Part shown: piece after piece, positions 1 through 40,621 of the stretch | Layout: each line of letters starts with the position of its first letter | Position numbering within the stretch: the stretch's first letter is position 1 | NCBI GenBank assembly: GCA_003558435.1 | Contig: PWLR01000197.1 | Location: forward strand, 1-40,621 | Direction of reading: 5' to 3' | DNA: 40,621 nt | Origin: Nitriliruptoraceae bacterium | Lineage (GTDB): Bacteria > Actinomycetota > Nitriliruptoria > Nitriliruptorales > Nitriliruptoraceae | Translations under genes and position numbers: made by a program | The notes under the pieces: generated by a model | What the model saw: only the letters and a program-made list of their open reading frames with translations | The model's database searches: none | What the model was told of the DNA's origin: nothing

Positions 1-1
1 C

Positions 2-85
2 CGGGTCGCCGCCGAGCTCGCAGCCGAGCCGGGCGCCGACCCCGGATCCGGCCCCGACGGGTCGGGTCCGCCCGCCCGCACGTAG
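2..85 (+). CDS. C-terminal end of an unidentified protein (partial)
   Basis: An open frame enters from the left edge and stops at TAG 83-85. The 27 visible residues are rich in Ala, Gly, Pro and Asp and end in PPART, like a disordered C-terminal tail. No domain can be recognised. It points the same way as the genes that follow. It could equally be a chance open frame in GC-rich DNA. Confidence 0.35.
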   Translation, partial: RVAAELAAEPGADPGSGPDGSGPPART

Positions 86-163
86 CGCGCCCGGGTCCGT
101 CGGTCCGCCGGGGGAGTGGGACACCCGGTCGTGGCGCCCGACCGACCGGGCGGATCGCGCGGC

Positions 164-169
164 TACGCT
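164..169 (+). promoter_or_regulatory. Putative -10 element (TACGCT) of the first operon
   Basis: TACGCT lies 41 nt before the GTG at 211 and fits the actinobacterial TANNNT -10 pattern. The same or a closely related hexamer precedes several other genes here (1331, 6861, 20745, 26955, 28453). No clear -35 is seen. Confidence 0.35.
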
Positions 170-210
170 CGGCGCTCAGCGGCCGCACCGGCCGGGAGAG
201 GATCGACAAC

Positions 211-648
211 GTGGGTCAGAAGGTCAACGAAGAGACCACCATCGCGGCACCGATCGACACCGTGTGGGAGGTCATCATCGACCTCGACACCTACCCGGAG
301 TGGACCGAGGGCGTGCTCGAGACCGAGATCGTGGCGACCGACGACGACGGCTACCCGCATCGGGGCCGCTTCAAGGTGGACGCGAAGGTCGCGGAGATCA
401 GCTACGTCATCGAGTACCGCTACATCGACTACGACGTCGCCTGGCACCTGGTCGAGGGTGACACCATCTCGCAGTTGGACGGCCTGTACGAACTGTGGGA
501 GGACGACGACGGCAACACCGGCGTGCGCTACTCCCTCGAGGTCGACGTGGATCTGCCGCTGCCGGGCTTCCTCAAGAAGCGGGCGGCGCGCACCATCCTC
601 GACCAGGGGTTGACAGGTCTCAAGCAGCGCGCGGAATCCCGAGCCTGA
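211..648 (+). CDS. SRPBCC (START-like / polyketide cyclase-type) family protein
   Basis: A 145-residue protein of typical length for a single helix-grip SRPBCC domain. Near the N-terminus it has the family pattern: a first strand with TIAAPIDTVWEVI (about 9-21), then the helix and D..YPEW (about 26-31). The middle is acidic and the C-terminal helix (about 115-145) is Lys/Arg/Ala-rich, as in proteins of this fold that bind lipid or another small hydrophobic ligand. The GTG start at 211 follows a GGGAGAGGA stretch, a good ribosome site. The next gene begins two bases after the stop, so the two are probably one operon. The ligand cannot be read from the sequence. Confidence 0.85.
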   Translation: MGQKVNEETTIAAPIDTVWEVIIDLDTYPEWTEGVLETEIVATDDDGYPHRGRFKVDAKVAEISYVIEYRYIDYDVAWHLVEGDTISQLDGLYELWEDDDGNTGVRYSLEVDVDLPLPGFLKKRAARTILDQGLTGLKQRAESRA

Positions 649-650
649 CG

Positions 651-980
651 GTGGCACGTGACGAGGTGGAGTCGGCCTATTTCGCCCTGCTCCGTGCGCG
701 CGAAGAGCTCGACAACCTGCGGCGCTACGAGGAGTTCCTCCGTGCCGAGGCGCAACGCCTGCGACGTACCACCCGCGAGGGACAGGCCCTGCTCGGGCAG
801 GTCGACCGGCGGTTGGTGCGCGTCATCCGGCATACCGATCAGCCGCTGACCGACGCGGTCGATGCCCGGGTGCGCGTCCTCGAGGAGGAAGCGTCGCGAC
901 TGCCCGAACGCATCCGGGCGGCCGAGGTGCGCGTCGAGGAGTGCGACCGCGAGCACACCCTGCTCAAGCACGGGGGCTGA
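651..980 (+). CDS. Small coiled-coil protein of unknown function
   Basis: A 109-residue protein starting at GTG 651, two bases after the SRPBCC stop, so probably translated by coupling. It has no membrane segment and no cysteine cluster beyond a single Cys. Residues 3-45 (AREELDNLRRYEEFL and around) and about 68-103 are heptad-like, charged and Leu-rich, which suggests two helices of a coiled coil. No enzyme motif is visible. The next gene starts six bases after its stop. The tight spacing on both sides suggests a role with its neighbours, but I do not recognise the family. Confidence 0.65.
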   Translation: MARDEVESAYFALLRAREELDNLRRYEEFLRAEAQRLRRTTREGQALLGQVDRRLVRVIRHTDQPLTDAVDARVRVLEEEASRLPERIRAAEVRVEECDREHTLLKHGG

Positions 981-985
981 CCCCG

Positions 986-1276
986 GTGTACCGCGACGAT
1001 CCGCTCGACGACGAGGCCGAACTGCGTGCGGTCGCCGGCGACGACGCCGTCGATGCGCTGCTGGAAGCGGACATCGAGGTGGATCGGGAGCCTCTCGAGG
1101 TGGCCCTCGACGTCCTCCGGGTCCTGCAGGGGTGGGTCGACGACGCCTCGGCGGGGCGCTGGTTCAGCGCGCCCCAGCGGCGGCTGGAGGATCGTTCCCC
1201 GGTCGAGGCGCTGTCCGCCGGCGCGTTCGAGGAGGTCGAGGACGCGGCCCGGGCGTGGGCCGCCGCCCAGGGTTGA
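986..1276 (+). CDS. Small protein with a DUF2384-like (MbcA/ParS/Xre antitoxin C-terminal) domain
   Basis: A 96-residue protein from GTG 986. A longer in-frame start exists at 941 but would overlap the upstream gene by 40 bases. The C-terminal half matches the spacing of the toxin-binding domain of MbcA/ParS/Xre antitoxins: W59, P63, L67, then SP at 71-72 followed by an EAL helix. The N-terminal half is acidic and lacks an obvious Xre helix-turn-helix. The usual partner, a RES-domain toxin, is absent on both sides. The upstream neighbour is a small coiled-coil protein, so this is either an orphan domain or a pair with an unknown partner. The family assignment rests on pattern only. Confidence 0.5.
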   Translation: MYRDDPLDDEAELRAVAGDDAVDALLEADIEVDREPLEVALDVLRVLQGWVDDASAGRWFSAPQRRLEDRSPVEALSAGAFEEVEDAARAWAAAQG

Positions 1277-1330
1277 GGCGCGGCGCATCGACGTGGACCC
1301 TCGGCGTCCACGGTCGGCGAGTGAACGCGC

Positions 1331-1336
1331 TACGCT
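1331..1336 (+). promoter_or_regulatory. Putative -10 element (TACGCT) for the cold-shock gene
   Basis: TACGCT stands about 108 nt upstream of the ATG at 1444 and would leave a transcribed leader of about 100 nt, as is common for cold-shock genes. The leader includes the 12-bp palindrome GGAACCGGTTCC at 1386-1397, followed directly by a second CCGGTTCC. Confidence 0.3.
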
Positions 1337-1443
1337 TCGGGACCCGCCGCGCCGCGGTCAGCCGCGTGCGCCCGCCGGACCTGACGGAACCGGTTCCCCG
1401 GTTCCATCCTCAGCTCTCACCTGCTCAACGAGGTACGCCACCC

Positions 1444-1749
1444 ATGCCCACCGGACGCGTCAAGCTCTTCCACGCCGATCGCAACTTCGGCTTCGTCACC
1501 GTCGATGACGGCAGCGAGGTCTACGTCGCCGGCGACCAGGTCGCCGGCGACCCCCTCCGCTCTGGGGATGAGGTGGAGTTCGAGATCGCCGAAACCGACA
1601 AGGGCCGCAAGGCCGCGACCGAGCTCAAGGTCACCAAGCAGGCGCCCGCCGACAGCCCGGTCGGGCGCACGATGACGGCCCCGCCGTCGTGGGACGAGCT
1701 CGAACAGCGCGAGCGTGAGCGCCGCATGGCGCGTCGCCGCAGGCGCTGA
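1444..1749 (+). CDS. Cold-shock domain protein with a basic tail
   Basis: A nucleic-acid-binding OB-fold protein of 101 residues; classical CspA proteins have 65-70. Residues 1-60 form the cold-shock domain: GRVKLF (4-9), the RNP1-like NFGFVTV (14-20) and an RNP2-like VYVA (26-29). The usual aromatic and His residues of RNP2 (VFVHF) are not kept, so RNA binding may be weaker. Residues 62-101 are an added tail with ERERERR and a final run of arginines, likely to contact nucleic acid. It starts at ATG 1444. The coding end runs into a 21-bp tandem repeat. Confidence 0.85.
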   Translation: MPTGRVKLFHADRNFGFVTVDDGSEVYVAGDQVAGDPLRSGDEVEFEIAETDKGRKAATELKVTKQAPADSPVGRTMTAPPSWDELEQRERERRMARRRRR

Positions 1750-1797
1750 TCGAGGGGCCGCAGGCGCTGATCGAAGGGCCGCAGGCGCTGATCGGGT
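1735..1797 (+). repeat. Three tandem 21-bp repeats across the end of the cold-shock gene
   Basis: Units at 1735-1755, 1756-1776 and 1777-1797 share the core GCCGCAGGCGCTGATCGA with one to three differences. The stop codon (TGA 1747-1749) lies in the first unit. The other two units repeat it in the same frame, so the gene end appears to have been duplicated by slippage without changing the protein. Confidence 0.85.
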
Positions 1798-1935
1798 CCT
1801 CCGGTCTCGTCGATGGTCACCGACGTCTGAGCCGGAGTGGCCGGTCAGCGGGAACGCCCTGGGCGACCGTCGAGGGGGCCATCGGCGCCATGACGCGGGT
1901 ACGGTGAACTCGCCGCGCTCGGGAGGTTGGTTGCG

Positions 1936-2235
1936 GTGCGACTGGCAAGCTCGACTCCGACTCCGGTCCAGCAACCGGAGACCGATGAACTCGTGGGCAT
2001 CGACGTCCCATGGGACGTGTTGGTCTGGGACGATCCGGTGAACCTGATGTCCTACGTCGTGTTCGTGTTCCGCCAGGTCTTCGGCTTCAGCGACGAGGTC
2101 GCCCACAAGTTGATGCTCGAGGTCCATGAGCGGGGTCGGGCCCTGGTCGCCTCGGAGCCACGGGAGCAGGCGGAACGCTACGTGCAACAACTCCACGGTT
2201 TCGGACTGCACGCAACGATGCAGCGATCCACGTGA
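1936..2235 (+). CDS. clpS: ATP-dependent Clp protease adaptor ClpS
   Basis: The adaptor that delivers N-degron substrates to the ClpC/ClpA-ClpP protease. The protein has 99 residues with an unstructured N-terminal 25, then WDVLVWDDPVN (26-36), the family's binding-pocket strand, SYVVFVF (39-45), and the helix LEVHERGRA (61-69) with the conserved pocket His at 64. GTG 1936 is chosen because GGGAGG (1921-1926) sits nine bases before it; a TTG at 1927 touches that site and cannot use it. The next gene, DUF2017, overlaps by four bases, an arrangement seen widely in actinobacteria. aat, which makes N-degrons, lies about 5 kb downstream. Confidence 0.93.
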   Translation: MRLASSTPTPVQQPETDELVGIDVPWDVLVWDDPVNLMSYVVFVFRQVFGFSDEVAHKLMLEVHERGRALVASEPREQAERYVQQLHGFGLHATMQRST

Positions 2236-2804
2236 GCCGGACCTTCCGCCGCCACGGGCGCGCGATCCGGGCCACGTTCGGGGAAGGCGAGCTCGAACTC
2301 CTCCGGTCGTTGCGCGATCAGCTCCGGGAGGCGCTGGCTTCGCCGGACCCGGACGATCCGGTGATCAAGCGGTTGTTCCCGCCGGCGGTCCTCGGTGACC
2401 CGGAGGCGGAACGCGAGATGCGCGCGCTGTTGGTCGACGACCTGCTGGCGAGCCGGTTGGCGGGCCTCGACGCGCTGGTCGGACTCCTCGATCGGGGAAC
2501 GCTGCACCGTGGCTCGGTCCGGATCGATCTCGTGGACGACGAGCCGATGCTGGTGCTCGGTGTGCTCAACGACGTCCGGCTGGCGATCGGCGCCCGTATC
2601 GACATCGAGGCGCTCGACCGTGGATCCGTCACCGACGATGACCCGGTGAGCTACCGGCTGGCGCTGATGGATCATCTCGGCTGGTGGCAGGAGCAGCTGC
2701 TGTCGATCATGGGTGGCTCGGGCATCGACGGCGAGGTCGGTACCGACGGCGCTTCCGGGGGTGACCTGCCCGGAGGCCGGGGCGAGGCTCGAGGCGATCC
2801 ATGA
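2232..2804 (+). CDS. DUF2017 family protein
   Basis: A 190-residue soluble, mostly helical protein with GTG at 2232 overlapping the clpS stop (GTGA). The N-terminal FRRHGRAIRATFGEGELELLRS-like start and a central domain with FPPAVLGDPEAEREMR and VLNDVRLAIGARI are the features of DUF2017, a family almost always found beside clpS in actinobacteria. The last 30 residues are Gly/Asp-rich and probably disordered. The function is unknown; the context suggests a link to Clp proteolysis. The downstream oxidoreductase overlaps by four bases, so all three are probably one transcript. Confidence 0.85.
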   Translation: MSRTFRRHGRAIRATFGEGELELLRSLRDQLREALASPDPDDPVIKRLFPPAVLGDPEAEREMRALLVDDLLASRLAGLDALVGLLDRGTLHRGSVRIDLVDDEPMLVLGVLNDVRLAIGARIDIEALDRGSVTDDDPVSYRLALMDHLGWWQEQLLSIMGGSGIDGEVGTDGASGGDLPGGRGEARGDP

Positions 2805-3814
2805 AGCTCGGTCTGGGTATCAGCGAGGACCTTCCGGTCGCCGTGCAGCAGCACCTTGCGACCCACGTGGAGGGTGCGGGGTTCGCCTCGCTGTGGACCA
2901 ACGAGGCCAGCGGCCGCGACGCCTTGCTGCTCTGCCAGGCCTGGGCGGCGGTGACCACCGATCTCGATGTCGGGGTCGGGGTGCTGCCGATGTGGACCCG
3001 GTCGCCCGCGCAGCTGGCGATGGCGTGCGCCACGCTGCAGGAAGCCTCCGGCGGCCGGTTCCTGCTCGGCCTCGGGGTCAGTCACCCGGCGACGATGGGC
3101 CCCTGGCACGGCGCCACCGTCGAGCGCCCGTTGACGGCGTCGCGGGAGCTGCTGACCATCCTCGCGCAGCTCGAGGCGGGGGAGCGCTCGGATGTCGACG
3201 GGGAGGTCCTGTCCTCGCGCAGGTTCCGTCTGACGATCTCCCCGCAGCCGCCGCGGACCCGTCGCTACCTGGCGGCGATGGGCCCGCGGATGCTCGAGTT
3301 GGCCGGGAGGCTCGCCGGAGGCACGTTGCTGAACTGGGCCGGCAGCGATGAGGTGGAACGCGCCGGTGGCATCGTCCGTGGAGCAGCGGTCAGCGCCGGT
3401 CGTGATCCGGCGGACCTCGAGGTGGCGAGCTACGTCCGGATCGCCGTGGCCGACGAACGCGATGCCGCGCGCATCGCGCTGGGCGCACAGGTCGGGCAGT
3501 ACGCCGCTCTGCCGGCGTACGCGGCCCACCTGGAACGGCAGGGCTTCGGGGGCGCGGTCGAGCGGGCGAAGGCGGCGCACAAGGCCGGCGCCGATGCCGC
3601 CGGCCTGACCGAAGCGTTGGGTGACGAGGTGTTGGATGCGCTGGGGTGGTCGGGCACCCCTCAGGACGATCCGGCCGCGATGCTCGCCACCTATCGCGAT
3701 GCCGGGCTGGATCACCTGGTTGCGCGCGTGGTCGTGGTCGGTGACGACCCGTTCGAGAGCATCGCGACGGTGATCCGCACCCTCGACGCCCACACCGGGG
3801 GAGCCCGCAGGTAA
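2801..3814 (+). CDS. LLM-class (luciferase-like) F420-dependent oxidoreductase
   Basis: A 337-residue TIM-barrel oxidoreductase of the bacterial luciferase-like superfamily. Visible elements are the first strand MKLGLGISED, the second-strand region GFASLWTNEA (28-37), the third-strand region DVGVGVLPMWTRSP, the helix-and-strand block ATLQEASGGRFLLGLGVS (about 76-93) and the LAARMLELAGRLAGG-like barrel core near 167-180. Actinobacterial members of this type commonly use coenzyme F420; the substrate is not deducible. The ATG start overlaps the DUF2017 stop (ATGA). No gene follows on this strand until 6952. Confidence 0.85.
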   Translation: MKLGLGISEDLPVAVQQHLATHVEGAGFASLWTNEASGRDALLLCQAWAAVTTDLDVGVGVLPMWTRSPAQLAMACATLQEASGGRFLLGLGVSHPATMGPWHGATVERPLTASRELLTILAQLEAGERSDVDGEVLSSRRFRLTISPQPPRTRRYLAAMGPRMLELAGRLAGGTLLNWAGSDEVERAGGIVRGAAVSAGRDPADLEVASYVRIAVADERDAARIALGAQVGQYAALPAYAAHLERQGFGGAVERAKAAHKAGADAAGLTEALGDEVLDALGWSGTPQDDPAAMLATYRDAGLDHLVARVVVVGDDPFESIATVIRTLDAHTGGARR

Positions 3815-3905
3815 CGGTCGAGGCGGCACCGACCGGGGATGGGGAGCAGCCCCTGCACGGCAGGCCGTTCGTCTCCTGCCGAGCACGTTCCGTCCGGACG
3901 CCACC

Positions 3906-3931
3906 CAACCGTTATCCGCAACAAGCGCGCA
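3906..3931 (+). repeat. Dispersed intergenic repeat, copy A
   Basis: The core CCGTTATCCGCAACAAGCG and its flanks differ by one base from copy B (35051-35076) over 26 bases and share the left half with copy C (35362-35385). The centre GTTAC/TCC-GCAAC is a near-palindrome with GTT and AAC ends. It lies in the 278-bp gap between the convergent LLM and murJ genes, where no gene is seen. Confidence 0.7.
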
Positions 3932-4092
3932 CGAACACCCGTCGCGCGACCGTCGTACCGGGGGAGAGACCCGCCATCACCATCGAAGCCGCGCGGACCC
4001 GACCGGATGGCCCGACGACCTCGAAGGCGGGCGGCTCCGCTGGGCATGGGTGTGCCGGTAGCCGGCCAGCCGAGAGCCTCGGGGCTCGCGGG

Positions 4093-5772
4093 CTATCCGC
4101 GTTCGAGCCGTGCCTGACGGAGCAGGTCCTCGGCCTCCGGGACGCGACCGATGCGGGTCACCGTGACGTACGTGACGCCGATCGCGAACAGCACGATCAG
4201 CGCGTCGATCCGCGGCGCGAACGTCGAGGTTCCGAGCACGAACCGTGCCAGCAGGCCAGCCACCGCCGCGACGATCCCGGCGGTGGTGATGGCGCGCGCG
4301 TGGGGCCCGCCCAGCCGCACCCGTCCGAACAGGATGCGGACGCGGATGCGCAGCAGAGCCAGTTCGAGCCATGCACCGACGGCGCCACCGAGCGCCAGAC
4401 CCGCGGCGCCGAGGCGCAGCAGGCTCTCGGCGGAATCGCGCAGTTCGTCCGGTGCGGCCTGGAAGAAGCGCACGTCATCGACGACGGAGAACCCCGCGAC
4501 CGAGGCACCGATCGAGTCGAACGGGAACATCAGCGTGATCCCGATCGCCAGCCCGACGACCACCCGGATGACGGCGTAGATCGCGGGGTTCCGGGTGTCG
4601 CCGGAGCCGTACAGGGCGGACTGCAACAGCCGCGAACTCGTGCTGGCCAGCAGGCCGAGGGACAGCACCGACAGGATGGCACCGACCTGGACCACGGCGT
4701 CCGCGCTGGTGCGACCACCGAGGTAGACCAGGGTGACCACCTGGTCCCCGGCGACGAGGAACGCGACGGCGCTGGGTACCACGAAGTAGGCGATCCGGCC
4801 GAGGCCGTCATCGAGGCGGGCGACCACACGGGGGCGATCGGTCTGGTCCATGGTCGACAGGGTCGGGAGCTCGGCGGCGGCGGCGCTCATACCGAACAGG
4901 GCGACCGGGAGCAGGTAGAGCACCTGGGCGTAGCCGAGTGCGACGAGCGCCCCGGCGGCGAGCAGCGAGGTGGCGATCAGATCGGCGTAGCTCGCCAGCT
5001 GGACGCCACCCCGGCCGGCGACCACGTGACCGAACCGGTTGACGACCGTCCGCACGCCGGTCACCGACAACGATGCTGACAGCCGGAGACCCTCGGAGCT
5101 CTTGAGCACGGTCGGTAGCTGGATGCCCAGCTGCAGCAGCGACCCGGCGAGCGCCCCCCAGGCCATGGCCGTGGCGAGCGCGATCTCGTCGGTGGTGATC
5201 AGCAGCGCGGCGCCGGTGACCGAGGCGATGATGGCGACGTTCCACAGCACCGGGGCGACGTAGGACAGGAAGAACCTGCCGTGGGAGTTCAGCACCCCCA
5301 GACACCAGGCGGAGAGCACCAGCGCCCCGATGCCGGGGGTGACGATCCGGACCAGGGTGACGGTGAGTTCGAACTTCTCGGTCCCGGGGATGAAACCCGG
5401 AACGAACAGCCGGGTGACGGGCTCGGCGAAGACGACCCCGATCAGGACCAACGCGGCGGTCACCGCCAGCAACAGCCCGGCGATCGCGCCGGCCAATCGT
5501 CCCGCGTCCTGCTCGCGACCCTCGGCGAGCGCCTTGCTGTAGACCGGCACGAACGAGGCCGACAACACACCTTCGCCGAGCAGGTTCTGCAGCAGGTTCG
5601 GGATGCGCAGCGCGGCCTTGAACGCCTCCGCGCCCAACCCGGTGCCGAGGAACCGGGCGGTCACGATCTCGCGCAGGAGCCCCGCGAAGCGCGACAACAG
5701 GATCCCTGCGGCGACCAACGAGGAGTTGCGCCGCAGATCACCGTCGTCCGGTGGCGGCGTGCCGTGATCCAC
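4093..5772 (-). CDS. murJ: Lipid II flippase MurJ (MviN family)
   Basis: An integral membrane protein of the MOP superfamily that moves lipid II across the cytoplasmic membrane for peptidoglycan synthesis. It has 559 residues and about 14 hydrophobic segments. The N-terminal signature is very clear: SSLVAAGILLSRFAGLLREI (about 16-35), then GLGAEAFKAALRIPNLLQNL and LLGEGVLSASFVPVYSK (about 64-80), followed by GR.AGAIAGLLLAV. The start is GTG 5772; there is no better upstream start. Many actinobacterial MurJ proteins carry an extra kinase-like domain, but this one is the plain form. It runs downstream of the exonuclease gene on the same strand, with a gap of 93 bp. Confidence 0.93.
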   Translation of the reverse strand: MDHGTPPPDDGDLRRNSSLVAAGILLSRFAGLLREIVTARFLGTGLGAEAFKAALRIPNLLQNLLGEGVLSASFVPVYSKALAEGREQDAGRLAGAIAGLLLAVTAALVLIGVVFAEPVTRLFVPGFIPGTEKFELTVTLVRIVTPGIGALVLSAWCLGVLNSHGRFFLSYVAPVLWNVAIIASVTGAALLITTDEIALATAMAWGALAGSLLQLGIQLPTVLKSSEGLRLSASLSVTGVRTVVNRFGHVVAGRGGVQLASYADLIATSLLAAGALVALGYAQVLYLLPVALFGMSAAAAELPTLSTMDQTDRPRVVARLDDGLGRIAYFVVPSAVAFLVAGDQVVTLVYLGGRTSADAVVQVGAILSVLSLGLLASTSSRLLQSALYGSGDTRNPAIYAVIRVVVGLAIGITLMFPFDSIGASVAGFSVVDDVRFFQAAPDELRDSAESLLRLGAAGLALGGAVGAWLELALLRIRVRILFGRVRLGGPHARAITTAGIVAAVAGLLARFVLGTSTFAPRIDALIVLFAIGVTYVTVTRIGRVPEAEDLLRQARLERG

Positions 5773-5865
5773 AGGGTCTTCGGGATCGCTCAGCGGGTCC
5801 TCGAGGTCGTGCGCGCCGACCGGGTCCGGGCGCGCCGCGCGATGCTAGGCGAGCCGGGCGCCAGA

Positions 5866-6780
5866 TCACGTCCACCGGGTCGGGCGGTCCCGCAGGGCCG
5901 TGACACCGAGCTCGTCGCACCAGGCGAGATAGCTCTCCCGCGGCACCCCCGACCAGGCCAGATCCTCCAGATCGGCTCCGAGATCGAGATCGGTGGCCAG
6001 TACCGTCAGCTCGCGGTAGAGCTCGGCTTCGGCGCGCTGGTCCCGGAGGGTGGCGGCGAGTCTGGCTGCGCCCCGAACGGTCACGTCCCAGTCATCCGCA
6101 TCGTCGGGGATGGCATCGAGATGCACGTAGCGGGCGAGCAGGGTGGCCGCCGACTTGGCGCCGAAGCCGGCGAGACCCGGGATCCCGTCCGCGGCGTCAC
6201 CGACCAACGCCAGCAGATCGGCGATCGACGCCGGGCCGACACCGAACTTCTCCCACACCCCGGCTTCGTCCCGCACTATCTGCCGAAGACGATCGATCTG
6301 GACGATGTGTGTGTCGCGCACGACCTGGGCGAGGTCCTTGTCTGGCGTGAGGATCCTGACCTGACCGACCTCGGGGGCGAACCGCACGGCCGCGGTCGCG
6401 AGCGCGTCGTCGGCCTCGTACTCGTCCATCGACCACAGGCGCACCCCCAACGCCGCGACCGCTCGTTCGGCACGATCGAACTGGGCCAACAGATCGGGAT
6501 CCACGCCCTCGGAGCTCTTGTAGGGCCCGAATCGCTCGTTGCGCCAGCTCTCGATCGGGTTGTCGAACGCCACGGCGAGATGGGTCGGTGCTTCCCCGGC
6601 GTCCTCGAGCAGCCCGAGCAGGCTCGAGACCAGCCCGACGGTGGCCTTCACGTCGCGCCCCTGACGGTCGGTGCGGGAAGGACGCTTGGAGAAGTGCGCG
6701 CGGAACAGCTCGTAGGTTCCGTCCACCAGATGCAGCCGGGTTCCGCAGCGGTCGTCGGCTCGGGGCGAGGACTCGGTCAC
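5866..6780 (-). CDS. 5'-3' exonuclease (PIN/H3TH, Pol I exonuclease-like)
   Basis: A stand-alone 304-residue flap nuclease related to the N-terminal domain of DNA polymerase I. Metal-binding acids are in place: LVDGTYE with D20, FDN with D73, the EYEADDA cluster (120-126), TPDKD (145-149) and GDAADGIPGL (194-203). The last begins the helix-3-turn-helix DNA-binding part, followed by GFGAKSA. The length is right for a complete enzyme. It would trim 5' flaps or RNA primers in replication and repair. It is divergent from aat and upstream of murJ on the same strand. Confidence 0.9.
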   Translation of the reverse strand: MTESSPRADDRCGTRLHLVDGTYELFRAHFSKRPSRTDRQGRDVKATVGLVSSLLGLLEDAGEAPTHLAVAFDNPIESWRNERFGPYKSSEGVDPDLLAQFDRAERAVAALGVRLWSMDEYEADDALATAAVRFAPEVGQVRILTPDKDLAQVVRDTHIVQIDRLRQIVRDEAGVWEKFGVGPASIADLLALVGDAADGIPGLAGFGAKSAATLLARYVHLDAIPDDADDWDVTVRGAARLAATLRDQRAEAELYRELTVLATDLDLGADLEDLAWSGVPRESYLAWCDELGVTALRDRPTRWT

Positions 6781-6860
6781 GAGCGGCTCCTGTCACAGGA
6801 CGGGGCGGCGGGCGGGAACGACGGGGCGGCGGGCGGCCGGTACGGGATCCGAGCTACTGG

Positions 6861-6866
6861 TAGCGT
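6861..6866 (+). promoter_or_regulatory. Putative -10 element (TAGCGT) for aat
   Basis: TAGCGT lies 85 nt upstream of the chosen aat start, in the divergent gap shared with the exonuclease gene. It matches the TA[CG]C[CG]T form seen before other genes in this window. Confidence 0.3.
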
Positions 6867-6951
6867 CGAGAACCACTCGGCACGAGATGCGTGGCCACCT
6901 CGGTTGGTCCCTTCACGCCGCAGCGGAGCAGACCAGGAGCCAGGAGCGGGT

Positions 6952-7728
6952 GTGGAGCGCGACGAGCGCACCGACCGAGGGCCGCGACGGCGTCTCGGTC
7001 GTCGCCTACCGCCGGACGCGCCGGGGCTCGCCGCCGCGCCCAAGCCCGTACCGCCATCCGCCTGGATGTTTCCCGGACCGAACGGAACCGATGACGACGG
7101 AGTCGTTGGCGTAGGTGCGGACCTGTCGCCGGCCACCTTGGTCGATGCCTACCGGCGGGGCATCTTCCCCTGGCCGCATCCCGACGTTCCGCTGCCGTGG
7201 TTCTCGCCGGATCCGCGCGGGGTCATCGAGCTCGATGGGCTCCACATCTCGCGGAGTCTGCAACGCACGTTGCGACGTTGCGGCTGGTCGACCACGGTCG
7301 ACGCCGCCTTCGACGAGGTCGTCGCCGGGTGCGCAAGCGGACGGGGCGATGCCGGGACCTGGATCACCGCGACCATGGGCGGCGCCTACAGCCGCCTCCA
7401 CGCCCTCGGATGGGCCCACAGCCTCGAGGTCTGGGACGGTGAACGGTTGGTCGGTGGCATCTACGGGGTGCAGCTCGGGGGGGTGTTCACGGGGGAGTCG
7501 ATGTTCCACCGCGAGTCGGACGCCTCCAAGGTCGCACTGGTCGATCTCGCCGCCCGGTTGCGTTCCGCCGGAGGCCGGCTTCTGGACGTCCAGTTGACCA
7601 CCGGACATCTGCGTTCGCTCGGCGCGACCGACATGCCTCGCGGTCGTTTCCTCGAGATCCTCGCCGCCGCACGCGACCTGGATGTCCGGCTGGCCACGGG
7701 GGAGCGACCCGTGGATCGGCACCTCTGA
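6952..7728 (+). CDS. aat: Leucyl/phenylalanyl-tRNA--protein transferase
   Basis: Transfers Leu or Phe from charged tRNA to the N-terminus of proteins that begin with Lys or Arg, creating N-degrons read by ClpS. The protein has 258 residues from GTG 6952, which has AGGAG five bases upstream. The first ATG (7066) would cut off the conserved PPSAWMFP block. Family signatures are DDDGVVGVGADLSP (about 47-60), YRRGIFPWPHPDVPLPWFSP (about 67-86), the GGIYGVQLGGVFTGESMF block and the C-terminal LLDVQ/LGA. The first 35 residues are a basic lineage-specific extension. It stands alone on its strand between the exonuclease gene and ahcY. Confidence 0.92.
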   Translation: MERDERTDRGPRRRLGRRLPPDAPGLAAAPKPVPPSAWMFPGPNGTDDDGVVGVGADLSPATLVDAYRRGIFPWPHPDVPLPWFSPDPRGVIELDGLHISRSLQRTLRRCGWSTTVDAAFDEVVAGCASGRGDAGTWITATMGGAYSRLHALGWAHSLEVWDGERLVGGIYGVQLGGVFTGESMFHRESDASKVALVDLAARLRSAGGRLLDVQLTTGHLRSLGATDMPRGRFLEILAAARDLDVRLATGERPVDRHL

Positions 7729-7825
7729 ACCGGTCACCGGCGCCGTTCCCACGGCCGAACGCTCGCGAGGCTGCGGCTCCACGAAACCGGGTGGGTGGCG
7801 CTGGGTGGTGGCACGGCGGGGTGAC

Positions 7826-7894
7826 CTCGGGCACACTGTCAGGAGAGGCTGCCGAGTCCGGCTCACCCTCCCGACGGCGACGGGCGTGCCCCGC
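7826..7894 (+). ncRNA. Candidate structured leader RNA (possible riboswitch) upstream of ahcY
   Basis: Inside the 477-bp gap before ahcY, 7829-7891 can fold as a nested structure. GGGCAC (7829-7834) pairs with GTGCCC (7886-7891), CTGTC (7836-7840) with GACGG (7873-7877, one G-U), GGAG (7842-7845) with CTCC (7868-7871), and GCCG (7851-7854) with CGGC (7859-7862) around the loop AGTC. The order TCAGGAGAGG ... CCGGCTCACCCTCC ... GTGCCCC recalls the core of the SAM-I/SAM-IV riboswitch clan, but with CTCA instead of CAA and no long P2. AHCY makes a natural target for SAM or SAH control. The family is unproven, and chance pairing is common at this GC content. Confidence 0.35.
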
Positions 7895-8058
7895 TCGTCC
7901 CATCGTGTCGCATGCGGTGCCGCGCCATCCCCGCGGCAGGTGGTCCACCTGGCTTGCTCGGCCTTCGGGTGCGGGAGCGTTCCGGGACACACCCTTCCCA
8001 GCGGCGCCACGGCGCGACCGGCACCATCTGGCCGATCGAGTGCGCCACGCACCCCATC

Positions 8059-8081
8059 GGGACCGAACCGAGTTCGGTCCC
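8059..8081 (+). terminator. Perfect 10-bp hairpin in the ahcY leader (possible attenuator)
   Basis: GGGACCGAAC, the loop CGA and GTTCGGTCCC form a perfect stem 125 nt before the ahcY start. No T-run follows; instead there is a C-rich, G-poor stretch (8082-8150), which in a transcript could serve as a Rho loading site. The hairpin could be the switching part of the leader RNA. Confidence 0.4.
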
Positions 8082-8085
8082 GCCC

Positions 8086-8150
8086 CAGCCAGCCGGTCGA
8101 TCCCGTCCCCACCCAGCCACCCAGCCATCCAGCCACCCAGCCAGCCGCCA
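8086..8150 (+). repeat. C-rich short tandem repeat (CCCAGCCA-type) in the ahcY leader
   Basis: Degenerate units of CCAGCCA/CCCAGCCA are repeated six to seven times just before the ahcY start region. The stretch is almost free of purine-rich segments and would be unstructured and C-rich in RNA. Confidence 0.7.
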
Positions 8151-8205
8151 CCGTTCGGTGGCACCACCCGAGCCCTACCGGGCCGTTCACCAAGGACCAA
8201 CACCT

Positions 8206-9570
8206 GTGAGTGACACGACCGCACCAGCCAAGCCCGACCCGACCGAGGTCGAGGTTCCGACGTCGATCGATCGCCGCTACCCCGACCAGGACTTCGAGGT
8301 GCGTAACCTCGACCTCGCCGAGTGGGGGCGCAAGGAGATCGGCCTGGCCGAGCGCGAGATGCCGGGTCTGATGGCACTGCGCGAGCGCTACGAGGGCAAG
8401 CAGCCTCTCGCGGGCGCGCGCATCGCGGGGTGTCTGCACATGACGGTGCAGACCGCGGTGTTGATCGAGACGCTGCAGGAGCTCGGTGCATCCGTGCGCT
8501 GGTCGTCCTGCAACATCTTCTCGACCCAGGACGAGGCGGCCGCAGCCGTCGCCGCTGCCGGCACCCCGGTGTTCGCCTGGAAGGGTGAATCCGAGGAGGA
8601 ATACGTCTGGTGCGTCGAGCAGACGCTGCTGTGGCCCGACGGGTCCGGTCCCAACCTGCTGCTCGACGACGGTGGCGACCTGACCGCGATGATCCACGAC
8701 CAGCGGCCCGAACTGCTCCCCGACATCCTCGGTGTGTCCGAGGAGACCACGACCGGCATCAAGCAGCTGCGGGAGTGGCAGAAGCGCGGGACCCTCCGGA
8801 TGCCGGCCATCAACGTCAACGACTCGGTCACCAAGTCGAAGTTCGACAACTTCTACGGCTGCCGTGAATCGCTCATCGACGGCATCAAGCGCGGGACCGA
8901 TGTCATGATCGCCGGCAAGGTCTGTGTCGTGGCCGGCTACGGCGACGTCGGGAAGGGCTGCGCGCAGGCGCTCGACGGCATGGGCGCCACGGTCTACGTG
9001 ACCGAGGTCGACCCCATCAACGCCCTGCAGGCGGCGATGGAGGGCTTCCGCGTCGTCACGATGGAGGAGATCATCCCCGAGGCCGACATCGTCGTCACGG
9101 CGACCGGGAACATGGGCGTGGTCACCCACGACATGGTGCTGCGCATGAAGGACCACGCGATCCTGTGCAACATCGGTCACTTCGACACCGAGATCGAGAC
9201 CAAGGCGCTGCGCGAGTACGAGTGGACCAACGTCAAGCCCCAGGTCGACCTCGTCCACCTGCCCAGCGGTCGCACCGTCATCCTGCTCTCCGAGGGTCGT
9301 CTCGTGAACCTCGGCAACGCGACCGGCCACAGCTCGTTCGTCATGTCGACGTCGTTCACCAACCAGGTGCTGGCCCAGATCGAGCTCTTCGAACGGCATG
9401 AGGACTACAAGAACGAGGTCTTCGTCTTGCCCAAGCACCTCGACGAGGAGGTGGCGCGCCTGCACCTCGAGAAGATCGGCGCCCACCTGACCGTGCTCAC
9501 CGACGAGCAGGCCGCCTACCTCGGCGTCGACGCCGGTGGGCCGTACAAGGAAGACAGCTACCGGTACTGA
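8206..9570 (+). CDS. ahcY: Adenosylhomocysteinase (S-adenosylhomocysteine hydrolase)
   Basis: A cytosolic NAD-dependent enzyme that splits S-adenosylhomocysteine into adenosine and homocysteine, removing the inhibitor left by methyltransferases. It has 454 residues from GTG 8206. Landmarks are [16 protein letters not shown] (75-90), [13 protein letters not shown] (102-114), LDDGGD (153-158), [11 protein letters not shown] with the catalytic Lys/Asp pair (205-215), the NAD loop GYGDVGKG (244-251), NIGHFD near 325, and the C-terminal KEDSYRY (448-454) that caps NAD in the neighbouring subunit. The long untranslated leader contains a structured segment and a hairpin. A 14-bp hairpin terminator follows. 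Adenosine kinase and a nucleoside importer lie within 12 kb. Confidence 0.97.
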
Positions 9571-9654
9571 CCCTGGCGCGGAGCGGTCACCGGCGAGCTG
9601 ACGAACGTCGATCGCCGTTGCGCGACCGCGGGGGCCAACGACCCCCATGACCAC

Positions 9655-9685
9655 GATGAGGGGCCACCACGGGTGGCCCCTCATC
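9655..9685 (+). terminator. Strong hairpin terminator after ahcY
   Basis: GATGAGGGGCCACC (9655-9668), the loop ACG and GGTGGCCCCTCATC (9672-9685) form a perfect 14-bp stem 85 nt after the ahcY stop. There is no T-run, as is usual in high-GC actinobacteria. Confidence 0.8.
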
Positions 9686-9852
9686 GTCGTGCAGGGCCGA
9701 TGCGTGCCGGTTCCTGCCCGCACGGGTGAACCCTCACGGCCGCTGGATTGGGTCTCACGTCCACGGAGCTGCGTGCCGATACGACCGGGGAGGGGCGAAC
9801 CGCCCGTTGTCGCACGTGCCGGTCGGAACCGACCGTGGATCAGGAGAACACC

Positions 9853-10719
9853 GTGGCTCGGACCCGTCGTTCGTTGATGTCGATCGCTGCTGGAGCCGTC
9901 GCGGCTGCTGTCGCCTTCGGCGTCGGGGGTGCGATCGCCGAGGACGGCGATCAGGTCGGTTCGGCCCCGGAGGCGCTGCTCGAGCGGCTCGCTGAGCTCG
10001 AAGCGGACCTGCCCGAGGACATCGCCCCCACGGGTGTCACGCTGGATGCGGAGACCAGCTTCGGCGTCTTCGACGGTGACCTGACCAGTCAGCGTGCGGT
10101 GCTCGACACCTTGGAATCGGACCTGCGCACGCTGTTCATCGACGCCGACGACGCCGATGGCGAGGCGGCCAGCGCAGTGGGGCTGATCGCCCAAGGTTGG
10201 CTCGATGTCTGGTCGGGCTCGGCAGCCATGGGGGCGGCGGAGTCGAACGACCTCGCGTTTCCCCTGACCGCGACCGACGACATGGGCGTCTCCGCCGGCG
10301 CGGACGTGTTGCGCGGCAGCACCGAAACGGGCCTGCAACTGATCCTGCAGGGCCAGGCGCGGCACCTCGAGGGCTATGGCCTCCTGCGTGAACTGAACGC
10401 CGCGGAACCGCCCGCGCAGGCCCTGTTCGACGACCGCTCACGACAGGCCCGGACCTTCGACCAGGAGGTCCGTCCGGACCTGGTGACGGCCCTCAGCGAG
10501 CCGAGCCCGAGCATCCTCGTGCCGGCGGATCGGTTCGTCACCGACGCACCGGGCGTCCGTTCGCGTGCGACCTCGATGAGCTTGATGTGTGTCGACCGGG
10601 TCCTGTACGAGACGGCCATGGACCTGTCCGAGGACGAGCGCGAAGCCGCGCTGGCCGAGGCCGAGGTCGTCCGCGATGACTGCGAGCCGGAGCCGGCGTT
10701 CGAGTCCGCGGACTCCTGA
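9853..10719 (+). CDS. Secreted protein of unknown function
   Basis: A 288-residue protein. GTG 9853 is chosen because AGGAGA (9842-9847) lies five bases before it and because it puts a signal peptide at the N-terminus: RTRR (3-6), a hydrophobic core of Ala/Val/Gly (8-27) and a likely cut after AIA (27-29). The mature part is acidic and Ala/Glu/Asp-rich, predicted helical, with two cysteines (in LMCVD and DDCEPEP near the C-terminus) that could form a disulfide. No catalytic motif or known domain is seen. It is a single gene between the ahcY terminator and the importer operon. It is probably a cell-envelope or extracellular protein. Confidence 0.75.
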   Translation: MARTRRSLMSIAAGAVAAAVAFGVGGAIAEDGDQVGSAPEALLERLAELEADLPEDIAPTGVTLDAETSFGVFDGDLTSQRAVLDTLESDLRTLFIDADDADGEAASAVGLIAQGWLDVWSGSAAMGAAESNDLAFPLTATDDMGVSAGADVLRGSTETGLQLILQGQARHLEGYGLLRELNAAEPPAQALFDDRSRQARTFDQEVRPDLVTALSEPSPSILVPADRFVTDAPGVRSRATSMSLMCVDRVLYETAMDLSEDEREAALAEAEVVRDDCEPEPAFESADS

Positions 10720-11016
10720 TCCGAAGGGGTCGCTGCTCGCTTCGCGCGACTCCAGCGGCGTCCGTTCCGGCGACCGTGGTGTATTGCGCTGAGCGCACTG
10801 TCGGGGGGCCCGAGGACCGGATCCCGCCCCTCCAACGACCGGCGTAGTACTGTGCGCTGGTGGCACGTTCGGCACGCTTCCCGCGTTGGTTGTCTGGTGA
10901 TGGGGCGGCAGCGACGACGAGCCGCTTCCTGTGGTGCCCATACGTGCCGTGTGGGTTCGACACCCAACGTTCGGCCCTCCCGCAAAACGGGTCAGGCCGA
11001 GGAGGATCACGCGGTC

Positions 11017-12162
11017 ATGATGATCAACACCAAGCGGGCCGTTGCCCTCATGCTGGCGGGCGCACTCGTGCTCACGGCCTGTGGCGACGCACCCGATGAC
11101 GAGTCGGCGGTCGCCGACGACACCACCGAGTCCACCGACGACGCGCCCGAGGACGAAGCGCCCGAGGACGAGGAGGCGGCCGACGAGACCGAGGACGCGC
11201 CCGACGCCGAGCCGGTCGACTTCCAGGGTTGCCTCGTGACCGACACCGGCGGCATCGACGACCGGTCCTTCAACCAGACGGCATGGGCCGGCTTGCAGCG
11301 TGCGGAAGAGGACTTCGGCATCGGCATCGCCAACCTCGAGTCGAACTCCGAGTCCGACTACGAGCCGCACATCAACACCTTCATCGAACAGGGTTGTGGC
11401 CTGATCGTGACGGTCGGGTTCCTCCTCGAGGAGGCGACCGCGACCGCGGCCGACGCCAACCCGGAGCAGAACTTCGCCATCATCGATGCCGCCCCGGAAG
11501 CGGACGGCACCCTGCTCGGCATGACCTTCGCCACCGACGAGGCCGCCTTCCTGGCCGGTTACGCCGCGGCGGACACCACCGAAACCGGCATCGTCGGCAC
11601 CTGGGGCGGCTTGCCGATCCCGCCGGTGACGATCTTCATGGACGGCTTCCTCGCGGGCGTGCAGTACTACAACCAGGAGAAGGGCACCGACGTCGAGGTG
11701 CTCGGATGGGACGGCGAGGACGGCGTGTTCACCAACGACTTCGACGCTCAGGACCTGGGTGCGAACGTCACCTCCGACCTGCTGCAGAACGGCGCCGACA
11801 TCATCATGCCGGTCGCCGGTCCGGCCGGACTCGGTACCGCGACCGCCATCGACACCTTCGGCTCCGGCATGATGATCTGGGTCGACACGGACGGGTTCGA
11901 GTCGACCAGCTTCGGTTCGATCATCCTGACCTCGGTCGAGAAGCGCATGGACAACGCGGTCTACGACGCGATCGATGCGGCGTTGGACGGCACGTTCGAA
12001 GGTGGGATCTACACCGGCACCCTCGAGAACGACGGGGTCGGCATCTCGCCGTTCCACGACTTCGAGGACGAGGTCTCCGACGGGCTGCAGGCCGAGCTCG
12101 ACGAGATCCGTGCCGGCATCATCGCCGGGGACATCACGGTCGGTGTCGGCGACCACGCCTGA
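11017..12162 (+). CDS. BMP-family lipoprotein, nucleoside-type ABC substrate-binding protein
   Basis: The solute receptor of the ABC importer encoded just downstream. It has 381 residues with a lipoprotein signal: KR, a hydrophobic stretch and the lipobox LTAC with the lipid-bearing Cys at 22. A disordered linker of Asp/Glu repeats follows (about 25-65). The BMP fold then starts with the diagnostic CLVTDTGGIDDRSFNQTAW (about 70-88). Later blocks are EQGCGLIVTVGFLLEEA, FAIIDA and GTWGGLPIPPVTIFMDGF. BMP/PnrA-type receptors bind purine nucleosides. The 297-bp gap upstream holds only weak promoter-like signals and an inverted repeat (TGCGC-TGA-GCGCA, 10785-10797). A 13-bp terminator separates it from the ATPase gene. 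Confidence 0.92.
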   Translation: MMINTKRAVALMLAGALVLTACGDAPDDESAVADDTTESTDDAPEDEAPEDEEAADETEDAPDAEPVDFQGCLVTDTGGIDDRSFNQTAWAGLQRAEEDFGIGIANLESNSESDYEPHINTFIEQGCGLIVTVGFLLEEATATAADANPEQNFAIIDAAPEADGTLLGMTFATDEAAFLAGYAAADTTETGIVGTWGGLPIPPVTIFMDGFLAGVQYYNQEKGTDVEVLGWDGEDGVFTNDFDAQDLGANVTSDLLQNGADIIMPVAGPAGLGTATAIDTFGSGMMIWVDTDGFESTSFGSIILTSVEKRMDNAVYDAIDAALDGTFEGGIYTGTLENDGVGISPFHDFEDEVSDGLQAELDEIRAGIIAGDITVGVGDHA

Positions 12163-12185
12163 TCAGGACGGGTGTCGTCGGCTAC

Positions 12186-12214
12186 GGAGAGGCGCCCCGA
12201 TGGGGCGCCTCTCC
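12186..12214 (+). terminator. Hairpin between receptor and transporter genes
   Basis: GGAGAGGCGCCCC (12186-12198), the loop GAT and GGGGCGCCTCTCC (12202-12214) form a perfect 13-bp stem 24 nt after the receptor stop. Partial termination here would yield more receptor than membrane components, as in many ABC importer operons. A TAACGT at 12249-12254 could be a second promoter for the genes downstream. Confidence 0.75.
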
Positions 12215-12305
12215 TCGACGTCGTACACCTTCGCGGCCGACGGTTCGCTAACGTCCGCTGGCTCGCACGGGCGCCGGTTGGCACACCAGGGGTGGGAGGC
12301 AGATC

Positions 12306-13835
12306 GTGAAGCTCGAGTTACGTGGTATCACGAAGCGGTTCCCGGGGGTCGTGGCCAACGACCGCATCGATCTGGTGATCGAACCCGGGAAGGTGCACGG
12401 TCTGCTCGGCGAGAACGGGGCGGGAAAATCCACCCTGATGAACATCCTCTACGGCCTCTACGGCGCCGACGAGGGCCAGATCCTCATCGATGACCAGCCG
12501 GTCGAACTGCGCGACCCCGGTGACGCCATCGCGGCGGGCATCGGGATGGTCCATCAGCATTTCATGCTGGTCCCGGTGTTCACCGTGGCGGAGAACATCC
12601 TGCTGGGAGCCGAGCCCCTCGATCGCTTCCGGCGCTTCGACCGCAACGAGGCCCGGCGCCTGGTGACCGAACTCATCGAGCGCTACGACCTCCCGCTCGA
12701 CCCCGACGCCCTGGTCGAGGATCTACCGGTCGGGTTGCAGCAGCGGGTCGAGATCCTCAAGGCGCTGTACCGCGACGCGAAACTGCTGATCCTCGACGAG
12801 CCCACGGCGGTGCTGACCCCGCAGCAGGCGGACGGGCTGTTCGCGTCCATCCGTGGCTTCACCGAGCAGGGCCGGTCCGTGGTCTTCATCTCCCACAAGC
12901 TGCGCGAGCACCGTGCGATCGCCGACAGCGTGAGCATCCTTCGCCGGGGCAAGAACGTGGGCACGCTGGATCCTCGCACCACCGACGAGCAGGAGATGGC
13001 CAACCTGATGGTCGGGCGGCCCGTGTCGCTGGTCATCGACCGTCCGCAGCCCACCGTCGGCGAGGTCGTGCTGGACGTGCGGGGACTCACCGTCACGGAC
13101 CCCACCGGGGTCCGGGTGGTCGACGGTCTGGACCTGCAGGTGCGACGCGGAGAGATCCTGGCGATCGCCGGGGTCGAGGGCAACGGGCAGACCCCGTTGG
13201 TCCGGGCGCTGACCGGCTTGCAGGGGATCACGTCCGGTTCAGTCTCCGTCGAGGGCCGCGACGTGACCGAACTGACGCGCAAGGAGATCCTCCGCGGCGG
13301 GGTCGGCCACATCCCCGAGGACCGCGGCGCCGAGGGCCTGGTGGCGGATTTCACCGTCGCCGAGAACCTCGTGCTCAACCTCTGGGACGCGGTGCCCTTC
13401 GCGAAGGGCCGCTCGATCCAGTTCGCCGAGGTGCAGGCTCACGCCGAGCGGGTCGTCGAGGCCTACGACGTGCGAACACCCGGCACCACGACACCGGCCG
13501 GCTCGCTGTCGGGCGGGAACCAGCAGAAGCTCGTGGTCGCCCGGGAGATCGACCGCGAGATCGACCTGCTGGTGGCATCCCAACCCACCCGGGGCGTCGA
13601 CGTCGGCTCCATCGAGTACATCCACGAGCAGTTGGTCGTCAAGCGCGATGCCGGGACGGCGGTGCTGATCGTCTCCTCCGAGCTCGACGAGGTCCTCGCA
13701 CTCGGTGACCGGGTCGCGGTGATGTTCCGGGGCAAGCTCGTCGGGCCCTTCCCCTCGCCGGTCTCCAAGGAGGCCGTGGGGCTCATGATGGCCGGGGTGG
13801 ATCCGGCCGAGGCCCTCCAGCGAGGTGACACATGA
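12306..13835 (+). CDS. Nucleoside-type ABC transporter, double ATP-binding subunit
   Basis: A 509-residue tandem ATPase of the sugar/nucleoside (RbsA/NupO-like) group, powering the permeases that follow. The first domain is intact: Walker A GENGAGKST (35-43), the signature LPVGLQQRVE (140-149), Walker B LLILDEP (160-166) and the switch ISHK. The second domain has a degenerate P-loop, GVEGNGQTP (289-297), lacking GK(S/T), and ASQPTRG instead of a Walker B acid pair, but it keeps LSGGNQQK (401-408). This asymmetry is normal for the family. The start is GTG 12306, with GGGAGG six bases before it. It overlaps the first permease by four bases. Confidence 0.93.
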   Translation: MKLELRGITKRFPGVVANDRIDLVIEPGKVHGLLGENGAGKSTLMNILYGLYGADEGQILIDDQPVELRDPGDAIAAGIGMVHQHFMLVPVFTVAENILLGAEPLDRFRRFDRNEARRLVTELIERYDLPLDPDALVEDLPVGLQQRVEILKALYRDAKLLILDEPTAVLTPQQADGLFASIRGFTEQGRSVVFISHKLREHRAIADSVSILRRGKNVGTLDPRTTDEQEMANLMVGRPVSLVIDRPQPTVGEVVLDVRGLTVTDPTGVRVVDGLDLQVRRGEILAIAGVEGNGQTPLVRALTGLQGITSGSVSVEGRDVTELTRKEILRGGVGHIPEDRGAEGLVADFTVAENLVLNLWDAVPFAKGRSIQFAEVQAHAERVVEAYDVRTPGTTTPAGSLSGGNQQKLVVAREIDREIDLLVASQPTRGVDVGSIEYIHEQLVVKRDAGTAVLIVSSELDEVLALGDRVAVMFRGKLVGPFPSPVSKEAVGLMMAGVDPAEALQRGDT

Positions 13836-15145
13836 GCGAGCACGAACCCGAGGCTCCCCGGGACGACGGTGTCGAGCGTCCGCCTCCCGGACCGCTCAAG
13901 TCGAGTGTCGAACAGGAGCGGGCGGCGGCCGAGATCGCCGCGGCTGCCGAACGGGAGGCCGAGACCAAGACGCTCGATCTCGGTGCCGGTCTCAGCGACC
14001 GTCTGATCGTGGCGATCACGGGCACCAGTCTGCGGGTCACCGTGCTGGCGCTGGTGCTCGCCTTCGCCATCGGAGGGGTCTTCCTCGCCTTGTCGGAGGA
14101 GGCGGTCCGGGAGGCGCTGGGCTACTTCACCAGTCGTCCGAGCGACACCTTCGTGCTCGCCTGGGAGCAGATCCGCGCCTCCTACGCCGCGCTCGTCGGC
14201 GGAGCGCTCGGCAGTCCGCGGGCGCTCACCGAGACCCTGGTCCTGGCGGGCCCCCTGATCCTGACCGGGTTGGCCGTGGCGGTGCCGTTGCGCGCCGGGC
14301 TGTTGAACATCGGTGGCGAGGGACAGGTCATCGCGGGCGGGCTGGTGGGTGGCTGGGTCGGGTTCTCGGTCACCGGCTTGCCGCTGGTGCTGCACCTGCC
14401 GCTCGCGCTGCTCTGCGGGATGCTGGCCGGTGCGGCCGTGGGCTGGGTCCCGGGCGTGCTGAAGGCCAGAACCGGGGCGCACGAGGTCATCTCCACGATC
14501 ATGCTCAACAACATCTTCGTCGCGATCACCTTCTGGGTGTTGACCACCACGGCCTTCCAGGTCCCCGGCCGGGCCGACCCCATCTCGCAGAGCATCCTGC
14601 CCTCGGCCCGTCTGCCCCGCTACATCGAAGGCCTGCGGGGCGACATCGGCATCCTGCTGGCACTGCTGATCGCCGCCGGGATCTTCTGGCTCATGGAGCG
14701 CTCCACCCGAGGCTTCGAACTCAACGCGGTCGGCAGCAACGCCTCCGCGGCCCGGGCCGCGGGGATGGATCCGAGCAACTCCACGATCTTCGCGCTCACC
14801 ACGGCGGGGGCGCTGGCCGGCGTCGCCGGGTGTCTGATCATCCTGGGCATCGATGGTCGCATCTCACCCGGGTTCTCCTCCGGGATCGGTTTCGACGGCA
14901 TCACCGTGGCGCTGCTCGGCCGTGGCGGTATCGGTGGGAGCGTGGCCGCCGGGCTGCTGCTGGGCGGATTGAAGGCGGGTGGACGCTCGATGCAAGGGGC
15001 GACCCAGACCTCCCTGGACCTGGTCGTCGTGATCCAGGCGCTGATCATCATCTTCATCGCGGCACCGAAACTCGTCCAGGCGATCTTCCGGGTGAAGGTC
15101 ACCGATGACCGCACGACACAGATCTCGAAGGGGTGGGGAGCATGA
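13832..15145 (+). CDS. Nucleoside-type ABC transporter permease 1 (BPD_transp_2 family)
   Basis: A 437-residue membrane protein with an ATG overlapping the ATPase stop. Residues 1-65 form a charged cytoplasmic tail (Pro- and Glu-rich), longer than usual. About ten hydrophobic segments follow. The family motif is PLRAGLLNIGGEGQVIAGG (about 150-168), with the downstream coupling region ARAAGMDPSNSTIFALTTAG (about 305-324) and GFDGITVALLGRGGIGG near 370. It forms the channel with the next permease, for purine nucleosides or related solutes according to the BMP receptor. Confidence 0.92.
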   Translation: MSEHEPEAPRDDGVERPPPGPLKSSVEQERAAAEIAAAAEREAETKTLDLGAGLSDRLIVAITGTSLRVTVLALVLAFAIGGVFLALSEEAVREALGYFTSRPSDTFVLAWEQIRASYAALVGGALGSPRALTETLVLAGPLILTGLAVAVPLRAGLLNIGGEGQVIAGGLVGGWVGFSVTGLPLVLHLPLALLCGMLAGAAVGWVPGVLKARTGAHEVISTIMLNNIFVAITFWVLTTTAFQVPGRADPISQSILPSARLPRYIEGLRGDIGILLALLIAAGIFWLMERSTRGFELNAVGSNASAARAAGMDPSNSTIFALTTAGALAGVAGCLIILGIDGRISPGFSSGIGFDGITVALLGRGGIGGSVAAGLLLGGLKAGGRSMQGATQTSLDLVVVIQALIIIFIAAPKLVQAIFRVKVTDDRTTQISKGWGA

Positions 15146-16401
15146 GCGCCGTGGCCGTCGATGCGTCCGAAGGTGTCTCGCGCCGCGAGCGCCGCTTCGC
15201 CGCCTTCTCGGTGCTGGTGGCCGCCGTGATGATCGGGGTGTTCGCCCAGGGGCGCGGAGGCAGCTCCGCGACGTTCGTGCTCAACGACGCCCGGGGTGGT
15301 CTGTTCACGTTGCCGAACCTGGTGGTCGCGGTGGTCCCGGCGGTGCTGGTCATGGCCGCCGTCGTGCTGGCCATCGCGGTCCTGCAGTTCACACGCGGGT
15401 TCGGAGCGAGGGCGGTTCCGGTGGTGGGCGGTGTCGCGGGACTGTTCGCCGTGTCGCTGTTGATCTGGGCCGGGGCCGAACAGACCGTCTCGCTGATCTC
15501 CCTGTTCCGCAGCACCCTGTTCGCGGCGATCCCGATCACGCTCGGGGCGCTCGCCGGGGTGCTCTCGGAGCGCGCGGGGGTCATCAACATCGCGATCGAG
15601 GCCCAACTGCTCGCAGGTGCGTTCGCGGCGGCCGTGATGTCCTCGATCCTCGGCGGTCCCTGGTGGGGTCTGGTGGGCGGCATCCTCGCCGGGGTCCTGA
15701 TCTCCGGGATGTTGTCGGGCCTGTCGATCCGTTACCAGGCCGATCAGATCGTCACCGGTGTCGTGCTCATCGTGTTCGCGACCGGTGTCACCTCGTTCTT
15801 CACCACCCAGGTCCTGGCCCGCAACAACGCCCTGAACTCACCCGACCGGTTCGGTTCCTACGCCGTGCCGTTCCTCAGCGATGTGCCCATCATCGGCCCG
15901 GTGCTGTTCAACCAGACCCTGCTCGGCTACGTCGCCGTGGGCGCGGTCGTGGTGCTGCAGTTCGCGCTGTTCCGCACCCGGTGGGGACTGCGGTTGCGAT
16001 CGGTCGGTGAGCACCCGAAGGCCTCCGACACCGTGGGCATCGCGGTGTTGGGCACGCGCTACAAGGCCGTGCTGCTGGGCGGGGTGCTGGCAGGCGTCGG
16101 CGGCGCATGGTTCACGCTCGACTCCGCCAGTCAGTTCTCCCGCGAGATGACCAGCGGGCGTGGCTTCATCGCGCTGGCCGCGATGCTGGTCGGCCGCTAC
16201 AGCCCGGCGGGCGCATTCGGCGCCGCCCTGTTGTTCGGCTTCTCCGACGCGCTCGCGACGATCCTCCAGCGCCTGCCGGTGCCGATCCCCTCGCAGCTCC
16301 TGCGGGCGGCACCGTTCGTGGTGACCATCGCGGTCGTGGCCGGCCTGATCGGTCGCCTGCGGGTGCCGGCCGCGGGAGGCCAGCCCTACCTCAAGCAGTG
16401 A
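15142..16401 (+). CDS. Nucleoside-type ABC transporter permease 2 (BPD_transp_2 family)
   Basis: A 419-residue partner permease. ATG 15142 overlaps the upstream stop (ATGA); a GTG nine bases earlier is in frame but less favourable. It has about ten membrane segments and the family block LSERAGVINIAIEAQLLAGAF (about 148-168). The coupling helix is GEHPKASDTVGIAVLGTRYK (about 291-310), and ISGRGFIALAAM-like residues appear as TSGRGFIALAAMLVGRYSP. The first three or four segments extend beyond the usual core. It is the last gene of the importer operon. A weak hairpin with CCTCGG/CCGAGG arms (about 16422-16442) may end transcription before the convergent aminotransferase gene. Confidence 0.92.
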   Translation: MSAVAVDASEGVSRRERRFAAFSVLVAAVMIGVFAQGRGGSSATFVLNDARGGLFTLPNLVVAVVPAVLVMAAVVLAIAVLQFTRGFGARAVPVVGGVAGLFAVSLLIWAGAEQTVSLISLFRSTLFAAIPITLGALAGVLSERAGVINIAIEAQLLAGAFAAAVMSSILGGPWWGLVGGILAGVLISGMLSGLSIRYQADQIVTGVVLIVFATGVTSFFTTQVLARNNALNSPDRFGSYAVPFLSDVPIIGPVLFNQTLLGYVAVGAVVVLQFALFRTRWGLRLRSVGEHPKASDTVGIAVLGTRYKAVLLGGVLAGVGGAWFTLDSASQFSREMTSGRGFIALAAMLVGRYSPAGAFGAALLFGFSDALATILQRLPVPIPSQLLRAAPFVVTIAVVAGLIGRLRVPAAGGQPYLKQ

Positions 16402-16504
16402 GCAACCTGGCCGGTGACCAACCTCGGCGTCGACCCCCGAGGGGTGCGTCGGAGGGGCTCCACCGCTCACGGCTGGGGCTGGCTCCGGTGCCCACGTCCC
16501 GTGG

Positions 16505-17707
16505 TCACCGGGTGAGGAGCTCGGCGATGCGTGCGATCCCCTCGGCGAGGTCGTCGTCGCCGAGTGCGTACGAGAGCCTGACGTAACCCGGGGATCCGAA
16601 CGCCTCTCCCGGCACGACCGCGACCTTGGCCTCTTCGAGCAGGACCTCCGTCAGCTCCAAGGTCGTGTCGACCCGGCGGCCGGCGATGTCCCGGCCGAGG
16701 ACGCCCTCGAACGACGGGAAGACGTAGAACGCTCCCTCCGGCTCGACCACGGCGATCCCGTCGATCGCTGACAGCGCATCCACCGCGTAGCGGCGTCGCC
16801 GATCGAAGGCGGTGCGCATGTCCACGACGGCGTCCTGGGGGCCCGTCAGCGCGGCCAGAGCCGCTGCTTGCGCCACGTTGCACACGTTGGAGGTGATCTG
16901 GCTCTGCAGCTTGCCCATGCCCTTGGCGATCGCCAGGGGGGCCACGGCCCAACCGACGCGCCAACCCGTCATCGCGTAGGTCTTGGCGACCCCGTCGGTG
17001 ATGATGGTCCGTTCGGCGGCTGCCGGTGCGACCTCCGGCAGGGAGCTGAAGGTGGCATCGCCGTAGACGAGCTGTCGGTAGATCTCGTCGGTGATCACCC
17101 AGATGCCGTGTGCGGCCGCCCACTCCCCGATCGCGGCGATCTCGTCGGCCGGGTAGACCGCACCGGTCGGGTTCGAAGGCGAGACGAACACCAGCGCCTT
17201 GGTGCGAGCCGTACGGTGCGCCTCGAGCTGCTCGACGGTGGTCTGGAAGTTCGTGTCCTTGGTGGTGGACAGCGTCACCGGGACCCCTCCGGCCAGCCGG
17301 ATCTGCTCCGGATAGCTCACTCAGTAGGGGGCAGGCACGAGCACCTCGTCACCCGGATCGAGCAGCGCCATGAAGATGTTGTACAGCGCGTGTTTGCCGC
17401 CGTTGGCGATCACCACCTGCTCGGGCGCGACCGCCTGTCCGGAGCTCTTGGCGGTCACCTCGGCGATCGCGGCGCGTAGTGCGGGAAGCCCAGCGGCCGG
17501 GGTGTAGCGGTGGTTCACCGGGTCCGCCGCGGCGCGCTGAGCGGCCTCGACGATGTGGGGGGGAGTCGGGAAATCCGGTTCGCCGGCGCCGAAACCGATG
17601 ACCGGTTCACCGGCGGCCTTGAGCGCCTTCGCCTTAGCCGTCACGGCCAGCGTGGGGGACTCTTCCATGTCGCGGATGCGCTGGGACAAGGACATGCGGC
17701 TGCTCAC
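16505..17707 (-). pseudogene. Class I aspartate/aromatic aminotransferase interrupted by an in-frame TGA
   Basis: Two adjacent frames join without any shift. The upstream part (17707-17321) encodes [29 protein letters not shown] and ends VPAPY; the downstream part (17320-16505) resumes with [12 protein letters not shown]. The codon between is TGA (17323-17321), where the family has the Trp of PYWVSYP that stacks on pyridoxal phosphate, so TGG became TGA by one base. The rest is intact: NPTGAVYP, the Lys region [16 protein letters not shown] and the C-terminal [11 protein letters not shown]. The whole length (400 residues from GTG 17707, or 396 from ATG 17695) is normal. A GTG follows the stop directly, so restart is conceivable, but the truncated parts would lack the Trp. 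A sequencing error must be excluded. Confidence 0.85.
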
Positions 17708-17825
17708 TTTGGGTCGAGGTCGGAACTGAGCCTATCCCGGTCGGCGTGGTGTTCCGGCCGCTCGGGTTGGCGCCCCGCCCGGCCGCGCGGTTGACTCCCC
17801 GTCCCGACCGCGACGAGGCGTCCCC

Positions 17826-18941
17826 GTGTCCGATCTGCAGATCCCCACCGAGCTCTTGCCCGCAGACGGCCGGTTCGGTTGCGGCCCCAGCAAGGTGCGT
17901 CCCGAGGCCGTCGCCCGGTTGTCCGAGGTCGCAGACACCCTGCTCGGCACCTCACACCGCAAGCCCAGGGTCAAGGACCAGGTGCGTCGCCTCCAGGACG
18001 GCCTCGCGCAGCTGTTCGCTCTACCGGCGGGCTACGAGGTCCTGGTGACCCTCGGCGGTGCGACGGCCTTCTGGGATGCGGCCGCGTTCGGTCTGGTCGA
18101 ACAGCGGGCCCGGCACTACGTCTTCGGGGAGTTCAGTGGCAAGTTCGCTGCCTCGACGTCCGCGGCGCCCTGGCTCGCGGAACCCGATCTGGTCGGTGCC
18201 GAACCCGGTTCGTTGCCCGTCTCCGGTCCAGCGCCCGGATGTGATGTGCAGGCGTTCACCCACAACGAGACCTCGACCGGGGTGATGCAGCTGCCCCAGC
18301 GTCACGACGATGCGCTCGTGCTGGTCGATGCCACGTCCGGGGCGGGGGGCCTGCCGTTCGTCGTCGAGGACACCGACGTCTACTACTTCAGCCTGCAGAA
18401 GGGCTTCGCGTCCGAGGGCGGGCTGACCGTGGCGCTGCTGTCCCCGGCGGCGATCGCGCGCATCGAGTCGATCGCGGCCTCGGACCGCTATGTCCCGGCG
18501 TTCTTCGATCTGGCCACGGCCCTCGACAACAGCCGCAAGCACCAGACCTACAACACGGTCTCGATCTCGACGGTGTTCCTCGCCGCCGAGCAGGTCGACT
18601 GGATGTTGAGCGAGTTCGGGGACCTCGATGCCGTGGTCGCGGCGCAACGTTCGAAGGCCGCGACGATCTACGACTGGGCCGGTGCCCGGGACTGGGCGAG
18701 CCCGTTCGTCACCGACCCGTCGGCCCGGTCGTTGGTGGTCGCGACGATCGACCTCGACGCGTCCGTCAGTGCCGACGAGATCAACGCCGTGCTCCGGGCG
18801 AACGGGGTGCTCGACACCGACGCCTATCGCAAGCTCGGTCGCAACCAGTTGCGCGTCGGGATGTTCCCGGCCGTCGACGCCGCCGACCTGCAGGCCTACA
18901 CCGCCGCCGTCGACTGGGTGGTCGAGCGCATCGGCGCGTAG
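17826..18941 (+). CDS. serC: Phosphoserine aminotransferase (actinobacterial type)
   Basis: A pyridoxal-phosphate enzyme for serine synthesis: 3-phosphohydroxypyruvate plus glutamate to phosphoserine. It has 371 residues from GTG 17826. The N-terminus has the actinobacterial signature LLPADGRFGCGPSKVR (10-25) and LLGTSHRKPRVK (39-50). The cofactor lysine is K192 in YYFSLQKGFASEGG. HNETSTGV (146-153) contacts phosphate and substrate, and RKHQTYNTVSI lies near 238. The C-terminus with LRVGMFPAVD is complete. It is divergent from the broken aminotransferase, with a 118-bp gap between them. Confidence 0.95.
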   Translation: MSDLQIPTELLPADGRFGCGPSKVRPEAVARLSEVADTLLGTSHRKPRVKDQVRRLQDGLAQLFALPAGYEVLVTLGGATAFWDAAAFGLVEQRARHYVFGEFSGKFAASTSAAPWLAEPDLVGAEPGSLPVSGPAPGCDVQAFTHNETSTGVMQLPQRHDDALVLVDATSGAGGLPFVVEDTDVYYFSLQKGFASEGGLTVALLSPAAIARIESIAASDRYVPAFFDLATALDNSRKHQTYNTVSISTVFLAAEQVDWMLSEFGDLDAVVAAQRSKAATIYDWAGARDWASPFVTDPSARSLVVATIDLDASVSADEINAVLRANGVLDTDAYRKLGRNQLRVGMFPAVDAADLQAYTAAVDWVVERIGA

Positions 18942-18993
18942 CGGCGGGAGCACGCAGCCGAGACGGAGCGCATCGGCGCGTCGCGGCGGGAGC
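18924..18993 (+). repeat. 28-bp direct repeat at the end of serC
   Basis: 18924-18951 and 18966-18993 are identical except for one base (TAG in the first, TCG in the second). The first copy holds the serC stop codon. It looks like a small tandem duplication of the gene end with a 42-bp offset. Confidence 0.8.
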
Positions 18994-18999
18994 CACGCC

Positions 19000-19539
19000 T
19001 CAGGTGCCGAGCCCGAACAGATCCGGTAGGTCGTCCGGGTCGACGAACGACTCGATCCCGTAGACGGTGGCCACGGCAGCGAGCCCGGCCCACAGCACGA
19101 TGCCGCCCAGCAACCACCCGAGGGTCGGCCTCCGGGTCGACCCGGCGGCCAGGGCCGCCAATGCGGCCACGTGGACCCCGGTCAGTAGCGGTCCGAGCAG
19201 CGCGAGCCCCGGCAGCCCGAAGCGCCCATAGAGACGTCGTGCCCGTCCGCCGCGGCCGGCCGGGTCGTCCGGCTCGGCGCTCGGTTCGGATCGGGCAGCG
19301 TCCGAGTCCACGTGCGATGGATCGGTCCGCCGGTGTCGACGATCACGCCACCACGACCGTAGACGGTCGCCGCCGAGGACCAGAGGCACCAAGGTCGTGG
19401 CGTTGCCGGCCGCGCCCACGACGACCGTGGGGATCGCCGGCAACCCGGCGACGATGCCGGCCGGCACCACCAGCAGTACCTCGAGCCAGGGGATCGCCGC
19501 AGCGACGAACACCGTCACGTAGGCCGCGAGTTCACTCAT
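19000..19539 (-). CDS. Small multidrug-export-like membrane protein (PF06695-type)
   Basis: A 179-residue membrane protein. The N-terminus AIPWLEVLLVVPAGIVAGLP (about 15-34) is the family's hallmark. It is followed by a Gly/Ala-rich segment with GNATT and a long charged cytoplasmic loop (about 60-103, many Arg/Asp/Glu). Next comes RFGLPGLALLGPLLTGVHVA (about 106-125), which resembles the re-entrant GxxGPxxxG region, and two more hydrophobic segments. Four or five membrane passes in all. The family name suggests drug export, but no substrate is established. It ends convergently with serC. Confidence 0.75.
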   Translation of the reverse strand: MSELAAYVTVFVAAAIPWLEVLLVVPAGIVAGLPAIPTVVVGAAGNATTLVPLVLGGDRLRSWWRDRRHRRTDPSHVDSDAARSEPSAEPDDPAGRGGRARRLYGRFGLPGLALLGPLLTGVHVAALAALAAGSTRRPTLGWLLGGIVLWAGLAAVATVYGIESFVDPDDLPDLFGLGT

Positions 19540-19614
19540 GTGTGCCCCGGTGGTTGCGGGCGAAGCTCCTCGAACGCCCTTCGCGGTTCGAGGGCGTCGG
19601 TGTCGGAGCGGTGA

Positions 19615-20592
19615 TCAGGGGAGCTCGCCGCGTACGCGCTCGGCGGCATCGGTGCCGTACACGCGACCCAGGCGTTCGCAGAACTCGTCGGCGTCCAGTT
19701 CGTATTCCTGGGTCCCGATGTGTTCCAGCACGTAGGTCGCCACCATCGAACCGATCTGAGCGCTGGGCTCGAGCCCCAGGCCCCAGGCGAGTCCGGCGAG
19801 GAAGCCGGCACGGAACGCGTCGCCGACGCCGGTCGGATCGGTGCGTTGCTGCTCGGGAGCGGCCAGCACCTCACAGACCACGCCATCGGAGGTCTCGATG
19901 ATGCAGCCCTTGGCGCCCAAGGTGGTGATGCGGGTACCCACGCGAGCGAGTACATCGTCGGATGACCATCCCGTCTTGGTCTCGAGCAGGGCCTTCTCGT
20001 AGTCGTTGGTCACCAGGTAGGTGGCTCCGTCGACGAGCTTTCGCACCTGGGGGCCTTCCATCCGGGCGAGCTGTTGTCCCGGATCGGCCATGAACGGCAA
20101 CCCCAGCTGTCGGCATTCCACGGTGTGGCGCACCATGGCTTCCGGGTCGTTGGGCGAGATGACGACGAGGTCGAGCACGCCGAGCCGCTCCGCGATCGGC
20201 GCCAACTCGATGAAGCGGGCCTCCTCCATCGCGCCGGTGTAGAACGACGCCATCTGGTTCTGGTCGAGGTCGGTGGTGCACAGGAACCTTGCGGTGTGCT
20301 TGAGCTCCGAGACGCGGACCCCGGAGGTGTCGACACCGTGCCGCTTGAGCCATGACCGGTAGTCGGTGTTGAAGTCCTCGCCGACCGCGGCGACCAGCAC
20401 CGGGCTCTGGCCCAGCTGTGCGAGACCGAACGAGATGTTGGCCGCGACCCCGCCGCGGCGCACCTCGAGTTCGTCCACGAGGAACGACAGGCTGACGCGG
20501 TCGAGTTGATCAGCGACGAGCTGCTCGGAGAAGCGACCGGGGAAGGTCATCAGGTAGTCGGTGGCGATCGAGCCGGTAACGGCGATGCGCAC
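19615..20592 (-). CDS. adoK: Adenosine kinase, PfkB family (AdoK type)
   Basis: Phosphorylates adenosine to AMP. It has 325 residues from GTG 20592. The sequence closely follows the mycobacterial adenosine kinase pattern: IAVTGSIATDYLMTFPGRFS (3-22), RRGGVAANISFGL (45-57), HTARFLCTTD (99-108), SPNDPEAM (146-153), ADPGQQLARM (169-178), YLVTNDYE (192-199) and the anion-hole motif DPTGVGDAFRAGF (252-264) with catalytic D258. It differs from generic ribokinases along the whole length. It would use adenosine from AhcY and from imported nucleosides. It is divergent from the lysine aminotransferase gene. Confidence 0.92.
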   Translation of the reverse strand: MRIAVTGSIATDYLMTFPGRFSEQLVADQLDRVSLSFLVDELEVRRGGVAANISFGLAQLGQSPVLVAAVGEDFNTDYRSWLKRHGVDTSGVRVSELKHTARFLCTTDLDQNQMASFYTGAMEEARFIELAPIAERLGVLDLVVISPNDPEAMVRHTVECRQLGLPFMADPGQQLARMEGPQVRKLVDGATYLVTNDYEKALLETKTGWSSDDVLARVGTRITTLGAKGCIIETSDGVVCEVLAAPEQQRTDPTGVGDAFRAGFLAGLAWGLGLEPSAQIGSMVATYVLEHIGTQEYELDADEFCERLGRVYGTDAAERVRGELP

Positions 20593-20744
20593 GGGGCAGG
20601 CCTCGTTCGGGGGCGGGGGACTGACGGAGGGTAATCGGCGGCGACCGTGGAGGGTGACGGGGTCGTGATGGCTGCGCCGAGGCTCCCGGAGCGCAGGTGT
20701 GCGCCTATCGGGCGCGGTGTCGCGGGGGGCCTGCTGCCGACGCA

Positions 20745-20750
20745 TAGCGT
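20745..20750 (+). promoter_or_regulatory. Putative -10 element (TAGCGT) for lat
   Basis: TAGCGT lies 27 nt before the lat ATG, giving a leader of about 20 nt that just holds the AAGGAG ribosome site (20765-20770). The spacing makes this one of the better promoter guesses in the window. Confidence 0.45.
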
Positions 20751-20777
20751 GGCCCGACACGCCGAAGGAGACAACCC

Positions 20778-22157
20778 ATGGTCAGCACCCACCGATCCGC
20801 TGCGAAGCCGGCGGTCCGAGCCGCTGCTCATGGCCCGAGCGATGTTCCGGCCGCTGAGGTCATGGCCCATCTGCAGCGTCATCTCCTCGTCGACGGCTAC
20901 GACTTCGTCCTGGACCTCGATGCCAGTGCCGGCTCGACGCTCGTGGATGCCAGAACGGGCACGGCCTACCTCGATCTGTTCACCTTCTTCGCCTCCAACG
21001 CGCTCGGGATGAACCACCCGGCGCTGACCACGCCCGAGGTGCAGGCGCGCCTGGGCCGGGCCGGGACCCACAAGCCGTCCAACTCCGACGTCTACACCGT
21101 GGAGCTCGCGACGTTCGTCGACACCTTCGCGCGCGTGCTCGGTGACCCGGCGTTGCCCTACCTGTTCCTGGTGGAGGGGGGCGGGCTCGCGGTGGAGAAC
21201 GCGCTCAAGACGGCGTTCGACTTCAAGTCGCGACACAACGAACGCGCGGGACGCGACCCGTCGCTCGGGAGCCGGGCCCTGCACCTCGCGGGGGCGTTCC
21301 ACGGCCGCACGGGCTACACGATGAGTCTGACCAATACCGACCCGAACAAGGTGTCGAGGTTCCCGAAGTTCGACTGGCCGCGCATCGACACCCCGGCGCT
21401 GGCGTTCCCGCTGGAGCCCAACGCGGACACCAACCGGGCGGCGGAGGATCAGGCGCTACGCCAGGCCCGTGACGCGTTCGCGACCCATGCGCACGACATC
21501 GCCTGCGTGATCGCGGAACCCATCCAGGGCGAGGGCGGCGATCGCCACCTCTCGGCGCGGTTCCTCGCCGAGCTGCAGGCACTCGCCCACGGCAACGACG
21601 CACTGTTCGTGCTGGACGAGGTCCAGACGGGTGTGGGGATGACCGGGACCGCCTGGGCCTACCAGCAGCTGGAGCTCCAGCCGGACGTCGTGGCCTTCGG
21701 CAAGAAGACCCACGTGTGCGGGATCATGGCAGGCGGGCGGTTGGACGACATCGACGACCACGTCTTCGCGACCTCGTCACGGATCAACTCGACGTTCGGC
21801 GGGGGATTGGTCGACATGGTCCGAGCCACCGTGATGCTCCAGGTGATCGAACGCGACCGGTTGATGGATCGTGCCACCAGCCTGGGCCGGCGGCTGCTGG
21901 CCGGGCTCATCGACCTCCAGGCCAGGTACGGCGCGGTGACCGGGGCCCGGGGTCGCGGCCTGATGTGCGCGATCGATCTGCCCGATCCCGCGCTGCGCGA
22001 CGCCGTGACCTCCCGGATGTTCACCGAGGAGCACGTCTTCCTGCTCGGATCGGGGACGCGTACGGTGCGGTTCCGGCCCACGCTGACCGTCACGGAGGAC
22101 GAGCTCGATGCCGGCTTGGCCGCGCTCGATCGCACCCTGAAGCTCGTCGTCGGCTGA
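20778..22157 (+). CDS. lat: L-lysine 6-aminotransferase
   Basis: Transfers the epsilon-amino group of lysine to 2-oxoglutarate, giving 2-aminoadipate 6-semialdehyde. It has 459 residues from ATG 20778, with AAGGAG seven bases upstream. Diagnostic stretches are DLFTFFASNALGMNHPAL (66-83), HKPSNSDVYTVE (98-109), FLVEGGGLAVENALKTAFD (130-148), AGAFHGRTGYTMSLTNTDP (171-189), AEPIQGEGGD (246-255), VLDEVQTGVGMTGT (278-291) and the cofactor Lys in FGKKTHVCGI (308-317). The first 25 residues are a variable extension. The next gene encodes the dehydrogenase for its product 71 bp downstream, so they form one pathway unit. Confidence 0.93.
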   Translation: MVSTHRSAAKPAVRAAAHGPSDVPAAEVMAHLQRHLLVDGYDFVLDLDASAGSTLVDARTGTAYLDLFTFFASNALGMNHPALTTPEVQARLGRAGTHKPSNSDVYTVELATFVDTFARVLGDPALPYLFLVEGGGLAVENALKTAFDFKSRHNERAGRDPSLGSRALHLAGAFHGRTGYTMSLTNTDPNKVSRFPKFDWPRIDTPALAFPLEPNADTNRAAEDQALRQARDAFATHAHDIACVIAEPIQGEGGDRHLSARFLAELQALAHGNDALFVLDEVQTGVGMTGTAWAYQQLELQPDVVAFGKKTHVCGIMAGGRLDDIDDHVFATSSRINSTFGGGLVDMVRATVMLQVIERDRLMDRATSLGRRLLAGLIDLQARYGAVTGARGRGLMCAIDLPDPALRDAVTSRMFTEEHVFLLGSGTRTVRFRPTLTVTEDELDAGLAALDRTLKLVVG

Positions 22158-22228
22158 TCACCTCGCAGACCTGCGCCGATGTCCGGCAGCGACACACCGC
22201 CCCAGATCCCTCGTTCCCAGGAGCCATC

Positions 22229-23788
22229 ATGTCCGACCCCCAGATCCGCGAGCTGCACTCCGTGCTCGACGGCCGACCCGTCTCTGCGGGGAGCTCGCCG
22301 GTCGAGCTCACCGACCCCGCCCACCTCGACACCGTGGTCAGCCGCGTGCACCTCGGCGACGCGGACACCTTCGCCCGGGCGGCCGAGCTGGCGCACGCCG
22401 CCCAGCCCGCGTGGGCGTCGGTCCCGGCACCGGTACGTGGGGTGGCCATCCACGACCTGGGCCGCATCCTCGCGGAGAACAAGACCGCCCTCGCGACCGT
22501 GATCACCCGCGAGATCGGCAAGCCCTTCCCCGAGGCGCTCGGTGAGGTCCAGGAGGCGATCGACACCTGCATCTTCTTCGCCTCGGAAGGTCGCCGGCTG
22601 TACGGCATGACGGTGCCCTCCGAGATGCCCGACAAGGAACTGTTCACCTACCGCAAGCCGGTCGGGACGATGGCGGTCATCACGGCGGGCAACTTCCCCA
22701 TGGCCGTGCCCTCCTGGTACATCGTCCCGGCACTGGTCGCCGGCAACGCGATCGTGTGGAAGCCCGCCGAGTACGCGCCGGGGGTCGCCGACGCCTTCTC
22801 GCGCTGCATCCGCGCGGCCGGGATCCCCGACGGTGTGCTCCAGCTCGTTCTGGCCGGTGGAGCCGACACCTCACAGGGCCTGGAGACCGCGCTGAGCGCC
22901 GGGCACCTGCAGAAGGTCGGGTTCACGGGTTCCTCCGCCGTGGGCCGGGACATCGGGGCGATGTGTGGTCGCCACCTGGTCTCGCCGGTGCTCGAACTCG
23001 GCGGCAAGAACCCACTGGTCGTCATGCCCGACGCCGATCTCGATCTGGCGGTCGAGGGTGCGCTGTTCTCCGGTTTCGGCACCGCAGGACAGCGCTGCAC
23101 CTCGCTGGGCGTCGTCATCACGCACGGATCGATCCATGACGAGTTCCTGCGCCGGTTCACCACGGCGGTCGAGAGGGCCGTCATCGGCGACCCGATGCAG
23201 GCCGTGCTCTACGGCCCGATGATCAGCGAACGCTTCGATGCGAACTACACGCGGTGGCTCGACGAGATCCAGCCACACCACACCGTGTCGGGTTCCAGCG
23301 CGATCGGCCGGATCAGTTCCGCGTCACCCCGGGCCGGCTTCCTCGGCGACCCCGATGCCGGGCTCTACCAGCACCCGGTGATCGTGGACGGGGTGACCCT
23401 CGACGATCGGCTCTACCAGGAGGAGACGTTCGGTCCGATCGCACCGGTCGCGACGTTCGACGACTTCGACGAGGCGCTCCTGCTGGCCAACGCCCACGGG
23501 TACGGCCTGTCGGCGTCGATCTACACCACCGATCCGGCGCACGCGTTCCGCTTCCGCGAAGGGGTCACCGCCGGGATGCTCAGCGTCAACAACTCGACCT
23601 CGGGGGCCGAGGCCCATCTGCCGTTCGGCGGCAACGGCAAGTCGGGGACCGGGGCACGCCAGTCCGGCGTGTGGGTGCTCGATCAGGTGACGACCTGGCA
23701 ATCGATGAACTGGGACCACTCGGGCAAGCTGCAGAAGGCGCAGATGGACGTGGCCGCGATCGAGGCGGACCCGAGTTTCCGCATCTGA
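22229..23788 (+). CDS. Aldehyde dehydrogenase, likely aminoadipate-semialdehyde dehydrogenase
   Basis: An NAD(P)-dependent aldehyde dehydrogenase of 519 residues from ATG 22229 (AGGAG five bases upstream). The catalytic set is complete: N155 in TAGNFP, FTGSSAVG (232-239) for the cofactor, E256 in LELGGKNP and C290 in GQRCTS. Its overall pattern resembles the ALDH7 group. Directly behind lat, it should oxidise 2-aminoadipate 6-semialdehyde (or its cyclic form) to 2-aminoadipate. That substrate is inferred from context, not from a unique motif. A strong terminator follows the gene. Confidence 0.88.
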   Translation: MSDPQIRELHSVLDGRPVSAGSSPVELTDPAHLDTVVSRVHLGDADTFARAAELAHAAQPAWASVPAPVRGVAIHDLGRILAENKTALATVITREIGKPFPEALGEVQEAIDTCIFFASEGRRLYGMTVPSEMPDKELFTYRKPVGTMAVITAGNFPMAVPSWYIVPALVAGNAIVWKPAEYAPGVADAFSRCIRAAGIPDGVLQLVLAGGADTSQGLETALSAGHLQKVGFTGSSAVGRDIGAMCGRHLVSPVLELGGKNPLVVMPDADLDLAVEGALFSGFGTAGQRCTSLGVVITHGSIHDEFLRRFTTAVERAVIGDPMQAVLYGPMISERFDANYTRWLDEIQPHHTVSGSSAIGRISSASPRAGFLGDPDAGLYQHPVIVDGVTLDDRLYQEETFGPIAPVATFDDFDEALLLANAHGYGLSASIYTTDPAHAFRFREGVTAGMLSVNNSTSGAEAHLPFGGNGKSGTGARQSGVWVLDQVTTWQSMNWDHSGKLQKAQMDVAAIEADPSFRI

Positions 23789-23814
23789 CCGGCGACCGGG
23801 CGTCAGCCACGAGC

Positions 23815-23844
23815 GACGGCCGGACCCTTCCGGGTCCGGCCGTC
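23815..23844 (+). terminator. Hairpin terminator after the lysine-degradation pair
   Basis: GACGGCCGGACCC (23815-23827), the loop TTCC and GGGTCCGGCCGTC (23832-23844) form a perfect 13-bp stem 27 nt after the stop. It lies between convergent genes and could serve both. Confidence 0.8.
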
Positions 23845-23898
23845 GTCGGTGTCTGCTGGTCCGAGCAGGACCGCCTGGCGGCTGCTCGAGCGGTCAGC

Positions 23899-24753
23899 TC
23901 ACGTTCCGCGCTGGTCCTGGCGGGACTCCTCGAGACCGGCGAGGTCGACCTCTTCCCTCGAGACGTCCTCGTCGACGGTCTCCTCGTCGACGTGGGTCTC
24001 CTTGTCGAGACGTACCCGTTCCTTCGGAACGGTCTTCTTCTCGACGTGGACCTCCTCCTGCGTCAGTTCGACCTCGTGCTCCTCCTCGGAGAGGGCCGGT
24101 CCGTCGGTGGCCTCATCGATGTTGGCCGAGTCGACGGGCTCCCGCTCGATCGTGACCTCTTCACGCTCGACGGGGACGGTCTTGGTGACGTGGTCGGTCA
24201 CCACATGCTTGCGCAGGCGCGCCTTGCCCGCGGGCTTCTCCCGCTTGGTGATCTCCAGTTCCTCTTCGGAACGGGTCATGGCGTCGTCGGTCTCCGGACC
24301 GGAGGTGTCGCGCCCGACGGTGCCGGCGGTGTCGCGTCCAACGGTGTCGGCGGTGTCGCGCCCGACGGTGCCGGTGGTGTCCGGGGTCTCGGTCGTGCGG
24401 GCCACGTCCGTGCGGTCACCGGTGGTCTCGTGGGCGGAGGGAGCTTGGAGCCCGTAGTAGCGGTACAGCTCATCCTCCTCGTCGGGGCTGAGGTGCCCGT
24501 CGGGGTCCATGTTCGGGGCGTCCTTGACCTTGTCCTTGGTCGCCGCGACCTTCAGGTCCTCGCCGGTGATGTCGGCCTGGTCGAGCGGGACGAACGAGGA
24601 CTTGAGGCCGAACAGTCCGGTGTTGACCAGGGCGAAGCTCGGTTCGCCGGTGGCGTCGTCGACGTAGACCTCGTCGACCTTGCCGATGTTCTCGCCGTCG
24701 CTGCCGACCACGTTCATGCCCGGCAGTCGATCGAGTTGCTGGCTCTCGATCAT
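23899..24753 (-). CDS. PRC-barrel and DUF2382 (YsnF/AvaK-type) protein
   Basis: A 284-residue, highly acidic cytoplasmic protein. Residues 1-75 form a PRC-barrel (GMNVVGSDGENIGKVDEVYV, then FALVNTGLFGLKSSFVPL). A linker (about 75-160) contains three repeats of TVGRDTA. The C-terminal DUF2382 domain (about 160-275) is typical: LEITKREKPAGKARLRKHV, VPVEREEVTIEREPV and HVEKKTVPKERVRL. Proteins of this build are associated with general stress responses in bacteria, but the molecular role is unknown. ATG 24753 follows GAGGGAG by five bases. No partner gene is adjacent. Confidence 0.9.
   Translation of the reverse strand: MIESQQLDRLPGMNVVGSDGENIGKVDEVYVDDATGEPSFALVNTGLFGLKSSFVPLDQADITGEDLKVAATKDKVKDAPNMDPDGHLSPDEEDELYRYYGLQAPSAHETTGDRTDVARTTETPDTTGTVGRDTADTVGRDTAGTVGRDTSGPETDDAMTRSEEELEITKREKPAGKARLRKHVVTDHVTKTVPVEREEVTIEREPVDSANIDEATDGPALSEEEHEVELTQEEVHVEKKTVPKERVRLDKETHVDEETVDEDVSREEVDLAGLEESRQDQRGT
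24305..24376 (-). repeat. Three 24-bp in-frame repeats in the PRC/DUF2382 linker
   Basis: Units begin at 24305, 24329 and 24353 and encode eight residues each (TVGRDTA plus one). They lengthen the flexible linker between the two domains and are likely to vary in copy number. Confidence 0.75.
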
Positions 24754-25016
24754 GCGTACTCCCTCTCATCGTGATGTTGGTGTGGTCTGGTGTTGATGGG
24801 GCCATCGGGGGCCGCTGCCCGCGTGGAAGCCCACGACCGCATCCGATGTCCCGCATCCAATGGGGTCGGGGACCCCGGCGTCCGGAACTGGACGCCTGAG
24901 CGTCGGGGGACCGCACCCAGCACAACGTGGTGGTCGGCCGATCCGTCACCTACCCGCGTAGGTGGCCGGCCGGGTCCTGCCGACCGGGGCATGCAGGCCC
25001 CGACGCCCGGCGACGC

Positions 25017-25232
25017 TCAGGACGACGGCGGATCGGCGGCGACCTCGACGACACCCTCGACCTCGGCATGCGAGTCGGGAGCGCTGATCATCCAGTCGAG
25101 AGCGTCCTCGTCGATGCCTTCGAGGTATTCCTCGGCCCGCGCGACGGCGTCCTCAGGAGCGTCCACGTCGTCGATATCGACGTACGCGGTCTCCCAGACC
25201 CGTCGGCAGATCTGTACCCGATAGGTGCCCAT
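25017..25232 (-). CDS. Small acidic protein of unknown function
   Basis: A 71-residue protein from ATG 25232. It begins with a short strand-like segment (TYRVQICRRVWETAYVDID, 3-21), then a helical acidic part (DAVARAEEYLEGIDEDAL, about 28-45) and an acidic tail. One Cys; no membrane segment. The pattern of strand, acidic spacer and helix with AEEYLEG is reminiscent of short DpnD/PcfM-like folds, but I cannot assign it. It stands alone between PRC/DUF2382 and PAC2 on the same strand. The 263 bp downstream hold only a 7-bp hairpin (GGCGTCC/GGACGCC). Confidence 0.6.
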   Translation of the reverse strand: MGTYRVQICRRVWETAYVDIDDVDAPEDAVARAEEYLEGIDEDALDWMISAPDSHAEVEGVVEVAADPPSS

Positions 25233-25421
25233 ACGTTCGTCCTCGTCGGTCGTCCGGTGCGGCGTGGCCGACCACCGGCGGCTCGCAGGCCACCGGTCAG
25301 GTGGGTCGACACACGTCGCCGCAGGGTGGAGCAGGCACCGTTGCCGCGGAAGGGCCGTCCGACGGGGACGGGTGTGGCGTCCGAACGGTGGTGGCGAGCA
25401 CCGGGCCGACGACGCGGGGCA

Positions 25422-26330
25422 TCAGTCGTTGCGGCCCTGGAGGAACCGTTCGATCTCGGCGGCGAGGTCATCGGCCGAGGGCACCTGCTCTTCGGTGATG
25501 GCCGGACTCGAGGGGGAGGATCCCGAGGCCGTGGCCAGACGTTCCGCCTCGGCTTCGGCGTCGTAGAGGCGTTCGAGTTGGGCCACGTGCTCGCGCACCT
25601 CGTCCGAGCCTTCGGCGGCGACGTCCAACCGGGCGCGGTTCTCCGCCACATCCTCATCGAACGACGACAGGTCCACGGGCGTGCCGATGTGCGACGACAA
25701 CTGCTCGAGCAGCGCGCGGGCCGCCTCCGGGTACTCGCCGGCGACGTAGTGCGGGATGCGGACCCACAGTCCCAGGGTGTCGAGGCCGGCGTCGCGGAGC
25801 ACCGTCTCGAGTGCGACCTGGCAAGAGGCAGGAACGACCATCTCCTCGTGCGGACGGCCGATGCGATCGAGCAGTTCGGTGTCCGAGGACGTGGCGATGA
25901 TGTGCACGGGACGGGTGTGGGGGATGGGACCCGGCACGCTCCCGAGCCCGACGTAGCGTCCGGCCCCGACCTTCGCGCACAACTCGGCGAGATCGTTCGC
26001 GAAACCCTGCCACGCGAGATCCGGCTCCGCGCCGCAGACGAGGATCAGCGGCGGCCCGGAGGGTGGTGACAACAGTTCGATGGTTATCTCGGGCCAGTCG
26101 GGGTCGCCCAGGACACCACGGTCGATCGACAGCGCGGGGCGGCGGTCCCGGTAGTCGAACAACGCGTCCGACGGGAACCGACCGAGCGGTACCGGGGTGA
26201 ACGCCTCACGTAGCCGTCCGGCCGCAGCCGAACCGCCATCGCCGGCGTCGGTCCAGCCGTCGAGAGCTACGACGAGCACGGCGTCGGGGCCGATCTCGTC
26301 CAGTGGGTGATCGAGTCGCAACAGTTCCAT
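25422..26330 (-). CDS. PAC2 family protein (proteasome-assembly-chaperone-like)
   Basis: A 302-residue soluble protein from ATG 26330; a longer frame upstream lacks family-like sequence. Conserved blocks are VLVVALDGWTDAGDGGS (about 18-34), FPSDALFDYRDRRPALSID (about 53-71), ILVCGAEPDLAWQGFANDL (about 97-115), GLGSVPGPIPHTRP (about 128-141) and GLWVRIPHYVAGEYPEAA (about 188-205). The C-terminal 70 residues are helical and charged. PAC2 proteins are common in actinobacteria that carry a proteasome, but the bacterial function is not established. No proteasome gene is visible here. Confidence 0.9.
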   Translation of the reverse strand: MELLRLDHPLDEIGPDAVLVVALDGWTDAGDGGSAAAGRLREAFTPVPLGRFPSDALFDYRDRRPALSIDRGVLGDPDWPEITIELLSPPSGPPLILVCGAEPDLAWQGFANDLAELCAKVGAGRYVGLGSVPGPIPHTRPVHIIATSSDTELLDRIGRPHEEMVVPASCQVALETVLRDAGLDTLGLWVRIPHYVAGEYPEAARALLEQLSSHIGTPVDLSSFDEDVAENRARLDVAAEGSDEVREHVAQLERLYDAEAEAERLATASGSSPSSPAITEEQVPSADDLAAEIERFLQGRND

Positions 26331-26384
26331 GCCCCGAAGGTAGCGGCAGTGCCCCCCGATCCCGCTCGAGGCTGCGCCGGAGCG

Positions 26385-26420
26385 ACGAAGGCCGTCCCGG
26401 TCGACCGGGACGGCCTTCGT
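26385..26420 (-). terminator. 36-bp perfect palindrome after the histone-like gene
   Basis: 18-bp arms meet with no unpaired centre (ACGAAGGCC ... GGCCTTCGT around GTCGAC). It lies 59 nt after the stop of the histone-fold gene and 54 nt before the PAC2 start on the same strand, so it should end the histone-like transcript. Its perfection would work in both directions. Confidence 0.75.
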
Positions 26421-26479
26421 GATGGTGCCCTCCACGGACCCGTGCGCGACCTTCCGGCAGCGAGCCTCGCAGGGTGGGT

Positions 26480-26842
26480 CTACAGGTCGGTCGGCCGCAC
26501 CGTGCCGCGGCCGTTGCCCTTGGCGCGCTCGATCGCCTTGTCGATGATGGCCTGCACCTCGGCGTTGAGTGCCTCCGGGAAGTCACCGGCCATACGAACA
26601 TCGCCGGCCTTGACGGCCTCCTTGACCTTGGAAGCCACCACGACGTTGCCTACGGACGCTGCAGCGGTCGTCTTCTTGGTGGTCTTCTTGGCGGTCGCCT
26701 TCTTGGTGGCCTTCTTCGTGGCCTTCTTGGCCGGTGCCTTCTTGGCGGTCGCCTTCTTGGTGGCCGTCTTCTTGGCGGTGGCCTTCTTGGCCGGTGCCTT
26801 CTTGGCGGTGGCCTTCTTGGTCGTCTTCTTCGCTGCTGCCAT
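26480..26842 (-). CDS. Histone-fold DNA-binding protein with an H1-like lysine-rich tail
   Basis: A 120-residue protein from ATG 26842 (an upstream in-frame start adds 28 unrelated residues). Residues 1-60 are a tail of AKKATAKKAPAKK-type repeats, like eukaryotic H1 and actinobacterial HupB/HupS tails. Residues 66-120 are not HU. They read VVVASKVKEAVKAGDVRMAG, then a long helix (FPEALNAEVQAIIDKAIERA), then NGRGTVRPTDL. This matches a minimal histone fold: helix 1, helix 2 and the RxTxxxxD motif (R112, T114, D119) with the third helix missing, as in Bdellovibrio-type bacterial histones. The role should be DNA binding and chromosome packing. It is transcribed alone and followed by a strong palindrome. 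The fold call is by pattern only. Confidence 0.75.
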   Translation of the reverse strand: MAAAKKTTKKATAKKAPAKKATAKKTATKKATAKKAPAKKATKKATKKATAKKTTKKTTAAASVGNVVVASKVKEAVKAGDVRMAGDFPEALNAEVQAIIDKAIERAKGNGRGTVRPTDL

Positions 26843-26954
26843 GATTCCGTGTGCCTTCCATCGGGTTCGTACCACCCGACGGCGGTACTCGCCGAGAGAG
26901 CCTAGGGAGGTCGAGCGCGAACGCATAGGACCGTTTACGCCGGGGATCCGGCGC

Positions 26955-26960
26955 TAGCGT
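26955..26960 (+). promoter_or_regulatory. Putative -10 element (TAGCGT) for the THUMP-like methyltransferase gene
   Basis: TAGCGT is 81 nt before ATG 27042, with TTTACG (26934-26939) 15 nt further upstream as a possible -35. It lies in the divergent gap shared with the histone-fold gene. Confidence 0.35.
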
Positions 26961-27041
26961 GCATTCGGAGGCCGAACGGACGGGTTCGGCCACGACGAAG
27001 TCCACCAGCGAGGTGTCGCCGCCAACGCCCGGAGGGACGTG

Positions 27042-28358
27042 ATGAACGAGCTGAACCTCGCGGTGGCGCGGTGGCTCGTCGGCGCCGACGGGCGACATGC
27101 GGTCGCGGAAGCGACCCAGCTGCTCGACGACGGAACCGACGAATTGCGGGTGATAACCGCGCTTCGGGCCCATATCGACGATCCCGCCCGTACCGCGGCG
27201 GCGGTTGCGGCGGGCATCGCGCGCCGGCGCGCACGAGATCGATGGGTAGAGGCCGATCGGCTGCTGTTCACGCGAGAATCGCTCGAACAAGCCAGCGACC
27301 CGGTGGTTGCCGGTTGGCGGGCGCGACGGTTCGCGGACCAACCCGTCTACGACCTGTGCAGCGGGGTCGGGGGTGACGCGATGGCCCTTGCGCGGCGCGC
27401 CCGCTCCGTCACGGCCGTGGACCGAGACGCCGCGCGGCTGGTGCTGTTGGAGCACAACGCGGCGATCCTGGGCCTGTCGGTCGCGACGCTGATCGGTGAC
27501 GCCACCGACATCGTGATCCCGACCGATCAGGTGGTTCATGCCGATCCGGCCCGACGGCGCGACGGACATCGGATGGGTGACCCCACCCGTACCGTTCCTC
27601 CCGTCGATGCCCTGGTCGCCGCGCATCTCACCGCACCCGGTCGCGCGATCGTTCTGGCTCCCGGCACGGATGCCGACCATCCGGCGCTGGGCACGGAGGT
27701 CGAGGTCGAGTACCTGCAGTTGGGCAACGACCTGGTCGAGGCGGTGGCATGGTCAGGCATCCTGCGCGACGGCTCGGCGACGGCCAGCGCCACGATCCTG
27801 CCTCGCCTCCCGGTGATCCCCACGCCTGGTGGCGCGACCGGCCCATCGCCGGGCGCCGTCCCCGGGGCCGCGCCCCCCGGAGGGACCGCGGCCAGCGATG
27901 GCGGTGCAGACCTGCCGGGCGCGGTGCACCGCAGCCGGTCGGGGGAGCGTGGGCCGCGGTTGCCGGTCGGTGACGTCGGCAGCCACCTCATCGAGGTCTC
28001 CTCGGCCGCGGTTCGGGCACGGCTCCACGACGAGATCGGTGCCGAGATCGATGCGCGTCGGCTCGCCAGACAGCGGGCGTTGTTGACCACCGACACGGCG
28101 CCACCCGATTCGCCGTGGTATCGAGCTCGGCCGGTGCTCGAGGTGTTGGCGGCCCGGCCGGGGCCGATCAAGCGGTGGCTGGCGGCTGACGATCGTGGTC
28201 CGATCGAACTCGTGCTCCACGGGGTGCGAGCCGATCCGCTCGCCTGGTGGCGGGAACTCGGACGCCCGCTGAGGGGACCGGGCGGTGTCCGTGTGGAACT
28301 CATCCGCCGGGACGACGATGCGGTCGCGGTCATCACCGGTGACCGGCGGCCGGTGTGA
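27042..28358 (+). CDS. Class I SAM-dependent methyltransferase with THUMP-like domain
   Basis: A 438-residue protein. ATG 27042 is preferred over GTG 27039 because GGAGGG (27031-27036) then sits five bases away. An N-terminal helical part (1-95) is followed by a Rossmann methyltransferase core: VYDLCSGVGGDAMAL (102-116) binds SAM, VTAVDRD (123-129) is the acidic strand end, IGDATD (151-156), and HADPARRRDGHR (166-177) is a DPAR motif in place of NPPY. The C-terminal part with LIEVSSAAVRARL and RPVLEVLAARPGPIKRW is the THUMP-like domain. A Pro/Gly-rich insert (about 265-300) separates them. The family is conserved in actinobacteria and probably modifies RNA; the site is unknown. Confidence 0.88.
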   Translation: MNELNLAVARWLVGADGRHAVAEATQLLDDGTDELRVITALRAHIDDPARTAAAVAAGIARRRARDRWVEADRLLFTRESLEQASDPVVAGWRARRFADQPVYDLCSGVGGDAMALARRARSVTAVDRDAARLVLLEHNAAILGLSVATLIGDATDIVIPTDQVVHADPARRRDGHRMGDPTRTVPPVDALVAAHLTAPGRAIVLAPGTDADHPALGTEVEVEYLQLGNDLVEAVAWSGILRDGSATASATILPRLPVIPTPGGATGPSPGAVPGAAPPGGTAASDGGADLPGAVHRSRSGERGPRLPVGDVGSHLIEVSSAAVRARLHDEIGAEIDARRLARQRALLTTDTAPPDSPWYRARPVLEVLAARPGPIKRWLAADDRGPIELVLHGVRADPLAWWRELGRPLRGPGGVRVELIRRDDDAVAVITGDRRPV

Positions 28359-28452
28359 GACCTCGGGTCGGGGCGAGCGTCGCGGCGGGCCGCTCGTGAC
28401 GCGGACCTGCGTCGCTCGAGCGAAGGTCGAGCGTCGGGGTGCTCGTTGCCGG

Positions 28453-28458
28453 TACGCT
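28453..28458 (+). promoter_or_regulatory. Putative -10 element (TACGCT) giving a leaderless transcript
   Basis: TACGCT ends six bases before ATG 28465, so transcription would begin at or next to the start codon. No ribosome site precedes the ATG, which agrees with a leaderless mRNA, common in actinobacteria. Confidence 0.5.
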
Positions 28459-28464
28459 ACCTAC

Positions 28465-28728
28465 ATGGATGAAACTCTTACCCCCGGATCCACCGCCGTC
28501 GCCGAGGTCCCGACCCGGCGTAGCTGCACCCGTTGCGACGGGGAGCAGCACCTGATCGGTGGCTCGTCAGGCTTCGGCAAGTACCGCTGCGATCACTGCT
28601 CGTTGATCGTGGGCTTCGACCTCGAGGGCGACCCCGCCGAGTTCATGCTCGATCGTGGGTCACCGGGTCGGTACTCCAAGGAGCTGTTCGGTAGCCGTCT
28701 GCTGCCCTCGGAACTCCGTCTCCCCTGA
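28465..28728 (+). CDS. Small zinc-ribbon protein of unknown function
   Basis: An 87-residue protein with two CxxC knuckles, CTRC (21-24) and CDHC (42-45), spaced as in a treble-clef or ribbon zinc site, with a Gly/Phe turn between them (SSGFGKYR). The C-terminal 30 residues (DRGSPGRYSKELFGSRLLP) are conserved-looking but unassigned. It may be a nucleic-acid or protein-binding accessory factor. It is followed 100 bp later by an RNase HI that also carries a zinc ribbon. The start has no Shine-Dalgarno but a well-placed -10 element. Confidence 0.7.
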   Translation: MDETLTPGSTAVAEVPTRRSCTRCDGEQHLIGGSSGFGKYRCDHCSLIVGFDLEGDPAEFMLDRGSPGRYSKELFGSRLLPSELRLP

Positions 28729-28828
28729 TGGTGATCGTCGGCCTGGCCTGCGCCGCGGCCGGGCGTGATGAGGGTGATCCCCTCGCCGCCGGGCGCACCA
28801 GGTCCCGAAACAGAAGCGTGCTCCGGAC

Positions 28829-29518
28829 GTGAGTGACACCTCGGATCTGACGTGTGCCCGTTGTGGCACGGCATTCACGCCGCGGCCGGAGATGCTCGCG
28901 AAGTACCCGGGATGGCGGCCCAAGGAGTGCCCGGTCTGCTACCGCAAGGCCCGGGACGAAGCGGGTCCGCCCTCGAAACGTGGCCCCCGGGGCAAGGCGC
29001 TGCGTGCCGGCGGTTCGAGCCGCGCGGCCGGTGGTGAGGAGCACCTCACCCGAGCTCAGGTGCTCGACCGCTACCACGACGGCCCTGACACGGGCGTGTT
29101 CACCGATGGCTCCTCGATCCCGAATCCGGGCCCCGGTGGTTGGGGTGCGGTCTACGTGCAGGACGGCGAGGTGGTGGGCGAACTGCATGGCCACGATCCG
29201 GCCACCACCAACAACCGTATGGAGCTCCGGGCGTTGCAAGCCGCGCTCGAGCTCGTCCCCGAGGGGACCCCTGCGCGCATCCACACCGACTCGAACCTCG
29301 CCGTGCGGACGATCACCGAATGGGCGGCCGGTTGGGAGAAGCGGGGGTGGGCACGCAAGACCGGACCGGTGGAGAACCTCGACCTCGTGCGGCCCCTTTA
29401 CGAGGCCTTCCGCGACCGTCCCGAGCTCGAACTGGTCTGGATCAAGGCCCATGCCGGGAACCGCTGGAACGAATACGCGGACGCGTTGGCCACCGCCTGG
29501 GCACGTGACGAGCTCTGA
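28829..29518 (+). CDS. Ribonuclease HI with N-terminal zinc ribbon
   Basis: Cleaves the RNA strand of RNA-DNA hybrids. It has 229 residues from GTG 28829. The catalytic domain (about 88-229) is complete: D93 in FTDGSSIPNPGPGGWG, E132 in NNRMEL, D154 in HTDSN, H208 in KAHAG and D218 in EYADALA, with the substrate-handle segment KRGWARKTGPVEN. The N-terminal 40 residues add two CxxC pairs (C9/C12 and C34/C37) around a PEMLAKYPGWRPKECP core, a zinc ribbon, joined by a basic, Gly-rich linker (about 45-70). The ribbon replaces the more familiar N-terminal hybrid-binding domain of some RNases H. It converges on azlD. Confidence 0.93.
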   Translation: MSDTSDLTCARCGTAFTPRPEMLAKYPGWRPKECPVCYRKARDEAGPPSKRGPRGKALRAGGSSRAAGGEEHLTRAQVLDRYHDGPDTGVFTDGSSIPNPGPGGWGAVYVQDGEVVGELHGHDPATTNNRMELRALQAALELVPEGTPARIHTDSNLAVRTITEWAAGWEKRGWARKTGPVENLDLVRPLYEAFRDRPELELVWIKAHAGNRWNEYADALATAWARDEL

Positions 29519-29569
29519 CCGGCGGTCACGCCGCGCCGCGAGCCACGGAGCGAGTGCCGAGCAGCGTGG

Positions 29570-29875
29570 TCATCCCCAGCCGATGGCGCGGATACCGGCG
29601 GTGACGGCGGCACCGACCAGCACGACCACACCGAAGGGTGCCTTGAGCGCGACGGCGAGCCCCGCCGCCCCCACCCCGACGATGCGGGCATCGATGGTCA
29701 GCCCGTCCGGGCCGCCGACGGTCTGCGTGGCCACCAGCGCGGCCAACAACGCCGCTGGGAGCAGGATGCTCAGGCGGGCGGCGAGCGGCGGCAGTTCCCG
29801 GCCCGCGGCGACGACCGGCCCGAGGGCCTTCATCGCGAAGGTGCCGAGTGCGAGCACGATCAAGGCGAGGATCAT
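29570..29875 (-). CDS. azlD: AzlD-type branched-chain amino acid export subunit
   Basis: A 101-residue membrane protein with four hydrophobic segments: ILALIVLALGTFAMKALG, then LSILLPAALLAALVATQTV, a Gly/Ala/Val-rich segment and the C-terminal VVVLVGAAVTAGIRAIGW. Length and pattern fit AzlD, the small partner of AzlC in export of branched-chain amino acids or analogues. Its ATG overlaps the azlC stop by four bases, so the two are translated together. It converges with the RNase HI gene; only 51 bp lie between their stops. Confidence 0.9.
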   Translation of the reverse strand: MILALIVLALGTFAMKALGPVVAAGRELPPLAARLSILLPAALLAALVATQTVGGPDGLTIDARIVGVGAAGLAVALKAPFGVVVLVGAAVTAGIRAIGWG

Positions 29876-30693
29876 CGTCGTGCTCCACCGGTGTCGCCAG
29901 ATCGTTGGAGGGCATCGTCGAGAAACGCCTCGCCCGCGGCCGACGGGTCGCAGCCCATCGACGGGTCGGACGAGGGCGAGGGCGAGGGAGCGGCCCGGGA
30001 GGTGACCGAGGGCGTGACGCGCAAGGCGACCACCGCTCCCAGGGCGGCGGCCAGGACCGGTACCCCCGGTGGACTTATCGGGGTCAGGAGCAAGGCCAAG
30101 GCTGTACCGACCAGCGCAGCGACCTGGCCGGGTCGGTCACGCAGCCACGGTGCCAGCAGAGCGAGGAAGCCCGCGGGGAAGGCGGCGTCCAACCCGAGTG
30201 CCTCGGGGTCTCCGAGCAGCTGGCCGCCATAGGCGCCGATGGCGGTCGCGCCGATCCAGGTGACGGCGACCGTCGCACCGATCACCCGGAACCTCCGTGC
30301 GACCTGGCCCGGGGGAGCGGCCAACCCCAGACCGACGGACTCGTCGACGATGAGGTAGGCATCCCGCGCGCGCCGCGAGAGCCGGCCGGCCGGAAGGTGC
30401 GGAGCGATGGCGAGCCCGAACGCGACGTAGCGGACGTTCAGCAGCAGCCCGCCGATGGCGCCGGTCATCGGGTTCCCGCCGGCGGCGAGGACACCCACGA
30501 ACGCGAACTGCGACCCACCCCCGAGCACGAACAGGCTCGACAGGGTGGCGACGAGGGGCGACATCCCGGAAGCGACCGCCAGGACGCCGAACGACAACCC
30601 GTACGCGCCCACGGCGAGGCCCACCGGGATCGCCTGAGCGAGCCCCAGTGGGTGCCTCGATGGCATCGAGTTCGTTCGGTTGAGCGGACGCAT
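29872..30693 (-). CDS. azlC: AzlC-type branched-chain amino acid export permease
   Basis: A 273-residue permease with about seven hydrophobic segments. The family core is present: IPVGLAVGAYGLSFGVLA (22-39), FVLGGGSQFAFVGVLAAGG (about 55-73) and LLLNVRYVAFGLAIAPHLP (about 83-101), then DESVGLGLA. The last 45 residues are hydrophilic (Ser/Pro/Asp-rich), longer than usual. The start may be ATG 30693 or ATG 30666. The second would place the inverted repeat at 30685-30699 in the promoter region and seems as likely. A divergent XRE-cupin regulator lies next to it and probably controls it. Confidence 0.9.
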   Translation of the reverse strand: MRPLNRTNSMPSRHPLGLAQAIPVGLAVGAYGLSFGVLAVASGMSPLVATLSSLFVLGGGSQFAFVGVLAAGGNPMTGAIGGLLLNVRYVAFGLAIAPHLPAGRLSRRARDAYLIVDESVGLGLAAPPGQVARRFRVIGATVAVTWIGATAIGAYGGQLLGDPEALGLDAAFPAGFLALLAPWLRDRPGQVAALVGTALALLLTPISPPGVPVLAAALGAVVALRVTPSVTSRAAPSPSPSSDPSMGCDPSAAGEAFLDDALQRSGDTGGARR

Positions 30694-30719
30694 CGTCCGT
30701 TAAGCTGTACCATGCGGAC
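30685..30719. promoter_or_regulatory. Candidate operator between azlC and the XRE-cupin regulator
   Basis: CGGACG-CAT-CGTCCG (30685-30699) is a perfect inverted repeat overlapping the first possible azlC start. A third half-site, CGGAC (30715-30719), follows. TAAGCT (30701-30706) between them could be a -10 element. Three CGGAC half-sites in 35 bp between a regulator and its likely target suggest regulator binding. Confidence 0.4.
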
Positions 30720-30852
30720 AGAAGCCGCGTCCAGCTCACCGAACGAAGCGTCCGGTGAGCGGACCGCAGTTCGTCACGGCTGGATGGCCGGCCGGTATGC
30801 GAGCCTCGTCGCCACCAGGCCACGACCAGCCTCCACCCCCGGGAGACCGCGC

Positions 30853-31431
30853 ATGCTCGGCGAGCCGCAGCCACCACCCGACGCTGCTGAGCTGCGCAGC
30901 CAGGTCGCTCGCACGGTCCGGGAGCTGCGGTCGCGCTCGGGGAGGAGCCTGGCCGATCTCGCCGCCTCGGCGGGTATCGGCAAGTCCACCCTGCATGCCA
31001 TCGAATCGGGGGACGCGAACCCCGGCATCGAGACGCTCTGGGCGCTGGCGGGTGCCCTGGGCGTTCCGTTCGGCAACCTCCTGGCTCCGGCGACCCCGAC
31101 GATCCGGGTCGTGCGTGCGGGGGAGGGCCCGAAGGTCGTCAGCGAGGCGGCGACCATGCAGGCCCACCTGCTGGCATCGACCGGGCACGCGGCGAGGGTC
31201 GAGCTCTATGACCTCCACTTCCAGCTCGGGCCGCTCCGGGACGCGCAACCACATACCGACGGGACCGTGGAGCACGTGCTGGTCACCTCCGGCAGCCTGC
31301 GCGTCGGTCCGGTCGAGGCCGCGGTCGATCTCGAGGTCGGCGACCTGGCCACCTTCCCGGGGGACATCGGCCACCGCTACGAGGCGCTGGCCGAGGACAC
31401 CCGTGCCGTGTTGTTGATCGAGTACCCGTGA
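30853..31431 (+). CDS. XRE-family transcriptional regulator with C-terminal cupin domain
   Basis: A 192-residue regulator. The N-terminal helix-turn-helix (about 12-66) reads VARTVRELRSRSGRSLADLA, then GIGKSTLHAIESGDANPGIETLWALAGAL, a typical XRE domain. A cupin domain (about 115-190) follows, with QPHTDGTVEHVLVTSGSL and FPGDIGHRYEAL, likely to bind a small ligand such as an amino acid. ATG 30853 has GGGAGA six bases upstream and gives the usual length; an in-frame ATG at 30712 would add 47 atypical residues. It is divergent from azlCD and is its probable regulator. A 9-bp hairpin at 31476-31498 may terminate it. Confidence 0.88.
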   Translation: MLGEPQPPPDAAELRSQVARTVRELRSRSGRSLADLAASAGIGKSTLHAIESGDANPGIETLWALAGALGVPFGNLLAPATPTIRVVRAGEGPKVVSEAATMQAHLLASTGHAARVELYDLHFQLGPLRDAQPHTDGTVEHVLVTSGSLRVGPVEAAVDLEVGDLATFPGDIGHRYEALAEDTRAVLLIEYP

Positions 31432-31822
31432 CCATCGGTCACCACCACCGCCGCTCCGGACGTCCATGAGCGGAGGTGCCCACGCGTCGTGGGAGCACGA
31501 GCACCGTGGGCCGGTACGGTCGTCGACTCCGGTCGTGCTCGCTCCGACGGTGCGACACCGCTCGCCGGGTTCGGGCCGCACGACGCGCGGCCGGCGACCG
31601 GTGTCGGTCCGCGCGTCGGGTCGGACCGCAGCGAAGCTGCACGGCAAGATCCTCGGCAGCACGCGGACCCAGCTGTCGCCACGGGTCAGACTGACATCTC
31701 CGCATGCCCTGGAACCCCGCCGGAGCGCTTCTCGGCACCTCCGCCCCATCACCTCCGTCCCAGCTGCAAGTCCCACCCCTCCGTCCCCAGCTGCAAGTCC
31801 CACCCGTACCGGGAGAGCCACG
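31432..31822. other. 391-bp gap before the DrrAB-type operon
   Basis: No convincing gene is seen. It holds a bulged hairpin at 31476-31498 (GTGC.CCACG/CGTGG.GCAC), a likely terminator for the regulator gene. Two near-identical copies of a 27-bp sequence stand at 31752-31778 and 31778-31805, each containing CAGCTGCAAGTCCCACCC, just before the ATPase start. The duplicated CAGCTG sites could bind a regulator. Confidence 0.6.
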
Positions 31823-32803
31823 TTGTCGCGATCCACCGCCGTAACGGTCGAAGGCGTTCGCAAGCGCTTCGGCGACACCGACGCTCTCGCCGGTGTCGAC
31901 CTCACGGTCGAGGAGGGCGAGGTGCTCGGCATGCTCGGTCCCAACGGCGCCGGCAAGACCACCCTGGTACGTGTTCTGGCGACCCTGCTTCCCCCGGATT
32001 CGGGGACCGCGACCATCTTCGGTCGGGATGTCATCAAGGATGCCGATCTCGTTCGCCGTTCGATCGGCCTGACCGGGCAGTACGCCGCCGTGGACGAACT
32101 GTTGACCGGACGCGAGAACCTGCGCATGTTCGGCGAGCTGTTCCACCTCTCGGGTCGTGAAGCCCGGCGACGCAGCGACGAACTGCTGGAGCGTTTCGAT
32201 CTGGCCGAGGCGGCCGATCGCACCGCCAAGACCTACTCGGGTGGCATGCGTCGTCGGCTCGACCTCGCATCCAGCCTGTTGATCCGTCCACGCCTGTTGT
32301 TCCTCGACGAGCCCACGACCGGGCTGGATCCGCGCTCCCGGAACGCCATCTGGGAGATCACCCGGGAGCTGGTGGACGAAGGAACGACGCTGTTGCTCAC
32401 CACCCAGTACCTCGAGGAAGCCGATGTGCTGGCCGACCGGATCGCGGTCATCGACCACGGCACCATCATCGCCGAGGGAAGCGGCGACGAGCTCAAGGAT
32501 CAGGTCGGCGGCCAGGTCGTCGACATCGTGCTCAGCGATCCCGGTGAGACCGATCAGGCACGCGTCGCGGTACCCGCAGCCGAGGTCGCCGGCGACGGGC
32601 GTTCCCTGCGGGTGGCCATCGACGCCGAGGATGCGCTGTCGGTGGTCTCACAGGTGGCCGACGCCCTGAGCCGTGCCGGTGTCGAGGTTCGGGACCTCGG
32701 TCTCCGCCGCCCGACCCTCGATGACGTCTTCTTGCAGTTGACCGGGGACGCGGTGTCCGAGGACGACGATGAGGTCACCGCCGACATGGAGATCTCCGCA
32801 TGA
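31823..32803 (+). CDS. DrrA-type ABC exporter ATP-binding protein
   Basis: A 326-residue ATPase of the daunorubicin-resistance (DrrA) group. TTG 31823 is chosen because GGGAGA (31811-31816) is six bases before it and it starts at the family N-terminus. Walker A is GPNGAGKTT (39-47), the Q-loop is GLTGQYAAVDELLTGRENL (82-100), the signature YSGGMRRRLDLA (138-149), Walker B LLFLDEPTTGLDP (158-170), and the switch region LLTTQYLEEAD. The C-terminal DrrA region with GLRRPTLDDVFLQLTG is intact. With the overlapping permease it should export a drug, antibiotic or lipid; the substrate is unknown. Confidence 0.92.
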   Translation: MSRSTAVTVEGVRKRFGDTDALAGVDLTVEEGEVLGMLGPNGAGKTTLVRVLATLLPPDSGTATIFGRDVIKDADLVRRSIGLTGQYAAVDELLTGRENLRMFGELFHLSGREARRRSDELLERFDLAEAADRTAKTYSGGMRRRLDLASSLLIRPRLLFLDEPTTGLDPRSRNAIWEITRELVDEGTTLLLTTQYLEEADVLADRIAVIDHGTIIAEGSGDELKDQVGGQVVDIVLSDPGETDQARVAVPAAEVAGDGRSLRVAIDAEDALSVVSQVADALSRAGVEVRDLGLRRPTLDDVFLQLTGDAVSEDDDEVTADMEISA

Positions 32804-33648
32804 GCACCTCGACCTCGTCCGCCACGCGTCCGAGCGCCCGCCCCGACGATCCGGTCGCGCCGGTGACCCGCCTTCAGCGCTCCTACTGGCAGGCGCGTGA
32901 CACCTGGACGGTGACCAAGCGCAACCTGCGTCACTTCGTCCGGCAGCCGCGGCTCCTGGTCTTCTCGACCATCCAGCCCGTGATGTTCGTGGTCCTGTTC
33001 TCCTCGGTCTTCGGCGGGGTCGCCGGGGATGCGCTGCCAGGCGATCTCAGCTACATCGACTTCCTGCTGCCCGGGCTGTTCATCCAGTCCGCGGCCTTCC
33101 GCTCGACCCAGACCGCCGTCGGGCTGGCCGAGGACCTGGAACGAGGGGTCGTCGATCGGTTCCGTTCCATGCCGATGTCCCGATCCGCCGTTCTGGCCGG
33201 TCGAACCCTGGCCGACCTCACCCGTTCCATCGCGATCGTGCTGTTGATGATCGTGGTCGGCTACGTCATCGGCTTCCGTTTCACCGAAGGGGTCCTGTCG
33301 GCGATCGGCGCCATCCTGATCGTCGCGCTCTTCGGCTACCTGATGAGTTGGCTGTTCTGCTGGCTGGCGCTGCTCGTACCCGGCGCCGAGGCGGCCCAGA
33401 CCGCTGGCTTCGTGATCATCTTCCCGCTGGTGTTCGCGAGCTCGATCTTCGTGCCCCTGGAGACCATGCCGAGCTGGCTGGCGCCCATCGCCGCGCAGAG
33501 CCCGCTGACCCACGCAGCCGACGCCGCCCGCGCGCTGTCGGTCGGGGGCGAGGCACTCGGTCCGGCGCTGCTCACCATCGCGTGGTGCGGTGGCCTGCTG
33601 GCGTTCGTGGTCCCGATGGCCGTGCGCCGCTACCGACGCATCACCTGA
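32800..33648 (+). CDS. DrrB-type ABC exporter permease
   Basis: A 282-residue ABC-2 permease whose ATG overlaps the ATPase stop (ATGA). A 35-residue polar N-terminus is followed by the amphipathic entry RNLRHFVRQPRLLVFSTIQPVMFVVLF (about 42-68) and six membrane segments. ABC-2 features are YIDFLLPGLFIQSAAF, DLERGVVDRFRSMPMSRSAVLAGR (about 108-131) and a late FASSIFVPLETMPSWLAPIA (about 207-226). It forms the exporter pore with the upstream ATPase. An MFS permease gene follows only 24 bp later, perhaps in the same transcript. Confidence 0.92.
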   Translation: MSTSTSSATRPSARPDDPVAPVTRLQRSYWQARDTWTVTKRNLRHFVRQPRLLVFSTIQPVMFVVLFSSVFGGVAGDALPGDLSYIDFLLPGLFIQSAAFRSTQTAVGLAEDLERGVVDRFRSMPMSRSAVLAGRTLADLTRSIAIVLLMIVVGYVIGFRFTEGVLSAIGAILIVALFGYLMSWLFCWLALLVPGAEAAQTAGFVIIFPLVFASSIFVPLETMPSWLAPIAAQSPLTHAADAARALSVGGEALGPALLTIAWCGGLLAFVVPMAVRRYRRIT

Positions 33649-33672
33649 TGCCGTCGTGAGCCGAACCCGCCC

Positions 33673-34983
33673 ATGAATGGTTCGAGTGGTCCGAGTGGGC
33701 AACCGGAGCGGCCACCTGACGCCACCCTGCCTCCGGGTCGACGCGACGTGGTCGGTGTGTCACCGGTGCGGGCGGTGGTGACCGTGGCGGCGTCGCTGAT
33801 CGCCGCCAGTCTGCCGGTCTTCCTGCTCAGCGCGCTCGCTCCGAGCATCCAACTCGACCTCGGCTTCGGTGAGGCCGGGCTCGGTATCGCGGTGGCGGCC
33901 TTCTTCCTGGCCGCAGCGGTTTCGTCGGTCCCGGGGGGCCGCTTCGCCGATCGGTTCGGGGCCCCCGTCTCGCTGCGCACCGGGCTCGCCATCGCTGCGT
34001 CCGGCAGCCTGCTCGTCGCGCTGTTCGCCGGCTCACGTTGGAGTCTGGCCGGGGCGATGTTCCTCGGTGGAACGGCCCTCGGATTCGTCGATACCGGTGG
34101 GGCGCGCGCCATCTCCGCTGCGGTTCCGGTCACACGTCAGGGCTTCGCGTTCGGATCGAAGGAAGCCAGCATCCCCGCGGCATCGTTCCTGGCGGGGGCG
34201 TCGGTTCCGCTGCTCGGCGCGCACCTCGGGTGGCGCCCGGCGTTCGGCATCGGCGTTGGCTTCGCGGCGCTCGTGGGTGGTCTGGTGTCGTCACGACTCG
34301 AGCAGAACCCCAGGCGGGTGGACCCCGACCACGAGCCTGCATCGACGCGTGCGGACCATCCGGTCTCCGAGCGAACCCACCACGCGGTGACGCCCGCATC
34401 CGCCTGGCCGCTGGTGCTGCTCTCGATCACCGCTGCGCTCGGCGGGGGAGCGGCAGCAGCCACCACGGCGTTCCTGGTGGCCTCGAGTGTGACGGGCGGG
34501 TTGGCAGCGGGGTCGGCGGGCACCTTGCTGGCGGTGGCGAGTGCGGTCGCGATCGGTGCCCGCCTCGGGGTCGGAGCAGCCGCCGATCGGCGGGCGAGTG
34601 CCGCGGTACCGCTGGTGGCCGGCATGCTCGCCATCGGCGGCGCCGGAGCGATCGGCCTCGCCTCGGCGTCGGCAGGCCTGGTCCCTGCATGGTCGGCTGG
34701 CCCTGTCCTCGTCGTGAGCGCCGTGCTGGCCATCGGAGCCGGTTGGGGATGGACCGGTCTGGTCTTCCTCGCCGCGGTCCGGTTGGATCCGGCCCGTCCC
34801 GCGAAGGCCGCCGGCATCGTGCTGGTCGGGCTCGGCATCGGGGGAGCCGTGGCTCCAGCATCGTTCGGGGGGGTCGCGGGGCTCGCCGGCTACGCCACCG
34901 CTTGGACGATCGCCGCCGCGGCGATGTTCCTGGCGGTGGCGACGGCGACCCTCGCGCACCGGCTTGCAGGGTCCCGGGCGTAG
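33673..34983 (+). CDS. Major facilitator superfamily transporter
   Basis: A 436-residue permease with 12 predicted membrane segments and a polar loop in the middle (about 215-248), as in MFS proteins. Between segments 2 and 3 lies the signature-like VPGGRFADRFGAPVSLRTG (about 79-97), and GSRWSLAGAMFLGG follows. The start is ATG 33673; the first 30 residues are Pro/Gly-rich and cytoplasmic. The substrate cannot be inferred. It follows the DrrAB-type exporter closely, so it may be co-transcribed as a second efflux pump. A hairpin follows four bases after the stop. Confidence 0.9.
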   Translation: MNGSSGPSGQPERPPDATLPPGRRDVVGVSPVRAVVTVAASLIAASLPVFLLSALAPSIQLDLGFGEAGLGIAVAAFFLAAAVSSVPGGRFADRFGAPVSLRTGLAIAASGSLLVALFAGSRWSLAGAMFLGGTALGFVDTGGARAISAAVPVTRQGFAFGSKEASIPAASFLAGASVPLLGAHLGWRPAFGIGVGFAALVGGLVSSRLEQNPRRVDPDHEPASTRADHPVSERTHHAVTPASAWPLVLLSITAALGGGAAAATTAFLVASSVTGGLAAGSAGTLLAVASAVAIGARLGVGAAADRRASAAVPLVAGMLAIGGAGAIGLASASAGLVPAWSAGPVLVVSAVLAIGAGWGWTGLVFLAAVRLDPARPAKAAGIVLVGLGIGGAVAPASFGGVAGLAGYATAWTIAAAAMFLAVATATLAHRLAGSRA

Positions 34984-34986
34984 GAG

Positions 34987-35010
34987 TTGCCCATCCGCCC
35001 AGATGGGTAA
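34987..35010 (+). terminator. Hairpin terminator after the MFS gene
   Basis: TTGCCCATC (34987-34995) pairs with GATGGGTAA (35002-35010) with one G-T pair, four bases after the stop codon, followed by TTCTGGG. Confidence 0.6.
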
Positions 35011-35050
35011 TTCTGGGAGCTGGATGCTCGACGACCCCGGCGCGAAGTGT

Positions 35051-35076
35051 CAACCGTTACCCGCAACAAGCGCGCA
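35051..35076 (+). repeat. Dispersed intergenic repeat, copy B
   Basis: Differs from copy A (3906-3931) only by C for T in GTTACCCGC, over 26 bases. On the minus strand the core reads GCTTGTTGCGGGTAACGG. It lies 41 nt after the MFS terminator. Confidence 0.75.
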
Positions 35077-35361
35077 ACGCTTCCACGAGGAGGAGGGGGG
35101 TAGACCAACTGCGTCCAATACGCCACCGAGTCGCGTAGGATCCGGCGCCATCCGTGCCTGTCCAGGTACCGGAAGCCGATAGGTGGTGACGAACGAGACT
35201 GGAAGACTGCTGGTCATGGAGGCTGACGAGGTTGGCGCATCCGAGAGGCGACGCACGGTCGAACACATCGGCGTGGAGGCACGCCGGGCGCTGTTCGATC
35301 GGATCCGCGGACAACCACGCACCTGGGCGACTCCGAACGCAAATGCACCTTCGTACCGAGT

Positions 35362-35385
35362 GGCCGTTACCCGCAACAGACGCTT
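35362..35385 (+). repeat. Dispersed intergenic repeat, copy C
   Basis: CCGTTACCCGCAACA is identical to copy B; the right side then diverges (GACGCTT instead of AGCGCGC). It stands about 310 bp from copy B in the same orientation. Confidence 0.65.
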
Positions 35386-35419
35386 CAAAGACCTGAACAA
35401 CCACCAGACCCAACCTCGC

Positions 35420-35453
35420 CAATACGGGTCGAGCGAGGACTCGGCCCGTATTG
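35420..35453. other. Isolated 34-nt imperfect hairpin
   Basis: CAATACGGG (35420-35428) pairs with CCCGTATTG (35445-35453). Inside it, CGAG (35430-35433) pairs with CTCG (35440-35443). That is 13 bp with one opposing unpaired base on each side. It is not next to a gene end. Confidence 0.6.
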
Positions 35454-35945
35454 CGGGCCCGACAAATCGCTCGCATCCATCGAGGATCATGACCAGAGAT
35501 CACAGCGGATCCGTGCACCGTGAACGCTTCCGTCACGGCATGTCCATCAACTCTTCCCATCATCGTCGAGACGACCATCCGAAGGCACGCGACGGGCGGC
35601 AGCCTCGAGCACTCGCTCGTCTGCTCATCGACAACCGGGACTCGGTACGGCAGTAGGTCAGATCCCACCATGCTCGACGGTCCCGGCTGACACACGCTCG
35701 CCTCCTGAGTGCACTCATCACGGTTCCCCCATAAGCAACATTACGTAAACCTAAGGTTTCGTGACCCGGCTCTTGGGGCCGGGGTGAGCATCGCCGCCCC
35801 TCCTCTTCCGAACCGATCGTCGGGCACGGTGATCGCCTCTCGATCGCGGGACATGCCACCAGGCCGTTCCGCTCGCACACACCCACGGGACTCGACGGCA
35901 AGCATGCCGAGTCTGGACAGCCTCCAACGCTTCGAGCTGTCGATC

Positions 35946-37322
35946 TCATCGTGCTCCGGCACGCACCGGTGGGTCGGCGCGTTCGTAGGACACGTCGGGT
36001 CCACGGATGACCATCGTCCAGGGCTGGCTGTCGAATATCCGATGATGTCGGACACAGAGCAACGCCGCGTCGTCGAGGCGTAATCGTCCGCCTTGGCGGA
36101 AGGGAACCTGGCCGTGGGCCACCTGGCACCAGGCAACGATCGCCTCACATCCGTCCCAGGTGCAGCCGCGGTCGCGGGCGACGAGCAGGCGCCAGAAGCC
36201 GGCCAGGATGGTCCGTGACGCCTCGCCGACCTCGATCGGGACCGACTCGGGGTCGAGGATGATGCGACTGACCGTGCAGTCACGCAGCAGCGGGCGAAGA
36301 CTGGCGATGGTGATTGGGCCGGTGAAGCCGAGTTCGGCGATCCCCGCGCCGAGCGCGAGTTCGGACCACGGCACGAGCACCGACACATGGGGTCGGACGC
36401 CGTGCTGGGTCGGGAGGTCTCCGCTGCGAAGCGCGAGGTCACAGAGGACCTCGAGTCCGTCGGCGTTGCGCTGCTCTGTGGACCGGAACGGCCCTTCGGC
36501 CGGGTCCGGAAGGCTTGCGGCGTCGAGCGCGGTACGCAGCTTCTCCGCCTGTAGGCCGTACAAGCGGAACGAGCCGACCACGGCACCATCCTCGGCGGTG
36601 CCGATGGTCAGTGACCGACGTCGGTGTTGACGGTGCTCGCGATCCTCGGCCGCACGAAGGTCGATCTCCGCGAGCATGCGGCGCGCCTTCTTGCCGAACG
36701 ACACGATCTCGATCTCACCGGCGAGGGTGATCAGTTCGGCTTCGAAGGTCTCGCGCCGTGAGGTCGACATGCCCTCGGGCAGCCATGACAGCAGCTCCGC
36801 GATGGTCTGCGCATGTGGTTCGGAGATCCGTCCGGTCGCGTGGGCTGCACCCAGTTCCGGGGTTTCGCGGAGCCGCCGGCCCGTCGTGCCGGCCTGCCTG
36901 GCCTCACCGGGGGTCAGTCCCAATTCGTGGCGTAGGAACTTGCGGGCATCCTGTTCACCACGCTGCTCGCGGCCGGGACCCGCGCGGTCGACCGCCCGGG
37001 CCTCGTACTCACCCGCGGCTCGGGTTCGCAGGGCCTGGAGCCTTCCGACCGTCGGCTGCACGCAACGCAGCACCTGGTCGAGGTCGAGATCGGAGAGTTG
37101 GTCGACGCGGAGACCGACCAACTCGTCGGTGAGTGCGGCCAGCTGGGCCAGGAGGTCCAACGGATCGAGAGCGGGATCGACCTCAACACCGACAGCGACA
37201 GGCTCATCGAACTCGGCATCGGTAGGCGGTCCCGCGACGGCTTCGAACGGGAGCTCGTCCCACTCCCCCTCACACTCGGCGGCCAGCCCGACAGACCAAC
37301 CCGTCGTGCTCCCATGACGCAC
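35946..37322 (-). CDS. DUF222 protein with a degenerate HNH endonuclease domain
   Basis: A 458-residue protein of the DUF222/HNH (13E12-like) group. The helical DUF222 part spans about 50-360, with LAQLAALTDELVGLRVDQLS and GEARQAGTTGRRLRETPELG. The C-terminal HNH region (387-435) keeps C387, C392, C399, C423 and HH 426-427. However, the usual HH after the third Cys is AHGQ and the Asn of the HNH core is Asp, so cutting activity is doubtful. GTG 37322, with GGAGG nine bases upstream, is chosen because the promoter (37501-37528) puts the transcript start downstream of the longer starts; the true start is uncertain. The gene is under a LexA box. Confidence 0.8.
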   Translation of the reverse strand: MRHGSTTGWSVGLAAECEGEWDELPFEAVAGPPTDAEFDEPVAVGVEVDPALDPLDLLAQLAALTDELVGLRVDQLSDLDLDQVLRCVQPTVGRLQALRTRAAGEYEARAVDRAGPGREQRGEQDARKFLRHELGLTPGEARQAGTTGRRLRETPELGAAHATGRISEPHAQTIAELLSWLPEGMSTSRRETFEAELITLAGEIEIVSFGKKARRMLAEIDLRAAEDREHRQHRRRSLTIGTAEDGAVVGSFRLYGLQAEKLRTALDAASLPDPAEGPFRSTEQRNADGLEVLCDLALRSGDLPTQHGVRPHVSVLVPWSELALGAGIAELGFTGPITIASLRPLLRDCTVSRIILDPESVPIEVGEASRTILAGFWRLLVARDRGCTWDGCEAIVAWCQVAHGQVPFRQGGRLRLDDAALLCVRHHRIFDSQPWTMVIRGPDVSYERADPPVRAGAR

Positions 37323-37500
37323 GGTCGGGCGCCTCCGCTCGACCCGCTGCACCCGCGGTGCGGGACGCACCCGAGGCGCCAGCCCCGTGCTCCACCTCCC
37401 GCGTGTTTCGGACAACGTCGGCCTCGTAGCGATCTCGTGGTGCTCGCGCGATCCGGGCGGCCTGCTGGTCCCCGGTTCTGATCCTGTCGCCTCAGCCACG

Positions 37501-37528
37501 AGGATACTCGAACGCGTGTTCGAGTCAA
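37501..37528 (-). promoter_or_regulatory. SOS promoter: LexA box inside the -35/-10 spacer
   Basis: TCGAAC-GCGT-GTTCGA (37508-37523) is a perfect match to the actinobacterial SOS box. On the minus strand a -35 TTGACT (37528-37523) and a -10 TATCCT (37506-37501) flank it with a 16-nt spacer, so LexA would block polymerase directly. Transcription would start near 37494 and read into the DUF222/HNH gene. Confidence 0.88.
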
Positions 37529-37767
37529 GTGTCCATCCTGGCGAGCTGTGGACACCGCCCGGGTTGTCGAGCCCGGGTGGACATGGGACGAGAGACCACG
37601 CACCGACCAGACGACACACCGACCAGCAAGACCTCACGGCCACCCACGGAGAACCGATCTGCCCTGACAGATCATCGCACCGCCCCCATCGGACGCGTCG
37701 TCACGCCCGAGCGCACGCCACCAGCTCACGCCACCAGCTCACCGCGGTTCACCGCAGGCCGTTCTGC

Positions 37768-37817
37768 CACACACCCACACACCCACACACCCACACCCAC
37801 ACCCACACCCGCACCCA
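37768..37817 (-). repeat. Short tandem repeat, G-rich on the coding strand, after the lyase gene
   Basis: ACACCC/ACACACCC units fill 50 bp directly after the lyase stop. On the minus strand this is about nine runs of GGG separated by TGT or TGTGT, able to form a G-quadruplex in the transcript or DNA. Confidence 0.8.
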
Positions 37818-37822
37818 CGGTC

Positions 37823-39349
37823 CTACGCCGGCGGCCCCACCCGGCCCGCAAGCCCATCCACCACCAGCGCGACCAGCCGTTGGAGGTCGTCGCCGAGCGG
37901 ACGGTCGATCGTCAGCGGCTCGGTCGTCGCACGCGCCGACGCCAGGGCCTCGGCGAGCCGCGGCGGAAGGCCATCGCCGCGCAGCCACGCGGCCTGGAGG
38001 ACGCAAGCGAGCTCGCAGCCCGCTACCTCGGCGGCCAACGCCTCCACACGACGCAGCGTGGCGAAGGCCTCGAAGGTGAAGCACTGCGCATCCTCCTGGC
38101 CGAGCGAGGTGTCGTAGAGCCCGACGCTGACCGGTTGGGCCAGGCGGCGCGCCTCGGCCGCGGCGGCGACGGCGCGTTTGTGCACCACGACCATGCCGGT
38201 CCCACCGGCGCCGGGCGAGAGCTGCGCGGGCAGGCCGGTCACACGCGGATCGAGCAGGCGGTGGATGCGCTGCGCGGCCAACTCGACGGTGCGTACCAGC
38301 GCCGCGCGGAGCGTGTCGATGCCGGCGGCGATGCCAATGGCGTGGAACCCGGCGGTGGCGATGAACGTGCCGTCCACGTAGGCCGGTGAGTCGGTGACCG
38401 CCCCGAGACCGAGGTCGACGTCCTGACCGAACCGCTCCAGGCTCCGGGCCAGATGGGTCTGCACGACGGGCGTGACCCGGAACGACACCGGCGCCTGCGC
38501 CACACCCGCCGGCGGCCGCTCGAAGTCCCTCTCGAGGTCCCTCTCGGGCTCCCGCTGCCGCCACCAGCGCAAGCGTCGAAGGTGTGCCGCGAACACCGGA
38601 TCGGCGCTGAGTCGCCCAGCCGCCTCACTGAACGGTCCCGGGGGCGCTCCCGCCACCTCGAGGCTCGCAGCGGCCACGATCTCCAACGAACCGGCCAGTG
38701 CCTCGAGGCGGTGGTGTGCCAGCGCCCCCATCCCCGCGGCGGCCGGCGCGCCCGCCAGCAGCGCGATGCCCTCCTTCGGGCCGGGCCGGTAGCGCTCGAC
38801 GTCACGGTCACGCAGCGCATCGGCGGCCGAGACCACCCGCCCGTCGGGCGCGAGCACCGACCCGACCCCGAGCAGCGCCTGGAAGGCGTGGGCCAGCGGC
38901 TGGACCTCCCCGGCGGTACCCACACCACTCGCCGGGACGGCCGGTGCGTACCCGTCGTTGAGCCACGACACCAGCCACGCACACAGCGCCGCCGACACCC
39001 CCGCATGGCCCGACACCAGGTCGGTGAGCCGGGCGACGACGATGGCACGTGCATCCTCGCCGTCGAGGTAGGGGGCACCCCCGACGGCCCGCCCCAGCAG
39101 TAGCGACCTCTGATGTTCTCGTTGTTCGGCGACATCGAGGGCGACGTTCGACTTGAACCCCATACCGGTGGTGACCCCGTAGGCCGCAACGCCCGTCGCC
39201 AGGGCATCGAGACAGGAGTTCCGGGCCGAGGCCACGTCCTCGAGCAGTCGCTCGTCGAGACGCACCCGCGCGCGACCGACCGCGATGCGCACCACGGCCG
39301 CACGATCGATGTCGCCGGCCCGGCCGATCACGATGCGCTCAGCGGTCAC
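37823..39349 (-). CDS. Ammonia-lyase superfamily protein lacking the MIO cofactor motif (ergothionase-like candidate)
   Basis: A 508-residue protein from GTG 39349 with the histidine/phenylalanine ammonia-lyase fold. Conserved parts are the base Tyr57 in AAYGVTTGMG, PLAH (151-154), PKEGIALL (191-198), SFRVTP with R291, TDSPAY (319-324), GFHAIGIA (334-341) and QED (418-420). The Ala-Ser-Gly that cyclises into MIO is Thr-Ala-Gly here (145-147), and the Asn after KEGxAL is Ala199. Without the serine, MIO cannot form. Ergothionase, known to lack MIO, releases trimethylamine from ergothioneine. The divergent OpuC/EgtV-type transporter gene supports a trimethylammonium substrate. The substrate is inferred. 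Confidence 0.8.
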   Translation of the reverse strand: MTAERIVIGRAGDIDRAAVVRIAVGRARVRLDERLLEDVASARNSCLDALATGVAAYGVTTGMGFKSNVALDVAEQREHQRSLLLGRAVGGAPYLDGEDARAIVVARLTDLVSGHAGVSAALCAWLVSWLNDGYAPAVPASGVGTAGEVQPLAHAFQALLGVGSVLAPDGRVVSAADALRDRDVERYRPGPKEGIALLAGAPAAAGMGALAHHRLEALAGSLEIVAAASLEVAGAPPGPFSEAAGRLSADPVFAAHLRRLRWWRQREPERDLERDFERPPAGVAQAPVSFRVTPVVQTHLARSLERFGQDVDLGLGAVTDSPAYVDGTFIATAGFHAIGIAAGIDTLRAALVRTVELAAQRIHRLLDPRVTGLPAQLSPGAGGTGMVVVHKRAVAAAAEARRLAQPVSVGLYDTSLGQEDAQCFTFEAFATLRRVEALAAEVAGCELACVLQAAWLRGDGLPPRLAEALASARATTEPLTIDRPLGDDLQRLVALVVDGLAGRVGPPA

Positions 39350-39645
39350 GCCGGTTCCCCGGTCACGGATCGACCCGGGATCCAGTGAGGTGGCCCACCG
39401 GGCATCTGTCGCCACTACCGAGCCCCCGTGCGAGCGGCTGCCCGACGCTCGGGACGGGTTCGGTGGGTGGACGGACGAACGTACCTATCTCGTGCTGCCT
39501 CGGCGGGGAAGGCTCGCCACGATAGGGCCCGGGCACGGCCTCCGCTCCGAACGCCCGAAGAAGCAGAAGCCGAACGGTGGTGCCGTTAGCCGCTGCCGAC
39601 CCCCCCACCACCGAAGCCCACCGCCCTCATCGATGGGACCACCAC

Positions 39646-40621
<976 letters not shown>

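Follow-up and report, generated by a model that had tools for sequence, protein, structure and literature searches.

HU is the commonest packaging protein of bacteria. Among the described histones, those of the FtF type form a tetramer held by an arginine and an asparagine on helix a2 (HMM positions 48 and 52) and carry in addition an RxTxxxxD motif (PMC11390915). Many bacterial FtF histones bear tails that are mostly positive and have no conserved sequence (Schwab et al. 2024, PMC11390915), and such tailed forms have been reported in Spirochaetota, Planctomycetota, Bdellovibrionota and Myxococcota (PMC11390915). HLp of Leptospira perolatii (FtF; PDB 9QT0-9QT2; PMC12701072) is a protein of 63 residues without a long tail, the only histone of a host that also lacks HU; its interface consists of R49, N53 and R55, with an R55-D62 clamp, and about 60 bp of DNA is wrapped round the tetramer (PMC12701072). 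The archaeal FtF histone HTkC of Thermococcus kodakarensis (PDB 9F2C; PMC11390915) has no tail and acts alongside nucleosomal histones. Bd0055/HBb of Bdellovibrio bacteriovorus (PDB 8FVX, 8CMP) belongs to a dimeric class without the FtF tetramer residues, has no tail, and occurs in a host that has HU as well (expression of HBb and HU there is compared in PMC11390915). Lysine-rich tails are known from other proteins as well. The actinobacterial HU proteins HupB/HupS have a PAKK/KAAK tail at the C-terminal end of an HU core (PMC5676037, PMC11229371), and in mycobacterial HupB this tail is indispensable for nucleoid association (PMC5676037). Chlamydial Hc2 and the bacterial H1-like proteins (PF07382) are of low complexity, Lys/Ala-rich and variable in repeat number (PMC2848022), and contain no histone fold.

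Here we analysed a window of 40,621 nucleotides from a Nitriliruptoraceae bacterium (assembly GCA_003558435.1, contig PWLR01000197.1), which encodes a histone with a long lysine-rich tail. The gene lies at 26480-26842 on the minus strand, with its ATG at 26842-26840 and a TAG stop at 26482-26480, and encodes 120 residues; it is supported by its translation and by same-locus orthologues in 14 genomes. A preliminary description had placed lysine-rich residues and a fold ending in RxTxxxxD at exactly these coordinates without stating the strand, and the open reading frame proved to be real. All 29 lysine codons in the gene are AAG. An antisense reading was rejected: the plus-strand frame is open for 121 codons but Leu/Gly/Arg-rich, as expected opposite AAG/GCC repeats. 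Downstream of the stop, a perfect 16-bp hairpin at 26385-26420 on the minus strand (RNA fold of 26380-26482, z-score -4.4, no T run) likely marks the end of transcription of the histone gene. The conserved downstream neighbour is a PAC2-family gene (25422-26330, minus strand; Pfam PF09754, E 8.5e-44), and the conserved upstream neighbour is a divergent methyltransferase gene (27042-28358, plus strand; Pfam Methyltransf_15, E 3.4e-5); both serve as locus markers. A PRC-barrel and DUF2382 protein with short repeated GRDTA/GTVGRDT segments is also encoded near the locus (23899-24753, minus strand).

Residues 63-120 (58 residues; codons 26483-26656, minus strand) are a true histone fold, as shown by sequence and predicted structure. 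The core matched the PDB sequences of HLp (9qt0, E 4e-9), HTkC (9f2c, 1.2e-8) and Bd0055 (8fvx/8cmp, 0.004). A profile of the 52-row alignment A2, which holds sequences from Actinomycetota, Planctomycetota, Melainabacteria, Myxococcota and Aenigmatarchaeota, matched the same three at 3.4e-17, 4.7e-14 and 9.5e-9 respectively, with no non-histone match below E 0.05. AlphaFold2 modelling of the core with the 52-row alignment gave a pLDDT of 94, with helices at core residues 8-17 and 26-47 and a short 3' turn. Foldseek placed HLp first (9qt0; TM 0.90, rmsd 0.8 Å), followed by HTkC and then Bd0055 (TM 0.87), and the top matches among solved structures were all bacterial or archaeal histones. Modelling the full protein from its single sequence reached a pLDDT of only 61.6, and this poor model was left out of the fold comparison. 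The core has no name in Pfam or NCBIfam, where every score fell under the cut-off; weak matches among the 52 family members were to DUF1931 (20), DUF5805 (9) and CBFD_NFYB_HMF (5). Identity as HU was rejected on the absence of any PF00216 match in the protein and on the agreement of fold and profile with histones, and a ribosomal or other non-histone identity is ruled out by the Foldseek and profile A2 results.

The preliminary description had called this region a histone and named its placement in HU, a ribosomal protein or another family (residues 66-120) as the outcome that would refute the call. That check was run and no such placement resulted, so the call is supported. The structural comparison it proposed with Bd0055 and archaeal histones, run here on a single chain only, likewise returned a histone fold. 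Its exact RxTxxxxD motif at the end of the protein also held: the fold finishes in R112-G-T114-V-R-P-T-D119-L120, of which R112, T114 and D119 form the motif and L120 is the last residue. The two helices it placed before the motif must be corrected to three (a1, a long a2 and a short a3). Its comparison with Bd0055 held only in part, in that the protein is a histone but its closest relatives are the FtF proteins HLp and HTkC, with Bd0055 more distant.

By sequence, the tailed histone is of the FtF type; tetramer formation and DNA binding are inferred, as the structure was predicted for a single chain only. It has the short a2 and rudimentary a3, the RxTxxxxD motif and the tetramer arginine and asparagine expected of this type. 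With numbering matched via the PDB-sequence alignment, HLp R49, N53, R55 and D62 correspond to R106, N110, R112 and D119. Core residues R44, N48, R50, T52 and D57 (R106, N110, R112, T114 and D119 of the full protein) are invariant in the 14-row alignment A1, and their columns are at least 90% conserved in A2. Absence of the tetramer arginine and asparagine, the criterion for the Bd0055 type, is not met, since R106 and N110 are both present. The protein thus shares with HLp the short a2, truncated a3, RxTxxxxD motif and R/N/R tetramer residues, and its genome resembles that of the HLp host in lacking HU, but it differs in its 62-residue tail and in having a tailless paralogue. It shares fold and tetramer residues with HTkC, which unlike it is tailless and archaeal, and shares the short bacterial histone fold and RD clamp with Bd0055/HBb.

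No histone match was found in phage records, and plasmid records matched solely haloarchaeal histones. These plasmid proteins are FtF-type histones (hits H1-H20) with 46-53% identity over about 40 residues. It is conceivable that haloarchaeal plasmids were the source of the order's histones, by exchange among halophiles in shared saline habitats.

The tail occupies residues 1-62 (codons 26657-26842, minus strand) and consists of 24 K, 21 A, 14 T and 2 P, with a net charge of +24; its coding DNA is made up of imperfect 12-15 bp tandem repeats (26666-26832). It scored 29.3 bits against Hc2 (PF07382; E 1.1e-6) where the Pfam cut-off is 40. The curated criterion for Hc2 membership is therefore not met, and the likeness is one of composition only. 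The Pfam scan found no winged-helix domain of linker histone H1/H5 in the protein, whose folded part is the histone fold. We consider it likely that the tail is a disordered, H1-like N-terminal extension. Claims made about it in the preliminary description held: KK-rich residues 1-60 are part of a Lys/Ala/Thr tail running over residues 1-62, the H1-like character is seen in the resemblance to Hc2 (below cut-off) and to the PAKK/KAAK tail of mycobacterial HupB (PMC5676037), and the tail is joined to a histone rather than to HU, in a genome without detectable HU. In HupB/HupS a Lys/Ala tail of this kind is likewise attached to a small DNA-binding core, but there the core is HU and the tail C-terminal, whereas here the core is a histone and the tail N-terminal. 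Hc2 and the H1-like proteins share the Lys/Ala-rich low complexity but, unlike the tailed histone, have no histone fold.

Among the locus orthologues (13 family members and a sister-family gene), the tails measure 46-80 residues with charges of +18 to +28, while their sequence drifts. FtF histones fetched from outside the order had short extensions, mostly of 3-25 residues; this non-exhaustive sample came from a search with a single peptide pattern. There is no support for the tail having been transferred directly from a local HupB, as nearly all HUs in the sister families lack a tail and only one tailed second copy was seen (G035). That second copy (L181/L262, G035:C45, about 64559-65152) is HupB-like, with a 69-residue KAGAKK tail of charge +28.

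The tailed histone is found at one locus in 14 genomes, among them one of a sister family (G065, locus L190/L226), and in all of these orthologues it lies between the divergent methyltransferase gene and the co-directional PAC2 gene. Core identity drops to 39% in G014. Among eight cores compared by the NG86 method, dN was below dS in 27 of 28 pairs: where the core has been retained, purifying selection acts on it. One genome (G022) has two more histone copies away from the locus; in one of them (L033, G022:C153) the N-terminal extension is Arg/Ala-rich with an acidic patch, not Lys/Ala.

The window's genome also encodes a second, tailless histone of 58 residues (L038, G000:C84). In most family loci examined, this paralogue is flanked on one side by a Fapy/Nei-type glycosylase gene and on the other by the C-terminal part of an Lhr-type helicase, a placement that hints at a link with DNA repair. 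No tail was seen in any of its 31 rows. Named relatives are Nitriliruptoraceae, Nitriliruptorales and Salsipaludibacter albus (Actinomycetota), the last of which carries the tailless form. A tailless doublet of two FtF folds in tandem is encoded in one ATG-started ORF of 125 residues in G065 (L183, G065:C15, about 7465-7821, minus strand), where it coexists with the separate tailed histone. With only 57 columns, a tree of the fold could not resolve the deep branching among tailed and tailless copies.

At the PAC2 slot, six genomes (G001, G002, G003, G005, G006 and G008) code upstream of PAC2 for a Lys/Ala protein without a histone fold, resembling the Hc2 class. No second histone match was found in these six, which makes a frameshifted fold unlikely there. 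Homology of these tail-only genes to the tailed histone rests on position and composition alone. In eleven further genomes neither a tailed-histone nor a tail-only gene was found at the slot; for one of them (G028) the methyltransferase neighbour was not found either. The tailed form is missing from about half of the family and is therefore not indispensable. In a PAC2 protein tree, the tailed histone is present in the outgroup and on several early branches (G065, G014, G020/G021, G016), while the tail-only genomes fall into two clusters. The simplest reading is that the tailed histone is ancestral and that some lineages later lost either its fold or the entire gene, with the reservation that this depends on a single-gene tree in which some early branches are long.

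A whole-genome profile search of the window's genome gave no PF00216 match. Across 66 genomes of the class, histones were present in 32 of the 36 from the order Nitriliruptorales and in none of the 30 from sister families outside it, whereas HU was present in one of the 36 and in 27 of the 30; no genome had both. The four genomes of the order in which no histone was seen are incomplete (61-88%). The missing HU cannot be put down to incomplete MAGs, given two single-contig genomes (G009 and G016) from which HU is absent and 35 of 36 genomes without it. The sole HU in the order (L180, G030:C218:810-1073) is strongly unlike the HUs of the class, and no histone was detected in its genome; it is likely foreign, and maybe a contaminant, but there is no proof of this. 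Fisher tests gave p of about 1e-14 for each of the two distributions, values which overstate the evidence, as the genomes are related and essentially one evolutionary change is involved. Among 396 sampled Actinomycetota genomes, with at most 16 candidates scored per genome in the histone survey, histones were found in this order alone (18 genomes). HU was not found in 143 of the 396, mostly genomes without this histone either, so loss of HU requires no histone and is not special to the order. The window's genome retains actinobacterial IHF, while Lsr2 is absent from the whole class (66 genomes). The Hc2 HMM survey was too noisy for H1-like genes to be counted.

The explanation we favour is that the protein is a nucleoid protein combining an FtF histone fold with a disordered H1-like N-terminal tail, and that together with its tailless paralogue it takes on the general packaging role filled by HU in the sister families. 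The analysis showed the histone fold, from its sequence and its predicted structure, along with the key residues, the tail, the tailless paralogue, the fixed locus and, across the class, the mutual exclusion of HU and histone. As a whole the explanation is likely, although it relies on inference for the tetramer, for the wrapping of DNA, for what the tail does, for how strongly the gene is expressed and for the replacement of HU. Two chains would pair through helix a2, and two such dimers would close into a tetramer via R106/N110/R112. By analogy with HLp, the fold should wrap or bend DNA, which would run round the tetramer core, while the four +24 tails of each tetramer may neutralise flanking or neighbouring DNA and draw it in, so that the assembly would both wrap and condense. 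The occurrence of a tailed and tailless pair in an order without HU suggests, by inference, that the two share the work, one as a general wrapper and the other as a condenser. Several points count against this explanation. There are no oligomer predictions, binding or expression data; HU and histone came to exclude each other in what is essentially a single event, so that genome counts are not independent; IHF could possibly be the main packaging protein; and HU has been lost elsewhere without a histone, while the tailed form is dispensable in the family.

Three rival explanations were weighed. The protein could be a dimeric histone of the Bd0055 kind, bending or coating DNA but forming no tetramers, with a tail that merely raises affinity. 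The match to Bd0055 is significant (E 0.004 for the core and 9.5e-9 for the profile, with a Foldseek TM of 0.87), and a short a2 and truncated a3 are common to both. However, HLp and HTkC are closer in sequence and fold, and the dimer class is defined by the missing tetramer residues R and N (PMC11390915), which are nearly invariant here; we therefore consider this rival unlikely. Also unlikely is the proposal that the H1-like tail is the functional part and the fold a discardable dimerisation handle, the protein serving mainly to neutralise charge or as a counter-ion, as Hc2 or AlgP do, and perhaps binding RNA or polyphosphate. In its favour are the six genomes with a fold-free Lys/Ala protein in the same slot and the retention of tail length and charge while sequence drifts; against it stand purifying selection on the fold where it is kept and the conservation of its DNA-contact and tetramer residues. 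That the tail is an unselected repeat expansion without function, only the fold mattering, has in its favour the tandem 12-15 bp repeats of its coding DNA and the varying length of such tails, but is very unlikely given the recurrence of long, highly charged tails at the same locus in 14 genomes of two families and their absence from all 31 rows of the paralogue at the lhr-nei locus.

Bacterial FtF histones with positive tails were known already. What seems new, relative to the open-access text searched, is the H1-like tail, the lineage, the HU/histone exclusion and the tail-only derivatives. That text (supplements not covered) mentioned no histones in Actinomycetota or Nitriliruptoria and no histone with an H1/HupB-like tail, and described neither a class within which HU and histones exclude each other nor any tail-only derivative. 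Published supplementary lists may already contain some of these sequences. The lineage is perhaps unnamed in the bacterial histone literature searched because its fold scores under every Pfam and NCBIfam cut-off.

Returning to the favoured explanation, the order Nitriliruptorales may package its DNA with histones instead of HU. A bolder reading, towards which we lean by a narrow margin, is that a whole actinobacterial order exchanged HU for a two-part histone chromatin, with a tailless FtF histone at lhr-nei and an H1-tailed one beside PAC2, and that some descendants lost the fold to leave a free linker-histone-like protein, so that some genera would carry core and linker functions in one chain while others would have them separated. 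The clade is open to testing at the bench, since it includes cultured members such as Salsipaludibacter albus. If true, the sharp swap of HU for histone inside one class would be a natural experiment on chromatin change in a bacterium, and the tailed histones, tailless histones and tail-only derivatives would open two questions to direct testing outside eukaryotes and Asgard archaea: how histone tails arose, and how core and linker functions came to be separated.
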